DNA from: Olivibacter domesticus
Lineage (GTDB): Bacteria; Bacteroidota; Bacteroidia; Sphingobacteriales; Sphingobacteriaceae
Length of the DNA stretch: 64,000 nucleotides
Assembly (NCBI RefSeq): GCF_900109575.1
Contig: NZ_FOAF01000011.1
Span: forward strand, 124,001-188,000
Reading direction: 5' to 3'
The position numbers were made by a program, and so were the translations under genes. The notes beneath the pieces were generated by a model that did no database searches, was not told where the DNA came from, and saw only the letters and a list, made by a program, of their open reading frames with translations. Position 1 is the first letter of the stretch; each line of letters begins with the position of its first letter. Shown piece after piece: positions 1-64,000 of the stretch.

Positions 1-1667
1 GGATTTGGCACTCCAAAACTACCGGGCGACTGTATATACGCATTATAGCTACCGTCTTCATTATACACGGGCGGAATCGGACTCGCAATATCGAAACCCT
101 CATCCCGTCCCTGTCCGTTTACGCCACCTCTCGTAAACGTGAGCGAAGGAGACAGGTTAATCCCTACTTTAAAGCGATCTGACAAATTAGCGTCTACATT
201 TGTACGGATCGAGAACCTATCAAATCCTGTATTCAACATCACTCCTTCTTGGTTAAAATAACCCGCAGACACGTATGTTTTTATCTTTTCCGTCCCACCT
301 GAAATACTCAAATTAAGATCCGTCATTGGCGCAACTCGTGTCACTTCATCAAACCAATTCGTACCTTCTCCTATCAATGAGGGGTCTCTGTAAAGTTCCG
401 GAACATCTTCCAGTGTAGGCTCTCGTCCTTCCTCAAAGCGTATTTTATCCATAATGGCTTCTTTACGCCATTGCGCAAACTCCTGGCCGTTCATTAAATC
501 GGGTCTGCCTGTTTGCGGCACTTCTTGGAGCCCAGTACTTCCGGAAAATTGAATCACCGGCTTTCCACTTGCGCCACGTTTTGTGGTAATAATAATGACG
601 CCGTTAGCTCCTCTCGATCCGTATATCGCCGTTGCAGAAGCATCCTTTAACACGGTCATAGAGGCTATATCTTGTGGATTTATGGCACTCATCGGGTTTG
701 ACTGCTGTCCGGAAGAAGAAGGGATCGGAAAACCATCGATTACATAAAGCGGCTCGCTCCCCGCGCCAATAGCTCCTATACCTCTTACCTGTATTCTTGG
801 ACCTCCGCCCGGTGTACCGTTCGAGGTACTGACATTAACCCCTGAAACCTGTCCAGTAAGCGCCTGATCTGGACTAGAAATTGCCTGTCCGCGCACGTTT
901 TCCATAGAAATTGGTGCAACAGACCCCGTTACATCTCGACGCTGTTGACTTCCATATCCTATTACGACCACTTCTTCCAAGCCCTCAGAAGCACTTGCCA
1001 ACACAACGTCTAATTTAGCACCCTCCCCTATAGTGACCTCTTTCTCCTGGTAACCAATGTTTCTAAAAACTAATACCTGCCCTTTTTCCGCTTGAAGCTG
1101 ATAATTCCCTTCCGCATTTGATGATGTGCCTTTAGACGTGCCTTTAATTAATACTGAAACACCGGGAATAGGTGATCCGAGCGAGTCCGTTATCGTGCCT
1201 CCAACAAGTCGATCCTGATGAGTTGACGGTGCTTCCGTAACAGGCGTCAATACTCTTTTTTTGAGGACTATCAGTTTGTTCTGAACTTGATAACTGCATG
1301 GCTGGTCTTTAAATATGTAATTTAAAGCATCTTCAACAGTCACGTTTTGCAGGGAAACGCTGATCGGCTTCATCTGTTCAACATCATTCTTTCTATAAAA
1401 GAATGTATAACCCGTTTGCTTTTCAATCGTTGTTAGCAATTGAGTAACGGTCGCATTCTTTTGATCAAGGCTAACTTTTTGTGCCAAAACTTTTTCGGCC
1501 ATGGCCGTTTGTAAGCACATTACTGTTGCCAGCGCCACTAACATATTCATGAGAAGAAGCTTTTTAAAGTTTATTGGCCAGGGTCTTTTTTTACTTAGTA
1601 CAGTAACCCCCTTCCTATTGTATCGGCTGCATATTAGCCGTCTTTGGTCAAATTGATTTATTTGCAT
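1..1667 (-). CDS. SusC/RagA-type TonB-dependent receptor with STN domain (partial, C-terminus beyond window)
   Basis: Outer-membrane importer of oligosaccharides that also signals to an anti-sigma factor. The frame is open from an ATG at 1667 to the window edge, giving about 555 residues of an expected 1000-1100. Visible in order are an N-terminal membrane segment ending near AMAEKVLAQ, an STN (secretin/TonB N-terminal) domain at about residues 63-115, a carboxypeptidase-regulatory-like beta-sandwich (GTITDSLGSPIPGVSVLIKG), and the TonB plug with the family signature EEVVVIGYG and the motif LKDASATAIYGSRGANG. It follows the sigma and FecR genes at 3149-3715 and 1854-3038, so it is the sensor-transporter of that module. 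The STN domain is what normally contacts FecR. The partner SusD is presumably beyond the left edge. The family call is secure; the substrate is inferred from the neighbourhood only. Confidence 0.93.
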   Translation of the reverse strand, partial: MQINQFDQRRLICSRYNRKGVTVLSKKRPWPINFKKLLLMNMLVALATVMCLQTAMAEKVLAQKVSLDQKNATVTQLLTTIEKQTGYTFFYRKNDVEQMKPISVSLQNVTVEDALNYIFKDQPCSYQVQNKLIVLKKRVLTPVTEAPSTHQDRLVGGTITDSLGSPIPGVSVLIKGTSKGTSSNAEGNYQLQAEKGQVLVFRNIGYQEKEVTIGEGAKLDVVLASASEGLEEVVVIGYGSQQRRDVTGSVAPISMENVRGQAISSPDQALTGQVSGVNVSTSNGTPGGGPRIQVRGIGAIGAGSEPLYVIDGFPIPSSSGQQSNPMSAINPQDIASMTVLKDASATAIYGSRGANGVIIITTKRGASGKPVIQFSGSTGLQEVPQTGRPDLMNGQEFAQWRKEAIMDKIRFEEGREPTLEDVPELYRDPSLIGEGTNWFDEVTRVAPMTDLNLSISGGTEKIKTYVSAGYFNQEGVMLNTGFDRFSIRTNVDANLSDRFKVGINLSPSLTFTRGGVNGQGRDEGFDIASPIPPVYNEDGSYNAYIQSPGSFGVPN

Positions 1668-1751
1668 AATTTTGCAATGTTTGTGGTTTATCTTAGTTAA
1701 TGATATAGCTCGTCATCGCTATGAATACTTGGCTAGATTTACTCAATTGAT

Positions 1752-1778
1752 ACCGATAGTGTTACGAGCACTATCGGT
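1752..1778 (-). promoter_or_regulatory. Hairpin between FecR stop and SusC start
   Basis: A perfect 10-bp inverted repeat (ACCGATAGTG at 1752-1761 and CACTATCGGT at 1769-1778, 7-nt loop) sits between the fecR-like stop and the susC start. No U-run follows it on the transcribed strand, so it may lower readthrough, protect mRNA ends or terminate weakly. A similar hairpin is present at the equivalent place in the second sigma module (16214-16246). Confidence 0.5.
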
Positions 1779-1853
1779 TATTTAATAAATAGGCCTTTGT
1801 AAGTTGTATGCTTAAGGTTTATACATAAAGCTCCCTCCTTTCCGAATTTTATA

Positions 1854-3038
1854 CTAGATGATAGTTAATTTTCGACCTTCTATTTTAAATTTCACCCCTA
1901 CTGTTTCCAAGACATTTAATGCTTCATCCAGGCTTAAAGATTTTGGAATTTTGCCAACAAAAACATCGGCAACATGACGCCTTTCATATATCACATCCAC
2001 ATCATACCACCGCGCAAACTGTCTCATTACGGTTTGTATATCTGAATCATTAAAATTGAAATAGCCATGTTTCCAAGAAATAATTTCTGATACGTCTACC
2101 TTTTTAATTTTAATTTCCGAGGATGTAGGGCTCACTATAGCCTGTTGATTCGGTTTTAGAATAGCAATCGCTTCATTATGAATCTGCTTCACTTTCACCG
2201 CACCGTTAATGAGCGTAGTACTTATTTTCCCCTCATCTTCGTAAGCATTGACATTGAATTCTGTTCCCAGTACATAAACTTTCTGCAACCGGGTTTCAAC
2301 AATAAAGGGAATTGCTTTTTTAGGAGATAAGTGGTTAACCATAAAATAGGCTTCGCCATTTAATGTGACACGTCTTTCTTTACGTGCAAATTGTCTGGGA
2401 AAACTTAAGGCAGATCCCGCATTTAACCAGACCTTACTTCCGTCAGAAAAGACGAGTTTATATTCTTTACCAAATGGTATGCTTATCTTATTATTGGCTA
2501 ATTGGCCTTTTCCGATACTACTTGCTTTATTAAAGCAGTAGTGTATCGTGCTCTTCGTTGGTTTACTGACCATTACTCCTTCTTCTTCGACTACATCCCC
2601 TACTTTTATGCTATCCAGCATAATTACCTTTCCAGTAGCTAAGGTTATAATAGCTTTATTTTCATAATGATTAGTATCTCGAGAAAGATCTGCGCTTACA
2701 ATTTTATCGGTCTTAACGATCTTCGTATTCTCGCGATGTAGCAGAATGCCTGCTACAACTAGACAAATGATTGCAGCTGCCGCTACAAATACACCTAATT
2801 TTCTTTTGACAGTAGAAGCTTTTAGATTTTCTTTCTCAGATGATGCTGTTAGTTGAAGGATTTTTTCTAGAAGATGTTTTCTATACTTTTCTTCGTCTTC
2901 ACCAAATGCTGAATAGATGAAGATTTCTTTGTCCTGATTACTATTATACCAAGCAGCAAACTCTCTTTTCTCTTCATCACTAATCGTATTACTTAACCAT
3001 TTTGAAGCCAGTTTTTGATATCGCTGGTTTTGTTCCAT
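1854..3038 (-). CDS. FecR-family anti-sigma factor
   Basis: Inner-membrane anti-sigma factor that relays a signal from the STN-type SusC receptor to an ECF sigma factor. It has 394 residues. The N-terminal cytoplasmic segment (about 1-80) has the short helical pattern typical of sigma-binding regions, and a single membrane helix (VFVAAAAIICLVVAGILL) lies at about 83-100. The periplasmic FecR domain spans about 185-290 and contains IPFGKEYKLVFSDGSKVWLN, LNGEAYF and VLGTEFNV. A C-terminal DUF4974-like domain (about 325-394) resembles an STN fold. The gene lies between the sigma gene (ends 3149) and the STN-SusC gene (starts 1667), the usual order for this system in Bacteroidota. The ATG at 3038 is the only plausible start. 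Confidence 0.93.
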   Translation of the reverse strand: MEQNQRYQKLASKWLSNTISDEEKREFAAWYNSNQDKEIFIYSAFGEDEEKYRKHLLEKILQLTASSEKENLKASTVKRKLGVFVAAAAIICLVVAGILLHRENTKIVKTDKIVSADLSRDTNHYENKAIITLATGKVIMLDSIKVGDVVEEEGVMVSKPTKSTIHYCFNKASSIGKGQLANNKISIPFGKEYKLVFSDGSKVWLNAGSALSFPRQFARKERRVTLNGEAYFMVNHLSPKKAIPFIVETRLQKVYVLGTEFNVNAYEDEGKISTTLINGAVKVKQIHNEAIAILKPNQQAIVSPTSSEIKIKKVDVSEIISWKHGYFNFNDSDIQTVMRQFARWYDVDVIYERRHVADVFVGKIPKSLSLDEALNVLETVGVKFKIEGRKLTII

Positions 3039-3094
3039 AGTAAATAATTGGTCTTATAATAGTATGTCCGTTGGAAAAGAAAAATCCCTTAGTC

Positions 3095-3130
3095 GCAGTC
3101 ATAAAAAAAATTATTTTTTTTTATGACTGC
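3095..3130 (-). terminator. Long A/T-tailed hairpin between sigma and FecR genes
   Basis: A perfect 16-bp inverted repeat (GCAGTCAT followed by eight A at 3095-3110; its complement at 3115-3130) with a 4-nt loop lies in the 110-bp gap between the sigma stop and the FecR start. G/C pairs at the base with A and T runs next to the loop resemble a bidirectional or partial terminator. It could set the sigma to anti-sigma ratio. This is read from sequence only. Confidence 0.5.
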
Positions 3131-3148
3131 TTATTACAGGTAATTTTT

Positions 3149-3715
3149 TTAAAGAAGAGTAAAGATAAAATGACTTAGTTTAGTCCGAAGTGTTTTGATG
3201 GCCTTACCGATATGTGCTTCCACAGTTTTCTCGCTAATTTGTAGTTTAGCAGCAATTTGTTTTTGCGAATACCCTAATTCACGGCTTAATTTGAATACGA
3301 GTTGACATTTTTCAGGTAAATCGGCCACGTAGTGATTCAATTGATCAAATAATTCATTAAACTGGAGCCACTCTTGGGTAGAGTCGTCAACATAGTTACT
3401 AGCTACCAGCGTATTTACGTAGTGCTGTCTATTGAAATATTTGTCAAGTGTCTTTATTACTCGATATTTTACGGAAACAGCTAGGTAATTATTTAAGGAG
3501 ACATTGATTTCTATATCTTTTCTTCGATTCCATAGGTTCACAAAGATATCCTGCACAATTTCTTCTGCATCTTCAAATCGGTCCAGCTTATTATGCGCCA
3601 CTGTTAAAAGTTTTTTCCAGTACCGATCATAGATCTCCGTGAAAGCTTGATTGTTATTGCACTTTAAAAGATCTATCAACTCCTTATCTGAAAGGTTTTT
3701 ATAAATTGGCGTCAT
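3149..3715 (-). CDS. ECF RNA polymerase sigma factor (Bacteroidota PUL type)
   Basis: Extracytoplasmic-function sigma factor that redirects RNA polymerase once its FecR partner receives a signal. It has 188 residues. Region 2 contains AFTEIYDRYWKKL and the signature DAEEIVQDIFVNLWNRR (about 48-65). Region 4 contains LPEKCQLVFKLSRELGYSQ and the helix-turn-helix KQIAAKLQISEKTVEAHIG (about 150-170). The protein ends in a short hydrophobic tail (LSHFIFTLL), as does the second sigma factor of this window. It heads the module with FecR (1854-3038) and SusC (from 1667). An operator-like direct repeat and a good TAnnTTTG -7 box lie just upstream (3739-3782), so the sigma gene itself appears to belong to the shared regulon. 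Start ATG at 3715. Confidence 0.95.
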   Translation of the reverse strand: MTPIYKNLSDKELIDLLKCNNNQAFTEIYDRYWKKLLTVAHNKLDRFEDAEEIVQDIFVNLWNRRKDIEINVSLNNYLAVSVKYRVIKTLDKYFNRQHYVNTLVASNYVDDSTQEWLQFNELFDQLNHYVADLPEKCQLVFKLSRELGYSQKQIAAKLQISEKTVEAHIGKAIKTLRTKLSHFIFTLL

Positions 3716-3738
3716 TAGTGGAGTAACTAGGGCGACAA

Positions 3739-3782
3739 CAAATCTAAAAAAAACTAAAATATACCTATCCTGTACTGTCCTG
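3739..3782 (-). promoter_or_regulatory. Promoter with CAGGA-type direct-repeat operator (site 1)
   Basis: On the minus strand CAGGACAGTACAGG (3782-3769) is followed 23 bp further on by TAGATTTG (3746-3739), a perfect match to the Bacteroidota -7 consensus TAnnTTTG. The sigma gene starts 24 bp below the -7 box. This is the clearest promoter of the seven-member set. The activator is unknown. Confidence 0.65.
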
Positions 3783-3890
3783 ATGCTCCAGAAATCACCC
3801 TATAGCGAAATAAATATCATCATATAAATTATTATCTTAAATATAATAAACCATGGCTTTTATCAGGTATCTCAAAATCTACCTTGAATT

Positions 3891-6191
3891 TCACTTATAG
3901 TTGATTTCGATGAAATAGTCGCCAGATCCCAACGACGGAAACTTTATCCATGCGCCTTCTAGCAATCCTTCTTTTTCTTCACCATTAATGACTGCTCTAT
4001 ATTTTTGTTTAGGAGTCTTTGTTGGTAGGTAGACCATTGCTGTCGTATTAACTGGTATGCGTATACGCGCGCTAAAGGATTGTGCCTTTTGCTCATACTG
4101 CGCTTTGATATCACCCTTTATAGTAGGTATATTAATAGATGCTTCCGTCAAATTTCCCAGTTGAGGCTTCACACGAAAGGATGACCAGCCCGGTGTTAAT
4201 GGCTCTATCCCCATTAGTTTCCTTGGTATAATGTTTGCCGGAACGCCGCCCCATATATGATTCCAGTCTTGATTGGGTTTGTACTTGTCGTCCCATGCTT
4301 CCATGGTGATGGTACTCCCGGATCTGATCATATTGTACCAGCTCCGTTCAGACTCAGATGTGAGTAAGCTTAACGCATAGTTGCCATCTTCGCCATTGTA
4401 AAGTGCATCCATCAAAAACTGGCTCCCATAAACGCTGCAAGCCATACCTCTTGAACGGATAAAATCCGATACGGTAGATCTATATTCTTCCGGAACTAAA
4501 TCAAAAGCAAGTGCAAACATATTACCATGTAGTGATGCATGATCGGTTCCCACGCCATCTATATAAATATGCTTCTTTTTATCAAAAAAATGCTGCTGGA
4601 ATGCTTTGTATACAGCATCGGCCTTTTCATTATAATGGTGTACATCTTCTTTTCGCCCAAGATCTGTAGCCAACTTAGCCATTGCCTGTAAAGCGCGGTA
4701 GTAATAGGCGTTAACGACCACATTATAATCTTTAAATACGAATCCATCTGTTTCGCCGGCTTCCTCTTTTCCTAGTCCCAAGATACCACTTTGTGGCCAA
4801 TCGACTATATCTTTTAAGGCTTCTCCCTCGAAATGAATAGACTTCAATAAGGCTTCATTTTGTTTGCCAGTACGTGTGCTAATTAGTCCATTGCTTTCTT
4901 CCAGCACGGTTAAGGTTTTGGCTTTGAGGTCATCATAATAACGCACTACTGAACGTATATCACCTGTATAACGATAATCATTCCAGGCCATTAATACCGA
5001 TTGCAATATCCATTCAGTTGGCCAAGTGGCATGATGGATCAAATATTCATGTGAATACCTTGCTAGGGTAAACTCGTTATCCATCGCGTAGTGACAAAGT
5101 TGGTTAATATAAGCATCCGCCTCATATGGAATCCGCTCACGATCACCATCCACATAAACACCAGCAAAAGTAGTAGCCTTAACGCTGTACTTGCAAAGAT
5201 CCCATACTTGATTCAATATGTTATTAGATGAATGAAAGGTAGCTGCGCTATCATTAAAAGGGTAATGAACCATGGAACGTACAAGATCTTGTTTGACTAG
5301 TTCACCTCGATAGCCCGCTATTTCTATAAAGCGAAAAGGTACAACCTCCCCTATATAAGGAGGCATCGTAATGGCGGCCGACCCTGTATTACGCTTATCT
5401 TTTTTAAATTTAATTTGATAGGTATGCACTCCTGCCTGCAATGGAAGAAGGTATTCCTGATAACGTATTGTTCCACCCGGATCACGATCTATTTTAGATT
5501 GAGCGCTTAATTTTTCTCCCAAACGGACAACGACGGTATCGCCGCCATCGCTTTTTAAATTTATGCGCAATTGACCAAAGGCCGCCTTCCCGAAATCAGC
5601 ATAATAATAATCGTCATGTTGTTCTAAATGCTGAGGATGCTGATCTGTGCGCTGCAAAGGGTATCGTACAGTGGTATACGCGTCTTTTAATTCCCCAGTA
5701 AAAAAACAAGCTGTATAGCTATATGCACTTTCATTATTGTGATTGTCCCAAACCTTTACCTTCCAAAAATAAGTTTTATTGGATGTTAGAGGCTGCCCCT
5801 TAAACAAAACGGCTGTCGAATTACCTTCTTGTACTTTTCCCGAGTTCCAAATATTTCCTATATCGCTATTCAAGTCCTCCAAGCGATCAGCAACCAATAC
5901 TTGATAAGCAATCTGCTGTGTATTATTCTTATCAGCATCCAATATCCAGCTAAAGAGTGGCTTTTTATTTTCAATATGAACCGCTTGTCCGTATTGAAAT
6001 GCACTGGCCGACCATTGCGGTTGCAACAGGTAACCATTTTCAGATTGATAATCCGTATGGCGTATGAGATCGCAGAACAGCGCTCCAATGCGAATAGCAG
6101 ATGGTTCTGAGGCATATATATATTGCTGTTTAACGAAAAACAACAAAGCGATTAATAATAAGAAGCAAGCATTCCGTTTTAATATCGTCAT
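3891..6191 (-). CDS. GH78-family alpha-L-rhamnosidase
   Basis: Predicted to remove terminal alpha-L-rhamnose from oligosaccharides in the periplasm. It has 766 residues with a signal segment (LLIALLFFVKQQYIYA, about 11-27). The N-terminal fibronectin-like domain (about 33-170, with VLFKGQPLTSNKTYFWKVKVWD) is followed by a beta-sandwich, and by an (alpha/alpha)6 barrel from about 320 that carries VYVDGDRERIPYEADAYINQ (about 343-362). A C-terminal beta domain has the WGGVPANIIPRKLMGIEPLTPGW region. The usual GH78 motif TDCPxRE is replaced by VDGDRERIPYEAD, so this belongs to a divergent subgroup and its specificity could differ. It follows the GH106 gene after 45 bp and closes the second sigma-linked PUL. 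Stop codon TGA at 3893-3891. Confidence 0.82.
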   Translation of the reverse strand: MTILKRNACFLLLIALLFFVKQQYIYASEPSAIRIGALFCDLIRHTDYQSENGYLLQPQWSASAFQYGQAVHIENKKPLFSWILDADKNNTQQIAYQVLVADRLEDLNSDIGNIWNSGKVQEGNSTAVLFKGQPLTSNKTYFWKVKVWDNHNNESAYSYTACFFTGELKDAYTTVRYPLQRTDQHPQHLEQHDDYYYADFGKAAFGQLRINLKSDGGDTVVVRLGEKLSAQSKIDRDPGGTIRYQEYLLPLQAGVHTYQIKFKKDKRNTGSAAITMPPYIGEVVPFRFIEIAGYRGELVKQDLVRSMVHYPFNDSAATFHSSNNILNQVWDLCKYSVKATTFAGVYVDGDRERIPYEADAYINQLCHYAMDNEFTLARYSHEYLIHHATWPTEWILQSVLMAWNDYRYTGDIRSVVRYYDDLKAKTLTVLEESNGLISTRTGKQNEALLKSIHFEGEALKDIVDWPQSGILGLGKEEAGETDGFVFKDYNVVVNAYYYRALQAMAKLATDLGRKEDVHHYNEKADAVYKAFQQHFFDKKKHIYIDGVGTDHASLHGNMFALAFDLVPEEYRSTVSDFIRSRGMACSVYGSQFLMDALYNGEDGNYALSLLTSESERSWYNMIRSGSTITMEAWDDKYKPNQDWNHIWGGVPANIIPRKLMGIEPLTPGWSSFRVKPQLGNLTEASINIPTIKGDIKAQYEQKAQSFSARIRIPVNTTAMVYLPTKTPKQKYRAVINGEEKEGLLEGAWIKFPSLGSGDYFIEINYK

Positions 6192-6236
6192 ATTAATTAT
6201 TGAATTTGTTATTCGTATTTAAGTTATTTAAAGATA

Positions 6237-9140
6237 TCATTGTGATTGAGCCCGTTGTAAAGTGACTGGTCCGATTAAACCTGAAGTAATCAATTTCCAA
6301 TCATCGCGAACGGCAATATTGGTTTGCGTGCGCCGCTGATCTTTCGGTAAGCCCTTGTCTCCAATTAATCTATTTCGCCAACTATTGATTACTTCGACCT
6401 CCAGCGTATTCAGACCAATCTTTGCTCCGCTTAATTTTAATCGATAGGGTGGCGACCATAAAACCGCTAACTCTTTCCCATTCAAGCTTACCTTGGCAAT
6501 CCCCACATCGGCTACCTTTCCCAGGTCCAAATATAGCAATTGACTTGAGGCGTCTTTCAAAGTAAATGACTTTTTATAAAGCGCACTACCGGAATAATAT
6601 TTTATATTCCTATCGGTGTGTTCTGTCCAGCTTGTTAGCTGTGGAAAAGTTACTTCAGCAGACTCTCCAAAAGCACTTTTAAAGGCCACCTCCCAAGCTC
6701 CACTTAAGGTATCAACGTTCTCATAATGTTCAAAATTCATCGCTCGCGTACCCTGCTGATTTGCTGGTATATTCTTCCTAAAGACAACAAACCACGAACC
6801 ATAAGGCTTAAAAGTGATAGGTATGGTAGTCATCCCATTTTCTTGCTTAAAAGCCTTCGCCTCCATTATCTCTCCTGTTTCAGGGTTCCAAAATTCGGGC
6901 AACTTTTCCGTTATTCGAAAGGCAACGTCTGTTTCTACATCCTGGCCATTTTGATTGCTTAAAAAGTAGTAATCGTCCTTTCCATTTCTATTATGGTGAA
7001 TATAGTCGAAATTCAACGAATCATTGTTATCAACAAAATGGCAATCAGGACTTATCCCATCCTGCATCAACCACTCACTCGCTGTATAACCCCATACCAC
7101 CCTTCCCTTACCAACTTTTTTATTTCCTCTCGCTGCCGTCGTATTTCCCCACAATGTCTCCGCTATTTGAGAAACCTCCGTTTCAGACGCAGGATAAGCC
7201 ATCAGGCTCATTGTTTTTTGGGTTTTAGGTCCGATGACAGTAGCGCCATTTTGGACCAATAGCTTTATTTTTTTTAAAGCGTCAACCGATAATATAGCAT
7301 GATCAGGTAGTACCAAAACACGGTATCTACTCCCTTGCGGTAACTGCACACAGCCCTTTGTTGTTTCCAACTGAAGCAAACGTTCTTCATTAATAACATC
7401 ATAGTCAAAATCAGGCAACGCTCCCGCCGGATCACTTGCCTTCAATGTAGCGATATTAGGGACATGATCGCCATAATAATACAGCACATCTGCAACAAAT
7501 TGACCATCTTGCATCATATATTGCACTCTGGCCATGTAATCAAAAAAAACATTGGCGAATTTCCACCATGTTATATTTGGGTTAAAATGTGTACCGGCAA
7601 AATACTCCTGACCAGGCAGTCCCATTTCTTTTGGGGAGTTCGTAAAAGTATGTAAATACGTTTTGTTCAATCCAGCACATACTTCATGATCAAAACTAGG
7701 CTTCATATCTTTCCAGATAACGTCGTCCCAATGATGGCCGATAGTGGTGAAGCCCTCAGCTGCTACGAGTTTTTTACCATAAATATGCGCTGCACTTGCT
7801 GCCTGTTTTACAAAAAATCGCCTTTCTGGTGTAGGTCTATGTCCGGAAGGCGACCAAAATTCACTCATTATCAAATCGCTCCTACCGAAATTTTTTAGCC
7901 CATCAAAAGGGCCTGCATGCGGCCCTCCAGATTCAGGGTGAATACCCATACCAAATTCATGGGCTTTTTGCGCGAAAAAGCCATAGTGATTATCTGCAAT
8001 ACAGTCGCTAATCGTTTTTCTAAAATCGGCTAAAAATCGATTACTTTCTTCTCTGCTATTGATGATCTTTCCAGCCACGACCGGAAGAAATGACAATAAA
8101 TCGTAGTTTCTTCGGTTACGGAATTCATCGCGAAGACTTTCAGTCCAATTTGCGCCACCGAGCTCCCAGCTATCTGTATGCAAATAGTTCAATGTCGTAC
8201 CCGCCAGCGTATCAATTGAGAGCAATAAAGGACGTACATGTCTATTCCAATAGTGTAAAAAATGCTGCTTGCTCATATAATCTATAACCAAACCATTCCA
8301 GCCACCACTTGCGGTAGAAACATGTGCTCCATTGGTGGTGTAACCAAATCGCATAATGGTCCATTTTCCAGCAGGTACGGTCCACTCTAATTCTCCTTTG
8401 TCATTTAATTTGTCTGTTAAATCGATCACTTCTTTGCTACTGGCATGCGCCCTTCCATCTTCCTTATTTTTATCCTTTAAGAAAGCTGGCCGCATATCTG
8501 TGGCCGAAAAAGCGGCCTCTTGCGCAGCTATCTTCGAATTTAAATCGCTTACCGACGCCAAGTCGGCATCCGCTGAACGGAAAGGAATCGCTAATACCGC
8601 AATATCCTGATAAAAATCGTTGCGGTGTTTGGGGATTGGTAATTTAATAGCCGAGGTGTGGTCATCAGACACCGTTATTTCCGACCAAGTTAATAACTTG
8701 GAAGCTTCTTGTGGCTGCACATCTGGCCCACCCAAATTCCAACCACTCTGAATGCTTAGTCCCAGCTTTAATCCTAGTCTATTCGCTTCTTTTACGGCAT
8801 GCTGAAATAATAATTGCCATTCAGCACTTCCAAACATTGGCCCTTCCGGCACATCACCGTTGCCCTGTTGGTTTTGGCCCCCTGCATCAAATATTAACGC
8901 TCCATTAAAGCCTTTCTCCTTCATAGCTTCCAGATCGTTCGTAATAGATGCTTCGGTTACATTACCGTTTAGCCACCACCAAAAGCAGCTTATTCCATAT
9001 TGGGATGAGGGTGTTTTAAAACTTTCTTCAACTAATTCTACGTGTGGTTTGTCGGGTTCTTCATTTATTTGACAGGATCCCATAGTAAACACAGCAATCA
9101 AGACCACTCCTATTTTAATTTTTTCTATCATAATTGTCAT
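6237..9140 (-). CDS. GH106-family alpha-L-rhamnosidase (lipoprotein)
   Basis: Predicted alpha-L-rhamnosidase of the large GH106 family, which acts on rhamnogalacturonan side chains. It has 967 residues. A lipoprotein signal ends in TMGSC, so the mature protein would start at a lipidated Cys near residue 23. The TIM-barrel-like domain opens with the family hallmark FWWWLNGNVTEASITNDLE and continues with GFNGALIFDAGG and GLSIQSGWNLGGP. A conserved acidic segment AAEGFTTIG lies near residue 459 (candidate catalytic Glu by family position). The C-terminal 200 residues form the galactose-binding-like jelly roll (LLYLDLGKVADVGIAKVSLNGKEL). The next in-frame ATG at 9131 is an equally good start. The gene belongs with SusD at 10721-12442 but is now separated from it by an IS110 insertion. 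Confidence 0.88.
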   Translation of the reverse strand: MTIMIEKIKIGVVLIAVFTMGSCQINEEPDKPHVELVEESFKTPSSQYGISCFWWWLNGNVTEASITNDLEAMKEKGFNGALIFDAGGQNQQGNGDVPEGPMFGSAEWQLLFQHAVKEANRLGLKLGLSIQSGWNLGGPDVQPQEASKLLTWSEITVSDDHTSAIKLPIPKHRNDFYQDIAVLAIPFRSADADLASVSDLNSKIAAQEAAFSATDMRPAFLKDKNKEDGRAHASSKEVIDLTDKLNDKGELEWTVPAGKWTIMRFGYTTNGAHVSTASGGWNGLVIDYMSKQHFLHYWNRHVRPLLLSIDTLAGTTLNYLHTDSWELGGANWTESLRDEFRNRRNYDLLSFLPVVAGKIINSREESNRFLADFRKTISDCIADNHYGFFAQKAHEFGMGIHPESGGPHAGPFDGLKNFGRSDLIMSEFWSPSGHRPTPERRFFVKQAASAAHIYGKKLVAAEGFTTIGHHWDDVIWKDMKPSFDHEVCAGLNKTYLHTFTNSPKEMGLPGQEYFAGTHFNPNITWWKFANVFFDYMARVQYMMQDGQFVADVLYYYGDHVPNIATLKASDPAGALPDFDYDVINEERLLQLETTKGCVQLPQGSRYRVLVLPDHAILSVDALKKIKLLVQNGATVIGPKTQKTMSLMAYPASETEVSQIAETLWGNTTAARGNKKVGKGRVVWGYTASEWLMQDGISPDCHFVDNNDSLNFDYIHHNRNGKDDYYFLSNQNGQDVETDVAFRITEKLPEFWNPETGEIMEAKAFKQENGMTTIPITFKPYGSWFVVFRKNIPANQQGTRAMNFEHYENVDTLSGAWEVAFKSAFGESAEVTFPQLTSWTEHTDRNIKYYSGSALYKKSFTLKDASSQLLYLDLGKVADVGIAKVSLNGKELAVLWSPPYRLKLSGAKIGLNTLEVEVINSWRNRLIGDKGLPKDQRRTQTNIAVRDDWKLITSGLIGPVTLQRAQSQ

Positions 9141-9180
9141 TATTACGAGATTATTTTTGACTGGACGAGGGTATCCGAAA

Positions 9181-9297
9181 AGCCGTCATTTCGAGCGAAA
9201 CGTTTGAAGTCGAGCGCCGGAAGGCTCAACGATTTAAATCTTTTATAGGTAATTCCCCTTTATCAGATTTCTCCATTACGCTTTGCTCCAGTCGTAT
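9181..9297. repeat. REP-like palindromic element, left part (interrupted by IS110)
   Basis: The sequence starts AGCCGTCATTTCGAGCGAA and, after a central divergent part, runs into an inverted half (GATTTCTCCATTACGC, then CTCCAGTCGTAT). Dispersed repeats of this type (GTCATTTCGA...GAGAAATC) are common between genes in Bacteroidota. Its right arm is missing here but is found on the far side of the IS as ATGACGGCT (10685-10693). Joining the two parts restores an element of about 124 bp with 9-bp terminal inverted repeats. Confidence 0.7.
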
Positions 9298-9421
9298 TCT
9301 AGGTTGATCATAATTCCAAATTTTAATAAAAAAAGATTGACTTATCATACAAAACAATTTTATTGGTTGAAGTGGTTTCAACCGGCATTCGTTCTTTAAC
9401 ATGATGGTAATGTGGGCTTTT

Positions 9422-10414
9422 TTATGAAGCCCGTTTATAATTTTCGACATATAATTCACGTCTTTTTACAAGGGAGAACATCCTTAATATTAGTTTGAAT
9501 TTCACGTTATTTAAGACCAGGTTAAAACACTTGGTCTGCTGTTTTCGTTCTGCATAGGCATGGATCTCGGGATCGTGTTGCATGGCTGTTTTAGCAGCCT
9601 GATTCAGCTCCTGCTTAAGCTCCTTATGGGCCAGGTGGCTAACTCTTGGCCTACCTTTTATGCTGGTGCCGGAGGTGTTAGCAAAAGGTATCACACCGAC
9701 AAAAACAGCATATTTTCTTGCGTCCGGGAATGAGGTAAAATTCTCTGTGTAGGCGATGGTCATCCATGCGTTTACTTTACCGATCCCTTTGATACTGGTT
9801 ATGATACGGTAGTTTTGGGACATTTCCTCCTCGCCCGTGATGATGGCATCAATTTCCTTTTCTATCTCAAGCTGATACTTTTGGTTGGTTCTGATCTTTG
9901 ATTTAATAATTCTGGTAATTGTATCCCCTTTGTTTACTGCATACATGTGCCTCCGTTCCTGCAGGGTATTCTCTAAGCCTGCTTTTTCCCTCACCAGCCG
10001 TTTACGGAAGGAAAGTAGCTGTCTGATGGACAGGATTTTAGTGTTCAGTGGTTTTGAAGGGCTGAGACGTTTGATCTTTTCCTCTCCATAGCGGCCAATA
10101 CGGAAAGAATCAACCTGATCATTTTTACCTCTGACCATGCCCATTGAGTTCCTGATCTCTAATCCCGATATTCTGGTGTAAGCAATAGATTGAGACTCGC
10201 AGAACTGCATAAAACGGTACTCGTACCCACCCGTGAACTCCATCACTACCAGGGTTTCCTGTAGGTGGATAGCATTGGTTTTACACCACTTTTTAAACAA
10301 ACTGAACCCTTTACTCTGATTCTCAATTTTAAGGTGCAGTTTACGCGCTGCGCAGCTGATGTCAAGTGTAAGTTTAGATACATCGACACCTAAGATAACA
10401 TTCCAGTTTTTCAT
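9422..10414 (-). CDS. IS110-family recombinase (transposase)
   Basis: DEDD/serine recombinase that excises and inserts the element, in recently studied IS110 members under the guidance of a bridge RNA. It has 330 residues, normal for the family. The N-terminal RuvC-like domain shows D11 (GVDVSK), E59 (VVMEFTGGYE), and D99 and D102 (GKNDQVDSFRIG). A coiled-coil-like linker (about 130-200) follows. The C-terminal Transposase_20 domain has SIKGIGKVNAWMTIAYTE (about 207-224) and GVIPFANTSGTSIKGRPR with candidate nucleophile S248. The reading frame is intact, so the element may still be active. The start ATG at 10414 is preceded by a long non-coding left end, the arrangement of the IS110 rather than the IS1111 subgroup. 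Confidence 0.95.
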   Translation of the reverse strand: MKNWNVILGVDVSKLTLDISCAARKLHLKIENQSKGFSLFKKWCKTNAIHLQETLVVMEFTGGYEYRFMQFCESQSIAYTRISGLEIRNSMGMVRGKNDQVDSFRIGRYGEEKIKRLSPSKPLNTKILSIRQLLSFRKRLVREKAGLENTLQERRHMYAVNKGDTITRIIKSKIRTNQKYQLEIEKEIDAIITGEEEMSQNYRIITSIKGIGKVNAWMTIAYTENFTSFPDARKYAVFVGVIPFANTSGTSIKGRPRVSHLAHKELKQELNQAAKTAMQHDPEIHAYAERKQQTKCFNLVLNNVKFKLILRMFSLVKRRELYVENYKRAS

Positions 10415-10442
10415 ACGTTTATCTTTTAAATACCTTTAAATA

Positions 10443-10684
10443 ATTGCCTTTTGCCGATCACCTTTGATGGATCAAAGAAAGTATTCTAGCTAGGCCTTGG
10501 GCAATAATAAAAGGCAGGGACTCATACGACTGTAAGTTCTTCAAAACTAGAAATGACGAAAGTTCACCCTGCCTTTTATTTAAAACGTTATCCTTTTCAC
10601 TTTTAGTTTCTATAAAAACCCACGCTACCATCTTGACCAACCACGCAAAAAAGCGACGGAACTTCCTTTGTTTAACCAAAGGAA
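10443..10684 (-). ncRNA. Predicted IS110 bridge RNA in the left end
   Basis: Reading the minus strand there are three structures. (a) An 8-bp hairpin TTCCTTTG/CAAAGGAA at 10684-10663. (b) A 14-bp stem (10580-10567 with 10519-10506) closing an internal loop. Its 5' side carries CGTCAT (10558-10553), matching the left flank GCCGTCAT of the insertion. Its 3' side carries CAGTCGTAT (10532-10524), complementary over 9 nt to the right flank ATACGACTG. (c) A second stem (TTGCC/GGCAA). Its 5' side carries CTAGAAT (10489-10483), matching the right IS end plus core. Its 3' side carries CAAAGGTGAT (10466-10457), pairing with the core plus left IS end (ATTTCCTTTG) with one mismatch and one wobble. This is the target-loop/donor-loop layout described for IS621. 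RNA ends are approximate. Confidence 0.75.
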
Positions 10685-10693
10685 ATGACGGCT
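10685..10693. repeat. Right arm of the IS-interrupted REP-like palindrome
   Basis: ATGACGGCT is the exact inverse complement of AGCCGTCAT at 9181-9189. The AT (10685-10686) is the duplicated core of the IS insertion, and the remaining GACGGCT completes the palindrome split from 9181-9297. Confidence 0.7.
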
Positions 10694-10720
10694 ACAGAAT
10701 TTCAAACACCTTCTTTCAAT

Positions 10721-12442
10721 TTATCTATTTTCCCATCCTGGATTTTGCTGTAAAGCTTCGTCTTTATTGGTATCTATAATGGTGTTGGGAATTGGCCATA
10801 GATTATAATTAAACGTAAGCGTGGCCTTCGCTTCTGGCCAATAAGCATATTGCCGAATACGGTCTACGCCTATGGTACCCGACATGCGTAAAAGTGTATT
10901 CCAACGACTTTCTTCATAGATCAGTTCCCTTGCTCGCTCATCTAGAATCAAGTTAAACTGATCGTCTACATCTGCAGCAGTAACCAGATAATCACATTTC
11001 GCGCGTGCCCGTAGCAGGTTTATATCCGCAGCGGCACCATTTTTATCGCCAAGACGCTGTTTAGCCTCGGCTCGTAATAGGATGGTCTCTGACAAGCGAA
11101 TAATATAATCATCCCGAAAAAGGTTACTCATATTCTCACCATCCTCAACTCCCGTATATTTGTCCGTTGCAATTTTACAGGATACGGGATAACATAAACT
11201 ACTGTTTGCAGCATTTACAGTCGCATCACTGCTACCATTGTAAATCTCTTCCCAAGGTACTGGCTTTCCGAAGTAGGGCGACGTCGGCACATTACCGATA
11301 AATATACGACGGAAGACAATATCCGAATTTCGCATATCGTTCGCCCACTTATCCGTATATACACCATCTCTTGTATACATCGTAGGTATCATTTGTGCGA
11401 TTCCTCTTCCACCTACGTCTTCAGCTGAACCTGTAAGGTGATCTTTTGCCCCGTCACGAAACACCGGACTATAAGTTCTGGAATAGGGTAACTTAGACTT
11501 ACCATCTTCTGCACGATAAGCACTGTAGTCAATCTGTAATGCCCAAATACATTCGCGATTTCCATCCTGATAGTTCACATTATTCTCTTGAAACAAATCC
11601 CAATAAGCGTTCCCCTTCGCCTCCTCTTGCCTCGATCCGAATCGTTCCTTCATCAATGAAAAGGTTCCACCGTCAATCACCTTATTGGCAAAGGTTACCG
11701 CTTGTGCAAAAGCCGATGGCGCATCGCCCCCCTCAACGCCTAGCTGTATTCCCTTTGCCAAATACAGTCTTGCCAATAGATGTTGTACCGCTCCACGAAC
11801 AATGCGGCCTCCGGCAGCGGTGGTTTCCGGTAAATCGTTTTCTATTTGTTGCAGCTCATCAATTGCGAACTGATACGTTTCTACCCGAGAACTACGCTTA
11901 AAATCATATTTAGGCTCTTTTATTATTTCGGTAACCAAAGGCACTCCCCCAAACAATTCGCCCAGATTTAGGTAGGCAAAGGCGCGAAAAAATTTAGCCT
12001 GTGCAACAACATAAGCCTTTTCATCGTCAGAAGACCACGATATAGTTGGTAAATCAGCAGAATATATAGCTAAATTTGCTTTTGCGATGATCTGATACCA
12101 GGTACTATACACATTGTAAAAAACGCCATTGTCTGGATTGATATTACCATAATTATTAAAAGTGCTTCCACGGCGGATACTTGCTACGTCGTACATATCC
12201 GTGCCATTACCACGAAGCACAAAAATCCACCCTTCTTCACCGGGGTTGGCCCATAAATCGCGGATCTGTGAATAAATAGCTACTACTGCTTGGTCAATTT
12301 GTGCGGCGGTACTAAAAGCATTATCTACTGTATAAAATGTGGAGGGTTTTTCTGTCAGGAAATCCTTATCTGCTTCACAACTTACTAGGCTTAAAAGAAT
12401 ACTCATTACTCCAATTAAGCTATTTATAAAACCTTTTTTCAT
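10721..12442 (-). CDS. SusD/RagB-family nutrient-binding lipoprotein
   Basis: Surface lipoprotein that caps the SusC transporter and binds glycans. It has 573 residues. A lipoprotein signal ends LLSLVSCEAD (Cys about 22) and is followed by the mature start DKDFLTEKPSTFYT. Tetratricopeptide-like helices include AKFFRAFAYLNLGELFGGVPLV (about 150-170) and GAVQHLLARLYLAKG. The C-terminal SusD signature has IRLSETILLRAEAKQRLGD, LLRARAKCDYLV, LDERARELIYEESRW and the ending WPIPNTIID...LQQNPGWENR. It follows the STN-SusC gene after a repeat-filled gap of about 300 bp, unusually long for a susCD pair. Downstream, an IS110 element separates it from the GH106 and GH78 genes that probably shared its transcript. 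Confidence 0.95.
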   Translation of the reverse strand: MKKGFINSLIGVMSILLSLVSCEADKDFLTEKPSTFYTVDNAFSTAAQIDQAVVAIYSQIRDLWANPGEEGWIFVLRGNGTDMYDVASIRRGSTFNNYGNINPDNGVFYNVYSTWYQIIAKANLAIYSADLPTISWSSDDEKAYVVAQAKFFRAFAYLNLGELFGGVPLVTEIIKEPKYDFKRSSRVETYQFAIDELQQIENDLPETTAAGGRIVRGAVQHLLARLYLAKGIQLGVEGGDAPSAFAQAVTFANKVIDGGTFSLMKERFGSRQEEAKGNAYWDLFQENNVNYQDGNRECIWALQIDYSAYRAEDGKSKLPYSRTYSPVFRDGAKDHLTGSAEDVGGRGIAQMIPTMYTRDGVYTDKWANDMRNSDIVFRRIFIGNVPTSPYFGKPVPWEEIYNGSSDATVNAANSSLCYPVSCKIATDKYTGVEDGENMSNLFRDDYIIRLSETILLRAEAKQRLGDKNGAAADINLLRARAKCDYLVTAADVDDQFNLILDERARELIYEESRWNTLLRMSGTIGVDRIRQYAYWPEAKATLTFNYNLWPIPNTIIDTNKDEALQQNPGWENR

Positions 12443-12469
12443 CCGTATATAATTTGTTTTTTTTAAGGC

Positions 12470-12718
12470 GATGAAGCTATCATGATTTATTCATTTCACT
12501 GTGTGATTGGCAAATCATGATGGTTTCATCTGTATAATTTGTTTATTAAAGGTGATGAAGCTATCATGATTTATTTTTCACTTTTTGTATGTTTTTCAGC
12601 GGTGTTCAAGAGAGCGCTACGCTTAGTTTTTCACTTTTTGTATCTTTTCAATGGCTTTCAAGAGCGCGCTACGCTTAGTTCATTCCATTGTGTGATTTGC
12701 AAATCATGATGGTTTCAT
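12470..12718. repeat. Interlaced direct repeats between susC and susD
   Basis: Three repeat pairs fill this gap. A 22-bp word GATGAAGCTATCATGATTTA+TT occurs at 12470-12491 and 12554-12575. A 30-bp word with one mismatch occurs at 12500-12529 and 12689-12718, and contains the perfect palindrome TGATTTGCAAATCA in the second copy. A unit of about 54 bp is tandem at 12574-12628 and 12627-12680, starting TTTTTCACTTTTTGTAT and ending GCGCTACGCTTAGTT. No ORF is supported. The region is probably transcribed as the susC-susD spacer. Confidence 0.8.
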
Positions 12719-12739
12719 ATTGATTCTTTTAACAATGAT

Positions 12740-15700
12740 TTAAAAACTAACATTAACACCAAGAGAATAGATCGAGGCTACAGGCATGCGCGCACCTAGA
12801 CCGTTGGCAGATGGTTCTCTTAACCGAGCGCCAACTTCCGGATCACCACCATACCAGTTGGTAAATGTGGCCAGATTTTTTGCTGTGGCGAATACCTTGA
12901 AAGCATTAATCCCCGCATTTTTCAGCCAAGGTTGATTAAAGGTATAAGATAAGGTAACATCTTGAATCCGGACAAAACCCCGACTTTGCAGACCAAGGAA
13001 GCGACCGTCGCCCGCGAAAGTGGCTGATGGATAAACATTGCTTCTATTCTCAGATGTCCAATAGGGTATACTGGGTAAATTATCATTAAAGCGCCCTGTT
13101 CCATTAACTAAATAGGCTGTTTGATTATCCTTTAAGAAAAAATTATTTCCACCAAACGTGCCGGTAATCATTACATACAAATTCAGATTTTTATAATTCA
13201 CATTACTGCTAAAATTCAAACGAAAATTCTCCGTGTTATAGCCCAATATTTTTCTATCAGCAGCTGTTATACCAGGCTCTCCATCTAGATCACGATATTT
13301 TGGCGCTCCGGGAACAGCTCCTGTAAGTTCCATATACGCTACATCGTCTTCTTGTACAATACCGATCTGTTCATAACCATAAATGGCTCCTAGCGGATGG
13401 CCTATAAACAAACTATTGGCAATATCATCATCTTCCAAACCATCCCCGTCAAGATCATCCCCGTAAAGAGAGACGAGCTTATTAAAGTTTTTCCAAAAGG
13501 TTAGGGTGGAATTCCAATTCCAATCTTTCCGCTGTATATTAACAGTGCGCAGTGTAGCCTCTATTCCCGTGTTATTGACTTGCCCCATAGACGTTTTCAT
13601 TTGTTTAAATCCCGTCATAACCGGGATATTACGCGTAAAAATCTGGTCAGTCGTTTTCGCAAAATAGGTGTCAAAATTCACGGTAACTCGATTATCTAAC
13701 CATATCGACTCAAAACCTGCATTCCAGGAAGAGGTCGTTTCCCACCCCAGTCGGGAATTTCCCAAAGTATTTTGGTAAAGTCCGTAAGAAATTTTACCTG
13801 GAGCATTCGAAAATTCATAGCGGGCTCCTCCACTGGCAGCATTTTCTACGGTAGATAAAGTACCGTATGGTTCTATTCCCTGATTACCATTCTGCCCCCA
13901 AGAGAATTTAAGTTTCAAATCATTCAATGGAGTAAATGATTTCAAAAAGGGTTCATTTGTTATTCGCCACGCAAGGCCGGCAGCCCAAAAGTTAGCCCAT
14001 TTATTATCAATTCCAAAAACAGAAGCGCCATCACGGCGATAAGAACCTGTAATGAAATATTTGTCGTCAAACGCATAGTTCACTCGTCCTAAATAACCAA
14101 TATTGGCCCTTTCATAGGGCTGTGGATCACCTGTAAGCTCTACACGTTGTACCGTAGCTTTATGCAGACCATTTATACCTAATGTTGTATTGCCATTAGC
14201 CGAAAAATCCCTCCCAACACTATTATTTCGCGTATACTTCATATAATCACGGGTTGCAACAGCTGTAATGTCCAAGGCATGTTTACCAAATGATTTATTA
14301 TAATTAATAATATTATCAAAGACATAGCTATATGCCTTTCGGTTATCCATACTACCGTTAGCATTGGTTAGAAAACCTTGAATTGTTGCCGGCGAGTAGC
14401 GATCGGGTGATTCACCTTCCTGCACATAATAACTTTCGTAGTAAAAATTCCCATAATAGGTATTATCCTGGTTGAGCAAATAATTCACCCGATAACTCAA
14501 CCCATCTACCCAGGGCACTTTAATCACCGCGTGTGTATTCAGTCGATAGTTATGGAGTAAATCTTCATTATCACGTGTTCCGTCGTCAACACCCCAAAGT
14601 GGATTGACTCCCGACTGGGTATAGGGATACTTCTCCAGGTTTCCTTGATCGTCGCGAAACATTACGCCGTAAGGAGACATTGTTTGAGCTTCAATGATGT
14701 TAGCTGCCACGCCAGAATAATCTCGTTTTGAAAACCCTGCATCGACTCCCACCTCCAACCATTTCGTAATATTGGCATTGATCTTACCTAATAATGCGAT
14801 TCGATTAAATTGATCACCCACTACAATACTCTTATTATCATCATAAGAAGAAGATAAATAATAATTAATGTTCTCGGTAGCACCGGAGATAGCCGCCTGA
14901 TAATTTTGCATCACTCCTGTACGACTTACTTCATCTAACCAAACGGTTTCTAGCCCCGTCTCTCGGTTTTCTAATTCCCCGCTTTTCAACCAGTTTGTAG
15001 TGCCTGCGCTATATTGATTTCTAGCGTTCACCATGTTAATCCAATCTTCTCCTCTTAACATTACGGGTTTATTCTGCCAGTTCTGGAGGCCTGTAGAAGC
15101 ATTGAAAGAAATAACCGGTTTGCCCGTCCGCCCTTTTTTTGTGGTAACAGCAATTACACCGTTTGCTGATCTGGAACCATACGCCGCCGCAGAAGTAGCA
15201 TCTTTTAGTACATCGATACTGGCAATATCATTTGGGTTAATATCACTAAGGCTACCCATAAAAATCACACCATCCAACACAATCAGTGGGGTGTTGGACC
15301 CACTGATGGAATTCTGTCCACGAATTTGTATCGCAGGTTCGCCACCGGCAGTATTCGTGGCACCAATATTTAATCCAGAAATACTGCCCTTAAGCGACTC
15401 CAATACATTGAGGTTTGGTGATAAAGCAACCGGTGATTCCTGTAAATTCAACGAGCCTACCGATCCTGTAAAATTTTGGCGTTTAACCGTTCCATACCCT
15501 ACGACAATCACTTCATCTAAAGCCGCCTGATCTACTTGCATGGTGATCTTAAGCTCTGACTGACCAGTATAGGGAATCTCCTGCTTTTTGAAGCCGAGGT
15601 AACTGATAACTAATATGGCCTTGGCTGGGATATTGAACGAGAATTGACCTTCGTTATTTGTACGCGTAGCATAACTAGGATTTGACTGGACAGTTATCGA

Positions 15701-16141
15701 TACACCTACAAGCGTTTCTCCTTTTTCATCTGTCACAACTCCTCGAATAGGTATATCTTGTAACTGCTTCACCTTTTTCTTTTCGCGGATAATGATTGTT
15801 TTATCTTCGTTATAATCCACCTCGAAAACATCATCCCCTAAGCACTTATCCAAAACTTCCGCCAGCGGCATATCCACTGCACTCAGCGTAATGGGTGGTA
15901 GTTTGGCAGAAATATCGCCATCACAAATAAAGTTATACCCTGTTTGCTTTGAAATTTGATAAAGTACTTGTTTTAAAGATGCCTTTTGAACATGGATATT
16001 AACTCTTTGCGCATAAGCCAACGCATGCACTTGAAGTATAGTAAGCATCATAAAAATAATGGTACATTTTGCCCTGAATAAAATTTTCAAAAAGTACGGG
16101 CATAGGTATCTACCTATAAAAACAGAATTATTTTTATACAT
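12740..16141 (-). CDS. SusC/RagA-type TonB-dependent receptor with STN domain
   Basis: Outer-membrane oligosaccharide importer and signal transducer. It has 1133 residues. A signal segment is followed by an STN domain (about 48-120: VNIHVQKASLKQVLYQISKQ through FEVDYNEDKTIIIRE), a carboxypeptidase-like domain (about 130-205: GVVTDEKGETLVGVSITVQ), the signature DEVIVVGYGTVKRQNFTGSV (about 208-227), the plug motif VLKDATSAAAYGSRSANGV, and a long barrel ending in GVNVSF. The STN domain and the position directly after the sigma (17587-18213) and FecR (16259-17497) genes show that this receptor activates that sigma factor. Its partner SusD is at 10721-12442. The N-terminal lead before the hydrophobic segment is longer than usual, but the ATG at 16141 is the natural start of the frame. 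Confidence 0.96.
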   Translation of the reverse strand: MYKNNSVFIGRYLCPYFLKILFRAKCTIIFMMLTILQVHALAYAQRVNIHVQKASLKQVLYQISKQTGYNFICDGDISAKLPPITLSAVDMPLAEVLDKCLGDDVFEVDYNEDKTIIIREKKKVKQLQDIPIRGVVTDEKGETLVGVSITVQSNPSYATRTNNEGQFSFNIPAKAILVISYLGFKKQEIPYTGQSELKITMQVDQAALDEVIVVGYGTVKRQNFTGSVGSLNLQESPVALSPNLNVLESLKGSISGLNIGATNTAGGEPAIQIRGQNSISGSNTPLIVLDGVIFMGSLSDINPNDIASIDVLKDATSAAAYGSRSANGVIAVTTKKGRTGKPVISFNASTGLQNWQNKPVMLRGEDWINMVNARNQYSAGTTNWLKSGELENRETGLETVWLDEVSRTGVMQNYQAAISGATENINYYLSSSYDDNKSIVVGDQFNRIALLGKINANITKWLEVGVDAGFSKRDYSGVAANIIEAQTMSPYGVMFRDDQGNLEKYPYTQSGVNPLWGVDDGTRDNEDLLHNYRLNTHAVIKVPWVDGLSYRVNYLLNQDNTYYGNFYYESYYVQEGESPDRYSPATIQGFLTNANGSMDNRKAYSYVFDNIINYNKSFGKHALDITAVATRDYMKYTRNNSVGRDFSANGNTTLGINGLHKATVQRVELTGDPQPYERANIGYLGRVNYAFDDKYFITGSYRRDGASVFGIDNKWANFWAAGLAWRITNEPFLKSFTPLNDLKLKFSWGQNGNQGIEPYGTLSTVENAASGGARYEFSNAPGKISYGLYQNTLGNSRLGWETTSSWNAGFESIWLDNRVTVNFDTYFAKTTDQIFTRNIPVMTGFKQMKTSMGQVNNTGIEATLRTVNIQRKDWNWNSTLTFWKNFNKLVSLYGDDLDGDGLEDDDIANSLFIGHPLGAIYGYEQIGIVQEDDVAYMELTGAVPGAPKYRDLDGEPGITAADRKILGYNTENFRLNFSSNVNYKNLNLYVMITGTFGGNNFFLKDNQTAYLVNGTGRFNDNLPSIPYWTSENRSNVYPSATFAGDGRFLGLQSRGFVRIQDVTLSYTFNQPWLKNAGINAFKVFATAKNLATFTNWYGGDPEVGARLREPSANGLGARMPVASIYSLGVNVSF

Positions 16142-16213
16142 TTGGTTAAGATTTACAATTAATTGGTTTACTCACAATTGATTATTATTTCAACAACCTT
16201 CACGATAGGTTGT

Positions 16214-16246
16214 AAAACCGGATGTGTTGACACCACTTCCGGTTTT
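16214..16246 (-). terminator. Hairpin between FecR and SusC genes of module 2
   Basis: A 9-bp stem (AAAACCGGA 16214-16222; TCCGGTTTT 16238-16246) closes a loop with a further GTG/CAC pairing. It lies just after the FecR stop and before the SusC start. The distal arm ends in a U run in either orientation. It is likely a partial terminator or mRNA-processing hairpin, and is positionally equivalent to 1752-1778. Confidence 0.55.
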
Positions 16247-16258
16247 TAATAAGTAGAC

Positions 16259-17497
16259 TTATCTTGCCGTTACTATAACCCTCCTTCCTTTAGTTGTATT
16301 TTCATCTGGTATGAGATCGAAATGAACCTTACCTGTTTGTTCCAAATCTTTCAGCAATTTTCTTAAACTTTTTGAGCGATCGTAAATTCCTAGAAAACGG
16401 ATCGAATCAACATTTCCTTCATAACTCACCTCGACATTATACCACCTTGTTATTTTTTCCATAATCTGCTTGAGTGGCTCGTTATTGAAAAGAAAATAGC
16501 CGTCTTTCCAAGCCATAGACTCTTCTATATCTGCTTCATGTACCGTTATTTTATGACTATTTTTGTTCGCTCTTGATTGTTCACCCGGTTTAAGGATGAC
16601 TGCATCTTTTGATTGCTCTTTGCCTTGACCCATTGTCACTTTTACGGCGCCGCTCAATAAAGTGGTTACAATGGATGGAGTTTCGGTATAGGCAGCAACA
16701 TTAAATTTTGTGCCTAATACTTCTATTAGCTGTGAGCCTACATGCACAATAAACGGAACATTACTATTTCCTTTAATATCTTTATGTCTTTCGACTTCGA
16801 AATATGCTTCACCCGTTAATTTAATTTCTCTTTCATGCTGAGCAAAATTGGTTGGAAAGGAAATAGAAGAAGACGCATTCAGAAACACCTGTGAGCTATC
16901 GGGAAGAACGATGTTAAACATCCCACCTTTGGGTGTAGTAATTGTGTTCCATTCTACTTCATTTTGTAGGTTGTTGTTCGCGTATTCTGATAAAGAAAGT
17001 GTAACGGAACCTGCATTCGGCTTACGGATTCGTAAATTTGATTGCGCCTCCTGCATATCTATGGCAGCATTGTTCAGATCTATCTTTTTCCCGCTAGCAA
17101 GCGTTAGTATAGCTTTCGTAGTACCTGGCTCAACGTCTTCTATAGACGCATTCTTTGAATAGGTTTGCGATCTATTCAATAAATTATCTGTATAAAAGTA
17201 AAAGATTGTACCTATTGCGACCAGCAATAATGACGCAGCAGCATAAAGCTTCCATTTATGAAACATACGATGCTTCAACTGAGGCTCTTTAACAATTCGC
17301 TGATAAATAGCTGCTGCCCGATCAATGGGCAAAGTAGATTCGTTTTCGATTAATATTGGCCATGATTCATCTAGTAGCTCGTGTAAAACAGGATCGTCTT
17401 TTAAGAAATCCATTAACGCAATCAGCTCCTGGTATTCTACATCTGTACAATTACCTTTCAAAAATCGATGATATAAATATTTTAAACGTTGATGCAT
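16259..17497 (-). CDS. FecR-family anti-sigma factor
   Basis: Membrane anti-sigma factor for the sigma gene directly upstream. It has 412 residues. A cytoplasmic N-terminus (about 1-85, MHQRLKYLYHRFLKGNCTDVE...) is followed by a single membrane helix LYAAASLLLVAIGTIFYFY (about 87-105). The periplasmic FecR domain (about 190-300) has NTITTPKGGMFNIVLPDSSQ, LTGEAYFEVERHKD, and VLGTKFNVAAYTE. The DUF4974-like C-terminus (about 335-405) has DGYFLFNNEPLKQIMEKITR. It lies 89 bp after the sigma gene and 117 bp before the STN-SusC gene, so the three form one regulatory unit. It is only distantly similar to the 1854-3038 paralogue, so crosstalk between the two modules is not expected from sequence alone. 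Confidence 0.94.
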   Translation of the reverse strand: MHQRLKYLYHRFLKGNCTDVEYQELIALMDFLKDDPVLHELLDESWPILIENESTLPIDRAAAIYQRIVKEPQLKHRMFHKWKLYAAASLLLVAIGTIFYFYTDNLLNRSQTYSKNASIEDVEPGTTKAILTLASGKKIDLNNAAIDMQEAQSNLRIRKPNAGSVTLSLSEYANNNLQNEVEWNTITTPKGGMFNIVLPDSSQVFLNASSSISFPTNFAQHEREIKLTGEAYFEVERHKDIKGNSNVPFIVHVGSQLIEVLGTKFNVAAYTETPSIVTTLLSGAVKVTMGQGKEQSKDAVILKPGEQSRANKNSHKITVHEADIEESMAWKDGYFLFNNEPLKQIMEKITRWYNVEVSYEGNVDSIRFLGIYDRSKSLRKLLKDLEQTGKVHFDLIPDENTTKGRRVIVTAR

Positions 17498-17586
17498 CCT
17501 AAGAATTCCTATACAAAAGCTTTTTGTAAGCGCTTGTATAAGAGAAGACCCATGGGAAAGAGAAAAGGAGTAATTAAAAAAAAATT

Positions 17587-18213
17587 TTATTTCAATAGGT
17601 CATATACCAACAGAAACATTGCTATTTCAGCATATTTAGACAAATATTGCCGAATAAACCGAAGTGCATGCTGCATGTGTGTTTTAACGGTCAATTTCGA
17701 TATAGACATCTGCTCGGCAACTTGCTCATACTTCAGGCCTTCTTCTTTACAAAGCTGGTAAACCATTTTCTGTTGGGGGGGTAATTTGTCAATTGCTTCC
17801 GATAGAAAGCGCCTAGTCTCCTCTAATAAAATAAATTCTTCCGTACCATTATCAGCTTCATTCCAATGTTTAAGAAAAGTATTTGCTGTTTTTCTTTCCA
17901 ATTGTACCTTACGTAGCGATTTTAAGGTCTGGTTTCGGGTTAAGACAATCATATAAGCTTCAATATTTTCAATATGATCTAATTCTTTATGTTGCCATAT
18001 TTTTAAGAAAACCAAGTAAAGTACCTCTTCTGCCAATTCCCTTGATTTAATAATTTTAAATGCATAGGAAAAGACCTTTTGCCGATAGCGATCGAACAAT
18101 ATACGAAAAGCACGTTCACTCCCCTGCATAATTTCCTGAAGCAAGTATTTCTCTTCGTATACACCCTTTGGTTTTGTTGCATATGGCAAAATGTAAGAAC
18201 ACTTTTCAGACAT
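17587..18213 (-). CDS. ECF RNA polymerase sigma factor (Bacteroidota PUL type)
   Basis: ECF sigma factor of 208 residues that controls the SusC/SusD/GH106/GH78 unit downstream. Region 2 spans about 25-95 (AFRILFDRYRQKVFSYAFKI, then SRELAEEVLYLVFLKIWQHK). Region 4 spans about 135-190 (LPPQQKMVYQLCKEEGLKYE and the helix-turn-helix QVAEQMSISKLTVKTHMQHA). The C-terminal tail (IAMFLLVYDLLK) is strongly hydrophobic, a feature also of the 3149-3715 sigma factor, and might contact the membrane or FecR. The upstream promoter carries the shared CAGGA direct repeat (18252-18296), and a strong terminator (18379-18415) insulates it from the preceding GH78 gene. Confidence 0.94.
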   Translation of the reverse strand: MSEKCSYILPYATKPKGVYEEKYLLQEIMQGSERAFRILFDRYRQKVFSYAFKIIKSRELAEEVLYLVFLKIWQHKELDHIENIEAYMIVLTRNQTLKSLRKVQLERKTANTFLKHWNEADNGTEEFILLEETRRFLSEAIDKLPPQQKMVYQLCKEEGLKYEQVAEQMSISKLTVKTHMQHALRFIRQYLSKYAEIAMFLLVYDLLK

Positions 18214-18251
18214 CTTAGGTTTGAATTAAATTGGTTGCAAAAGGCAGAAAC

Positions 18252-18296
18252 CAAATTAACTAATTAAATATCGCTCTCGCATCCTGTTCTGTCCTG
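18252..18296 (-). promoter_or_regulatory. Promoter with CAGGA-type direct-repeat operator (site 2)
   Basis: Minus strand: CAGGACAGAACAGG (18296-18283), then 24 bp to TTAATTTG (18259-18252), one base off TAnnTTTG. The sigma gene starts 39 bp further. The operator differs from site 1 by one base. Confidence 0.6.
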
Positions 18297-18378
18297 ATCT
18301 TGTTACAAAGCAATTCTCAATTCCATTTAGCAATGGCTATTCAATATTCATGCTTTTTAAGTGGAAAAACCTTGTTTA

Positions 18379-18415
18379 AAATTAAAAGGAACCATGTGGT
18401 GGTTCCTTTTAATTT
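18379..18415 (-). terminator. Strong intrinsic terminator after GH78 gene
   Basis: A perfect 16-bp stem (18379-18394 with 18400-18415; G/C core AAGGAACCA) has a 5-nt loop and T-rich arms. It lies 20 bp after the GH78 stop and just before the sigma promoter, and so separates two transcription units. Confidence 0.8.
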
Positions 18416-18435
18416 CATTTTCTATAAAACGATGC

Positions 18436-21090
18436 TTATTCCCATTCGATGACATGTGTGCCTGCAACTATTTCTTTCGGTGTTTGAGAAGGTAACAGCA
18501 ACGTTGCCGTGCTATTGGCAGGAATCGTAAGGTTTAACACAACCTTTTTTCCTTTTCTCTTCCAGGCTGTTTTAATCTCGCCGTATGGACCAATATGTGA
18601 AGCTTCAAAGCTATCTAAGCCTGGCACAAAATGAGGTTCAATCAATACATTTTTAAATCCAGGTTTTTCTGGATCCGGCTTTATGCCTCCCAAGCCCTTG
18701 TAAAGCCAGGCACCTATCTCGCCAAACATGATATGATTCATAGAAATATCGCTTGCCGATTCTATATTCCAATTCTCATATAAAGTAGTGGCGCCATTTT
18801 TTATCCACCAGCCCCAAGATGGGTAATCTTCTTGCGCGGCAATTTTATATGCCATGTCTGCATAACCATTTTCGCTTAAGGCGTTTAATATAGACTTGGT
18901 ACCCAAAAGCCCCACATCTAAATGAAAATTATCGGTGCTTACCCTGTCGGCTAAATTTTTCGCAACTTTTCCAATCAGTTCATTTGGTACAACACCCCAG
19001 AACAAAGGCATGCTTAATTCGGTCTGCAAGCCCGTTCCATATATACCGGTTTCTTTATTTAAATATTTTTGATTAATAGCATTTTTAATCTTGCTTGCCA
19101 GCGCAGTATACTTATCATAATCTTGCTGATTGCCAAACAATTTAGCAGTTTTACTTAAAATTTGTACGTCGGCGTAATAATAAATAGAAGAGGTAAGCTC
19201 CACCGGTGATTTGGATTTAACAGGCACCCAATCACCCAAACCCCATGTTGTTAGTCCGCTTGGATAAAGCGCATCAATATGATTGACATATTTTTTTATA
19301 GACGCATAAGAATCTAGTAGCAAGGTACTATCGCCATAAAACAAGTACACATTCCAAGGAATCAAGGCAATAGTACTCGTCCAATCCGGACCATTACCCC
19401 ACTCATAACCCCAACCTCCGGTTGGTATAATAGAAGGCAAAACGCCATTAGGCTGCTGCTCATCCCGATGATCAGCAAGCCACTTTTCGTAGATGGTGAT
19501 ACCATCAAAACTATATAAGCCGGTTTCTATGGCAATGTGCGCATCACCCGTCCATCCATTTTTTTCCCGCTGCGGACAGTCAGTAGGGTAACCAAAAAGG
19601 TTGGATAGGTAAGAACTGTTTGTTGCTTCCCAAATTTTATTTATGAGCGGATTGGAAGCCTGTATCTTACCGATTACCGGAACATCGCTGTGCATAAAAT
19701 AGCCTATCAGACTTTCCTGTTTTAACGTTACAGGCTCACTGCTTGTGACCTCTACATATTGAAAACCTTTGTAGTTAAATTTAGGCATAAAGGTATTTTC
19801 ACCTTTCCCATTTAATATGAGTATATCCGTTTGAAATGGATCTTTATCATCGGTTGGGCGATAATGTTGATCTATATTGGAAATATCAACATGACCGTTA
19901 TCATAGAGACGTTCGCCATGTTTTAGGCGTACAACCGTTCCTTCTTTTCCCTTCACCTTCAACTCACTTACACCAGCGATATTTCTACCTAAGTCAAAGA
20001 CATAAGTAGTATCATTTAGTTTCTGCATACTCTTTGCCTCTATCCTTTTCACATTTCTTATCGGGTGCATTACCTGTGAAACAATATGCTGAGAGGGCGC
20101 GGCACGAAGGACGACATCTTTCCACTTGCTACCATCGAACCCGGGCGTATCCCATCCTGGTTGCTCTAATCGCGCGTCGTAATGCTCGGCCGTATAAATA
20201 CTATTAAAGATGATCGGACTTAGATTTGTTTTCCAACTTTTGTCTGTTATGATAGTCTCCGTTGTTCCATCTTCATAAGTAATCTTGAGGTCTAAACAGA
20301 AGGTAGGTCTTGCCCGCCAAGGAGCCTTATCAAAAAACCAAACAGCGGTGGACTGATGGTTATACCAACCATTTCCTAATAACACGCCTATTGCATTATC
20401 ACCTTGCTGCAATTGTTCGGTCACATCATAACTTACATAGAGATTTCTCCTATCAAAACGTGTATATGCTGGATCAAGTCGATGATTACCGACCTTTTTC
20501 CCATTTAAATATAATTCATACAATCCGCCAACCGCAATATAGGCGCGTGCTGTTTTTATTTTTTTTGAGGGATTAAACTGCTTTCGGAAGTAAGCCGCAG
20601 GCTTAACTTCAACACCGCTATCATCTGATATCCAAGCCCCCTGCCAGTTTTCCTGGTTCATCATGCCCATCTCAAAAGAAGCTACATCTCCCTTAACAAT
20701 TTTACCCGATTGATCCCAAAGATCAACCCGCCAATAATATTTCTTAAAAGGTTTTAGCTCGCCGCCAGCATACTTTACCAAATTGGCATCTGAGGCAACT
20801 TTTCCAGTACTCCACTGTTGTCCTTCGTCTTTTAAAACACTTAAGGAATCTTCTCCCACATACACTTGATAGGCTGTTTGAAAAACGCCTTCACGACTAT
20901 CATTCCATAACCAACTTAACCGTGGATGTTGAACATCAATGCCAATAGGATTTATTATATGCTCAACTTTTTGAACAACGATGTTCCCTTTCGTTTGAGA
21001 CGATGAAATCTTGGCTTGAAAAATAAAAAAGGTACAAAGAACAATTAACTTAATGGAAAGCTTTAGCATATTGATAGGTTTTTCTTGCAT
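18436..21090 (-). CDS. GH78 alpha-L-rhamnosidase
   Basis: Inverting alpha-L-rhamnosidase, predicted secreted or periplasmic. It has 884 residues with a signal segment (LIVLCTFFIFQAKISSSQ, about 14-32). The domains are a fibronectin-like N-terminus (about 40-145), a Bac_rhamnosid_N beta-sandwich with lectin-like fold (about 155-330: ARAYIAVGGLYELYLNGKKV), a concanavalin-like Bac_rhamnosid segment, the (alpha/alpha)6 catalytic barrel with the canonical motif PTDCPQREKNGWTGD (about 500-515) whose Asp and Glu are catalytic in the family, then TTLYENWNIES and a C-terminal beta domain. It is the most canonical GH78 of this window. It is read from a promoter at 21401-21444 through a repeat-element leader and ends at a strong terminator, so it appears monocistronic. 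A second ATG at 21069 would also leave a full signal peptide. Confidence 0.93.
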   Translation of the reverse strand: MQEKPINMLKLSIKLIVLCTFFIFQAKISSSQTKGNIVVQKVEHIINPIGIDVQHPRLSWLWNDSREGVFQTAYQVYVGEDSLSVLKDEGQQWSTGKVASDANLVKYAGGELKPFKKYYWRVDLWDQSGKIVKGDVASFEMGMMNQENWQGAWISDDSGVEVKPAAYFRKQFNPSKKIKTARAYIAVGGLYELYLNGKKVGNHRLDPAYTRFDRRNLYVSYDVTEQLQQGDNAIGVLLGNGWYNHQSTAVWFFDKAPWRARPTFCLDLKITYEDGTTETIITDKSWKTNLSPIIFNSIYTAEHYDARLEQPGWDTPGFDGSKWKDVVLRAAPSQHIVSQVMHPIRNVKRIEAKSMQKLNDTTYVFDLGRNIAGVSELKVKGKEGTVVRLKHGERLYDNGHVDISNIDQHYRPTDDKDPFQTDILILNGKGENTFMPKFNYKGFQYVEVTSSEPVTLKQESLIGYFMHSDVPVIGKIQASNPLINKIWEATNSSYLSNLFGYPTDCPQREKNGWTGDAHIAIETGLYSFDGITIYEKWLADHRDEQQPNGVLPSIIPTGGWGYEWGNGPDWTSTIALIPWNVYLFYGDSTLLLDSYASIKKYVNHIDALYPSGLTTWGLGDWVPVKSKSPVELTSSIYYYADVQILSKTAKLFGNQQDYDKYTALASKIKNAINQKYLNKETGIYGTGLQTELSMPLFWGVVPNELIGKVAKNLADRVSTDNFHLDVGLLGTKSILNALSENGYADMAYKIAAQEDYPSWGWWIKNGATTLYENWNIESASDISMNHIMFGEIGAWLYKGLGGIKPDPEKPGFKNVLIEPHFVPGLDSFEASHIGPYGEIKTAWKRKGKKVVLNLTIPANSTATLLLPSQTPKEIVAGTHVIEWE

Positions 21091-21143
21091 TATATTTATG
21101 AGAATCGGCTATTATACCTACACCTCTTTTAATTCAATTCCGT

Positions 21144-21378
21144 GTTACTTTTTCCCGCAAAAAGTAACCAAAACTTAGCGTAGCGATCTCATGAATTCCT
21201 TTGAAAGCTAACACTTATTCATAAACTCTGGCTTAAAATCTTCTGACAAAGCCTCTGCCGTTACTTAGATAGTGCTACCAGAATATTTTGAGGCCAATTT
21301 TAAGCTACCAAACAGTTTTTCCTTCGACCCTATACATCCTTTGAAGCAGATGCTTTGGGTAATTTATCTGATAGCCAT
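21144..21378 (-). repeat. Hairpin-headed leader repeat, copy R1
   Basis: It begins (plus strand) with a perfect 10-bp hairpin GTTACTTTTT-cccgc-AAAAAGTAAC at 21144-21168. The family body follows: TCTGGCTTAAAATCTTCT, TTACTTAGATAGTGCTACC, TATTTTGAGGCCAATTTT, and an end ATAGCC shared with copy R3. The hairpin lies 54 bp upstream of the GH78 ATG. The promoter-like site 21401-21444 lies on the far side, so R1 would be transcribed as a 5' leader. Confidence 0.75.
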
Positions 21379-21400
21379 ATTACATTTTACCAAAGCTATT

Positions 21401-21444
21401 AAATTATACGTTCTTTTTAAGTGTGACCGTCCTGCACTATCCTG
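21401..21444 (-). promoter_or_regulatory. CAGGA-type direct-repeat operator and -7-like box (site 3)
   Basis: Minus strand: CAGGATAGTGCAGG (21444-21431), then 23 bp to TATAATTT (21408-21401). It lies just after the stop of the preceding Gfo/Idh gene and 340 bp upstream of the GH78 start, with repeat R1 in between. Confidence 0.55.
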
Positions 21445-21468
21445 CGTCAACATCAAAACTGGTATTTA

Positions 21469-22539
21469 TTATAAACTAACAATCTTACCTGTTCGCACGG
21501 ACTCATCGCATGCTATTGCGATGCGCAGACTATTTACGGCATCTAAATTTGGTTTTGTTAAATCAAGATCTTCCAATATTGCTCTCAGAAAAAATTGCTG
21601 CTCACGGTTACATAATTCCTGATGATCGGGCTCATCCTGGAGATCTATCCAGGTATCTTCCTTTACGAACTGCCCCTCTTGATCAATATCTGCTAAATGT
21701 ACTCGCAAAGACTCTGTCTTCGTATGCGAGGCTACCGAATCCGATTTGCCCTCCTTACTCGCCTCTTTTGCCACAATCGATACGGAGCCTTTCGGCCCTA
21801 TAACGTCCTTTACAAAAAAGGCCGTTTGGCTAATCATCGGACCCCAACCTGCTTCATACCAACCGACTGAACCATCTTCAAAACGAATTTGCAGCTGTCC
21901 GTAATTGTAATTATCAACGGGAATTTCATCTGTTAATCGAGCGCCGATGGCACTTACCTGTATAGGTTTGGCAGCCGTCATTTGGCACATTACATCGATG
22001 TAATGCACGCCACAATCCACAATTGGACTTAAACTTTTCATGAGGTTACGGTGCACATTCCACATATTGCCATGACTTTGCTGGTTTAGATTCATACGCA
22101 TCACCAATGGCTTACCCATCGTCTGCCCCAATTGGATGAACCGTTCCCATGAAGGGTGATAGCGTAAGATATAGCCCACCACTAATTTCTTCCCAGCTGT
22201 TTTGGCGGCATCAACAACCCTTTCTGCCCCAAGCACGGTATCGGCTAAAGGCTTTTCTACAAAAACATGACAGCCTGCCTCGAAAGCTGTAACAGCAAAA
22301 CTTTCATGTGTATCTGGATAAGTTGAGATACAAACCGCATCCGGTTTTGTCGTTGTTAATGCCTCTTCATAACTATTATATAGCTGATATCCCCCGCCTA
22401 ACTGTTGGTTCAGTATTTCCTTACTTTTTCCTGTTGATACCAAACCACAAATCTCAAAACCTTCTAGCATATGATAGGCCATCGCATGCGAAGCGCCCAT
22501 ATTACCACATCCTACCACCAGTACACGTAATTTCTTCAT
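21469..22539 (-). CDS. Gfo/Idh/MocA-family NAD(P)-dependent oxidoreductase (cytoplasmic)
   Basis: Predicted sugar or sugar-acid dehydrogenase; the exact substrate cannot be told. The Rossmann domain opens at the chosen ATG with MKKLRVLVVGCGNMGASHAM (glycine-rich GxGxMG). The family motif FVEKPLADT contains the conserved EKP Lys, and a C-terminal alpha/beta domain has VDCGVHYIDVM (candidate catalytic His). About 356 residues. A longer frame to 22581 would need a TTG start and adds a lysine-rich tail of 14 residues with no function, so the ATG at 22539 is preferred. No signal peptide, unlike the Tat-type relative at 26111-27421. It sits between an unknown gene and a GH78 gene, with repeat R2 upstream. 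Confidence 0.88.
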   Translation of the reverse strand: MKKLRVLVVGCGNMGASHAMAYHMLEGFEICGLVSTGKSKEILNQQLGGGYQLYNSYEEALTTTKPDAVCISTYPDTHESFAVTAFEAGCHVFVEKPLADTVLGAERVVDAAKTAGKKLVVGYILRYHPSWERFIQLGQTMGKPLVMRMNLNQQSHGNMWNVHRNLMKSLSPIVDCGVHYIDVMCQMTAAKPIQVSAIGARLTDEIPVDNYNYGQLQIRFEDGSVGWYEAGWGPMISQTAFFVKDVIGPKGSVSIVAKEASKEGKSDSVASHTKTESLRVHLADIDQEGQFVKEDTWIDLQDEPDHQELCNREQQFFLRAILEDLDLTKPNLDAVNSLRIAIACDESVRTGKIVSL

Positions 22540-22602
22540 TTTTTTTATTTTTTTAATATGATTATCTGGTTTAATACCCAAAGATTTTATTTTTAATTTC
22601 TT

Positions 22603-22732
22603 GTCACTTTTTCCCGCAAAAAGTGACCAAAAACTCCCGACTGGAAATCTCCTTTGAAAGATTCTGCTACTTTTTAGCCTTTACTATCCGGATATTTCAA
22701 GGTCGGATTTATCGCTAACGAACAGCTTCTAC
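22603..22732 (-). repeat. Hairpin-headed leader repeat, copy R2
   Basis: The hairpin GTCACTTTTT-cccgc-AAAAAGTGAC (22603-22627) is the R1 stem with a compensatory T-to-C/A-to-G change. The body GAAATCTCCTTTGAAAG, CTACTTTTTAGCC, ACTATCCGGATATTTCAAGG and GCTAACGAACAGCTTCTAC aligns to the other copies. It lies 64 bp upstream of the Gfo/Idh ATG. Confidence 0.75.
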
Positions 22733-22808
22733 CTAGCAATAATGTTTTAGACAGAATTCCCGATACTCATTTTTTTAAAGGTAAAATTAACTAAATAAGT
22801 ATCGGTTA

Positions 22809-23606
22809 TTAATCATCTTCCCATGTAACTTCTTCCCAGTTATTCAATTCATCTATTTCTTTCATCTTATCAGTTGTACTACCGTTATATTTAACCAGCT
22901 GACCATCTTTCACATAACTGGCTTCCAAAATCTCACCAGCATAATATTTCCGGTCGTTTGACAAAAATTCTGCTGGGGAATATCCCATATCTTCCTTATA
23001 TCCTTCTTGCAAGTACATCTGGATGATCAATATAATCAATAACACTTTGCCTTCCATATCAGGCAAATGCATCGTCATCTTCTTGGCATTACTGATCTGA
23101 TCTCCTTGTTTCAATGGAAGTATCAGTTTAGCCGAAAGGTGTGTATCCAGTTTATTGTTATCTGCATCTACCTCACAACAGGCAAATTGCAACACCAGCT
23201 TAGAGGCGCGCGCAGGAACAACCACATCTTTAGCTTTTACTGCTGGAAGATGAATGCATACCGTTTGATCTTCAGGAGAAATAGCTATAACAGGCTGAAA
23301 ATGAATTATACTATCCCAAAGGGTATAAGGATTTAATCTAAAGCCTTTTAATAAGCCAATATTGCCCTGATGAAGTTTACGTATTCCTAAAAATTCAGGA
23401 GCTCCGCTATGCATCACTTTAATAATCAGTTTACTTAAACGCTGGTACTGATTACGGCTAGCACTACGTTTCAATAGTTTTTTGAAGACAGCATAAATGA
23501 TAGATGCTAGACGATTCGCTGTTTTGAAATCTTCAATCGATTTTTTACTGTTTTCGCTTAGGTTATAGTTTAGGTCGTTTTTATTGCCGTTTCTTTTTAC
23601 TATCAT
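22809..23606 (-). CDS. Hypothetical protein, 265 aa
   Basis: Not recognised. The protein has a basic N-terminus (MIVKRNGNKNDLNYNLSENS), a helical, lysine/arginine-rich segment (about 25-70, with KKLLKRSASRNQYQRLSKLI), and a beta-rich middle part (about 85-200) with alternating hydrophobic stretches and the segment LVLQFACCEVDADNNK. The C-terminus is very acidic (DELNNWEEVTWEDD). No signal peptide and no clear membrane helix, although LLIILIIQMYLQ (about 188-199) is hydrophobic. It lies between a toxin-antitoxin pair and a Gfo/Idh gene. A 10-bp tandem repeat precedes it (23715-23764). Its codon use and length support a real gene, but nothing ties it to glycan use. Confidence 0.7.
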   Translation of the reverse strand: MIVKRNGNKNDLNYNLSENSKKSIEDFKTANRLASIIYAVFKKLLKRSASRNQYQRLSKLIIKVMHSGAPEFLGIRKLHQGNIGLLKGFRLNPYTLWDSIIHFQPVIAISPEDQTVCIHLPAVKAKDVVVPARASKLVLQFACCEVDADNNKLDTHLSAKLILPLKQGDQISNAKKMTMHLPDMEGKVLLIILIIQMYLQEGYKEDMGYSPAEFLSNDRKYYAGEILEASYVKDGQLVKYNGSTTDKMKEIDELNNWEEVTWEDD

Positions 23607-23714
23607 ATAAAAAATTCGTAAATTGCTAGACCTTATTTACCCTTAGCTTGTTAAGCAATTAATAAGATTAAAGTTAAATTTTTAAAGCTTCTTATCCAAA
23701 CCATTCCCTCTTAA

Positions 23715-23764
23715 AAGTCTCTTCAAGTCCGTTCAAGTCCCTTTAAGTCCGCTAAAGTCTGTTC
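23715..23764. repeat. Five-unit 10-bp tandem repeat
   Basis: Five consecutive 10-bp units with consensus AAGTCcnTTC (plus strand) fill 23715-23764. The first six bases are AAGTCT or AAGTCC in every unit and the last four vary (CTTC, GTTC, CTTT, GCTA, GTTC). The array lies 109 bp upstream of the start of the 265-aa unknown gene, on its promoter side. The rest of the 358-bp gap (23607-23964) shows no gene or clear signal. Confidence 0.85.
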
Positions 23765-23964
23765 AATATAGTTCTCTCATCCTACCATCCTATACTTATT
23801 CCAGTGTAGCTACTCTCTATACAGCCTACAGATAATCTCTATAAATAGGCAAAGAGTGCCTTTTATTATAAGCGGATGAAAGAAGGATCTACAGTGGATA
23901 GGCAGGGGATTAGACCAAGCTATGAACGATTAGGGAAGAAATCTTATAGTATAGTCCACAAGTT

Positions 23965-24366
23965 CTATCTCTTGATCAAAGAGACATAATCCTTGTATAA
24001 TTCAAATTTTTCGTCTGCAGATAGAAGTATCAGGCCGTTCTTTTTTGCAGTAGCAATAATTAATCGGTCAAATGGATCACGATGTCCATCGTGCAGGGGA
24101 ACACCAACGTAAGCTGCAATAACATCATGGTTTATCGGGATGAAATTGAAGCCATCATCCTTAGCTGTGGTTATAATATCCTGTATATCGACATCAAAAT
24201 CAGCCAGTTTACCTACTGTTTGTTTGATCACAATCTCATAGAGACTAACATCAGAGACATATATCGTATTGTTCTGGTCGGTAACTAGCTTTGCTGCAGT
24301 TTTTCCAAGGTTAGGGTGGTTCAGTTGAAACCAAATCAATATCTGCGTATCGATTAATATTTCCAT
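23965..24366 (-). CDS. VapC-type PIN-domain toxin
   Basis: Predicted ribonuclease toxin of a type II toxin-antitoxin pair. It has 133 residues, the usual PIN-domain size. Conserved acidic positions are D6 (EILIDTQILIWF), E44 (SDVSLYEIVIK), D98 (HDGHRDPFDRLIIATA) and D117 (ILLSADEKF), consistent with a metal-binding PIN active site. Its ATG overlaps the antitoxin stop in a TAATG junction, which indicates translational coupling. The pair has no functional link to the sugar genes around it and is probably an accessory insertion. Confidence 0.88.
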   Translation of the reverse strand: MEILIDTQILIWFQLNHPNLGKTAAKLVTDQNNTIYVSDVSLYEIVIKQTVGKLADFDVDIQDIITTAKDDGFNFIPINHDVIAAYVGVPLHDGHRDPFDRLIIATAKKNGLILLSADEKFELYKDYVSLIKR

Positions 24367-24599
24367 TACATATAATCCTTCAGATCATCGATGGGGTCGT
24401 TGAAATCACTAGGAATGTCAAAATGTTTACCTTTATTCTTTTGCAAACGTAAGAGCCCCCCAGGTCTTCTAGCCTTTTTTGCCGTTGCCTTTTCTTCATT
24501 AAGAAAAGTTATCACCACTTCGGCCCTTTTGATATTAGGGGCTGGTTCCAGGAGCCTCAGAACGCCATTTTCATATATTCCTTTAATTGCAGTATACAT
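24366..24599 (-). CDS. VapB-like antitoxin (DUF2281/AF2212-like)
   Basis: Small antitoxin of 77 residues. The N-terminus MYTAIKGIYENGVLRLLEPAP matches the AF2212-like fold in which a beta-hairpin dimerises. The middle is basic (KKARRPGGLLRLQKNK). The C-terminus DIPSDFNDPIDDLKDYM is the typical toxin-wrapping tail of PIN-domain partners. The frame is open further upstream to 24713, but that extension is unlike the family and the ATG at 24599 gives the normal length. It overlaps the toxin start by one base. Confidence 0.8.
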   Translation of the reverse strand: MYTAIKGIYENGVLRLLEPAPNIKRAEVVITFLNEEKATAKKARRPGGLLRLQKNKGKHFDIPSDFNDPIDDLKDYM

Positions 24600-24786
24600 A
24601 TCCAATGCCTTTCTACAAAAATAGCATTTATTTTTAACATCTTCGTCATAGGTATTCCATCCTCTGTAATCAGTCGATTCTCCGGAGGCTGCCTTTAACC
24701 CGAGAATAAACAAACTTGGAAAATGTTATCTCAAGCCTATTTGTTTACATATCCTTATAATCAGGAAAGTCAATAAACTCCTATAT

Positions 24787-25395
24787 TTATTCTTTCAGCT
24801 CTTCAATCTTTATATCTTTCCACCGTACTTTAATACCGCCGCCGCTATGAATTTGCAAGGCAATAAATCCTTCTCCAAGCCCTATCTTCTCATCATTCAA
24901 ATGAACCATTTGCTTTCCATTAAGCCAGCTTGTAACCTCATCTCCCTCTGCTTTGATGCGTAAATGATTCCACTCCCCTTGTTTTAAAACGGCCTCATCT
25001 GCTGGTTTTGGCTTTATTAGCCATTGTCTTCCATCAGGTCCAGACTCATAAATCCCACCGGTGTGATGATTTAGGGGAGCAACTTCAACCTGCCAACCTG
25101 TAATATCAACGCCATCAATACTTGATCGGATAAACACGCCACTATTACCATTTGCCTCTTGTTTAAAATCAAGGTCCAACACAAAGTTCTTATAAGGCTT
25201 TTTTGTACCAAGGTATCCATAGGCCTTGTCTGGACCGCTCTCACATACCAGCTCACCATTTTTTACGAACCATTTTTCCGTGCCGTAGATAGTCCACCCC
25301 GATAGATCCTTACCATTAAAAATAGGTTGCGACCTCTGTGCAAATGCTGTTGCTGAGAACAGTAAAAAAGAAAATACAATTACAAAAAATTTCAT
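24787..25395 (-). CDS. DUF1080 (3-keto-disaccharide hydrolase-like) secreted protein
   Basis: A 202-residue protein with a cleavable signal peptide ([20 protein letters not shown]). It is a single concanavalin-like beta-sandwich of the DUF1080 family: [60 protein letters not shown] and [18 protein letters not shown]. Family members have been linked to cleavage of 3-keto glycosides formed by Gfo/Idh-type dehydrogenases. Here the gene is the last of an operon with a second DUF1080 gene (ATGA overlap of 4 bp) and a Tat-exported Gfo/Idh protein, which supports that role. The substrate is unknown. Confidence 0.85.
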
Positions 25396-26090
25396 GGCAA
25401 TTCAATTATTTTTAAGTTACGAAAATGAATTTCGGCACCCTCTGATTCCAAGCAGAGGTACCCTTTTTTTGCGGTCGATTGGCTTATTCCATTCACAAAT
25501 TTACCATTCACTGAAAGTTTAATCGTACCGTCTACACAAACCACTTCATAGGTGTTCCACTCTCCCTTTCCCTTGCATCTATTTTCAATGGATTTACTCC
25601 GATCACCCCTCGGGTTATCTGGCACCGTTGTTATCCCACCCACACCAAAAAGCTCCCCATGTACATAAGCAATGGGCGGTTTTACACCGTCACGTAGATT
25701 TTGATTAACCCAATCTAGTTCCAACATTTGTACTTCCACCCCTCCGGGCAGCCGACTATCAACATCAGGTTTCGCATCACTCCATACAAATACACCCGAA
25801 TTCCCGCCCGCTTCCATATGCTTCCACTCTACATGTAAAATAAAATTCTCATATAATTTTTCAGAACGCATCACACCAATGGGCTTTCCTTTGCAGATGA
25901 GCAAATCGTTATTTTTGTTCCAAGTATCCGGCTCGGTATTTACATTGATCCATTTAATGGGCTTCGCGTCCGTCTTTGCGTTAGTAGTTAGCTGATCCAG
26001 CTTCTGTTCATTCCCGAATTCAATCGGCGTTTGAGCGTAGGACAAATACCTAAACGTTAGAGCCACCAGGAATATTAGTGCAGTTCTCAT
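25392..26090 (-). CDS. DUF1080 (3-keto-disaccharide hydrolase-like) secreted protein
   Basis: A 232-residue protein with an N-terminal signal ([20 protein letters not shown]) and one DUF1080 beta-sandwich: [61 protein letters not shown] and [16 protein letters not shown]. It is distinct from the neighbouring 202-aa paralogue, so the pair may handle different steps or linkages. It lies 20 bp after the Tat-type Gfo/Idh gene and overlaps the next gene by 4 bp (ATGA). Confidence 0.85.
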
Positions 26091-26110
26091 TTGATCGATT
26101 TTGGTTTATG

Positions 26111-27421
26111 CTAAACAAACTTGGTGCTCCCTGGAATCGCTATTGCGGGACCTTCCCATTGGAGATTCCAATCATAATCTTCTATTTTGGGGCCTAAGAC
26201 TTGATTCGAATTGAGGGCTTGCTCCCAGCTAATCGTTTGCCCACTATAGCCCGCCATACGTGCCCATATTGCTAACATCGTACTATTTGCCATCCATTTG
26301 CCATCATTTATAGGCTTTCCTTCTCGAATAGCAGCAAAAAGCTCATCATGTTGTGTTTGATACATATTGTTCTTTTTGCCATCATATCTCCATTTATTTT
26401 TACCTGTTATTTCATACTTACTACCTATATTAATAATGGCATTTCCATCCGTCCCCAGTACGTCTACACTATTACGATTAGATGTCCCCGCTTGCTGCCG
26501 TGTAAAATGAAATCCTTTTGCCCCGTTTTCATATTCAAATTCTATGGCGAAATGGTCGAATATATTACCGTAAACAGGATCCACACGCACTTGTCTTCCG
26601 CCTGTCCCGGTGGCTCTTATGGGTAGCTCATCACCCATTGCCCAAGACATCATATCGATGCTATGTACTGACTGTTCCACAATAAAATCACCTGAAAGCC
26701 AGTTGTAATAGTACCAGTTGCGCATTTGGTTGGTCATTTCCGTCCATTCCGGTTGGCGAGGCTTCGTCCAAAGCTCTCCTCCATTTCGAAAAGTAGAAAC
26801 CGACCGAACCTCGCCAAGATTCCCTTCCAAAATTTTTCCAAAAATCGCTCTATTTGAAAAATCATAGCGGAAGCAAAACCCAGATACCAAGGAAAGGTTT
26901 TTTTCGCTTGCTATTTTTGCGGCTGCCAAAACTTTGCGCACACCAGGTGCATCAACAGCAACCGGCTTTTCACAAAAAATATGCTTCCCTGCTTTGACTG
27001 CTGCCGTTAGGTGGTCAGGTCGAAATCCTGGCGGTGTAGCGAGCAAAACAACATCTACTCCTGAATCCAACACTTGTTGATAAGCGTCAAAACCAATGTA
27101 TTTATTCTTTTTTTCCACTTTAACCCGATCGGCCCCAACGTCAACAAGAGCAGCATAAGCCTCTTCTAAACGATCTTCAAAAACATCACCCATGGCCGTT
27201 ATAATCACATCCGGATCGGCCTGCAGCGCTTGCGCAGCGGCACCTGTCCCTCGTCCTCCACATCCAATCAAGCCAACCTTTAAAGTGTTTTTTTTAGCTG
27301 CAAATAGAGGCGTTGCTAAACTATTATGATAGGCTAATGTGCTACCCAGTATAGCTAAACTTGATTTTTTTAAAAATGATCGACGACCTGTTGTGTTTAA
27401 AGTTTCAACATTTTTTACCAT
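26111..27421 (-). CDS. Tat-exported Gfo/Idh/MocA-family oxidoreductase
   Basis: Periplasmic sugar oxidoreductase, probably exported already folded with its nicotinamide cofactor. It has 436 residues. The N-terminus carries a twin-arginine signal (GRRSFLKKSSLAILGSTLAY, about 12-31). The Rossmann fold begins KVGLIGCGGRGTGAAAQA (about 48-65). The conserved motif HIFCEKPVAVDAPG is followed by the C-terminal domain with VEQSVHSIDMMSWAMGDELP (candidate catalytic His). Long C-terminal features such as NSTMLAIWARMAGYSGQTIS are typical of the PUL-associated subgroup. It is followed within 20 bp by two DUF1080 genes. Together they fit an oxidation-elimination route of glycoside cleavage (inference). 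Confidence 0.9.
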   Translation of the reverse strand: MVKNVETLNTTGRRSFLKKSSLAILGSTLAYHNSLATPLFAAKKNTLKVGLIGCGGRGTGAAAQALQADPDVIITAMGDVFEDRLEEAYAALVDVGADRVKVEKKNKYIGFDAYQQVLDSGVDVVLLATPPGFRPDHLTAAVKAGKHIFCEKPVAVDAPGVRKVLAAAKIASEKNLSLVSGFCFRYDFSNRAIFGKILEGNLGEVRSVSTFRNGGELWTKPRQPEWTEMTNQMRNWYYYNWLSGDFIVEQSVHSIDMMSWAMGDELPIRATGTGGRQVRVDPVYGNIFDHFAIEFEYENGAKGFHFTRQQAGTSNRNSVDVLGTDGNAIINIGSKYEITGKNKWRYDGKKNNMYQTQHDELFAAIREGKPINDGKWMANSTMLAIWARMAGYSGQTISWEQALNSNQVLGPKIEDYDWNLQWEGPAIAIPGSTKFV

Positions 27422-27696
27422 AATTCTATTTTATAAATCCAACTTAGAACATTTTTATTCTTTTGAAATGCTCGTACCTGTTGATGGAATTAACAGCGCT
27501 TAAAACAAAAAGATCTTCAAGCATCGAAAATACTTTTCTATGCTCATATATACACCTTATTCCATTAAAATGTAATGGTTTTCTAGGCTTGAAATAAATT
27601 GGTTTGTTTGGATAACAGGAGCAAGTTATCCATTTTTTTTTTAACAGCATAATTTAATAAAGAAATAGCTAGTTAAGAAATCAACAGATTCTCGCA

Positions 27697-30600
27697 TTAT
27701 TCTACTACCTTCTGGATGCTAAAATCTTCAAATAAACCATAATCATACACATCGTAGTCTAATCCTTTTGGAAAGTTCTTCACACCCCTCCAAAGCCAAG
27801 GAGATACCATACCTGGTTTAGGCTTGTTATGGTGGGGGCCTAATGTATTTTTGAGGCTTCCAACGATGATCACTTCCAATGTATTTTCTCCTTCCTTGAC
27901 CCCTTCTAAGAAAGTGGTGTAGGGTGGGTAACTGATATTATTAATTAATTTACCGTTAACCTTCAATAACGCAGCGGTACCTGCCCACTTGCCTAATTGA
28001 ATTTTGTACTTTTCACCTTTTTTTGCGGTAAAGGTCTTAGAATAGCTTGCTGATTGACCATACAAAGGTTTCCCCATTGTTTTCCAACTTCCTATTTGGG
28101 CAGTAGTTGACGGTGTAATGGACCAACCTTTATCGGCACTTTTTAAATTAAAATTACCTAAAATATAAATTGGCTCTACTTCTGCATATACACGCATCTT
28201 CTTAGCAACGATGCTAATTTTATTTCTCCCTTCTTTTACCCATTCAGCTATATCAACTCTTTTAAAATCTTTATCCAAATACCAAGAGTCGCCAGTGGTT
28301 TGTACTACTTTTTCATTGATATAGATCTCCCATAGCCAAGGCCGTTCTACCACCAATTGAAGACTACGTTTATCAACTCCCTTTTGAAGAGTGAATTGAT
28401 ACTCTACTTCAAACCCTTCATCATTTGAAAAAGTATCTCGTTTAATGATATTATCTTTGTACTGTACAGATGTATTCCAAGGATTTCCATCTATAAATCC
28501 AAAATGCTTAAATATAGTGTCTGAAGCATGAAATACCTGTTGATCTTTAAGCAACGTATCTCCTATATGTACATCACAAAAATCCAGGGTTAATACATTT
28601 GGTTCCAAGAACTTAACCTTTGTCGCGTTCGTAGCCCCTATCGACACGTATTTGTTTTCTTCTTCTGCCGTAAAAGCTTTTGATACTTGTTTCTTGGTAT
28701 TCGTATAGAAAAGTAGAAGACTTCCTGCAGGTGGAATTTTATAATCAATTTTATGAAGGTCAGAAGAATCACGAGTAGGATAGTTATATACCTCTCCTTT
28801 ATTTAAATCTAACAGATAAACATATTTTTCATGAACGTTAATTGTTCCGCTTGCATAAGACGCTACACTGGAATTAGCCAGAAACAAAAGCTCACCATCG
28901 CTTAAACTCCTTCTTTGATGGTATAAGTCTCCCAACTTATTATGCGGGTGAAACTGTATTTTATCCGTCGAAAAAGCATGCTCCCAGAAGACTCCACTGT
29001 CAGTATCTCTTGCTTTCTTTTCGTTAATGGCCCTTAATTTTTCCTTCGCTTCCACGCCATCTATATATTGAACATCTTCTTCTGTAATAAGTGCTCCTCC
29101 CTGCTGAACAAATTTCAATAAAAGTTCAGTGGTTCTTTGATCAAGGTTTTCGATTCCAGGGGGCAATACAACTTTCGAATAAGCACGTTCTCCCACGATA
29201 AATTTCTTGCCCTCTACTGAAGCATGATCTTTAATAATATTTTCGGAACCTAGGTCATATTCCACCTGTGCCTTTTCAAGTTTGGTTATGTACGACTGAA
29301 AGGCTTGTCCAATTTCCTGTCGGCGTGGATTTGCTTGCTGATAAGTAGAATACATCCAAGCGGACGTTGTAGGCTCTATTATTAGGATATCATTTTGCTG
29401 TTTACCAGCAGAGAGTGCCAATGAAAGTCGGGCGAAATATTCATTTAATGTATCGTAGTATGGCCACCATGGGTTGTGATAAGAGAATGACTGCGGATAA
29501 TCGTATTTTCTGGCGCCCACCATGGTCATGTATGACAGATGCTGATTGAGCGTATTTACCCCTAACACGTATTGCCAATCTCCCAATCGTTTCATATCCT
29601 GGAAAGTCAGTTCCCATCCGCCGCCGCCATACGTCTCACTCAGTGTTCGCTGTTTTCCTAATTGATTAGCTACGCTTGCCAGTTCTTTTACCGATCGTAT
29701 GTTACCAAATTGAGCGTTGGGGCTTTCTTCGTCAAACTGATTAAACAGCATATCAATAGCAGGTCGTTGGTGCCAGGCATACATTGCCATATTATCGCCA
29801 CCATGATTAGGATTCGGCCAGCCATGCTCCCAATAATGGCCTGTCCATTCGAGATTTTTTTTATCTGTATAGGCCTGCCAAGGTTTTGACCACCTATCTA
29901 TAAACAACTGCAATAACACTTGGTAATAATTATGGCGGACTTTTTTCCAGTCACCTATCTCCTCAAACAAGCAAGGCAAATTTTCCTGAAGGTCATATCC
30001 CCATCTTTTTTGAAAGGTTTCAAATAAATCAGGGGTCCACCGAATATTATTTTCTCCCTGCACTTCTATGTTGGGTTCATCTGTAAAAACACCGGGTACC
30101 GTATGTCCAAACTCATTTCCAAAATTCTTTTCATAACCGTTCATGGTAATATCAATAAACTTTTCAGTAACGCCTTTGGCCAGCAAGTCGACGTAAGAAT
30201 AACCGCCGTACCAAGGAGACTTTCTATAGTAGTCTTTTCGAAATAAATAGTAATTACCGTTTCCCAATGTAGTCTTGCCACGAAAATCTACGGATTCAAA
30301 ACCACTAGCTGTTTTTCGGAGCACCAAAAAAAGCGTTGTATCATCTGTTGGAACAGCCTGTGCCTTTTCTAGATTCAGCATCTGTCCTTGATTGTATGAA
30401 CTTGGCATTTCTTCAGGGACATGCCCCCCAGCGAAACCGCTTGGATATGAATTTTCGTCATAGATCCAAACGTCTAAGCCCAATTCCTTTCCTTTAGCCA
30501 CTGTATATTTATAAAGTGAAAACCATTTATCCGATAAATAAGGCGTAATCAATCCCGGTCGTGGATGTACAAACACCCCACCAAATGCATTCTTCTTAAA

Positions 30601-30807
30601 TTCCTGAAGCATGGTGTCGATTTTCCCTTCGCTGACATCGGCATTCCAAACCCACAGTGGAGCACTTCCAAAAGCCTTCCCTGGATGCTGAAACTGATCC
30701 ATAAGTGAGTTGAAAGACGTGTTATTATTTTTAAGATCTTGCGCAAATGAAATGGCAGTCCATAATACCAATGAGACATGCAATATATATTTTATTAGTT
30801 TTTTCAT
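27697..30807 (-). CDS. Large GH106-like glycoside hydrolase
   Basis: A 1036-residue secreted protein (signal MKKLIKYILHVSLVLWTAIS...FAQ). The N-terminal part resembles the GH106 type of TIM barrel: APLWVWNADVSEGKIDTML, FGGVFVHPRPGL, DVWIYDENSYPSGFAGG, and GVFTDEPNIE near residue 241, which may carry a catalytic carboxylate. A glutamine amidotransferase-like segment (about 530-620) and two C-terminal jelly-roll sugar-binding domains follow, including LKVNGKLINNISYPPY. The hallmark FWWW of the true GH106 genes here is changed to PLWVWN, so the family assignment is tentative and the bond cleaved is unknown. It lies downstream of susCD and GH78 and upstream of the oxidoreductase/DUF1080 genes, in one operon. 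The 275-bp gap downstream holds nothing recognisable. Confidence 0.72.
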   Translation of the reverse strand: MKKLIKYILHVSLVLWTAISFAQDLKNNNTSFNSLMDQFQHPGKAFGSAPLWVWNADVSEGKIDTMLQEFKKNAFGGVFVHPRPGLITPYLSDKWFSLYKYTVAKGKELGLDVWIYDENSYPSGFAGGHVPEEMPSSYNQGQMLNLEKAQAVPTDDTTLFLVLRKTASGFESVDFRGKTTLGNGNYYLFRKDYYRKSPWYGGYSYVDLLAKGVTEKFIDITMNGYEKNFGNEFGHTVPGVFTDEPNIEVQGENNIRWTPDLFETFQKRWGYDLQENLPCLFEEIGDWKKVRHNYYQVLLQLFIDRWSKPWQAYTDKKNLEWTGHYWEHGWPNPNHGGDNMAMYAWHQRPAIDMLFNQFDEESPNAQFGNIRSVKELASVANQLGKQRTLSETYGGGGWELTFQDMKRLGDWQYVLGVNTLNQHLSYMTMVGARKYDYPQSFSYHNPWWPYYDTLNEYFARLSLALSAGKQQNDILIIEPTTSAWMYSTYQQANPRRQEIGQAFQSYITKLEKAQVEYDLGSENIIKDHASVEGKKFIVGERAYSKVVLPPGIENLDQRTTELLLKFVQQGGALITEEDVQYIDGVEAKEKLRAINEKKARDTDSGVFWEHAFSTDKIQFHPHNKLGDLYHQRRSLSDGELLFLANSSVASYASGTINVHEKYVYLLDLNKGEVYNYPTRDSSDLHKIDYKIPPAGSLLLFYTNTKKQVSKAFTAEEENKYVSIGATNATKVKFLEPNVLTLDFCDVHIGDTLLKDQQVFHASDTIFKHFGFIDGNPWNTSVQYKDNIIKRDTFSNDEGFEVEYQFTLQKGVDKRSLQLVVERPWLWEIYINEKVVQTTGDSWYLDKDFKRVDIAEWVKEGRNKISIVAKKMRVYAEVEPIYILGNFNLKSADKGWSITPSTTAQIGSWKTMGKPLYGQSASYSKTFTAKKGEKYKIQLGKWAGTAALLKVNGKLINNISYPPYTTFLEGVKEGENTLEVIIVGSLKNTLGPHHNKPKPGMVSPWLWRGVKNFPKGLDYDVYDYGLFEDFSIQKVVE

Positions 30808-30865
30808 ATTATAGTTGTTTTATAAAGCACAAAGCTTTGTTATAATAACCTTTTCAAAAAACGGC

Positions 30866-33613
30866 CTATTTTATTAATGTAAATTCATAGTTCCCAGAAG
30901 GAGTTTCCAGCAAATGTTTGCCATTTATCTCACCCATATTTTTTATCGATTTATTGTTTTCAATCGCCTTCTTTCCTTCATAAATTTTACTGAAAGTCGG
31001 TAGCACGATCTGCGCTTCCGTATTGGCAGGAATACTGATTTTCACATTCGTTTTTCCATTTTCTTTACGCCAATGCACTTTAATCTCACCATTAATAGAT
31101 TGATAGCTCACGTTGACCCAATCCAAACCATCAACTATTGCCGGCTCTATCAAGATCTTTTTAAATCCAACATCGCCTTCCTGCTGCTTAATTCCCCCTA
31201 AGCCACTATAAAACCATTCCATCAAGTGCCCAAGCATCATATGATTATTAGAAACATATTTTAGGGCTGCCCACGACTCTGTCAACGCAGTAGCACCATG
31301 TTTAATTTGATAACCATAACCTGGTACATCGGCTCTATTGTTCATTTCGTATATCAGTTGCGAAGCATCTGCCTCTTCTAAAGCTCTTAGTAGATAACGA
31401 TACCCTACATCGCCAGCGGTAAGTGCTTTATTGTTCGCCCGAATCGAATTCACGAGATTAGTAGAAACCTTATTTTTAGCTGTTTCGTCAACTATCCCCA
31501 TATATAAAGGCATGCTATAAGATGTTTGGCTACCCGTGGCATAAACATTTTTTTGGCTATCAAAAAACTTCATATTAAAAGCATCTTTTATGTTAGTAGC
31601 TAACTGAGTAAAAGCAGTAACATCCTCCTTTTTATCTAAAGTAACCGCTATCTTACTTAATAAATCGGCATCATAATAGTAAGTAGCTGTAGCGGTTAAA
31701 GCAATAGGTGTTAGTTGAGATACTCCTGGATCTTTTGGGCCTAGATCAAACCAGTCACCCAAGCCATGCGAGAGGATATTGTTGTCAGCTTTTGTACCTA
31801 AATAAGCAATATATTTCTTCATCATAGGATAGGCTTTCTCCAGCACGCGTTTATCTCCATACCATTGATATAAATACCACGGAATAATAATAGCGGCACT
31901 ACCCCACTCAGGAGAATCACGAAATCCACCTTCAAATGGTACATATTCCGGTACTATATCCGGAACCAAACCATTGGGTAATTGGCCTTCCATCATATCA
32001 TCAACCACCTTATTGTATAAATGATAGATATCAAAATTATATTTCATAGAAGATCCAATTAAATGAGTCTGCTCTAACCAGCCCAGCTTTTCTCTATGCG
32101 GGCAATCAGTAGCCACACTGGCAAGATTACTTTTTATCCCCCATTTTATTAATTCATTAATCTGGTTAAAAAGTGGATTAGCGCAACTGAATGTTCCCAT
32201 GGTAGGAGCGCTATTTCTGGTATGTAGCAACTGCAAATTCAGATCGGCCATTTCCTTGCCATCAATTTCCACAAGCGCATAACGGAATCCATAATAAGTA
32301 AAACGAGGCTCCCAAAATTCTTCTTTGTCTCCCTTCAATATATATTCGTAATAATATGGCCCACCTGAAGCGTTCTGATACGGCATACCTTTATCATCAA
32401 GCACTTCTGCCGGGACTATTTTTACACGATCACCTTTCTTTCCTTTTACCCTTAGTCGGATAATACCAGAAGCATTCTGACCAAAATCATAAAGGATTTT
32501 GTTACTCGCTACTTGTTTTTTCTCCTTCACATCAAAGGCCTGCATTACTTTTAAAGGGTAATCCTGTTGTGCGAACATTTCACCTCCAGGCCCTTCTGTA
32601 ACAATTATTTTCTTCCAAGAAACATCATTAAATGTGACGTTGTCCCATCCTAGCTGTTCCTTCGTTGCATCATAGTCTTCGCCTCCGTAGATACTGCTAA
32701 ATGTTATGGGCGAGGGAGATGTTTTCCAGGATTCATCCGTATTAATCTCCTGAGTAGTACCATCTGCGTAATTAACTATTAACTTCAAACGCAACATTGG
32801 AAAAGCCTCAGCGCGCACCATTTTTCTGTAGCGTTCCCGATTGATGTACATAAAGCCTGTACCCACAATAGCCCCTATTGTATTTTGGCCTTGCTTCACC
32901 TGCTTGGTTACGTCATAGGTATTATACAAGCATCTTTTCTCATAATTAGTCCATCCCGGCGCCAGGAAATCGCCACCAACCTTTTCCCCGTTTAACCTCG
33001 CCTCATATTGTCCTAATCCCGCAACGAACAGTAGCGCCTGCTTAATTTCTTTATCCAATTCGAATGGTTTACGAAACAAGGGTATCACGGCTCTTTTCAC
33101 TCCTTTCTCTCCTAGATGATCACCACTTAAATGCACACCGGGCATCACCTGCAATTCTTTTGGAAGAATCTCGTAAGCAATCCACTTGGCATTTTCCCAT
33201 TCTTTCGGTTGCAAGATACCCGTTGTAAAAGACGATGGTTCACTCCAACCTGAGTCGGTTCCATCGTCCTTCCATACTTTAACCCGCCAAAAATAACGTT
33301 GCGCCGAACGGAGCGCATTCCCTTGAAAGGCAACGAAACTTTGTTTATCACCTGATATTTTTTGCGAATCCCAGACATCGCCCTTCCCTTGCTTCAATAA
33401 TTGTAAGGTAGAAGCTACCTGCACTTGCCAAGCAGCCTGTTTATAGCCTCTTTCCTGCGAATGAATGATCCATCCAAACCGGGGGTTGGCCAGATCAATC
33501 CCCAAGGGGGCTACCTTTTGCTCAACAGTTAGCTGTTGAAAATTGGGCCTGCCGTGTGCAGGCCCAATTTTTACAGATAGAAAAAGACTCAAGAAAAAAA
33601 TAATACGGTTCAT
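30866..33613 (-). CDS. GH78 alpha-L-rhamnosidase
   Basis: A 915-residue secreted rhamnosidase with a signal peptide (MNRIIFFLSLFLSVKIGPAHG). In order are a fibronectin-like N-domain (about 25-130), a Bac_rhamnosid_N lectin-like sandwich (about 185-330: ALLFVAGLGQYEARLNGEKV), the catalytic (alpha/alpha)6 barrel with VATDCPHREKLGWLEQTHLI (about 498-517), the conserved ATALTESWAALK segment, and a C-terminal beta domain. In the motif the usual WTGD is replaced by WLEQ, so the second acidic residue is shifted. This subgroup is otherwise standard. It follows susD after 45 bp and precedes the GH106-like gene. Confidence 0.92.
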   Translation of the reverse strand: MNRIIFFLSLFLSVKIGPAHGRPNFQQLTVEQKVAPLGIDLANPRFGWIIHSQERGYKQAAWQVQVASTLQLLKQGKGDVWDSQKISGDKQSFVAFQGNALRSAQRYFWRVKVWKDDGTDSGWSEPSSFTTGILQPKEWENAKWIAYEILPKELQVMPGVHLSGDHLGEKGVKRAVIPLFRKPFELDKEIKQALLFVAGLGQYEARLNGEKVGGDFLAPGWTNYEKRCLYNTYDVTKQVKQGQNTIGAIVGTGFMYINRERYRKMVRAEAFPMLRLKLIVNYADGTTQEINTDESWKTSPSPITFSSIYGGEDYDATKEQLGWDNVTFNDVSWKKIIVTEGPGGEMFAQQDYPLKVMQAFDVKEKKQVASNKILYDFGQNASGIIRLRVKGKKGDRVKIVPAEVLDDKGMPYQNASGGPYYYEYILKGDKEEFWEPRFTYYGFRYALVEIDGKEMADLNLQLLHTRNSAPTMGTFSCANPLFNQINELIKWGIKSNLASVATDCPHREKLGWLEQTHLIGSSMKYNFDIYHLYNKVVDDMMEGQLPNGLVPDIVPEYVPFEGGFRDSPEWGSAAIIIPWYLYQWYGDKRVLEKAYPMMKKYIAYLGTKADNNILSHGLGDWFDLGPKDPGVSQLTPIALTATATYYYDADLLSKIAVTLDKKEDVTAFTQLATNIKDAFNMKFFDSQKNVYATGSQTSYSMPLYMGIVDETAKNKVSTNLVNSIRANNKALTAGDVGYRYLLRALEEADASQLIYEMNNRADVPGYGYQIKHGATALTESWAALKYVSNNHMMLGHLMEWFYSGLGGIKQQEGDVGFKKILIEPAIVDGLDWVNVSYQSINGEIKVHWRKENGKTNVKISIPANTEAQIVLPTFSKIYEGKKAIENNKSIKNMGEINGKHLLETPSGNYEFTLIK

Positions 33614-33658
33614 ATAATTTTGATAATAAAATGAGCTTCGACTTTAAATTAACCGCAA

Positions 33659-35200
33659 TCAATTATACCCCGGATTTTGTGTTAACTGATTATTTAATTG
33701 CATCTCTAAATAAGGGATAGGAAAGATCAGCCTATTTTCATTCACCGTATAAGCGTTCCTTGCAATAACGTTATATTGCTGTTTCATCGCCACGCCGTGC
33801 GCATTCATTATTTCAATCGCTTTACCCGTTCGTACCAAATCATGCCACCGATGGTTTTCATATGCCAACTCTATCCTTCTTTCATGATCAATGGCTGTGG
33901 CAAGCTCTTCCTTTCCTGAAGCAGTAACCGGTTGTAAGCTCGCTCCAGCCCTTTTTCTTACCTGATTGATATATTCCAATGCCTCCCCTGCATTTCCATT
34001 TTCATTGAGACACTCCGCCAACATCAGCAGCGCATCGGAATACCTGTAAACTGGCCAGTTATCATCTGTATTACGCTCTCTACTATGTGTATGTAGATAT
34101 TTTTTCACAAAAGGTTTTGCTACTTTCCCTGCGGGAAGGGTGTAGCCTTCACTGCTTTTAACTGCCTGAATAATAAAATTACCGTCTCCGCCAACAACCC
34201 CTTCTGCGATACCAACCGATGCATCTTTCCGTGAATCTCCCGACTCATAACTGTTCATCATATCGTCGGTTGGGACATTCCACCCTCCATAATTTAGGGT
34301 ATTCGACGTAACACCTGTAATAAGTTCCACATTGGTAGATTTAGGTATAAACCAATACGTGAACATACTTTGCTGTCCTTGATCGCCCATCATAAATTGT
34401 ATTTCAAAAATAGATTCTCTACTATTTTTGTTGCTGGGTAAGAATACGTCTGCATAGTTAGGCAGCAATGAATAACCCATCGTACTAACCGACCTTAGCA
34501 AAGGTTCTGCGGAAGCAAAGTCTTTCCTCGTCATATACACCTCGGCTAAAAGTGTGGATGCAGATCCTTTGTTGGCTCTGCCATTTTGAGGAAAGGCAGG
34601 AGCTGGCAATTTAGCTATCGCATCCTGTGCGTCGCTGATAATGGTATTGTATACCTCATCAACAGTCGCCCGCGGTAAAAATGCATCTGCTTCTTTTAGT
34701 ACTTCTTTTAAATAAAGTGGTACTCCTCCAAAATAACGTACCAAATTAAAATAATAATAAGCCCTTAGGAATTTGGCCTCTCCGATAATTGGATCTTTAG
34801 CCGCCTGATCGAAGGTTGCTTGTTCAATGCGATCTAATATGGTATTTGCACGTGCAATTCCTGCATAACAGTTATTAAAATAATCATTTGTCCATTGATT
34901 TTGAGAATCGTCCAAAAAATCATCGATGTTTTCCCGTCTAATAATATGAATTCCCCGATCGGGTGGATAATAATCATAATGTGTATTGTCTGAGCGCATT
35001 TCGCCCATTAAATAGCCGCTCTCATTAACGGTTGTTCTTAAGGTTTCATAAACGCCATTAACAGCCTGTTGAAACTGTTCTGCTGTTTCATAAAAATCAT
35101 CTGCATTAGGTTCTGAGTCTGGCGTCAGACTTAAAAAGTCTTTATTGCATGATGCTAGCGTAATCAACGCTACCATTATATATATTAAATTCCGATTCAT
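33659..35200 (-). CDS. SusD/RagB-family nutrient-binding lipoprotein
   Basis: A 513-residue surface lipoprotein with signal MNRNLIYIMVALITLASC (Cys 18). The SusD-like N-terminal domain has LSLTPDSEPNADDFYETAEQ, the TPR helices have GEAKFLRAYYYFNLVRYFGG and ASTLLAEVYMTRKDFASAEP, and the C-terminal RagB part has VYRYSDALLMLAECLNENGN, YINQVRKRAGA, DHERRIELAYENHRWHDLVR and the ending PIPYLEMQLNNQLTQNPGYN. It lies 13 bp after its susC partner (35214-38285) and is clearly co-transcribed. Ligand unknown; the neighbouring GH78 and GH106-like genes suggest a rhamnose-containing oligomer. Confidence 0.96.
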   Translation of the reverse strand: MNRNLIYIMVALITLASCNKDFLSLTPDSEPNADDFYETAEQFQQAVNGVYETLRTTVNESGYLMGEMRSDNTHYDYYPPDRGIHIIRRENIDDFLDDSQNQWTNDYFNNCYAGIARANTILDRIEQATFDQAAKDPIIGEAKFLRAYYYFNLVRYFGGVPLYLKEVLKEADAFLPRATVDEVYNTIISDAQDAIAKLPAPAFPQNGRANKGSASTLLAEVYMTRKDFASAEPLLRSVSTMGYSLLPNYADVFLPSNKNSRESIFEIQFMMGDQGQQSMFTYWFIPKSTNVELITGVTSNTLNYGGWNVPTDDMMNSYESGDSRKDASVGIAEGVVGGDGNFIIQAVKSSEGYTLPAGKVAKPFVKKYLHTHSRERNTDDNWPVYRYSDALLMLAECLNENGNAGEALEYINQVRKRAGASLQPVTASGKEELATAIDHERRIELAYENHRWHDLVRTGKAIEIMNAHGVAMKQQYNVIARNAYTVNENRLIFPIPYLEMQLNNQLTQNPGYN

Positions 35201-35213
35201 AACATTCTATATT

Positions 35214-38200
35214 TTAAAATCCAACATTTATTCCGAACGTAAAGGTGCGCGGCACGGGGTACGCAGTTTGATCTATGCCAAGCCTTAATGGATCTTCCGC
35301 TCTTGCACTCACCTCCGGGTTCAATCCTGGGTATTTCGTTAACATCAATGCTTCTTGAATGCTTAAATAAGCTCGGATATTCTTTAGGTACTTATTATTT
35401 TCGATAGTAAAGTTTCGACCTAATGTAACATTACGGAGCGAAACATAAGTAGAGCTATAGACCCATCTTGAATTGGTAAATCGAAACAAGGCTGTCGTAC
35501 CGGCCAACGTTCTTGGAACCTCTCCATTACCAGGATTTTCTGGAGACCGCCAAACGTTTAACATTTCTTTTCTCATATTGAATACCGCATCCAGGTTTTC
35601 TGTATTTTCGTAGGTAGCATTCATGGTTTGCCCGCCCACAGATCCGGCAATTAAGAAGCTTAAGTCCCAATCTTTGTAACGAAAGTTATTTGTTAAACCA
35701 AAAATAAAGTCGGGGTTCGGGTCACCTATGAAAGTACGATCATTGTTGTCAATCACATTGTCGCCATTAAGATCTTTCATCCTTACCGTTCCAATTGCTG
35801 AAGACGAATGTTTTGGTTGGGTATCAAACTCTTCTTGCGTCATGTATACCCCATCATACACATATCCATAGAATTGGCCAATAGGGTGTCCAACAGCCGT
35901 GCGGTTAAAATCTCCTTGATCATTATAGCCGCCTATTGGCGTATCGTTCGTACCTAATTTCAGCACTTTATTTCTATTAAAGGTGATATTAAAATCGGTA
36001 TTCCATACAAATTCACCTGTCAGGTTTTTAGAACTAATCCCAATTTCATGTCCCCAGAATTTAAACGTACCGATATTGGTCCACACAGAACTAAAGCCAG
36101 ATGCTCTAGGCAGTTCGACAGGATAGAGCATCCCGTCTGTTTTCTTATTATAATAATCATATACAAGGCTAATACGATCGTCAAATAGGCCCAATTCAAA
36201 ACCTATATCCAATTGTTTGGTGGTTTCCCATCCGAGTGCGGGATTCCCCAACGAATTAATGGATAAACCTTGCGCTAGTGAGCCGCCAATTACGTAATTT
36301 GTAGGTGACATCATGGCAATGGAACGGTAATTTCCTATATTGTTATTGCCGACCAAACCATAGCTCGCTCTTAACTTTAAAAATGATATTTTTTCACTCT
36401 CTTTTAGAAAATTTTCGTCACTGGCTACCCATCCTACGGATACTGAAGGGAATGACCCCCACCTACGATCACTTCCAAAACGAGAGGAACCGTCTCTTCT
36501 CATGGCAGCAGAGAGTAGATACCTTCCCTTAAAGCTATAATTTAAGCGACCAATAAGGGATTCGAGCGACCATGCAGCCGTATTACTTCCAGCACCAGTA
36601 ACTGTCGCACCAGCGTCCAACCATGGAATTTGATCATTTGGAAAATCCGTTTTATCAATCGCACTGTTTTCTTGGCGATACTTCTGCGTCGTATAACCTG
36701 CCAGCAAATCAAATATATGATCACCTACCGATTTATTATAGCTAAAAACATTTTCATTCAGCCAGGAATAATACGTCTCCGTATTATATTGACCTGTTGC
36801 CCGTTGCGGCGGTGCCACAAATAAACCTCCCCCTGAAGTAGAAGAGACATAAAGCTGTTGCGTCTGTGCACCAAGATCAAAATCTGCTCTGGTTTTAAAT
36901 TTCAAGCCTTCTAATATCTTAAATTCTCCATATACGTTCCCTAATATCCGTGTTCTTCGATAATTATCTAGCTTTTCTTTTAGTACCCGATACCAGTTCG
37001 GATTCGGAAACATACCGAAAGTATTGGTGGTAATAGGTAGTGAGCCATCTGGGTTGATGGCAGGTGAAATCGGACTGGTTATAAACGATCCATCAATCAC
37101 TTGTCGCTGTCCATCTGTGTTACTCAAGGTATTATGATCTAACTGTAAAGTAGGAGCGATATTGAAGCCCAATGTTAATTTGTCATTTGGCCGAAACTCA
37201 TTATTGGCTCGAAACGAATACCGTTGATAACCGGTATTTAATACCACGCCCTGTTGGTTAAAGTACCCTGCCGTGACGGCGGAACTAAATTTTTCTGTAT
37301 TGGCCGTAAGCGATAATGAATAGTTTTGAATAGGAGCACCATCTCTTAATAGGATATCATACCAATCAGTACCCGCCCCATATTGCTCTGGATTTTTATA
37401 ATCGTCTGGAATTTCGGCCAATCCGGTTGCAGGGTTTACCCAATCCTCGTACCGTATTTTATCCTCATAATAGTTTTTCTGCCATTGTGCAAATTCGCGC
37501 GCATTCATCACATCAGGCCTTCCTCGCTGCGGCACATACTGAACGCCTCCATAGCTCGAGAAATTCACGTTAATGCCTTCACCTTTGCCTTTTTTTGTGG
37601 TGACGAGCACAACGCCATTCGCCGCCCTTGAACCGTATAAGGAAGTCGCAGACGCATCTTTTAATACAGAGAAACTTTCAATTTCGTCGGGGTTGATATT
37701 ACTGATATCGCCTGTGATCGGTTGCCCATCCACCACATATAAGGGTGTATTGCCGGCATTCATAGAAGCGGAGCCCCTAATCCGTACTGCCATCCCCTGT
37801 CCCGGTCTACCGGTTGTCTGACTAATCTGTACGCCCGGTATTCTACCCTGCAGCTTTTGAGAAAATTGCCCAACGGGTACATCCTTTAATTCCGTTGCTT
37901 CAATTTGGGAAATAGCGCCTGTTACCTCTTTTCGTTGCTGTGTTCCATAACTGATCACCACTTCATTAAGGGTCTGTGCTGATTCTGTCAGTTGCACATT
38001 GATAGTACCATTTTGAGCGATGATAGTAGTATCTCTATAGCCAATCAATTTAAAGTTTAATCTTGCTCCTTGCGTCGTTTCGAGCTGGTATTGACCTTTT
38101 GCATCCGTTTTAGTTCCCTGACGAGTCCCCTGTACTAAAACGGAAACCCCTTCCAACGGAGCAAGCTTATCGGACACAGTTCCGCTAACAACAAGTTTTT

Positions 38201-38285
38201 GCTGTCCGTAACCACTGATCGCCTGCAGCAGCATACATAAAAAAAGAATCTCTTTACATAGCCTTGGTTTAAAAGACTTTCTCAT
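35214..38285 (-). CDS. SusC/RagA-type TonB-dependent receptor (no STN domain)
   Basis: A 1023-residue outer-membrane oligosaccharide importer. After the signal peptide (ending SGYGQQ) come a carboxypeptidase-like domain (about 32-105: SGTVSDKLAPLEGVSVLVQG), the signature LNEVVISYGTQQRKEVTGAI, the plug with VLKDASATSLYGSRAANGVV, and the barrel ending FGINVGF. It lacks the STN domain of the two sigma-linked receptors, so it should not signal through FecR. Its expression is more likely set by the CAGGA direct-repeat promoter directly upstream (38349-38393). It starts the operon that runs to 24787. Confidence 0.96.
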   Translation of the reverse strand: MRKSFKPRLCKEILFLCMLLQAISGYGQQKLVVSGTVSDKLAPLEGVSVLVQGTRQGTKTDAKGQYQLETTQGARLNFKLIGYRDTTIIAQNGTINVQLTESAQTLNEVVISYGTQQRKEVTGAISQIEATELKDVPVGQFSQKLQGRIPGVQISQTTGRPGQGMAVRIRGSASMNAGNTPLYVVDGQPITGDISNINPDEIESFSVLKDASATSLYGSRAANGVVLVTTKKGKGEGINVNFSSYGGVQYVPQRGRPDVMNAREFAQWQKNYYEDKIRYEDWVNPATGLAEIPDDYKNPEQYGAGTDWYDILLRDGAPIQNYSLSLTANTEKFSSAVTAGYFNQQGVVLNTGYQRYSFRANNEFRPNDKLTLGFNIAPTLQLDHNTLSNTDGQRQVIDGSFITSPISPAINPDGSLPITTNTFGMFPNPNWYRVLKEKLDNYRRTRILGNVYGEFKILEGLKFKTRADFDLGAQTQQLYVSSTSGGGLFVAPPQRATGQYNTETYYSWLNENVFSYNKSVGDHIFDLLAGYTTQKYRQENSAIDKTDFPNDQIPWLDAGATVTGAGSNTAAWSLESLIGRLNYSFKGRYLLSAAMRRDGSSRFGSDRRWGSFPSVSVGWVASDENFLKESEKISFLKLRASYGLVGNNNIGNYRSIAMMSPTNYVIGGSLAQGLSINSLGNPALGWETTKQLDIGFELGLFDDRISLVYDYYNKKTDGMLYPVELPRASGFSSVWTNIGTFKFWGHEIGISSKNLTGEFVWNTDFNITFNRNKVLKLGTNDTPIGGYNDQGDFNRTAVGHPIGQFYGYVYDGVYMTQEEFDTQPKHSSSAIGTVRMKDLNGDNVIDNNDRTFIGDPNPDFIFGLTNNFRYKDWDLSFLIAGSVGGQTMNATYENTENLDAVFNMRKEMLNVWRSPENPGNGEVPRTLAGTTALFRFTNSRWVYSSTYVSLRNVTLGRNFTIENNKYLKNIRAYLSIQEALMLTKYPGLNPEVSARAEDPLRLGIDQTAYPVPRTFTFGINVGF

Positions 38286-38348
38286 AAATAAAATTTTAGG
38301 TTAAAAAATGTGTTGGATTATTTAGTGACCTCTGCTAATTGGTTTTAG

Positions 38349-38393
38349 TAAAGTAAAAGCAAATGCCCAGAAGTGGCAACCTGTACCATCCTG
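38349..38393 (-). promoter_or_regulatory. CAGGA-type direct-repeat operator and weak -7 box (site 4)
   Basis: Minus strand: CAGGATGGTACAGG (38393-38380), immediately followed by TTGCC, then TTTACTTTAC about 23 bp below the repeat. It is 95 bp upstream of the susC start, just after the terminator of the previous gene. Only the operator is convincing; the -7 match is poor. Confidence 0.55.
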
Positions 38394-38395
38394 TG

Positions 38396-38448
38396 AAATA
38401 AAAAAGCAGGCATTACTACCACCAAAAAAATGGTGATAGCAATGCCTG
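38396..38448 (-). terminator. Intrinsic terminator after GH78 gene
   Basis: The stem CAGGCATT (38407-38414) with AATGCCTG (38441-38448) has extra CACC/GGTG pairing inside. On the minus strand it is followed by CTTTTTTATTTC. It lies 26 bp after the stop of the 38474-40852 gene. Confidence 0.82.
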
Positions 38449-38473
38449 TACAGTATCTAAAGAAAAATTAAAA

Positions 38474-40852
38474 TTAAATGGAAAACTTTTGTTCGCCTGC
38501 TTTTAGTGTTACCTTCTTATTATCCCAAATAAATTCACCTTGCACATCGGCAGGTAAAGTAACCCTTGCTTCAAGCCCTTTCTTGTTGGTGCGTTTTAGA
38601 AAAACCTTGATTTCCCCTTTAGGATGTGGAATAACGGCATTAACCTGTTTTAGCTCTCCCAGCGCTGGTTCAATTCTTACTTTTGCAAAGCCCGGGGCAC
38701 TCGGCATAACGCCGCAAATAGTTGCTAAAAAATCATAATTAGGACTAGCACTCCAAGCATGACAATCTGATCTTGCAGGATCCGGCTTTTCGGCAAAGGT
38801 TGTAAGGCCTGTTTTTAACATGTCACGCCAAGGTGTTAAATGGTCATAATAAAGATCTGCCATCCCTGCCTTTTTCATGGCTTGCGTAAGATAAAAACGA
38901 TAGTAAAAGGTGGCAGGCCCTAAACTGGAGTCATTTAGCACGCGGCCCATCGTTTTTTTATGTGCGGCAGTAGGAATCGCTTCTGTAAGGATTCCCATAA
39001 TGCTCGCATGTTGACTATAAGCGTTCTTTTCCGGTGTATTGGCCATCACTCCTTTTTGTATATCAAAACATTGCTGATAAGTGCCTACAGCAAGTTCAGC
39101 GGCAAGATTTTTATAATGTTGAGCGGCTACCGACTTATGATAGTATTCAAATATTTTTGCAGCCTGCTGTAAGGTATACACATATTGAAGTGTTATTACA
39201 GAAGAGTTTCCATCCGTAGCTCCATCGGGTACACCATTCGGAAAAACATCCGTATAATCCACAAAATTCCACCATTTCATCGGTCCAAGCATTTTCTTTT
39301 CTTGGTCTATCTGCTTTTCATACCAATCTAATACACTCATCATCCCCATCAGAAACTGTTCAATAAAAGCGTCATCTTTTCGAAGCATCCAATAATCATG
39401 CACCATTGAAATCCACCACAGAGAGAAAGGGGGGATCACCTGCAACCGATTACTTGGATATCGTCCCTGGGTGAGTCCTTCTGGAACGCGCGAATGATGA
39501 AAGTCTAACAAGGCTTTTCTTACTAGGCGATCGTCTCCTGCTACATACATTGAAATCAATGCCTGTATCCTTGTATCTGCCTCGTATTGCAGTTGCTCAT
39601 AATACGGACAATCATAGTAAGTTTCTCCAGCGCAGAGCCGGGCGGTGCGCCACCCTACCTTCCATATTTCTTCAAGTGAAGCATCATCACTGCTAAAATG
39701 TGCATTCTCTTTAAAAGGATAACCTGTATACATTCCGTAGAGATCCTCTATCTCTAAGGGCTCTTCGCTCGTCATGATATCCAATTGTAAATAACGATAG
39801 GTTCTAAGCCAAAGAGGTCTGAATAAACGGTGGCGGCCTCCATCTGGTTTAAAAATATCGTAATTGCCAATCAATTCTTTTCCTTCTACTACATTACGGT
39901 TTCCCTTTCGGCCATTATTATCAAAGAGTGTTTCTGCATATGATAATTTGATGGACGCCCCTTTACCTTTACTTACTAGGAGCTGCGGGTAAGCAACGGT
40001 ATTATAACTTTGATCTAGTAGTATCGAGACCTTGGTATTCGCGGGAATGGTCAAGCTTTCTTTTCCATTTAAAAATGCCTGTGATACCGGTACGCCATCC
40101 GTTCGTCGTACTTCTTTTAAGCGCTGTAAGCTTTCTTCCATCTGTGGGATATTGCGCGGTACCAGTGTCCATAAATTATCAGTGCCATATCCTAAGGATG
40201 CAGGACTCGCCATTTCTGAGGAATGTGTCCAACTACTATCATCGAATTCACCCTTTTCCCAATTCCAAGGGTAAAGCGCTCCATCTACCTCATCGCCAGG
40301 ACCTATTACCATGTAGGCTTTCAATCGAGCTCCATTATCTGTCGAACAAGGCTTATATGCCTTATCTGTCAAGACTTTCCAGGAATTGTTCGTATTGACT
40401 AGCTGTTCCTTTTCCGAATTTCCTTGTAATAAAAATCCAGTTTGGTTAGATATTTGTGCAACGGGGGCATACGTTCCCATATTCCACACCAGCGCTGCAA
40501 TCACATTTTTTCCTGAAACCAAAAAAGGCGCAATATCAACCGTTTCAAAATACCAATTATACAGATCTCCCCTGGCAGGACCACTGCTTACTGCCTTTCC
40601 ATTCACAAAAAGCCGATAGCGATTATCGGCCGTAACATTTATAATAAATTTTTCCGGTATGGCAGGAATATCAAAAGTCTTTCTAAAATGATAAACGCCA
40701 TAATCACGCGGCGCAATTTCCGGACAAGTAATCCACCTAGCTGTCCAATGGTTCTGCAACAGCTCTTGGTTAACAAGCTCTTGTTGTCTAGCATCTGCGT
40801 GCCGCCAACTAAGGCACAAAAAGAACAATGCGATAGTATAAAATCGGTTCAT
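38474..40852 (-). CDS. GH78-family alpha-L-rhamnosidase
   Basis: A 792-residue secreted protein (signal MNRFYTIALFFLCLSWRHADA). The N-terminal rhamnosidase sandwich (about 35-165: NVTADNRYRLFVNGKAVSSG) is followed by the second sandwich, then the (alpha/alpha)6 barrel with CAGETYYDCPYYEQLQYEAD (about 405-425) in place of the usual TDCPxRE, and the C-terminal beta domain (ANPNYDFLATICGVMPSAPG region and VRIEPALGE). The YDCPYYEQLQYEAD variant is shared by a recognised GH78 branch. The gene has its own operator-like site upstream (40924-40967) and a terminator downstream, so it stands alone between two operons. Confidence 0.88.
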   Translation of the reverse strand: MNRFYTIALFFLCLSWRHADARQQELVNQELLQNHWTARWITCPEIAPRDYGVYHFRKTFDIPAIPEKFIINVTADNRYRLFVNGKAVSSGPARGDLYNWYFETVDIAPFLVSGKNVIAALVWNMGTYAPVAQISNQTGFLLQGNSEKEQLVNTNNSWKVLTDKAYKPCSTDNGARLKAYMVIGPGDEVDGALYPWNWEKGEFDDSSWTHSSEMASPASLGYGTDNLWTLVPRNIPQMEESLQRLKEVRRTDGVPVSQAFLNGKESLTIPANTKVSILLDQSYNTVAYPQLLVSKGKGASIKLSYAETLFDNNGRKGNRNVVEGKELIGNYDIFKPDGGRHRLFRPLWLRTYRYLQLDIMTSEEPLEIEDLYGMYTGYPFKENAHFSSDDASLEEIWKVGWRTARLCAGETYYDCPYYEQLQYEADTRIQALISMYVAGDDRLVRKALLDFHHSRVPEGLTQGRYPSNRLQVIPPFSLWWISMVHDYWMLRKDDAFIEQFLMGMMSVLDWYEKQIDQEKKMLGPMKWWNFVDYTDVFPNGVPDGATDGNSSVITLQYVYTLQQAAKIFEYYHKSVAAQHYKNLAAELAVGTYQQCFDIQKGVMANTPEKNAYSQHASIMGILTEAIPTAAHKKTMGRVLNDSSLGPATFYYRFYLTQAMKKAGMADLYYDHLTPWRDMLKTGLTTFAEKPDPARSDCHAWSASPNYDFLATICGVMPSAPGFAKVRIEPALGELKQVNAVIPHPKGEIKVFLKRTNKKGLEARVTLPADVQGEFIWDNKKVTLKAGEQKFSI

Positions 40853-40923
40853 AATCTAAATGGTTATTAATATCACGTGTAAACCTAACAGTTTCACATG
40901 GAACGCGCCATTTGGCAATTTAC

Positions 40924-40967
40924 GATTTTAACTTATTTTATTTAGATAGGCAACCTGCAGTATCCTG
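40924..40967 (-). promoter_or_regulatory. CAGGA-type direct-repeat operator (site 5)
   Basis: Minus strand: CAGGATACTGCAGG (40967-40954) followed directly by TTGCC, as in site 4, and an A/T-rich TTAAAATC about 23 bp on. It lies 102 bp upstream of the GH78 start, in the gap after the GH106 gene. Confidence 0.55.
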
Positions 40968-41011
40968 TATCTTTTTGGCTATCCTATTACACTACTGCAA
41001 TCGGGAAGTGG

Positions 41012-43777
41012 CTAGTTATACGGAATAAGGACAGCCTTGCCTGCCAGTCCAGACGGAGAAATTTTCCAATTTGCTGCGTCAAACGGGTCATAATTTATAT
41101 TCACAAAATTGATTTCATGATATGCCCGCCAGGTTAATCCTTTTCTATCCATATCTCTTATACGATTTGCCATCAGATTTGCCACCTCAATTTCAATCAC
41201 ATTACTTCCCTTTTTCAGTAAATCTTTTACTCTAAGTCTATATGGAATACTCCAAATGATGCCTGCTTCCCGCCCGTTGATCTTTACTTTAGCGCTTTCA
41301 TAAACTTGATCCAATTGCAACAAAACCTCTTTTGCATTTATCTCTGGCAATTGAAATGACAGCTTATAAATCGCGGATCCGGCAAATGACCTTGCCGCAC
41401 TGTCGGTAAAGGTTGTCCAAGGCCTTAAAGAAGAAATTGTATTCGTTTTAGGCAACTGCGGCCCACCCTCTTTAAAAGAAACTTCCCAATTCCCATTAAG
41501 GGAAATATTTTTAGATGGATTATCTAAATACGTCCATAAAACTTCCTTTGGATTTTGTTCTTGAGTCGACTTAATAATCCACGATTCACCAGGGTTCAAC
41601 TGTATTCTGACATACTGTTTTTCATGCTCACGTTTACTTTCCGCAACACCAACTTGTCTCGACAAAGGGTCCATTATATAATAGTTGCGCGCAGGATGAA
41701 GCAATTGAATATACTTATCAACTGCTTTCGCCGTATGGTTTACAATATAATAATAGCTGTCGGGTCCACTCTTTCTTCTAATAAACTTCAAGCCCTCGTC
41801 TACCAAGGGTTCTCCATAAACATTTTCTGCCTGCAAGCCTCCTAAAAAATTATCCTGAATGATGATTTTACCTTTTTTTATAGACCTACCTGTGGCTATA
41901 TTTTTCACCTCCGATAATAGGCGACTAAATTCCTTTCTTCTATTTTCCAGCGCATGAAGTCCGGGAACATCTGTCGGAAGCGATTGAAAAACAACTGTCC
42001 CACCCTCCTGTGCTAATCGGATAAGCTCCTTTAAGGTTGTTACCGGCATCTTCTCCGTCTTAGGGACTAACAAAACTTTATATGAAAGCGCATTATTCCC
42101 TGTTTTCCATTCCCCTCCCTCATAACGTATGTTTTGTAAGAGATGGTCAGAGATAAAATCGAAAGAGTAGCCCTCCTCTTCTAATTTAACCGCACTTTTA
42201 TAAAAGGCTGTTGGGTGTAACCACTTATCAATATCATGCACTTTTAAAGGCATATCTTTTCCTTTAGGATTTCCCCAGGCATCGTATACCGGCCAATAAA
42301 TCAACAACTCATTATCAGCATTTCCATTTTGTAAAACCGACTGAACATTTGTTATATACGTATTCAATCCCGACAAATGAGGCCATAAACTATTAGCAGG
42401 CACAAAGTTTACCGAAGCGTAAAACAACCACCCTGGCCACTTAACCTCCGTGGGAGAATAAGTAGTTCCATGATAAAACACATGATTTATACCCGCTAAA
42501 AAAGCCTGCTCTACCTCTGGCTTACACTGCGCCCAAGACGTTTTAAAATGCTCCGTTAACCAGGTAAAGGTTTCACTCGACACTAAGTTCTTACCGCTTA
42601 CATGTGCCGCTGAGGAAGCGAATTTTAACATGATGGGATCCGGATCAACATTCCGTATATCGGCGCTATCTCTACGCAATCCCGGAATAGGAAAATAACT
42701 CGAACCAAATGTCTCTGCTTCCGGAATATCTACGGCTGCATAAAGATCTAATAGATTTCCAGGCGAACCATGTGCTTGATTTTTAGTAATGCCATGGTGC
42801 CGATGCGCCCAGGCAGTCCAGGGTTTAGTGAAATTCTCCAGCAACATATCTGCAAGTGTTTCCCGGTAGTCAGACTTAACTCTTGAGACAAGATCCGTAC
42901 TATCATTACTTAAAAACGCACGGATATATAAACGTAGGTCATACCCTCTTTTTTGTTTAAAAACTTCAAATAGCGCCGGAGTCCAATCGGCTCCATACAC
43001 CTCGTAACTATCATTGTAAAATGCACGTACACCTAATGTCTGCGTATCGAAAGCTTGATCATAAGGTTTAAGATATTGATTAAGAGCCGAAGCAGAAAAA
43101 TGGTCTAACGTAAAGCCATCCCCACCGGGTGCTGCTCGTTTAACTTTTTGTTTCGTTTTACCTAAAAAGGTAGCATAAAGATCCCAATGCTCGTCGCTAG
43201 ATTCCCAATGCAACTTTCCTTCCTGATCCACTTTATCGGTTATCAATAATACTTTGCCATCCGTCCCATAAGCAGTTAATGAAAGTAAAGGGGCATCAGG
43301 TTGTTTTTCATCCGGCGATTTTATTTTTTCGATGAATGGCTTCCCTTTATCAACTTGATAATGTTTGACGATTAATTTAGTTGCGGCATGCTCTTTATCC
43401 ACCTGAGGTCCGCCAAAGGGCCAACCCGTGCCATTGGTTAGGTCTACTCCCATGTTTAAACTATCTGCCTGTTTAACCGTATAACGCAATTTATCCATCC
43501 AAGAAGTAGAAAGGTGTTGAAGGTAATGATCTTCATAGCCCTTTGCACCATATATTGGTGCAATTTCTACTCCTCCAATTCCCACTTGCTGGTACTTCTT
43601 TAGTAATACAGCTATATTTTTTTCATCTACTGCATTTCCCATCCACCACCATCGTGTCCAGGGTTTCATTTCTTTATTTATTGTAGGCCAGAGATTTGAC
43701 TGCGCATTGGTCTTTTGGGGGCTGATGTTCATTAAACAGAGCAGACAAAAGCCTATGAAACGCGGATAATACATCAT
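41012..43777 (-). CDS. GH106-family alpha-L-rhamnosidase
   Basis: A 921-residue secreted enzyme (signal MMYYPRFIGFCLLCLMNISP). The catalytic domain opens with the GH106 hallmark PWTRWWWMGNAVDEKNIAVL and continues with GVGGVEIAPIYG-like and VDLTNGTGWPFGGPQV motifs. A candidate catalytic Glu lies in SSETFTWLTE (about residue 398). The C-terminal jelly roll includes VLLQLDQVYESAKVKINGRE, and the protein ends ISPSGLAGKAVLIPYN. Its start codon lies 2 bp from the stop of the rhamnose mutarotase gene, tight coupling that supports rhamnose as the released sugar. It is the last gene of the acetylesterase/GH105 operon. Confidence 0.9.
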   Translation of the reverse strand: MMYYPRFIGFCLLCLMNISPQKTNAQSNLWPTINKEMKPWTRWWWMGNAVDEKNIAVLLKKYQQVGIGGVEIAPIYGAKGYEDHYLQHLSTSWMDKLRYTVKQADSLNMGVDLTNGTGWPFGGPQVDKEHAATKLIVKHYQVDKGKPFIEKIKSPDEKQPDAPLLSLTAYGTDGKVLLITDKVDQEGKLHWESSDEHWDLYATFLGKTKQKVKRAAPGGDGFTLDHFSASALNQYLKPYDQAFDTQTLGVRAFYNDSYEVYGADWTPALFEVFKQKRGYDLRLYIRAFLSNDSTDLVSRVKSDYRETLADMLLENFTKPWTAWAHRHHGITKNQAHGSPGNLLDLYAAVDIPEAETFGSSYFPIPGLRRDSADIRNVDPDPIMLKFASSAAHVSGKNLVSSETFTWLTEHFKTSWAQCKPEVEQAFLAGINHVFYHGTTYSPTEVKWPGWLFYASVNFVPANSLWPHLSGLNTYITNVQSVLQNGNADNELLIYWPVYDAWGNPKGKDMPLKVHDIDKWLHPTAFYKSAVKLEEEGYSFDFISDHLLQNIRYEGGEWKTGNNALSYKVLLVPKTEKMPVTTLKELIRLAQEGGTVVFQSLPTDVPGLHALENRRKEFSRLLSEVKNIATGRSIKKGKIIIQDNFLGGLQAENVYGEPLVDEGLKFIRRKSGPDSYYYIVNHTAKAVDKYIQLLHPARNYYIMDPLSRQVGVAESKREHEKQYVRIQLNPGESWIIKSTQEQNPKEVLWTYLDNPSKNISLNGNWEVSFKEGGPQLPKTNTISSLRPWTTFTDSAARSFAGSAIYKLSFQLPEINAKEVLLQLDQVYESAKVKINGREAGIIWSIPYRLRVKDLLKKGSNVIEIEVANLMANRIRDMDRKGLTWRAYHEINFVNINYDPFDAANWKISPSGLAGKAVLIPYN

Positions 43778-43779
43778 AA

Positions 43780-44091
43780 CTAATCTAAATGAAAAACCGT
43801 TTTTAACGGTGTACTAACAGGCGAATTATCTGCGTTCGTCTCCATAATATCAGCCATATAAGCCCACCATTTTTTTACAATTGGATAGTCACCCAAATCT
43901 TGCGAAGAACTATCACCTTGTTGTTGTACAGCAAATAAGGTATTCGTTTCTTCATCTAAAAAGATTGTGTAATCTGCAACACCATGCTCTTTGAGTAATG
44001 CCTTTACTTCAGGCCACAAGGCATTATGTCGTCTTTTATACTCTTCCTGAAAGCCAGGCATTAATTTCATTTTGAATGCTATTTTTGACAT
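43780..44091 (-). CDS. rhaM: L-rhamnose mutarotase
   Basis: Interconverts alpha- and beta-L-rhamnopyranose so that released rhamnose can enter isomerase-based catabolism (EC 5.1.3.32). At 103 residues it matches the family length. It begins with the family pattern FKMKLMPGFQEEYKRRHNAL, where the His of RRHNALWPEV is the likely catalytic residue. ADYTIFLDEETNTLFAVQQ and KKWWAYMADIM complete the dimeric ferredoxin-like fold. No signal peptide, so cytoplasmic. It lies between GH105 and GH106 genes. The other rhamnose-catabolic genes (isomerase, kinase, aldolase) are not in this window. Confidence 0.94.
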   Translation of the reverse strand: MSKIAFKMKLMPGFQEEYKRRHNALWPEVKALLKEHGVADYTIFLDEETNTLFAVQQQGDSSSQDLGDYPIVKKWWAYMADIMETNADNSPVSTPLKTVFHLD

Positions 44092-44179
44092 TACTGGTTA
44101 TTCGTTGTTGGTTATTTGTTACTCGTTGTTGCTTATGTGTAATGACGATTCTAAGGGCAATACTACTTAACTATTCAAC

Positions 44180-45331
44180 TTATTGACTAATTAGCCTATA
44201 CACTTCCGTTCCGGCTAATAAAAAACACCCTAAACCATAATCTTCAAAATCCGGTTTACTCGTATACGTAACAGGTTGTCCGTCTTTTGGCTCTTTCCCT
44301 GTTCCTTGCAAATAACCTAAGAAACCATTTTCATGCAATGATTCTTTACTCAACGCATTCCAAGCCTTCTGTACAATCGGCATATATGCTTTCTTCTCTA
44401 CTAGTCCTTTATTCATGGCCCAAGCCATACCATAGGTGAAAAGCGCTGTACCACTTGCTTCTTTTCCACCGAAATTTGTCGGATCATGAAGGCTCGCGTT
44501 CCAGAAACCGTCTTTTCTTTGAAGAGGAGCTAAAGCACCCAGCATATCTTTCAAATCTTGCAAGTATTCTTGGTAATGCGGATCTGAAGCAGGTAGCTCG
44601 TCCAGTACCCTCACGAGCGCTGCCACTACCCAACCGTTACCGCGCGACCAATAACAATCTTCTCCGTTCGGTTCTTTATAGGGCGGAACAAAATCTTTAT
44701 CACGCCACCATAATTTATCTTGCCGGTTATATAGGCCCTTCCCTCCTTGTTGATTTTTTGTATGGCTGTAAAGGGCATACATTTTATCAAAATATTTTGT
44801 ATCGTTAGAAGTGACTCCCAGTTTAACAAATATAGGCATGGACATCTGTATCGCATCGATCCAATTCCAATCGTCCACCTTATCGCTATTCACCATTGCA
44901 TCGATATTTTCCTTGATAGCTTTTAGTTGAATTGGATTTTTATCTAATCGATAAAGATCAATATACGTTTGTCCGCAGCATTGATTATCGGCGTTGCGCG
45001 TGAATAAATCACGTGCCGGAGCCCATTGATGCTTTTCTCCCCATTGCGTTGCATAGTCGTGATAGCGTTTATCTTTATCTATGGTATATAATGCCATTAA
45101 GCCTTCGTAATATACTGCACGTGTCCAGATATTCGCTGGACGTTCTTTATTGGTAATAATGGTTTTGCCCGCGTCGGGCCATTTTTCCATAAAGTAATTA
45201 TTGGCTAATCTTAATTGTTCGAGAAGCTGACCTTTCTTTGGTAATTTTTGACCGTAAACGGAGACCACCATTATACTAAGACAGCTAAACGCAACTAGTT
45301 TAAAAAGGCTCCTATAGACTGATTTATTCAT
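44180..45331 (-). CDS. GH105 unsaturated rhamnogalacturonyl hydrolase
   Basis: Removes the 4,5-unsaturated galacturonyl residue left at the end of oligosaccharides by rhamnogalacturonan or pectate lyases. It has 383 residues with a signal segment (LVAFSCLSIMVVSVYGQ). The (alpha/alpha)6 barrel has WTRAVYYEGLMALY, NWIDAIQMSMPIFVKLGV (candidate catalytic Asp), GEDCYWSRGNGWVVAALVRV (about 220-240, the most conserved YesR/YteR-type motif) and EASGTALFTYGMAWAMNKGL. A signal peptide places it in the periplasm. It lies downstream of the acetylesterase gene with repeat R3 between, and upstream of rhaM. Confidence 0.92.
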   Translation of the reverse strand: MNKSVYRSLFKLVAFSCLSIMVVSVYGQKLPKKGQLLEQLRLANNYFMEKWPDAGKTIITNKERPANIWTRAVYYEGLMALYTIDKDKRYHDYATQWGEKHQWAPARDLFTRNADNQCCGQTYIDLYRLDKNPIQLKAIKENIDAMVNSDKVDDWNWIDAIQMSMPIFVKLGVTSNDTKYFDKMYALYSHTKNQQGGKGLYNRQDKLWWRDKDFVPPYKEPNGEDCYWSRGNGWVVAALVRVLDELPASDPHYQEYLQDLKDMLGALAPLQRKDGFWNASLHDPTNFGGKEASGTALFTYGMAWAMNKGLVEKKAYMPIVQKAWNALSKESLHENGFLGYLQGTGKEPKDGQPVTYTSKPDFEDYGLGCFLLAGTEVYRLISQ

Positions 45332-45391
45332 AATTATTGTTATTGAATATGAGTATTGAATATTATACTTAACTATACTTCTCTTTAATTC

Positions 45392-45679
45392 GTTTACCTT
45401 TTTTTCTCATCAATTGTATGTTTTAATTGCATTCGAGCTTTTCCATTTCATGGAAAGGTCCGCAAAAAGGTAACCAAAAGCTCTGGCTTAACCTGCGAAG
45501 CAAGCTTCATTGCCGTATGAAAACTAACACAACAATGAAAAATCTTCTGACAAAGCCTCTACCATTACTTAGATAGTGCTACCAGAATATTTTGAGGCCA
45601 ATTTTATATAGCGAATGGTTTCTCCTTCGACCATCTACATTACTGACCTGTATTCTTTGGATAATTTACCCGATAGCCA
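45392..45679 (-). repeat. Hairpin-headed leader repeat, copy R3 (expanded loop)
   Basis: The arms TTACCTTTTT (from 45394) and AAAAAGGTAAC (45464-45474) match the family stem. Here the loop is expanded to about 60 nt and holds its own hairpin TTTCCAT/ATGGAAA. The body TCTTCTGACAAAGCCTCTAC, TTACTTAGATAGTGCTACC, TATTTTGAGGCCAATTTT and the end GATAGCC is closest to R1. It lies 61 bp upstream of the GH105 ATG and fills the gap to the acetylesterase gene. Confidence 0.72.
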
Positions 45680-45695
45680 TTTATTGAATATGTGC

Positions 45696-46481
45696 TTATT
45701 TAAGGTAATCTTTTAGATTATTATCCGGTAATTTCTCTATTGTTTCTACAATGATTTCAGCATTTCTTCTTGCACCTTCCAAATTGGTGTGGGTATGATC
45801 GCTTGGAAAAAAAGTATTCACTTGATCTTCTCCTATTTGGTTATAATAATCGGCAATCAAATCGTGCAAAGGAATAAAGCTAACCTGTTCGCGAGTAGCA
45901 ACTTCCTTTGCCCATTTTGGGTAGTTATCGGTATCCCGCTGTAACTTATTACCAATCCATTTGTTACGTGGAATGGGAGAACATACGATCACTTGGGCAC
46001 CTTTCCTTTTGGCTTCTTTAATAAATTTAGACAAATACCAACCGTAGGTATGTACCACTTCCTGTTGTTTGGTGATGGGATTATATATTTCTTTACTTTC
46101 ATTACCAAATCCTTTTAAAGTTCCTCTAGCACGGGCAGTATCATCTAACGGACTACTATCGTTATGTCCAAATTGCATGATTAAAAAATCATCTTTCTTT
46201 AGTTTATTTAATACTTTCTCCCAAAGCCCCTTCGTGAAATAGGTACGGGTACTGGTGCCGCCCAATGCATAGTTCTCAACAGAAAGTCTTGTTGTATCAA
46301 AATAAGTGGGCAAAATACTGCCCCAACCCCATTGACCATTACTACCGTCTCCTTTGCCATTCTTTACCGTCGAATCGCCAATAATGTAAATTGTCGGACG
46401 TCTTTCCTTCCACCTGGCCGATAAAAGCCCAATAGCAAGTAACAAAAGGAACAATTTTACTATTGTACTTCTTTTTTTCAT
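45696..46481 (-). CDS. Rhamnogalacturonan acetylesterase (SGNH/GDSL, CE12-like)
   Basis: Removes acetyl groups from rhamnogalacturonan so that hydrolases and lyases can act. It has 261 residues with a signal anchor (IVKLFLLLLAIGLLSA). The SGNH blocks are complete: IYIIGDSTVKNG with nucleophile S37, ALGGTSTRT with the oxyanion Gly, MQFGHNDS with the Asn, and FPSDHTHTNLEGA with the Asp and His of the triad. The block-I form GDSTV rather than GDSL is typical of the acetylesterase clade. It starts a probable operon (S6 promoter, repeat R4 leader) that continues through GH105, rhaM and GH106. Confidence 0.93.
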   Translation of the reverse strand: MKKRSTIVKLFLLLLAIGLLSARWKERRPTIYIIGDSTVKNGKGDGSNGQWGWGSILPTYFDTTRLSVENYALGGTSTRTYFTKGLWEKVLNKLKKDDFLIMQFGHNDSSPLDDTARARGTLKGFGNESKEIYNPITKQQEVVHTYGWYLSKFIKEAKRKGAQVIVCSPIPRNKWIGNKLQRDTDNYPKWAKEVATREQVSFIPLHDLIADYYNQIGEDQVNTFFPSDHTHTNLEGARRNAEIIVETIEKLPDNNLKDYLK

Positions 46482-46584
46482 TCGTTAGCTTAATATAATT
46501 TTAGACAACGATTTAGGAACAACCTAAGAACCATTTAGATAAAGAAAAAAATGATTCCAAGATAATACCATCTACCAATGACGT

Positions 46585-46765
46585 GTACCTTTTTCCGCAA
46601 AAGGTACCCAAAACTCCTGGCTTAAAATCTTCTTTCAAAGTATCTACAATTACTTAGCCTATACTATCCGAAGATTTTCAGGCCAGTTTTTAGCTGACGA
46701 ACAGCTGTTCCTCCGAATCCTACGGTGCAAAGAAATATGACTAAATCGTCATCAACTGTCCTTTG
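46585..46765 (-). repeat. Hairpin-headed leader repeat, copy R4
   Basis: The hairpin GTACCTTTT-tccgc-AAAAGGTAC is at 46585-46607. The body CTCCTGGCTTAAAATCTTCT, ATTACTTAGCCTATACTATC, TTTTCAGGCCAGTTTTTAGC and GACGAACAGCTGTTCC follows, and AAATCGTCATC is shared with R7. The head lies 104 bp upstream of the acetylesterase ATG. The operator 46825-46861 lies on the far side, so R4 is a probable transcribed leader. Confidence 0.75.
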
Positions 46766-46818
46766 TCTTGCTAAAAAATGAATTTCAACAGGACTTTACA
46801 ATTAGCGTATAGGTTACT

Positions 46819-46861
46819 ATTATACGTAAAATTGACATTTATTGCAACCTGTAGTATCCTG
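46819..46861 (-). promoter_or_regulatory. CAGGA-type direct-repeat operator (site 6)
   Basis: Minus strand: CAGGATACTACAGG (46861-46848) followed directly by TTGCA, with A/T-rich TTTACGTATAAT about 20-28 bp on. It is only 9 bp after the stop of the 46871-49051 gene and 367 bp upstream of the acetylesterase start, with R4 in between. Confidence 0.55.
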
Positions 46862-46870
46862 TTAATCACA

Positions 46871-49051
46871 TTAAGGCATTAATTTAAATCCTTCTGTTTT
46901 TATCTTCCAAGATCCATCTTTTGGAAATCCGGGCAAATCCCCCTGGCTTCCATCCCAACCGCCTGCCATCATCGCAACCGCAGCAAGTACACCGCCATTA
47001 CCTGGTAAATAAATCCTCAATCTACCATCCTGATAGTTATGTCCATTTTTAAGGTATGTGTTGGTTTGAATATCCATAAACAGTGCATCCAAGGCTTTAT
47101 CCGGTAATCCTAAGCGTGCAGCATTCATGGCCGTCATAGGGAAATCCCAACCCCAGGTTTTTTCCCACGACCAAGTTTTCCAAACTGTGTCGAGCGTATT
47201 TTTCATAATTTCCTTATCTAATTTAGGTGATTCAGGAACCATTCCTAAGGCGCCCAACACGGCCGGATGATCGGTCTTCCATTTGGGGTTTGTATACGAA
47301 TCTGGAGCACTTTCAGTGGCCAGATAAACATTATCTTGAACAGGTAATGCAGCCAATTTTTGTATGACTTCTTCCCACTTTTTATTTGGTTCCATGCCTG
47401 CACGTTTACGCCACTGTTGTGCGATGCGTAGCGCCCAATCCCAGTAGGCCACTTCATATGTAGGGTTAAATGTTTCGGCGGCTTTAAATACTTCCTGCGC
47501 AGGGATCACCCCTTTACCTAGATTATAGCGATCTTTTTCTTTATCATAAGTTGGAAATGAAGCCATAAAATCTGCGGTAGCAAAAACTAAATCTTTATAT
47601 TTCTCGATTACTTTTGGATCTTCTTTATCACGGTAGGCCAATTCAGCCATGTAGATAAAATGGGGTTGTTGCCAAATGAGAAAAGCGGCAACTGAAGAAG
47701 GGCTTTCATTTCCCTCATTATCCGACATCTTCTGCCATCGAACGCCTTCGTACCCCTGGCGTTTCGCTATTCCCCTTGCCTTCTCTATGGTATTCGCATA
47801 ATACCCTAAACTTTTTTCCATCAGCTCTACGCGACCCCATAGCGCAAAATGTACCGCATGCCACCAATGCATCTCCGTATGGGGTTTACCGTACCAACTA
47901 TTAAATGTCAATCCTGTTTCTTGCGGTGGATAATTGCCGGTACATTGCACCTTGGTAAGATATTCCGATAAGACTACGCGTCTTTCCAACTCCTTCGCTC
48001 TTTTGTCGGTACTTCCAGCAAAATCTATTGCAGCTCCACTCATCCAAAAATCAGCCCAGCCTTGGGTGCTGCTTGCCAAGGTTTTGTTGTACAACATCAC
48101 TTTTTCACTTTCCATTTTTTTGGGAGAAAAAGCTGCACTGAATTCCATTTGTGTTGTATTTTTTGCTGGGTGATACACGAAATAATGCGCTTCTTTCCCA
48201 GCGGCAAGTTTACCTTCGCTGAATGCAAGAGTTGTTTCATAACCCGTTCCTTCCAATTGATGAAGGATACTTGCCGATTGCCCATCGCTCATGACAATTT
48301 CGGTTTTGTGAAGTTCGGGATGTTCCCAAAAGGTTCCTTCATCTAAAAATTCTGCGGTTGGATAAGGATAACGAATGTAGATATTTAAACGCTCCTCTTT
48401 AATCAATGGCGACTGTACCTTAACAGCTATCTGATCCTGTTGTTGGTGTGCCGCAGTATATACGTCTACTACTTCACCTTCCACTTGAAAGGAACTATGA
48501 ATTTCTCCGGTCCACAGATTCAGTTCTTGATGTATATTTGTTAAATCGTCTGCTTGTGCTAAAACTCCATCCTTTTTGTATAATTCAAAACCAATATTAC
48601 CTAGTTGCAAGCGGTGGGCATTCTCTCTAAACCAATCAGTCGCCTCTTTATTTCGTTGAGGCTCCTTCCATTGAATACTATACTTTGCATCTCTACCTTC
48701 ATTGTTGAAATCATAACCTTTCAGCGTTTCCTCAAAACGGTAATTTTTCTCATTTTTAAAACTATCCCAGCCCCATTCTGATTGGGTTCCTAGTGCTACA
48801 CCATTTTGATAGGTTAATGGGAAAGTTTGTAAACCAGTAACATCTACGGTAAAAGCAAAAGCACCATTTCCAATGGTAAGCGAACTTAGTGAATCAATGG
48901 ATTCGTTTACAATGTTATGTCTGGTTACAACGGCCTGACGATCAATGGTACCTTCATGTTTATCTTCAGATTGATTGTTACAAGAGATAAGTCCTGTAAC
49001 TCCTAAAAAAAGGGTCAATAAATAAAGTTTTCTTTTTTGGTATTTAATCAT
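46871..49051 (-). CDS. Putative (alpha/alpha)6-barrel glycoside hydrolase (lipoprotein, GH65/GH95-like layout)
   Basis: A 726-residue lipoprotein (signal ending GLISCNN, Cys 24). An N-terminal beta-sandwich (about 35-320: RHNIVNESIDSLSSLTIGNG with the GNG motif seen in GH65/GH95-like proteins) is followed by a helical catalytic-type domain (about 340-690) with TGLTFNSWYGKPHTEMHWWH, VRWQKMSDNEGNESPSSVAA, and DFPMTAMNAARLGLPDKALD, and a short C-terminal sheet. The segment KPHTEMHWWH suggests a catalytic Glu in the barrel. I cannot assign a CAZy family, and the substrate is unknown; the pectin operon suggests a rhamnogalacturonan side-chain linkage. It is the last gene before the S6 promoter. 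Confidence 0.68.
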   Translation of the reverse strand: MIKYQKRKLYLLTLFLGVTGLISCNNQSEDKHEGTIDRQAVVTRHNIVNESIDSLSSLTIGNGAFAFTVDVTGLQTFPLTYQNGVALGTQSEWGWDSFKNEKNYRFEETLKGYDFNNEGRDAKYSIQWKEPQRNKEATDWFRENAHRLQLGNIGFELYKKDGVLAQADDLTNIHQELNLWTGEIHSSFQVEGEVVDVYTAAHQQQDQIAVKVQSPLIKEERLNIYIRYPYPTAEFLDEGTFWEHPELHKTEIVMSDGQSASILHQLEGTGYETTLAFSEGKLAAGKEAHYFVYHPAKNTTQMEFSAAFSPKKMESEKVMLYNKTLASSTQGWADFWMSGAAIDFAGSTDKRAKELERRVVLSEYLTKVQCTGNYPPQETGLTFNSWYGKPHTEMHWWHAVHFALWGRVELMEKSLGYYANTIEKARGIAKRQGYEGVRWQKMSDNEGNESPSSVAAFLIWQQPHFIYMAELAYRDKEDPKVIEKYKDLVFATADFMASFPTYDKEKDRYNLGKGVIPAQEVFKAAETFNPTYEVAYWDWALRIAQQWRKRAGMEPNKKWEEVIQKLAALPVQDNVYLATESAPDSYTNPKWKTDHPAVLGALGMVPESPKLDKEIMKNTLDTVWKTWSWEKTWGWDFPMTAMNAARLGLPDKALDALFMDIQTNTYLKNGHNYQDGRLRIYLPGNGGVLAAVAMMAGGWDGSQGDLPGFPKDGSWKIKTEGFKLMP

Positions 49052-49090
49052 GCTATTTCAGTATAATTTATATTCTTTTCTTTTATTTCT

Positions 49091-49260
49091 GTTCTTTTCC
49101 TTGACGAAAAGAACCAAAACTCAAGACTTCATGATTTTCGCTAAAAATTTGCCCTTACCCACAGCTTAGTGGAGCCGTTCGTTTCACTTCACTTCCTCAC
49201 TTAGCTTTTTGGCACTTCAATACAAATTTTTCTTAACGCTCATCTCATAAGGTCGATCCC
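49091..49260 (-). repeat. Hairpin-headed leader repeat, copy R5 (divergent)
   Basis: The hairpin GTTCTTTTC-cttgac-GAAAAGAAC (49091-49114) is followed by CAAAACTC, as in other copies. The body is diverged, but its tail (CACTTCCTCACTTAGCTTTT, CAAATTTTTCTTAACGCTCA) matches copy R6. It lies 40 bp upstream of the 46871-49051 start. The rest of the gap to 49387 is low-complexity CATCACTCATCACTCAATTC sequence. Confidence 0.65.
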
Positions 49261-49387
49261 TAAGGCGTGCCGTAGTTTAATACAGTAAGACATAAGGATA
49301 CATGTTGTCATATTGTTCACGCTCCCCAGTTAATGATTTGAGTATATTTTAATCTCATCACTCATCACTCAATTCATTATTCATTCA

Positions 49388-52300
49388 TTACTCTACTCCA
49401 CGTTCCAGCGTAACACCCATCAAACCTATCACCACGTCATTAGCAACGGCCCGCACTTCTAAAGATTTCAGTTCCTTGTTAGGATCTAAAGCGAAATCGA
49501 GCACCGTAGCTGCACCACCATCAATCGCCCGTTTCGTAAAGCCTTTTATTTCATAATAGCTTCCCTCACCACCACGTATTATTTTGCCTGTCTTTAGGTA
49601 CACTCGGTAAGGTTTCACAGAAGGCAGGGAAAAGGCATAACCGTCGTCCTCATAATCTTGTTCAATAGGCCACCAATTATCCGGATTTCGAAGCGCTAAC
49701 ACGTCTTTTGTCCCGTCTGCATAAATAACCGTCAACAAACCATTCGTAAACTGGCTCTGCATCGGGTTGGTGGTTCCTGCCATCAGAAAATAAGCATGCC
49801 TAGCTTTCCCTCTTAGGGGAACCGTCTTCTTTGTCGGATAATTATCCCATTGCGATGTAAGCATAATATCACTTCCGTCGGCAGCTAATTTTATAGGTAC
49901 TCCGCTTGGTAATAGTATACGACCCTGTTCTTTGGCTTGGCGTTTTATCCCCTCATCATCTAAAACAGGTTCAATCAAAGGATAGCACCAGTTACCAATA
50001 CCTTGCCAAGGTAATTGCAGCGTGGGTGCGCTGGGCCGTGGACTCAGATAGCGTTGCTTAAACAATTCCGTCACCTTTCCATTAAAGACTTCCCCTAAAT
50101 TTAGCATTTCATATTCACCCTTTTCTTCGTTTCGTTCGCTTGAAGTAAACTCATGCTTGTCTATTTCTGCAATGTTTATATCTATGGGCATCCACCACTG
50201 TATGTCGGCTTGCTTTAATTTCACAAAGAACGTAGACTTACCTGTATGCTTAAAGGCAAACTGTTTTTCCTCATTTGAATAGTTGGCCAATATTTGTTGC
50301 GGATCATAGGTGTCCACAATACGTGCTTCACCCATATTTAGCCTTAGTTCTTTACCTGAGGCTATTTTATTCGGATACGTCAGCGTAGCGATTTCCTTAT
50401 CAGCCCATTCGATTTCAACCCGGTATTGCTCCGCCTTAGGCAATATCAATTGAAGTGTTGGTTTCCCCATGGCTTCTTCTACCCAGTTCCAAGCCACTTC
50501 TTTTCCGTCGACCTTAACACGCCTCACTTCTTTTTTCGTCTTCAAAAGCAAGTTTACATGCATCCTCTTTTGATACTTAGGTTGAATAACATATTGATCA
50601 ACTAGTCCGACACGCTTAAATGAAAAATTAATATCAGGAATGTCCAGACTGGCCTCTTCCCAGATTTGAGGAAAGCCGGGACGAATGGTAAGCGTATCAG
50701 CCAATGCATCTGGATAAATTCCGAACAATCCTTCTACTAAGGTGCGAGCAGCCACTCCAATAGGATCTGCAAAATCCCTGTATAATTCTCCTCTTTGGGC
50801 ATCGTAAAACGATAGTTGCTGAAAATTACCCGGACTGGCACCTAAGTACATGCTCTCGATGAGGTTGCTCTTCCATAAGGTAAAGGCCTCTTCCTCCCGT
50901 CCACCTTGCCAATAAGCGAGTGCCGTTTGGAGATTTTCGGCCAAGGCAACATTGTTAATCGACCAAGTATAGGGTTGCCAATTTGTAGTAGATAGGGTAT
51001 ACAATCCTTGTTCCTGTAATCCACTTGCCTGTATGGGGATCTGCGGAATATGATTATCAACATATTTGAGCGCTTGATATTGCTGAAAAGGTGAGGAAAT
51101 CCGTGTGTCGAGTGCATGATAGATTGTCCAAAGGCCTGGTTGTTCGTGCGGTAATTGCGCTCCCAATAAATCTTTATATTCAGCATACCAACCTTTATCC
51201 CTTAACCACAAATGCTTGTCTACCGCTTCTTTGATTTTCGTAGCCTCCTGTCTGTAGGGTTCCGGATCTTCGCCAACAATTGCTGCCAATCGAGCAGCCA
51301 TATCAAAGCTTCGATAGTTATAAGCGGACGTGTGCGTTACCCCTCCTCCGCTATATTGCAGCGCATCACTCGCCCAAATGGCACAATAAGCATCATATAA
51401 GCCATCACCATCTCGATCGAAATTTCTTTTTTCCCATGCTAAATGTCTTTTGATAGCTGGCCAACTAGCTTTTATAAATGTGGTATCTCCTGTATATTGG
51501 AAATGGTTATACAACTGATCAAAAAATACCAGATTCATATCATAATGATGCGGCTTCGTATTATCATTCGGATTTCTCGATATATATCCGCTGGAAAATA
51601 CAGTCGTTCCCATCTCTTCGAGTTGTCTTGCCAGGTGCCTCGAGGTATCCGGCACTACTGGTCCGTCTCTAGGTTCCAACACCTGCGAATGAAGATAACT
51701 GGTAAAATGCAACTTAGCTCGATCATGCCATCCCAAAGGATCAGCCGCATACGCCCCACGCCAAGCATTCAGGCGCATGCGCCAGGCCACTGCACCATGT
51801 AAAAAGGTGGGTGATTCCCAGATTGCATCCGCTGCGACAGCCAAAGCCCCACCCAAGGTATTGATATACGGATCCGGTGTTTTTAGCTTTACGCGTCCAG
51901 CTAAACTCTGCTGCTTTTCTTCTGCCCTTTGAAAGGTAACCGCTAGCGATTCATCATCTTGTACTACAGTATCCATTGCTTGTTGGATAGAAATATAGAT
52001 GTTAGGCTGATCCTGCAGTGTATACTGCCCTCCTAATACAGGGCGATCACTTGCCGAACTCGTCCAAAGTGCTGGCAAATTATCTAATTTATTTGCGTCC
52101 AGTATTTTCAACGCAGGCTTACCTGAGAAGGCCCCTACCAGCTGTTGCTCTTCTTTTTTCTTATTTAAATAATTTAGGTGGAATGAGCGCTCACGAATGC
52201 TAACCGTATTCCCTTCGCAGTGCTCAGGCAACAGATAAAAGCTCGATTCGGGATCGGCACCGATATCACCGGAACGACTGAAATTTTGTCCACTCGCCCC

Positions 52301-52798
52301 ACCATATATCGCCAATAATTTTACAGGCGTAGTAATATCTTCTCCTTCGATACGAAGAATGAGCCCTTCGACAGCTGCCTGAGCCAGTAACCGCAACTTT
52401 AGCTGCCCCTTACCCAATAACACGTCTTTGATAACGTAATGCATACTTCCCGGTCGATAGCGCGTTTCAATACTATCTGCATCGATCAGCTTTTTCGTCT
52501 TATCGCCACTTATTAACACAAACTGTAAATTTCCACCCATACCTGGCATATACAAAGCAAACTCGGGTAAATCACCTGCTTCCACCCGAAAAGCAGTATT
52601 GGTGCCGTAAAACGCTCGATTGAAGCGTCTTTTTCCCTTTACCAAAACAAAATCTTCGCCATCTGGCTTATAATGTACTTCACGCACTAGTCCGTGCCAT
52701 AGGGGTTTATTTTCATTTTGCTGTGCATAAGATGAATTGCCCGATAAGGTTAAGCCTATCGCCATCGTCAGGAACAGAAAATGTGTGTTTTTTATCAT
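49388..52798 (-). CDS. DUF4450-type large secreted protein, probable glycoside hydrolase or lyase
   Basis: A 1136-residue secreted protein with a signal peptide (FLFLTMAIGLTLSGNSSYAQ). The N-terminal region PLWHGLVREVHYKPDGEDFV, RRFNRAFYGTNTAFRVEAGD and LPEFALYMPGMGGNLQFVL is the pattern I associate with DUF4450. A long helical toroid-like domain (about 380-720: AVAWRMRLNAWRGAYAADPL, YDAYCAIWASDALQYSGGGV, WTIYHALDT) resembles (alpha/alpha) barrel glycanases. The C-terminal part is beta-rich. Such proteins recur in pectin PULs; the activity is not something I can name from sequence. It lies between GH28 and the (alpha/alpha)6 lipoprotein, with repeat copies R6 and R5 on either side. The hairpin of R6 ends only 10 bp before its ATG. 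Confidence 0.75.
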   Translation of the reverse strand: MIKNTHFLFLTMAIGLTLSGNSSYAQQNENKPLWHGLVREVHYKPDGEDFVLVKGKRRFNRAFYGTNTAFRVEAGDLPEFALYMPGMGGNLQFVLISGDKTKKLIDADSIETRYRPGSMHYVIKDVLLGKGQLKLRLLAQAAVEGLILRIEGEDITTPVKLLAIYGGASGQNFSRSGDIGADPESSFYLLPEHCEGNTVSIRERSFHLNYLNKKKEEQQLVGAFSGKPALKILDANKLDNLPALWTSSASDRPVLGGQYTLQDQPNIYISIQQAMDTVVQDDESLAVTFQRAEEKQQSLAGRVKLKTPDPYINTLGGALAVAADAIWESPTFLHGAVAWRMRLNAWRGAYAADPLGWHDRAKLHFTSYLHSQVLEPRDGPVVPDTSRHLARQLEEMGTTVFSSGYISRNPNDNTKPHHYDMNLVFFDQLYNHFQYTGDTTFIKASWPAIKRHLAWEKRNFDRDGDGLYDAYCAIWASDALQYSGGGVTHTSAYNYRSFDMAARLAAIVGEDPEPYRQEATKIKEAVDKHLWLRDKGWYAEYKDLLGAQLPHEQPGLWTIYHALDTRISSPFQQYQALKYVDNHIPQIPIQASGLQEQGLYTLSTTNWQPYTWSINNVALAENLQTALAYWQGGREEEAFTLWKSNLIESMYLGASPGNFQQLSFYDAQRGELYRDFADPIGVAARTLVEGLFGIYPDALADTLTIRPGFPQIWEEASLDIPDINFSFKRVGLVDQYVIQPKYQKRMHVNLLLKTKKEVRRVKVDGKEVAWNWVEEAMGKPTLQLILPKAEQYRVEIEWADKEIATLTYPNKIASGKELRLNMGEARIVDTYDPQQILANYSNEEKQFAFKHTGKSTFFVKLKQADIQWWMPIDINIAEIDKHEFTSSERNEEKGEYEMLNLGEVFNGKVTELFKQRYLSPRPSAPTLQLPWQGIGNWCYPLIEPVLDDEGIKRQAKEQGRILLPSGVPIKLAADGSDIMLTSQWDNYPTKKTVPLRGKARHAYFLMAGTTNPMQSQFTNGLLTVIYADGTKDVLALRNPDNWWPIEQDYEDDGYAFSLPSVKPYRVYLKTGKIIRGGEGSYYEIKGFTKRAIDGGAATVLDFALDPNKELKSLEVRAVANDVVIGLMGVTLERGVE

Positions 52799-52808
52799 AA
52801 CTAATTAT

Positions 52809-53040
52809 TTACTTTCTTTCTCCGCGAAAGAAAGTAACAAAGAAAGCTCTCGGCTTAAAACGTTCTTTGAATGTATCTACCACTACTTAGCTTTTGCCAC
52901 CCGAACCTTTTGAGGCCGATCTTTATTTATATGAAAGTTAATTCCTTCGACTCTCCCTTAACTCACCTCACTTCTTCACTTAGATTTTATTCACCGCCAA
53001 CAAATTTTTCTTGACGCTCATCTCTTGAGGCCGTTCAGGC
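52809..53040 (-). repeat. Hairpin-headed leader repeat, copy R6
   Basis: The longest stem of the family: TTACTTTCTTTC-tccgc-GAAAGAAAGTAA, 12 bp perfect, 52809-52837. It changes bases on both arms relative to other copies while keeping pairing. The body GCTCTCGGCTTAAAACGTTC, TACTTAGCTTTTGCCACCC, TTTTGAGGCCGATCTTTATT and a tail shared with R5 follow. It lies 10 bp upstream of the 49388-52798 ATG, close enough to affect initiation. Confidence 0.75.
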
Positions 53041-53095
53041 CTATACACTAAACCTTGGGTTGTATTCCTCACAACTGGCAACTCACAACGCGCAA

Positions 53096-54520
53096 CTAAT
53101 CAACGCCTTTCGGTGCTTCCATCATGTTCCCATTTATTTTCACTCCTTCGAACACAAGGTTCTTTACATGATCTACCTTAAAGGGTTCTTTTATTCCTTG
53201 GATATCACAGTTTACCATACGTAAATTTGTTACGGGAGATTCTTTGTACGCAGCAACCATTAATGCATACTGCCCTCCTTTTTCTACTCGTAAATTTTCT
53301 ACCCAAACATTACGAATGGTTGGAATGTGATTTCCCGGTTTTTCATAAAACATATTACACTTAACGGCAGCTTCCCGAAAGGTGCCTACTTGCACATCTT
53401 TCATAAATACATTTTCGATGATGCCGCCGCGACTAGAGCTTGTTTTTATTCTTAATACGCGATCTAGATTAGGGCTGTCCATTTGGCAATTGATCGCATA
53501 AATATTTTTAGCTCCTCCAGCTATTTCACTCCCTATGACTACTCCACCATGACCATCTTTCATAACACAGTTCTCGATAATATGATTTTCTGCGGGCCTT
53601 CCAATATTACGCCCATCTTCATCCCTACCAGATTTTATTGCAATACAATCATCTCCCGTATCAAAATAGCAATCGCGTATCCATACATTTTTACACGCTT
53701 CTGGATCACAGCCATCATTATTTGGTCCGCTACTGATTATCTTCACTTTTTCAATCAAAACATTTTCGCATAATACCGGATTGAGGTTCCACATAGGTGA
53801 ATTCACCATTTTCACCTCTGCAATCCATACGTTTTTACAATTGTAAGGTTGTATAAAGTTAGGTCTAAGGTAATGGCCGTCACCGAATATCCGTTTCTTT
53901 GGATCAAGCTCTTGATGCATCATCTCATGTAAGGCATTCCGTGCTGGTGTCTGTTTCCCCAGCTTTTCATTCCAACCGAATTTTTTCGCACCACACCACC
54001 ACCACCAGTAGTCATTGTTTGAATTACCATCTAATGTACCATTGCCTGTAATAGCAATATTTTCCTCCCCATAAGCATAAATGAAAGATGAATAATTCAT
54101 ACACTCCATCCCTTCCCAACGCGTAAATACGATTGGGTAGTCGGAACTATCTCTACTAAATACAATCGTAGCACTATCCGCTAAATGGAGATTCACATTA
54201 CTTTTTAAGTAAATGGCGCCTGTGAGAAATTTTCCGTAAGGAACAATAACCCTACCCCCGCCACTCTCGTGACAAGCCTCAATAGCCTTCTTAAAAGCTT
54301 CCGTAGCTTTAGTTTTCCCGTCGCCCACGGCACCATAGTCGGTTATCGCAAAATCTTTTGCGGGGAAGCGAGGCGCTTTTATTTGCTGTTTCAGCGCGTT
54401 CATTTCTTGCATAGGCTCATTGGCGGAAAGCCAAGTTTTCTCTTGACCAAAACCAGGTGTTTGAAGCATAAAAGTTAAGATAAGGGTCGATACTAATGAA
54501 GCAATAGAACGGAGATTCAT
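53096..54520 (-). CDS. GH28 polygalacturonase-family hydrolase
   Basis: Hydrolyses galacturonide or rhamnogalacturonan bonds with a right-handed beta-helix. It has 474 residues with a signal peptide (SLVSTLILTFMLQTPGFGQ). It begins with the family entry FAITDYGAVGDGKTKATEAF. The conserved active-site blocks are complete: NNDGCDPEA (about 264), DTGDDCIAIKSG (about 285-296), DGHGGVVIGSE (about 320) and RIKT (about 357). A long insertion rich in Trp (YWWWWCGAKKFGWNEK) around residue 172 may shape the substrate groove. It lies 17 bp after the PL1 gene. A 13-bp repeat word CACAACTGGCAAC sits right after its stop (53070-53082). Confidence 0.93.
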   Translation of the reverse strand: MNLRSIASLVSTLILTFMLQTPGFGQEKTWLSANEPMQEMNALKQQIKAPRFPAKDFAITDYGAVGDGKTKATEAFKKAIEACHESGGGRVIVPYGKFLTGAIYLKSNVNLHLADSATIVFSRDSSDYPIVFTRWEGMECMNYSSFIYAYGEENIAITGNGTLDGNSNNDYWWWWCGAKKFGWNEKLGKQTPARNALHEMMHQELDPKKRIFGDGHYLRPNFIQPYNCKNVWIAEVKMVNSPMWNLNPVLCENVLIEKVKIISSGPNNDGCDPEACKNVWIRDCYFDTGDDCIAIKSGRDEDGRNIGRPAENHIIENCVMKDGHGGVVIGSEIAGGAKNIYAINCQMDSPNLDRVLRIKTSSSRGGIIENVFMKDVQVGTFREAAVKCNMFYEKPGNHIPTIRNVWVENLRVEKGGQYALMVAAYKESPVTNLRMVNCDIQGIKEPFKVDHVKNLVFEGVKINGNMMEAPKGVD

Positions 54521-54537
54521 TTTGTTATAAATTAATG

Positions 54538-55971
54538 TTATTGTGAAGCTAGTGCATTTATGTAGACTTCGATATTTAAGTAACCAGGTTGCCCACTGCT
54601 TGGTAATAATGCATCTGATTGATCATTCGCATTCAGATCAAGTTTTTTTTCCCATACATCGGGAATACCATCACCGTCTGTATCTTTTAACGGCATTACT
54701 GCCGGGTAATTCCCCAATCCATCATTGGGTAAGGACACATCCGATTCCGTATAAATATATCGTCCCATCTCTCCTTTAGACCTTACCTCACTGATCATTA
54801 ACTGATCTACTTCGTCCCTTTGCGGCTGAATAGCACCTGCTTGTTGAGATACATAATCAAATGCCTGTGCTGCCGTCATAGTAGGCTGACTATATGGATA
54901 AGGAAAAGCTTGACTCATAAAATTAGAATCAGTCAAACCAGGATACCCTACAGAATCCACTGGAACAAGATCGCCATCGAGCAAACCATTTTTGTTCGCG
55001 TCGAAATAATTACCTGCGGCATATAGATAAAAGGTACCGGTGCCTCTTGAAAAAGGTGTTGTTTTAACAGGTGTAAGCGGACCGGAGACAAAATAATTAT
55101 TTATGACGTTAACTTGGGATATTCCAGCCGAACCACCCATAATGTAAGCATCACCAGAGACGGTATGCCCCATGGGATTATCTAAATTCCCCCAATTGTA
55201 AACCACGTTATTGACAAATTCATTATAGCCTTTCACTTTTGGATTTCTCGTTTTATTACTTGTGTAAAGGCTTTTCAAGATACTGATTCTTCCATTACTT
55301 GTTTGAATCAGTCCCCCGGCCGAATGATTATGCCGATGAAGTCCTTGCCCGATGATCGAATTTTGAATGGTAATACTATCGGGTTCATAACCTTTATTAT
55401 CCCAATTTATTGAAAAAACCTCATCTTGCCCCCAAGAGAATGATACATGATCGAAAATCATATTTTTACCGTTGGCTACACCCGAAGCATCATCACTACG
55501 AGAAGCACCGCCATTTACACCTAATCTTATTCTTAAATAACGTGTTATCGAATTATTTGCACCCGTAAAGGTCGCTTTCCTTCCATAGAGCACCACTCCT
55601 TTTCCTGGAGCTGTTTGACCGGCTATTGTTGTATTGGCGGCCACGCTTAAATTAGATTGTAATCGGATTATGCCACTTACTGCAAAGACAACAAATCGAC
55701 CAGGTTGACTGACGGCATCGCGAAATGAGCCGGGGCCGCTATCGTTTAAATTGTTAACTATATAAATTGAAGGATTTTCTGCTCCCCGAGCGCCTAGCGC
55801 ATACTTTCCAAATCCCTCTGCTTCTGGAAAAGCTAACAAGCGTGCATCTTGCATAACCTCGCCTTGTTGCACGGCCATTTTTTCACATGACGATAATACG
55901 ACAGCTAGCCCTAATAAGCCAATACTTTGCCTTAAGAGCCTGTTGGTGAATAGAATTGGGTTCATTTTCAT
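54538..55971 (-). CDS. PL1-family pectate lyase (lipoprotein)
   Basis: Cleaves polygalacturonate by beta-elimination. It has 477 residues with a lipoprotein signal (LLGLAVVLSSC, Cys 29). It begins AFPEAEGFGKYALGARGAEN and IYIVNNLNDSGPGSFRDAVS, the pattern of the PL1 beta-helix group found in Bacteroidota. The helix core has NTTIAGQTAPGKGVVLYGRK, SITRYLRIRLGVNGG, DDASGVANGKNMIFDHVSFS (calcium-site region) and FVNNVVYNWGN. The C-terminus carries a Ca-binding segment DTDGDGIPDVWEKKLDLNAN, as in thrombospondin-3-like repeats. It lies between GH43-like and GH28 genes with short gaps, in the pectin operon. Confidence 0.9.
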   Translation of the reverse strand: MKMNPILFTNRLLRQSIGLLGLAVVLSSCEKMAVQQGEVMQDARLLAFPEAEGFGKYALGARGAENPSIYIVNNLNDSGPGSFRDAVSQPGRFVVFAVSGIIRLQSNLSVAANTTIAGQTAPGKGVVLYGRKATFTGANNSITRYLRIRLGVNGGASRSDDASGVANGKNMIFDHVSFSWGQDEVFSINWDNKGYEPDSITIQNSIIGQGLHRHNHSAGGLIQTSNGRISILKSLYTSNKTRNPKVKGYNEFVNNVVYNWGNLDNPMGHTVSGDAYIMGGSAGISQVNVINNYFVSGPLTPVKTTPFSRGTGTFYLYAAGNYFDANKNGLLDGDLVPVDSVGYPGLTDSNFMSQAFPYPYSQPTMTAAQAFDYVSQQAGAIQPQRDEVDQLMISEVRSKGEMGRYIYTESDVSLPNDGLGNYPAVMPLKDTDGDGIPDVWEKKLDLNANDQSDALLPSSGQPGYLNIEVYINALASQ

Positions 55972-55993
55972 TTGGTTTATAATGGTTATTTAA

Positions 55994-57082
55994 TTAGTAT
56001 TCGCATTTAAAAATGAAAGCACTTGATGTTTCATACTTCCCCCCTTGTGAAGCGCCAAATAACCATGTTGGTTTACTGTTGTCGTCTAACAGCAGCATGG
56101 GCCGTTCCAATCGCCCATATCGTTTAAGATGGGCTGGTGCTGGGGGTTCGTGTACATAATAGCTTAAAGCTTGATAAGCTATTTGCGGTTCTGACCAATG
56201 TACACCATCTTGCGATTCCATTATTAATCCTACATCATGATTAAACACCCCCATATCTCGTGCGATCATTTTGTAAGTACCCCCCTCCCGCCATACAAAA
56301 GCATCTTCAAATTGTCGATTAGCCCCTTTTGACGAAAAATCAATTACCGGATTATGCTCATATTTCTTATAAGGTCCTTCCGGCTGATCAGCAAAAGCAA
56401 GTCCGTATTTTCTATTTCCCCGTATGGCTCCTTTTGCAGTTTCGTAATCTTTCGTATTCCAAGATTTATAATAAAGCCAGCTATTCCCATCTTCACCCTT
56501 CACCCAGGCAGGATTGGTAGTGCAATGATCATCCCAAGCGCCTTCCGCTCCAGGTAATAAAATGGGTGCGTCACTGCGCTTCCAGGGGCCGAAAATTGAA
56601 TCCGCAATGGCAAGACCAATGCGCTTCGTATTGGTCTTGCCATTCGCATTGCCCATGTAGAAAAGATAATATTTGTCGTCAATTTTTTTAATCAAGGGAT
56701 TATGACAAGTAGTAGCATCCCAATAACCTGCACCACGTGGCGCCAGCACGGTTTGCAGCACTTCAAAAGGTTGATCAAGCGCCTCCGCTACCGCATGTGC
56801 AATTTCGGATCCATTAATCCAGCCGCTCATACCTAAAGACTTTTTCCATCGAGAGAAAAAAACGTGTGTTTTACCATCCGGTGCGATAATCGGGCTATTA
56901 CACCACACGTAGTAATCTGGGAGTTCTAGTGCTCTGCCAATTGGCACAAGTTTTTTGCAAAAAGCGGATTCACTACCTATTATACTCTTGTCTTTAGCCC
57001 AAAGAGGAGCACGCTGTTGTAGAAGAGCTCCAGCTAAAGAGAAAGATAAGGTATGAATAAAGTCTTTCCTTGTATAACTCAT
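55994..57082 (-). CDS. GH43-like five-bladed beta-propeller hydrolase
   Basis: Predicted exo-acting glycosidase of the GH43/GH117-like propeller class; in pectin loci these remove arabinose, galactose or unsaturated sugars. It has 362 residues. The N-terminus TRKDFIHTLSFSLAGALL looks like a degenerate Tat or Sec signal with one Arg. Blade motifs include CNSPIIAPDGKTHVFFSRWK, GYWDATTCHNPLIKKIDDKY, YLFYMGNANGKTN, WDDHCTTNPAWVKGEDGNSW and FEDAFVWREGGTYKMIARDM. Acidic residues at the ends of these motifs are the likely catalytic set. The ATG overlaps the PL22 stop by 4 bp (ATGA), so the two are translationally coupled. Confidence 0.82.
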   Translation of the reverse strand: MSYTRKDFIHTLSFSLAGALLQQRAPLWAKDKSIIGSESAFCKKLVPIGRALELPDYYVWCNSPIIAPDGKTHVFFSRWKKSLGMSGWINGSEIAHAVAEALDQPFEVLQTVLAPRGAGYWDATTCHNPLIKKIDDKYYLFYMGNANGKTNTKRIGLAIADSIFGPWKRSDAPILLPGAEGAWDDHCTTNPAWVKGEDGNSWLYYKSWNTKDYETAKGAIRGNRKYGLAFADQPEGPYKKYEHNPVIDFSSKGANRQFEDAFVWREGGTYKMIARDMGVFNHDVGLIMESQDGVHWSEPQIAYQALSYYVHEPPAPAHLKRYGRLERPMLLLDDNSKPTWLFGASQGGKYETSSAFIFKCEY

Positions 57083-58344
57083 TTTTTTGTGTTTCTACTG
57101 ATTTCAACCGCATAAATTCCTTCGAAGCCTTCAAAGTTGGCTCGAAAAATAACCCATTTGCCGTCTGGCGAATAATGGACATTTGGTTCAAGCTTATAAT
57201 TATGATGTTTCATATTCACCAGTTTTTCCGACTTGAAATGCCCATCTTCCGGTGTAAAAAGATAAATATATTTCCCATCGGGAGCTTTAGCGACTGCAGA
57301 AGGTTCACCGCCATCACCTGCAAACGTTCGACCATCATGCGCCGATGTAAAATGTACCGACCACTCATTCCGTTGCAGTTGATACTTTTTTTCTTCTCCG
57401 TTTTCTAAGTTGGTGCCGCCCACATAAAATGTTTCCCCTCTAGGTAGTTGCAAATCAAACCAAATATATTTACCATCTTTACTAAACCATTCATGACCAG
57501 CAATTTCCATATCCATGGTTCTCTTATGAATTAATTTAGGTTCCTCTCGCTTTTCTACATCAATAGTCCAAATCCGATCTACTTTATGCCATGGTCCTTC
57601 ATGACAAAACATTAAAAGCGTTGGATCCGTGGGGGAAAATTGCACGTGGTTCAACCAAGCATTATCCGTGAAGACCTTTTGCAATTGCTTCTTTTTAATG
57701 TCAATGGTAAATAAAGTACGAGGAAGCTTGGCCTCATATATTCTATTGAAATATTGGTGTTTTTCGGGGTTCTGTTTAAAGATTTCTTTTTCCTTCTCGG
57801 TAGCATAAACACCTCCAAGCAACGTGCCGTCGGCATTTACAGTGGAGATAGATCCCTTGAAATCTGCTGGAAAAACGTAAAGCAATTCTCTTAGCCCAGT
57901 TTTTACATCCACCGAAAACACGCTGTCTAGGCATTGATAATAAGCCTTTCCGGTTTGCTTATTTACTATCTCTCCTTGAATATTGGATTTTTCGTGCGTT
58001 AACTGTTTTACGGCCAGTGTAGAAAGATTAACCGTGTATAACTGCTTATCCTTCACATTTAGGTTGTAAATTTCCTGCGCTTTCGTTTTCAGTTCACCTA
58101 CATATCTTTCTTTCTGCCGCTCATTACTTCCATAAAAAACCATTTCATTGCCCACAAAAGGATTATTGTGAAAATAGAAGCTTAAATTAATCCCAGGCCT
58201 TCTTACTAGACGAATAACCCGATGATTGGTTGTCTTGTCAATCCATTCATCAGGCATCTGCTGTCCGCCTGTTTCCAGTAGCGGCTGTGCCTTTAAGGCT
58301 ATCACTTGTGAAAGCAAAAGGATCATCAATAAAAGTTTTTTCAT
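57079..58344 (-). CDS. PL22 oligogalacturonate lyase
   Basis: Splits short unsaturated oligogalacturonides into 5-keto-4-deoxyuronate. It has 421 residues with a signal peptide (MKKLLLMILLLSQVIALKAQ). It is a seven-bladed propeller with the family start MPDEWIDKTTNHRVIRLVRR, NNPFVGNEMVFYGSNE, GHEWFSKDGKYIWFDLQLPR (metal-binding His) and MKHHNYKLEPNVHYSPDGKW (further metal-ligand His residues). Classical members are cytoplasmic; the signal peptide here indicates a periplasmic form. It follows susD with repeat R7 between and is coupled to the GH43-like gene. Confidence 0.92.
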   Translation of the reverse strand: MKKLLLMILLLSQVIALKAQPLLETGGQQMPDEWIDKTTNHRVIRLVRRPGINLSFYFHNNPFVGNEMVFYGSNERQKERYVGELKTKAQEIYNLNVKDKQLYTVNLSTLAVKQLTHEKSNIQGEIVNKQTGKAYYQCLDSVFSVDVKTGLRELLYVFPADFKGSISTVNADGTLLGGVYATEKEKEIFKQNPEKHQYFNRIYEAKLPRTLFTIDIKKKQLQKVFTDNAWLNHVQFSPTDPTLLMFCHEGPWHKVDRIWTIDVEKREEPKLIHKRTMDMEIAGHEWFSKDGKYIWFDLQLPRGETFYVGGTNLENGEEKKYQLQRNEWSVHFTSAHDGRTFAGDGGEPSAVAKAPDGKYIYLFTPEDGHFKSEKLVNMKHHNYKLEPNVHYSPDGKWVIFRANFEGFEGIYAVEISRNTKK

Positions 58345-58363
58345 TTGTTTACTTTTTTTTTAT

Positions 58364-58547
58364 GTACCTTTTTTCCGCAAAAAGGTACCGAAAAACTCCT
58401 GGCTGCAAATCTTCTTTCAAAGTTAGCCTAGCTACTTAGCTTGTGCTACCCAAAGATTTGGAGGCCAGTATTTAGCTAACGAACAACTATTCCCTCGAGA
58501 CCTTTCAGTGGTAACGAATACTGTAAATCGTCATCTGCATTCCTTTG
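58364..58547 (-). repeat. Hairpin-headed leader repeat, copy R7
   Basis: The hairpin GTACCTTTTT-tccgc-AAAAAGGTAC is at 58364-58388. The body CTCCTGGCTGCAAATCTTCT, GCTACTTAGCTTGTGCTACC, GATTTGGAGGCCAGTATTTA and GCTAACGAACAACTATTCC follows, with the AAATCGTCATC tail shared with R4. It lies 20 bp upstream of the PL22 ATG, within the operon after susD. Confidence 0.75.
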
Positions 58548-58627
58548 AGTTTATTAAAAACCTTATGTCTCAACATGAAAGGCAGCGGAAGACTACTTAA
58601 CGAATCAACTACTCAACATTTACCCTT

Positions 58628-60133
58628 TTAATATCCTGCATTCTGTGTATAAACGCCCGGTTTAGCATCAATCTCAGCCTGCGGAATAGGATATAATGTA
58701 TAATTCAACTGAAACGGATCAATACGTGACTGCACATCTTCTTTTTCTATCCAGTTTGTCATTACCTGCTCTACCAGGCCACTGCGTGTCAGATCATGCC
58801 ATCTTGATCCTTCTGCAGCAAATTCCTTTCTACGCTCTTCCATTAAGCCCGCCAAGTCAACCTGGCTTGTAGGAGCTAAGCCTGCTCTGGCACGCACGCG
58901 ATTAACAACCTCATCTACCTCTTGCTGTGATCCAGATGCCCCGTGCAGGGTGCATTCTGCCTTTAACATTAAAATATCCGTAAAACGCCAAACAATGAAA
59001 TTGATAGGCCAATCTTCCCGATTATTGGGTACGCGTGACAAATCAATGTATTTTTTAAAGAACGAACGTTGCTCCGCAGCTCCATTGAAGACATAACCTG
59101 TTTGAATCGAAAAGCTTTTGCGTATATCTCCCGGTTCATAAGCATTCAACAGATCGTTAGACACTGGCCTAATGGTAAGTCCGCCCTGATTAGGATGTCC
59201 ATTGGCATTGAACCAGGTGTCTGGCGCTAACAACCAAGCAAAAGTACCTCCCGCCACGGGATTCTGTCCTGTTGTATACTGGATGTCGAATACGACTTCA
59301 CTGTTGTATTCATTGTCATATGAAAAGATCGATGTGTAAGCACCAGCACCTTCTAGGAAGTGATATTCTCCTGAGTTAATCACTTCATCGAGTAAGGAAG
59401 CTGCCTCTTGCCAATCGTTAGTGGCTAAACCAGCACCGTTCACCCCTAAGTTAGGCCCCGAGCGCGTCATGTATACCAAGGCCAACAAGCTACGTGCTGC
59501 CGCATTCGTTGCGCGGCCTCGATCGACACCTGCATAAGCGCTGTTAGCTGGCAACAATGGAATAGCCGTTTGGAGGTCAGCAATAATAAAATCATAAATC
59601 GCCGCAATATCACTTTGCGGAATAGCAGCCGCTTCACTAGCGGTAATGACGCGATCAACCAGCGGAACCCTTCCGAACCAACGTAGCAAATCGAAATATA
59701 AGAAAGCCCGTAAGAATCGGGCCTCCCCTTGCAGTCGACCACGCAACGCTTCATCTGTTACGATGCTTCCATTTTTCTCCAATTGCTCGAGTAATACATT
59801 GGCGCGATTGATACCATTGTAATTGGTTAACCAAGCCTCTGCAACATAAGGGTTGGCCACCAGGTTACGATGAAATCCGTTAATACCTTCCCAATCCCGC
59901 ACGCCACCATCAGATACGGCATACAAATTATCGGAGCGCGTTTCCGACAAATTCAACTGCCGATCAGGATAACCCCGCAAAGTTGAATATATAGCATTTG
60001 CACCTTGAATAAAATCGTTTGGAATAGCATAAAAAGTTTCCGTTGTAGGGTCGGAAATAGGTTGTTGATCGAGCTCCTTTTCACAACTTGTGAAGATCCC
60101 GAGAGCCAAAAAAGCTAAAAAAATCTTGTTCAT
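58628..60133 (-). CDS. SusD/RagB-family nutrient-binding lipoprotein
   Basis: Surface lipoprotein partner of the SusC at 60194-63445. It has 501 residues from the ATG at 60133; a GTG one codon earlier is unlikely. The signal FLAFLALGIFTSC gives Cys about 17. SusD features are GEARFLRAFLYFDLLRWFGR, AARSLLALVYMTRSGPNLGV, IVWRFTDILMLKAECTLHGA, VNRVRARAGLAP, EERRKEFAAEGSRWHDLTRS and the ending LYPIPQAEIDAKPGVYTQNAGY. It lies 60 bp after susC. The enzymes that follow are all pectin-active, so homogalacturonan or rhamnogalacturonan fragments are the expected ligand. Confidence 0.96.
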   Translation of the reverse strand: MNKIFLAFLALGIFTSCEKELDQQPISDPTTETFYAIPNDFIQGANAIYSTLRGYPDRQLNLSETRSDNLYAVSDGGVRDWEGINGFHRNLVANPYVAEAWLTNYNGINRANVLLEQLEKNGSIVTDEALRGRLQGEARFLRAFLYFDLLRWFGRVPLVDRVITASEAAAIPQSDIAAIYDFIIADLQTAIPLLPANSAYAGVDRGRATNAAARSLLALVYMTRSGPNLGVNGAGLATNDWQEAASLLDEVINSGEYHFLEGAGAYTSIFSYDNEYNSEVVFDIQYTTGQNPVAGGTFAWLLAPDTWFNANGHPNQGGLTIRPVSNDLLNAYEPGDIRKSFSIQTGYVFNGAAEQRSFFKKYIDLSRVPNNREDWPINFIVWRFTDILMLKAECTLHGASGSQQEVDEVVNRVRARAGLAPTSQVDLAGLMEERRKEFAAEGSRWHDLTRSGLVEQVMTNWIEKEDVQSRIDPFQLNYTLYPIPQAEIDAKPGVYTQNAGY

Positions 60134-60193
60134 CACCTGTATATTTTTATAAAATGATTGTCTCTATTTCTATAGATAAGCTTCAGCCTATCA

Positions 60194-63100
60194 TTAAAAG
60201 GTTACGTTAAGTCCAAAAATAAGCGACTTAGGAATTGGCAAACCACCGTAATCACCCGCTTCCGGGAATTGTGTACTGCCACTTAAGTTGGTATTCGTTG
60301 CTTCCGGATTAAAGCCTCCGTCATATTTGTCATGGCCGAAGAAATTCTCCGCCGTTACGAAAACCCGCGCGCCCTTAAATGTTGTTTTTGGTATAACCCG
60401 TCCCAAGTCATATCCCAAAGTAATATTGCGTACGCGTATATAATCTGAGGGATAAAACCAATCCGTATTCTTGACACGGCCAAAGGTTCCGGTGGTTTTT
60501 CCCACTTCACCTGCTCCAGGATCTTCAGGCGATCGCCAGCGATCACGCCAACTGCCTAATACGTTGTCGACAAGGCCTGTACCTGTTCTATTAACAGCCC
60601 GACCAAATAGGGAGTAGATACCGCCACCCCACTGTCCTTGCACCAGTACGCTCAGATCAAAACCTTTATAACGAAAAGTATTGGTAATACCCCAGGTATA
60701 TTTCGGGTTTGGCTGACCTACAATAACACGGTCATTTTCGTTAATCACTCCATCGCCATTCGCATCAAAATATTTGGGATCTCCGGCCGTTTGATTTCCG
60801 AATAAGGGAACGCCATTATCAATGTCTGCTTGCGACAAAATTCCCTCTTGCCTGACAACGTAGATGCTATACATCGGATCGCCAACACGAAGGATACTAT
60901 GTGAAATATCGAAAGAAGACGGAATCAGGATTTGTGATTGTCCATTCGGCAAGGAGATCAATTTATTGCTATTATGACTAAGATTGAAGGATGTGCTCCA
61001 CTGAAAGGCATCAGCAGCACCTGTTATATTTTGGCTGTTGATTTCCAATTCCCAGCCCCTATTACGTACACTTCCAGCATTATCCAATGAGGAGGCAAAG
61101 CCTGTAATCTGCGATATCGGCACATTCAACAATAAACCGGTACTCTTGCGGTCATAGTAATCAACCGTAGCAGTAATCCGGTTGTTGAGAAAACCAAGAT
61201 CAACCCCTACGTCAAAGGTATTCGACTTTTCCCAGGTTAGATTCGGATTATAAATACCGCTTGGTGCCAGACCTGTCACGAGTTGGCCTCCCAAAGAATA
61301 AGCGTAGTTACCTAACAACGATAAACTACTATAGTCGCCTATATTGTAATTACCCGATTTACCCCAACTGGCCCGAAACTTTAAATCGCTCAAGGTACCA
61401 CTGATTCCTTTCATAAAATCTTCCTGAGAAACGCGCCAACCTACAGAAGCTGATGGGAACCAACCCCATTTGGTATTCGCACCAAATCGGGAAGAACCAT
61501 CACGTCTTGCAGAAACACTCAATAGATATTTATCCTGGTACGCATATTGTAAACGCCCAAAATAAGAAAGCAATACATTTTTCGTTTCGGTAGTATTTCC
61601 AGTTACTCCAAGTGCATAATTCAAGGTGGTAATGGTGCTGCTTCCATAGCCATTTTGTGAAGACATAGTAGCGTTATCCAATTTATCCGAATTATAAGAA
61701 AATCCAAGTAACGCAGAGATGTTATGATCTTCGGCTAGCGTTTTATTATAACTTAAGGTATTTTCGTTTACCAGTGTTTGTCTTCTAAAGGTACTATACG
61801 TTCCAGAGGTACGCTTCGTTAGATCCGACTGTCTATTTGGTAGGCTACCAGTGATTGTAAATGGGACATAACGTTTAAACGTGTTATCGACATGATCCAA
61901 ATTAAGAGTCGTTTTAAAATTCAGTCCGTCAATAAGCTGATAATCTGCAAATAGTGAACCTACCGTCCGAAACCGTTTGGTAGCAGCCAAGGTCTGTTCT
62001 AATTTCCCAACAGGGCTATTGGCTGAGGTGCTCCAGCGATACTGTGCATTGTCGCCTACATTCGGATACAAGCCGGCGCTCGCTTCCTGTACTGGTGTAA
62101 ATGAGACTAATTGATGTAAAATATTATCTTTTCCTTCAATACCAGGATCGTTATTGATAGAATAGGTTGGTGTTAAGTTGATACCGAATGTGAGCTTATC
62201 ATTGGCTTTCACTTCCACATTAGCGCGGGCTGAATAAGAGGTAAAATCCTGTTCTTTTACCATCCCTTGTTGCCCATTATAATTACCCGACACATAATAT
62301 TTTACGGCATCTGTACCGCCGCTAGCTGACAGCTGATAATTCTGTACTAGGCCTTTTCGGAAAGTCTCATCTTGCCAGTCGATCATATTCAGTCCAGGAT
62401 AACCGGGCTGTAGCCAACGGTCGTCAATCATATAATTGGTATTCACCTGATCTGCCGTCAACCCTAATATTTGTCGTCTCTCCTCAGATGTTTGATTGGC
62501 TGTTCGGCCTGCACCGGAAGTTATCCATTGGTAATCGATCATTTCGATAGCCCGATCGATCCATTCTGGTCCACTTAACATATCGAGTTTTTTGCTCCGC
62601 TCATTATAGCCCACATAAGTATTCAAATTAATCGAAGGTTTTCCGGATTTTCCTTTTTTGGTGGTAATGATAACCACTCCATTTGCTGCCCGTGAACCAT
62701 ATATGGCCGCTGATGAAGCATCTTTCAGCACCTGAATGGACTCAATGTCATTCGGATTAATATTATCCAAGGGGTTCCCTGAGGAATAGCCACCGTTTGC
62801 ATTAGGTGTTGCTCCCGAAAGAGGGAAACCATCCAAAACGTAAAGCGGCTCGTTCCCAGCAGATATAGAACCAACGCCACGTACCTGTACACTCATTCCC
62901 TGCCCAGGATTTCCCGTCGTTTGCTTTACACGAACACCTGCCATCTGCCCGGTCAAAGCCTGATCGACGCGTGGAAGCGGCCGTTCGGCCAATTTTTCGG
63001 TATTCATAGAGCTTACTGCTCCCGTAATATTTCCACGCTTTTGTTGTCCATATCCCACTACTACTACTTCATCCAAACCCTGGCTGTCTCCCTCTAGAGT

Positions 63101-63445
63101 AACATTTAAAACAGGACCTGTAACCGCTACCTCTTTTGATTTATGTCCAACGAAGGAAAAAATCAAGATTTCATTCTGCGCAGCTTGAATGGCAAAATTT
63201 CCATTAGCATCCGTGCTCGTTCCACCCTTTTTCCCCTTTACAAGCACCGACACTCCTGGTAAGACCTGCCCATCCTGAGCACTTACCACTTTTCCCTTTA
63301 CCGTTTCCTGTGCCCATAGGCTAATTGGAAAACTAAATAACATCAGGCACAAGAAAAACCACCCAATCCCTCTCTGTATTACAAGTGCGTGTACTTGTAG
63401 TCGCCGTGTCTGGTTTCTTTCTGATTTTTGGTTCATATTACACAT
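60194..63445 (-). CDS. SusC/RagA-type TonB-dependent receptor (no STN domain)
   Basis: A 1083-residue outer-membrane importer heading the pectin operon. After a signal segment (GIGWFFLCLMLFSFPISLWA) come a carboxypeptidase-like domain (about 48-125: KGKVVSAQDGQVLPGVSVLV), the signature LDEVVVVGYGQQKRGNITGA, the plug motif VLKDASSAAIYGSRAANGVV, and a barrel ending FGLNVTF. No STN domain and no sigma/FecR pair nearby. Regulation probably runs through the operator at 63585-63629. A second ATG at 63436 is also possible. It is followed by susD, PL22, GH43-like, PL1 and GH28. Confidence 0.96.
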   Translation of the reverse strand: MCNMNQKSERNQTRRLQVHALVIQRGIGWFFLCLMLFSFPISLWAQETVKGKVVSAQDGQVLPGVSVLVKGKKGGTSTDANGNFAIQAAQNEILIFSFVGHKSKEVAVTGPVLNVTLEGDSQGLDEVVVVGYGQQKRGNITGAVSSMNTEKLAERPLPRVDQALTGQMAGVRVKQTTGNPGQGMSVQVRGVGSISAGNEPLYVLDGFPLSGATPNANGGYSSGNPLDNINPNDIESIQVLKDASSAAIYGSRAANGVVIITTKKGKSGKPSINLNTYVGYNERSKKLDMLSGPEWIDRAIEMIDYQWITSGAGRTANQTSEERRQILGLTADQVNTNYMIDDRWLQPGYPGLNMIDWQDETFRKGLVQNYQLSASGGTDAVKYYVSGNYNGQQGMVKEQDFTSYSARANVEVKANDKLTFGINLTPTYSINNDPGIEGKDNILHQLVSFTPVQEASAGLYPNVGDNAQYRWSTSANSPVGKLEQTLAATKRFRTVGSLFADYQLIDGLNFKTTLNLDHVDNTFKRYVPFTITGSLPNRQSDLTKRTSGTYSTFRRQTLVNENTLSYNKTLAEDHNISALLGFSYNSDKLDNATMSSQNGYGSSTITTLNYALGVTGNTTETKNVLLSYFGRLQYAYQDKYLLSVSARRDGSSRFGANTKWGWFPSASVGWRVSQEDFMKGISGTLSDLKFRASWGKSGNYNIGDYSSLSLLGNYAYSLGGQLVTGLAPSGIYNPNLTWEKSNTFDVGVDLGFLNNRITATVDYYDRKSTGLLLNVPISQITGFASSLDNAGSVRNRGWELEINSQNITGAADAFQWSTSFNLSHNSNKLISLPNGQSQILIPSSFDISHSILRVGDPMYSIYVVRQEGILSQADIDNGVPLFGNQTAGDPKYFDANGDGVINENDRVIVGQPNPKYTWGITNTFRYKGFDLSVLVQGQWGGGIYSLFGRAVNRTGTGLVDNVLGSWRDRWRSPEDPGAGEVGKTTGTFGRVKNTDWFYPSDYIRVRNITLGYDLGRVIPKTTFKGARVFVTAENFFGHDKYDGGFNPEATNTNLSGSTQFPEAGDYGGLPIPKSLIFGLNVTF

Positions 63446-63584
63446 GGTTAAAATAATTATTTACGTAAGAAGCCGATAAACTTCTTTAGCAAGCCTGTTT
63501 GTTGTGTTATCTGCGTATCTTTTTATGCGAGTTATTTACCCTTTGGTTAGCTTGATGGTCTTATAGGACGTTCTTTGCTAGTTA

Positions 63585-63629
63585 CAATATTAAAGAGCCC
63601 GAGAATCGCCTGCATCCTGTGGTGTCCTG
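63585..63629 (-). promoter_or_regulatory. Promoter with CAGGA-type direct-repeat operator (site 7)
   Basis: Minus strand: CAGGACACCACAGG (63629-63616), with a third CAGG at 63612-63609, then TAATATTG (63592-63585), one base off the -7 consensus and 24 bp below the repeat. It lies 171 bp upstream of the susC ATG. Confidence 0.6.
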
Positions 63630-63772
63630 TTTAAAATAGGCAACACGCTATAAAAATCAATCACAGGCACTTTAAAGGCATCTTTTAACTTTAAATTAAA
63701 CTACGCAATCGATTCCGGAATCGCTGAGTGCTGAGACGTCGAAGTAGTTCAGTAGGATTAACGAATTTAGCG

Positions 63773-63892
63773 CACAACTGGCAACTAATAACCAGTAACG
63801 AGTAGCCCGTTTAAGTAGTATTGTCCTTCGTTACTACGAACAACGAATAGACTCACAACTGGCAACCCGCAACTGGTAACTAATAACGAACA
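63773..63892. repeat. Short-word repeat tract (CACAACTGGCAAC)
   Basis: The 13-mer CACAACTGGCAAC occurs at 63773-63785 and 63854-63866, mixed with variants such as AACTGGTAACTAATAACGA. The same 13-mer is at 53070-53082, and reverse-strand relatives (GTTATTCGTTGTTGG) are at about 44098-44140. No gene is supported in the 448-bp gap 63446-63893 apart from the promoter. Confidence 0.6.
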
Positions 63893-63893
63893 A

Positions 63894-64000
63894 CTAATAA
63901 AGCGGATGCTGTTGCCCTTGAAGGCCTGGATTGTCATCAATAGTGGTGGCATTTAGCGGTAAAATTTCCACCTTATTTTTCTCAAGCCCCCTAAACAAAC
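63894..64000 (-). CDS. Probable SusD-like C-terminus (partial, 5' end beyond window)
   Basis: An open frame enters from the window edge and ends with TAG at 63896-63894. The last 35 residues include EKNKVEILPLNATTIDDNPG and LQGQQHPLY. A buried strand followed by NPxL/QxxP near the end resembles the last residues of SusD-type proteins. If correct, another susCD pair lies immediately beyond the right edge. The evidence is short, so this is tentative. Confidence 0.45.
   Translation of the reverse strand, partial: LFRGLEKNKVEILPLNATTIDDNPGLQGQQHPLY

Follow-up and report, generated by a model that had tools for sequence, protein, structure and literature searches.

The locus raises the question of whether the non-coding left end of an IS110-family element in Olivibacter domesticus encodes a bridge RNA whose loops read the site into which the element was inserted as well as the element's own ends. 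The original prediction, made on the window (the whole 64,000-nucleotide stretch of DNA analyzed here), answered that it does and that, with an intact recombinase, the locus forms a complete candidate programmable recombination system. From the evidence set out below, the feature is very probably an IS110-group insertion sequence, complete and lying on the minus strand, with a sequence that suggests a cycle of excision, promoter assembly and insertion.

Recombinase and distribution of relatives

Pfam, alignment A1 and a match to IS621 identified a DEDD/Ser recombinase of 330 amino acids, encoded at 9422 to 10414 on the minus strand. It scored 56.7 bits against PF01548 (cut-off, 29) and 61.5 bits against PF02371 (cut-off, 21.3), having the DEDD RuvC-like N-terminal domain and the Transposase_20 C-terminal domain with a conserved serine by which the IS110 family is defined. 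Residues D11, E59, D99, D102 and S248 were invariant in 11 aligned recombinases (that of the window and 10 relatives), with the D and E residues presumably filling their roles in the DEDD pattern. Among solved structures, the recombinase matched IS621 (8wt6; profile match, E = 3.5e-18) and ISCro4 (9t56), and S248 aligned with chain residue 243 of 8wt6. The latter was taken to be S241 of PMC11208158, with an offset of two residues. The pattern expected of an intact DEDD/Ser recombinase was therefore present by Pfam, by alignment and by the IS621 structure match, and the Pfam and structure matches suffice to assign the fold. Ahead of the recombinase gene the element also has the extended non-coding region, with its bridge RNA, that sets the IS110 group apart from IS1111; this left end is 267 bp, from 10681 to the start codon at 10414.

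Close relatives were rare: at E ≤ 1e-60 they turned up in 10 of the 399 family genomes and 10 of the 400 order genomes searched, and both searches returned the identical ten genomes, the window's own among them. Across the phylum, a profile search at E ≤ 1e-50 found relatives in 18 of 395 genomes. The recombinases of the ten aligned near relatives share 55 to 82% identity with that of the window, and the remaining lineages are more remote. A scan of viral contigs gave a single remote relative, which was not used, and plasmids yielded no relative at E ≤ 1e-50. Two further IS110-family recombinases are found in the window's own genome, at C12:79645-80076 (L001) and C10:661019-661426 (L003).

Boundaries, core and target repeat

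The joined flanks, CGTCATTTCGACTGGAGC, were searched for in the element's own genome, which holds one copy of the element. At up to three mismatches 11 places were found, two of them exact (reversed-pattern control, 4), and six (L028, L029, L030, L032, L034 and L036) run on into sequence resembling the element's flanks. Both exact copies read as an unbroken target, CGTCATT-TC-GACTGGAGC, and thus the AC at 9294 to 9295 arrived with the element. From this reading and the junction table of the relatives, the element was placed at 9296 to 10681 on the minus strand (1,386 bp without cores), its left end starting CTTTGG at 10681 and its right end finishing in CCTAGAAT at 9296. On the same strand, the left-junction core is TC (10682 to 10683), which is target derived and agrees with the empty repeats, and the right-junction core is AC (9294 to 9295), which is donor derived, missing from the exact empty repeats and also found on the right in near relatives. 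The empty repeats likewise define the left half of the target, CGTCATT (10684 to 10690), and the right half, GACTGGAGC (9285 to 9293), both on the minus strand. Against these repeats the boundaries first proposed, 9298 and 10684, are off by 2 to 3 bp, and the AT first proposed as the core proves to be the last two bases of the right end. Instead of CCTAGA-AT-TTCC, the junction of an excised circle is now predicted to read CCTAGAAT-AC-CTTTGG.

The rest of the interrupted REP-like palindromic repeat lies at 9178 to 9294 on the minus strand, a matched stretch whose final base belongs to the core, and the other arm resumes at 10682 to 10696. This repeat of approximately 115 bp occurs at seven places in the genome at E < 1e-10, this one counted, and an inverted copy of the window's site, identical at 15 of 20 bases, lies about 100 bp away; thus, it was an arm of a REP-like palindrome that was hit. 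The neighboring open frames, at 10721 to 12442 and 6237 to 9140, are all on the minus strand; we take the first to be SusD-like and the second, which is long, to be enzyme-like. An inverted repeat (CTTTGgttaaaCAAAG) opens the left end at 10666 to 10681; its arms can be extended, here and in L004, into the adjoining bases of the target, and the repeat would fall at the very start of the predicted transcript.

Stems, loops and guides of the predicted bridge RNA

The two-loop part of the bridge RNA occupies 10443 to 10582 on the minus strand (160 bits with covariance model R1, for which the window is 1 of 12 training sequences), and the transcript probably starts nearer 10670, as judged from the promoter described below. 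The features that follow are all on the minus strand. The 14-bp stem of the target-binding loop, with its 5' arm at 10567 to 10580 and its 3' arm at 10506 to 10519, had been predicted and is real. Within this loop the left target guide, CGTCATTTC (10550 to 10558; 7 nt plus core TC), is identical to the left flank at 9 of 9 positions, and the right target guide, CAGTCGT (10526 to 10532), is complementary to AC-GACTG. It adjoins the handshake bases AT (10524 to 10525), which match donor positions 6 and 7 and correspond to the AT that had been mistaken for a core; guide and handshake together, CAGTCGTAT (10524 to 10532), are complementary to the right junction at 9 of 9 positions. In the second loop, the left donor guide, CTAGAATAC (10481 to 10489), is identical to the right end plus core AC (9 of 9), and the right donor guide, CAAAGGT (10460 to 10466), is complementary to AC-CTTTG, the core plus left end (7 of 7). 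Both proposed first-loop segments, one matching the left flank and one complementary to the right flank over 9 nt, were therefore recovered; those of the second loop do match the element's own ends, although the core that they carry is AC and not AT.

The fold of 10440 to 10583 was better than that of 200 of 200 shuffles (z = -3.45), and that of a longer stretch, 10430 to 10690, was unremarkable (z = -1.84), with 8 of 200 shuffles equally good. Using R1, built from 12 sequences including that of the window, the place of the bridge RNA was the sole match in the genome. Run over 37 sources, the window being the one training sequence among them, the model gave 14 matches at E ≤ 0.05 in 13 sources, with that in L051 on the strand opposite to its gene, and no match at this threshold in the other 24. 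RNAalifold, run on a MAFFT alignment, returned 23 pairs, 7 with two-sided change, and a covariation term near zero; as the outer stem seems to be misaligned in this input, an anchored test of the stem arms was used instead. A free search for the longest stem chose other stems in several relatives and found stems of up to 12 bp in shuffled left ends, so stem length alone was not taken as evidence. An Rfam search of 9000 to 11000 gave one sub-threshold chance match.

Two variations were seen in the left ends of relatives. That of L017 (1189 to 1471) has two tandem target-binding loops (R1 matches at 1189 to 1292, 35.6 bits, and at 1331 to 1471, 114 bits), which differ at the guide positions; the upstream one fits the right flank better, and neither fits the left flank. 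In L005, L006, L007, L008, L013, L015 and L021 a G-rich stretch resembling GGGGGGTCTGGGGGGTGTT, a possible quadruplex or regulatory element, lies approximately 45 to 70 nt from the left end and upstream of the first stem; it is absent from the window, L004 and L018.

Covariation of guides and flanks among relatives

A total of 46 copies were delimited from genomes of the same phylum and collapsed to 34 lineages, twelve being further copies of the same elements. Ends were placed by eye, guided by terminal motifs (CTTT and its relatives at the left; GAAT, GAAA or GATA at the right) and not by the TTTG box discussed below. Loci left undelimited, and so outside the guide and promoter tests, were L001, L040, L042, L045, L047, L050, L051, L055 and L059 of one set of 25 and L078, L080, L081, L086 and L091 of another of 15; L045 is the same place as L088, which was later used. 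The ends of L054, L092 and L064 were not included, L009 is without a left end, L019 is without a right flank, and L013 and L073 are without a usable left flank. Duplicate loci (e.g., L004/L011, L005/L014 and L007/L016) were counted once, and four genomes contribute two entries with different guides (L015/L021, L053/L060, L058/L088 and L073/L090).

Without correction for relatedness, the left flank (7 nt plus core) found a best match of 7.72 of 9 in its own left end versus 5.98 in those of other elements, a sum reached by 0 of 10,000 permutations over 32 lineages, and the right junction with handshake found 8.15 of 9 versus 6.30 (0 of 5,000 permutations; 33 lineages). The donor guides behaved in the same manner, at 7.94 of 9 versus 6.86 for the left and 6.42 of 7 versus 5.93 for the right (0 of 5,000 permutations each, relatedness again uncorrected). 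The left match reached 8 or 9 of 9 in 19 of 32 lineages and the right match with handshake did so in 26 of 33. In seven of the 32 (L018, L044, L046, L052, L072, L077 and L090) the left match was only 6 of 9, and the own element ranked 9th to 22nd; in addition, the right flank of L048 and the left flank of L017 showed no fit to their own guides, and some best left matches fall outside the loop. In near relatives with a clear match, the left guides lie at left-end positions 119 to 132. Where the right guide was clear (26 of 33 lineages), the stem arms paired over 10.7 bp with their own partner and over 7.3 bp when swapped, a result reached by 0 of 5,000 shuffles uncorrected for relatedness; stems of at least 8 bp were formed by 23 of the 26 own pairs and also by 33% of swapped arms.

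Across relatives, two stem-loops with internal loops are conserved, the first-loop guides match both target strands and change with the target, and the second-loop guides match the element's own ends. The expectation that the first-loop guides would change with the target while the stem-loops persist was thus borne out in most lineages and fails in the exceptions named above. The strand logic proposed by analogy with IS621, the left guide identical to the top strand and the right guide complementary to it, is upheld by this covariation.

Targets as host repeats

The target rebuilt for the G082 element occurs 106 times in that genome, that for G341 8 times and that for G733 20 times, each with 0 copies in the other two hosts and 0 for the reversed-pattern control. 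Judged by these counts, the rebuilt targets of three relatives are repeats private to their hosts among the three hosts tested. An inverted copy of the site was found within 150 bp of 12 of 41 copies, belonging to seven lineages (control, 2.9%), and of none of the four copies in G341. The idea that every target is a palindrome was rejected, as only these 12 of 41 copies have an inverted copy beside them; by this measure palindromes are common, not universal, targets. A remote IS110 element present in five copies in G733 (L043, L056, L061, L062 and L063) inserts into GTCATTTCGA-type palindromes, which resemble the window's repeat, and reads the opposite strand of the arm.

Taken together, the guide/flank covariation, the stem covariation and the host-private target repeats support an IS110-type bridge RNA with loops encoding the target and the element's own ends. 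The same data weigh on two other accounts. One holds that the stem is a chance feature of a 5' leader, that the similarities to the flanks are coincidental and that the protein alone sets target specificity; single matches of 7 to 9 nt are indeed individually weak, shuffling yields stems of up to 12 bp, and the left end as a whole folds no better than some of its shuffles. Set against the permutation tests over 32 to 33 lineages, the position of the left guides at 119 to 132 in near relatives with a clear match and the superior pairing of own over swapped arms, this account is scarcely credible. The other keeps the system as first proposed, AT being its core and 9298 and 10684 its ends, and has in its favor that AT is present near both junctions and within all four segments originally identified (CGTCAT, CAGTCGTAT, CTAGAAT and CAAAGGTGAT). 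An AT core would go with the empty site CGTCATACGACTG, whereas the exact unbroken repeats read CGTCATTTCGACTGG and not CGTC-AT-ACGACTG, and relatives have ...AAT|AC and NC|CTTTGG in common, making it very improbable. With the TC and AC cores substituted, the original observation is partly confirmed and its interpretation partly supported, and a complete candidate programmable recombination system is plausible.

A split core

At the right junction the core was AC in 17 lineages, TC in 11, GC in 4 and AA in 1; at the left it was GC in 13, AC in 10, TC in 8, CC in 2 and GG in 1. The second base was C in 33 of 34 lineages on the left and 32 of 33 on the right. Within the near group, AC was the core at the right junction in 12 of 12 lineages (a further copy, L022, reads AA) and the left core was variable. 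The first core base differed between target and donor in 17 of the 31 lineages for which both flanks were available. The base specified by the right target guide is that of the donor in 14 of 17 split-core lineages and that of the target in 2 of 17; among those with a clear left guide, the left guide specifies the target's base in 9 of 14 and the donor's in 0 of 14. Guides were placed here by best match with no position limit and some are misplaced (e.g., in L004 and L006), which adds noise to the 14 of 17 and the 9 of 14. The first-loop handshake bases, assigned by the rule described in parts of PMC11208158, match the donor in 23 of 30 lineages and the target in 8 of 30 at position 7, and in 21 of 30 and 9 of 30, respectively, at position 6.

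Hiraizumi et al. (PMC11208158) showed that cleavage of the top strands falls on the 3' side of the core, after which the incoming core of the donor is paired with the right guide. The window's junctions fit this account, the left end having kept the target core and the right end that of the donor, and we infer that core position 8 may act as a further handshake position in these elements. The window's TC/AC departs from the IS621 type, in which the same core dinucleotide with T as second base is found at both junctions. As IS621 is itself reported to accept other first core bases, the departure was read as a variant.

A predicted promoter at the circle junction

When the right end, donor core and left end of the window's element were joined in silico, the sequence TTTG-N20-TACCTTTG was formed. 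The -33-like TTTG box lies in the right end (9317 to 9320, minus strand) and, in the circle, stands 20 nt from the -7 box, to which the left end contributes CTTTG (10677 to 10681, minus strand) and which is completed only by the junction. Bacteroidota promoters are described, in sections of PMC7366714 and PMC9723704, as having TTTG near -33 and TAnnTTTG at -7; sigma-70 promoter elements are reported there as absent (PMC7366714), and in Flavobacterium johnsoniae the -33 element was not found, according to the same part of that source. The sequence of the circle junction by itself presents the pattern recognized by the primary sigma factor of the phylum. Durrant et al., in portions of PMC11208160, describe IS110 circles as rebuilding a promoter across the core, which is sigma-70-like in IS621. 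In the open-access literature, no paper was found on junction promoters or cores of Bacteroidota IS110 elements, and the main texts of PMC11208160 and PMC11187229 contain no word that starts with "bacteroid".

In circle form, NTTG precedes a -7-like box by exactly 20 nt in 33 of 33 delimited lineages (22 TTTG, 8 CTTG, 2 GTTG and 1 ATTG), a non-blind count, as the pattern was first spotted on five elements, extended by eye and then scripted. When the right end was replaced by the left flank of the integrated element, NTTG at N20 was found in 0 of 29. Using a script free in start and in spacing from 18 to 23, the mean best promoter score (of 10) was 9.24 for circles, 7.45 for integrated junctions and 7.80 for shuffled right ends (highest of 300 means, 8.21); the circles of L049, L053 and L060 score just 7. 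In the window, the left junction of the integrated element retains a score of 9 of 10 at N18, so that silence after insertion is not assured and a promoter that is off when integrated is not a clean description. In the window group the -7 box straddles the junction, TA coming from the right end plus core and TTTG from the left end, and in most other lineages the box lies 6 nt further inside (TAGATTTG) with NTTG 6 nt nearer, keeping the spacing.

It is conceivable that the conserved TTTG of the right end is instead a binding site for the protein or RNP, that is, a sub-terminal repeat, as short repeats of this type can occur in IS110 ends (noted in a portion of PMC11208160), the assignment as a promoter is made from sequence, and the F. 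johnsoniae report above offers no -33 element for comparison. That NTTG moves with the -7-like box when this is displaced by 6 nt (TACCTTTG versus TAGATTTG), holding N20 in every lineage, argues for a promoter and makes a binding site unlikely. That the element is a fossil that is no longer mobile, as its single copy in the genome could indicate, is likewise unlikely in view of an intact reading frame, a preserved stem, guides that still match both target and donor, and a predicted junction promoter.

Proposed cycle and comparison with known systems

In the cycle that we propose, the recombinase and bridge RNA would excise the element as a circle, in which the joining of right end to left end would build a promoter for the Bacteroidota primary sigma factor (TTTG-N20-TACCTTTG) that could transcribe both the bridge RNA and the recombinase. 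The first loop of the resulting RNP would pair with both strands of one arm of a REP-like host palindrome (CGTCATT-TC-GACTG) and the second with the circle junction (CTAGAAT-AC-CTTTG), after which the circle would be inserted; with the top strands cleaved 3' of the core, the left end would retain the core of the target and the right end that of the donor. The anatomy, exact boundaries, covariation of guides with flanks and of stem arms, use of repeats as targets and promoter geometry are shown at the level of the sequence, from which transcription, RNP formation and present activity would follow by inference.

More broadly, the data tilt somewhat toward the Bacteroidota IS110 elements being a distinct branch of bridge-RNA systems. 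Such a branch would combine a split core, with C shared, the target's base encoded by the left target guide and the donor's by the right, in which the core base acts as an extra handshake that favors strand exchange and fixes which core stays where; a circle junction that builds the phylum's promoter at 20 nt, so that guide RNA is made mainly from the circle; and guides tuned to the private repeats of the host. The locus provides a candidate Bacteroidota bridge recombinase with exact ends, core and guides and with a promoter expected to be functional in Bacteroidota. With its naturally split core, the element permits the handshake model of strand exchange to be tested directly, by asking whether the right guide should specify the core base of the donor; the host-private repeats are instances of a single RNA scaffold being retargeted in nature, and further natural guide-target pairs can be read by the same approach.

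IS110 elements that target REP sequences, inserting into extragenic palindromic repeats, were reportedly described by Tobes and Pareja in 2006; here the guides that select the repeat are read as well, and three relatives target repeats private to their own hosts. Possession of a bridge RNA is unsurprising by itself, since these are predicted for 85.7% of IS110-group elements (stated in part of PMC11208160). Like the seekRNAs of ISEc21 (IS110) and ISEc11 (IS1111), as presented in sections of PMC11187229, the window's RNA lies in the non-coding region and has a stretch matching each target strand. It shares with the IS110 type of that account the position upstream of tnp and the circle promoter, and differs from the IS1111 type, in which the non-coding region is downstream of tnp and the guide order is opposite (PMC11187229, same sections). 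The closest likeness is to IS621 as described in portions of PMC11208160 and PMC11208158, which likewise carries its bridge RNA upstream of the recombinase, within the left end, and has two loops in which each left guide equals the top strand and each right guide is complementary, handshake bases, a REP-type target, a promoter-creating circle junction and a top-strand cut 3' of the core; the strand polarity of the window's guides agrees with that given in PMC11208158. The loop and stem sequences differ, and the recombinases are only remotely alike. On paper, then, the RNA would work like the IS621 bridge RNA with a different core rule, NC with a first base that often differs between target and donor in place of CT or NT, and a different promoter type, TTTG-N20-TAnnTTTG in place of the sigma-70 promoter reported for IS621. 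The Bacteroidota-type promoter at the circle junction and the first core base that differs between target and donor are the two features that appear to go beyond the IS621 description.
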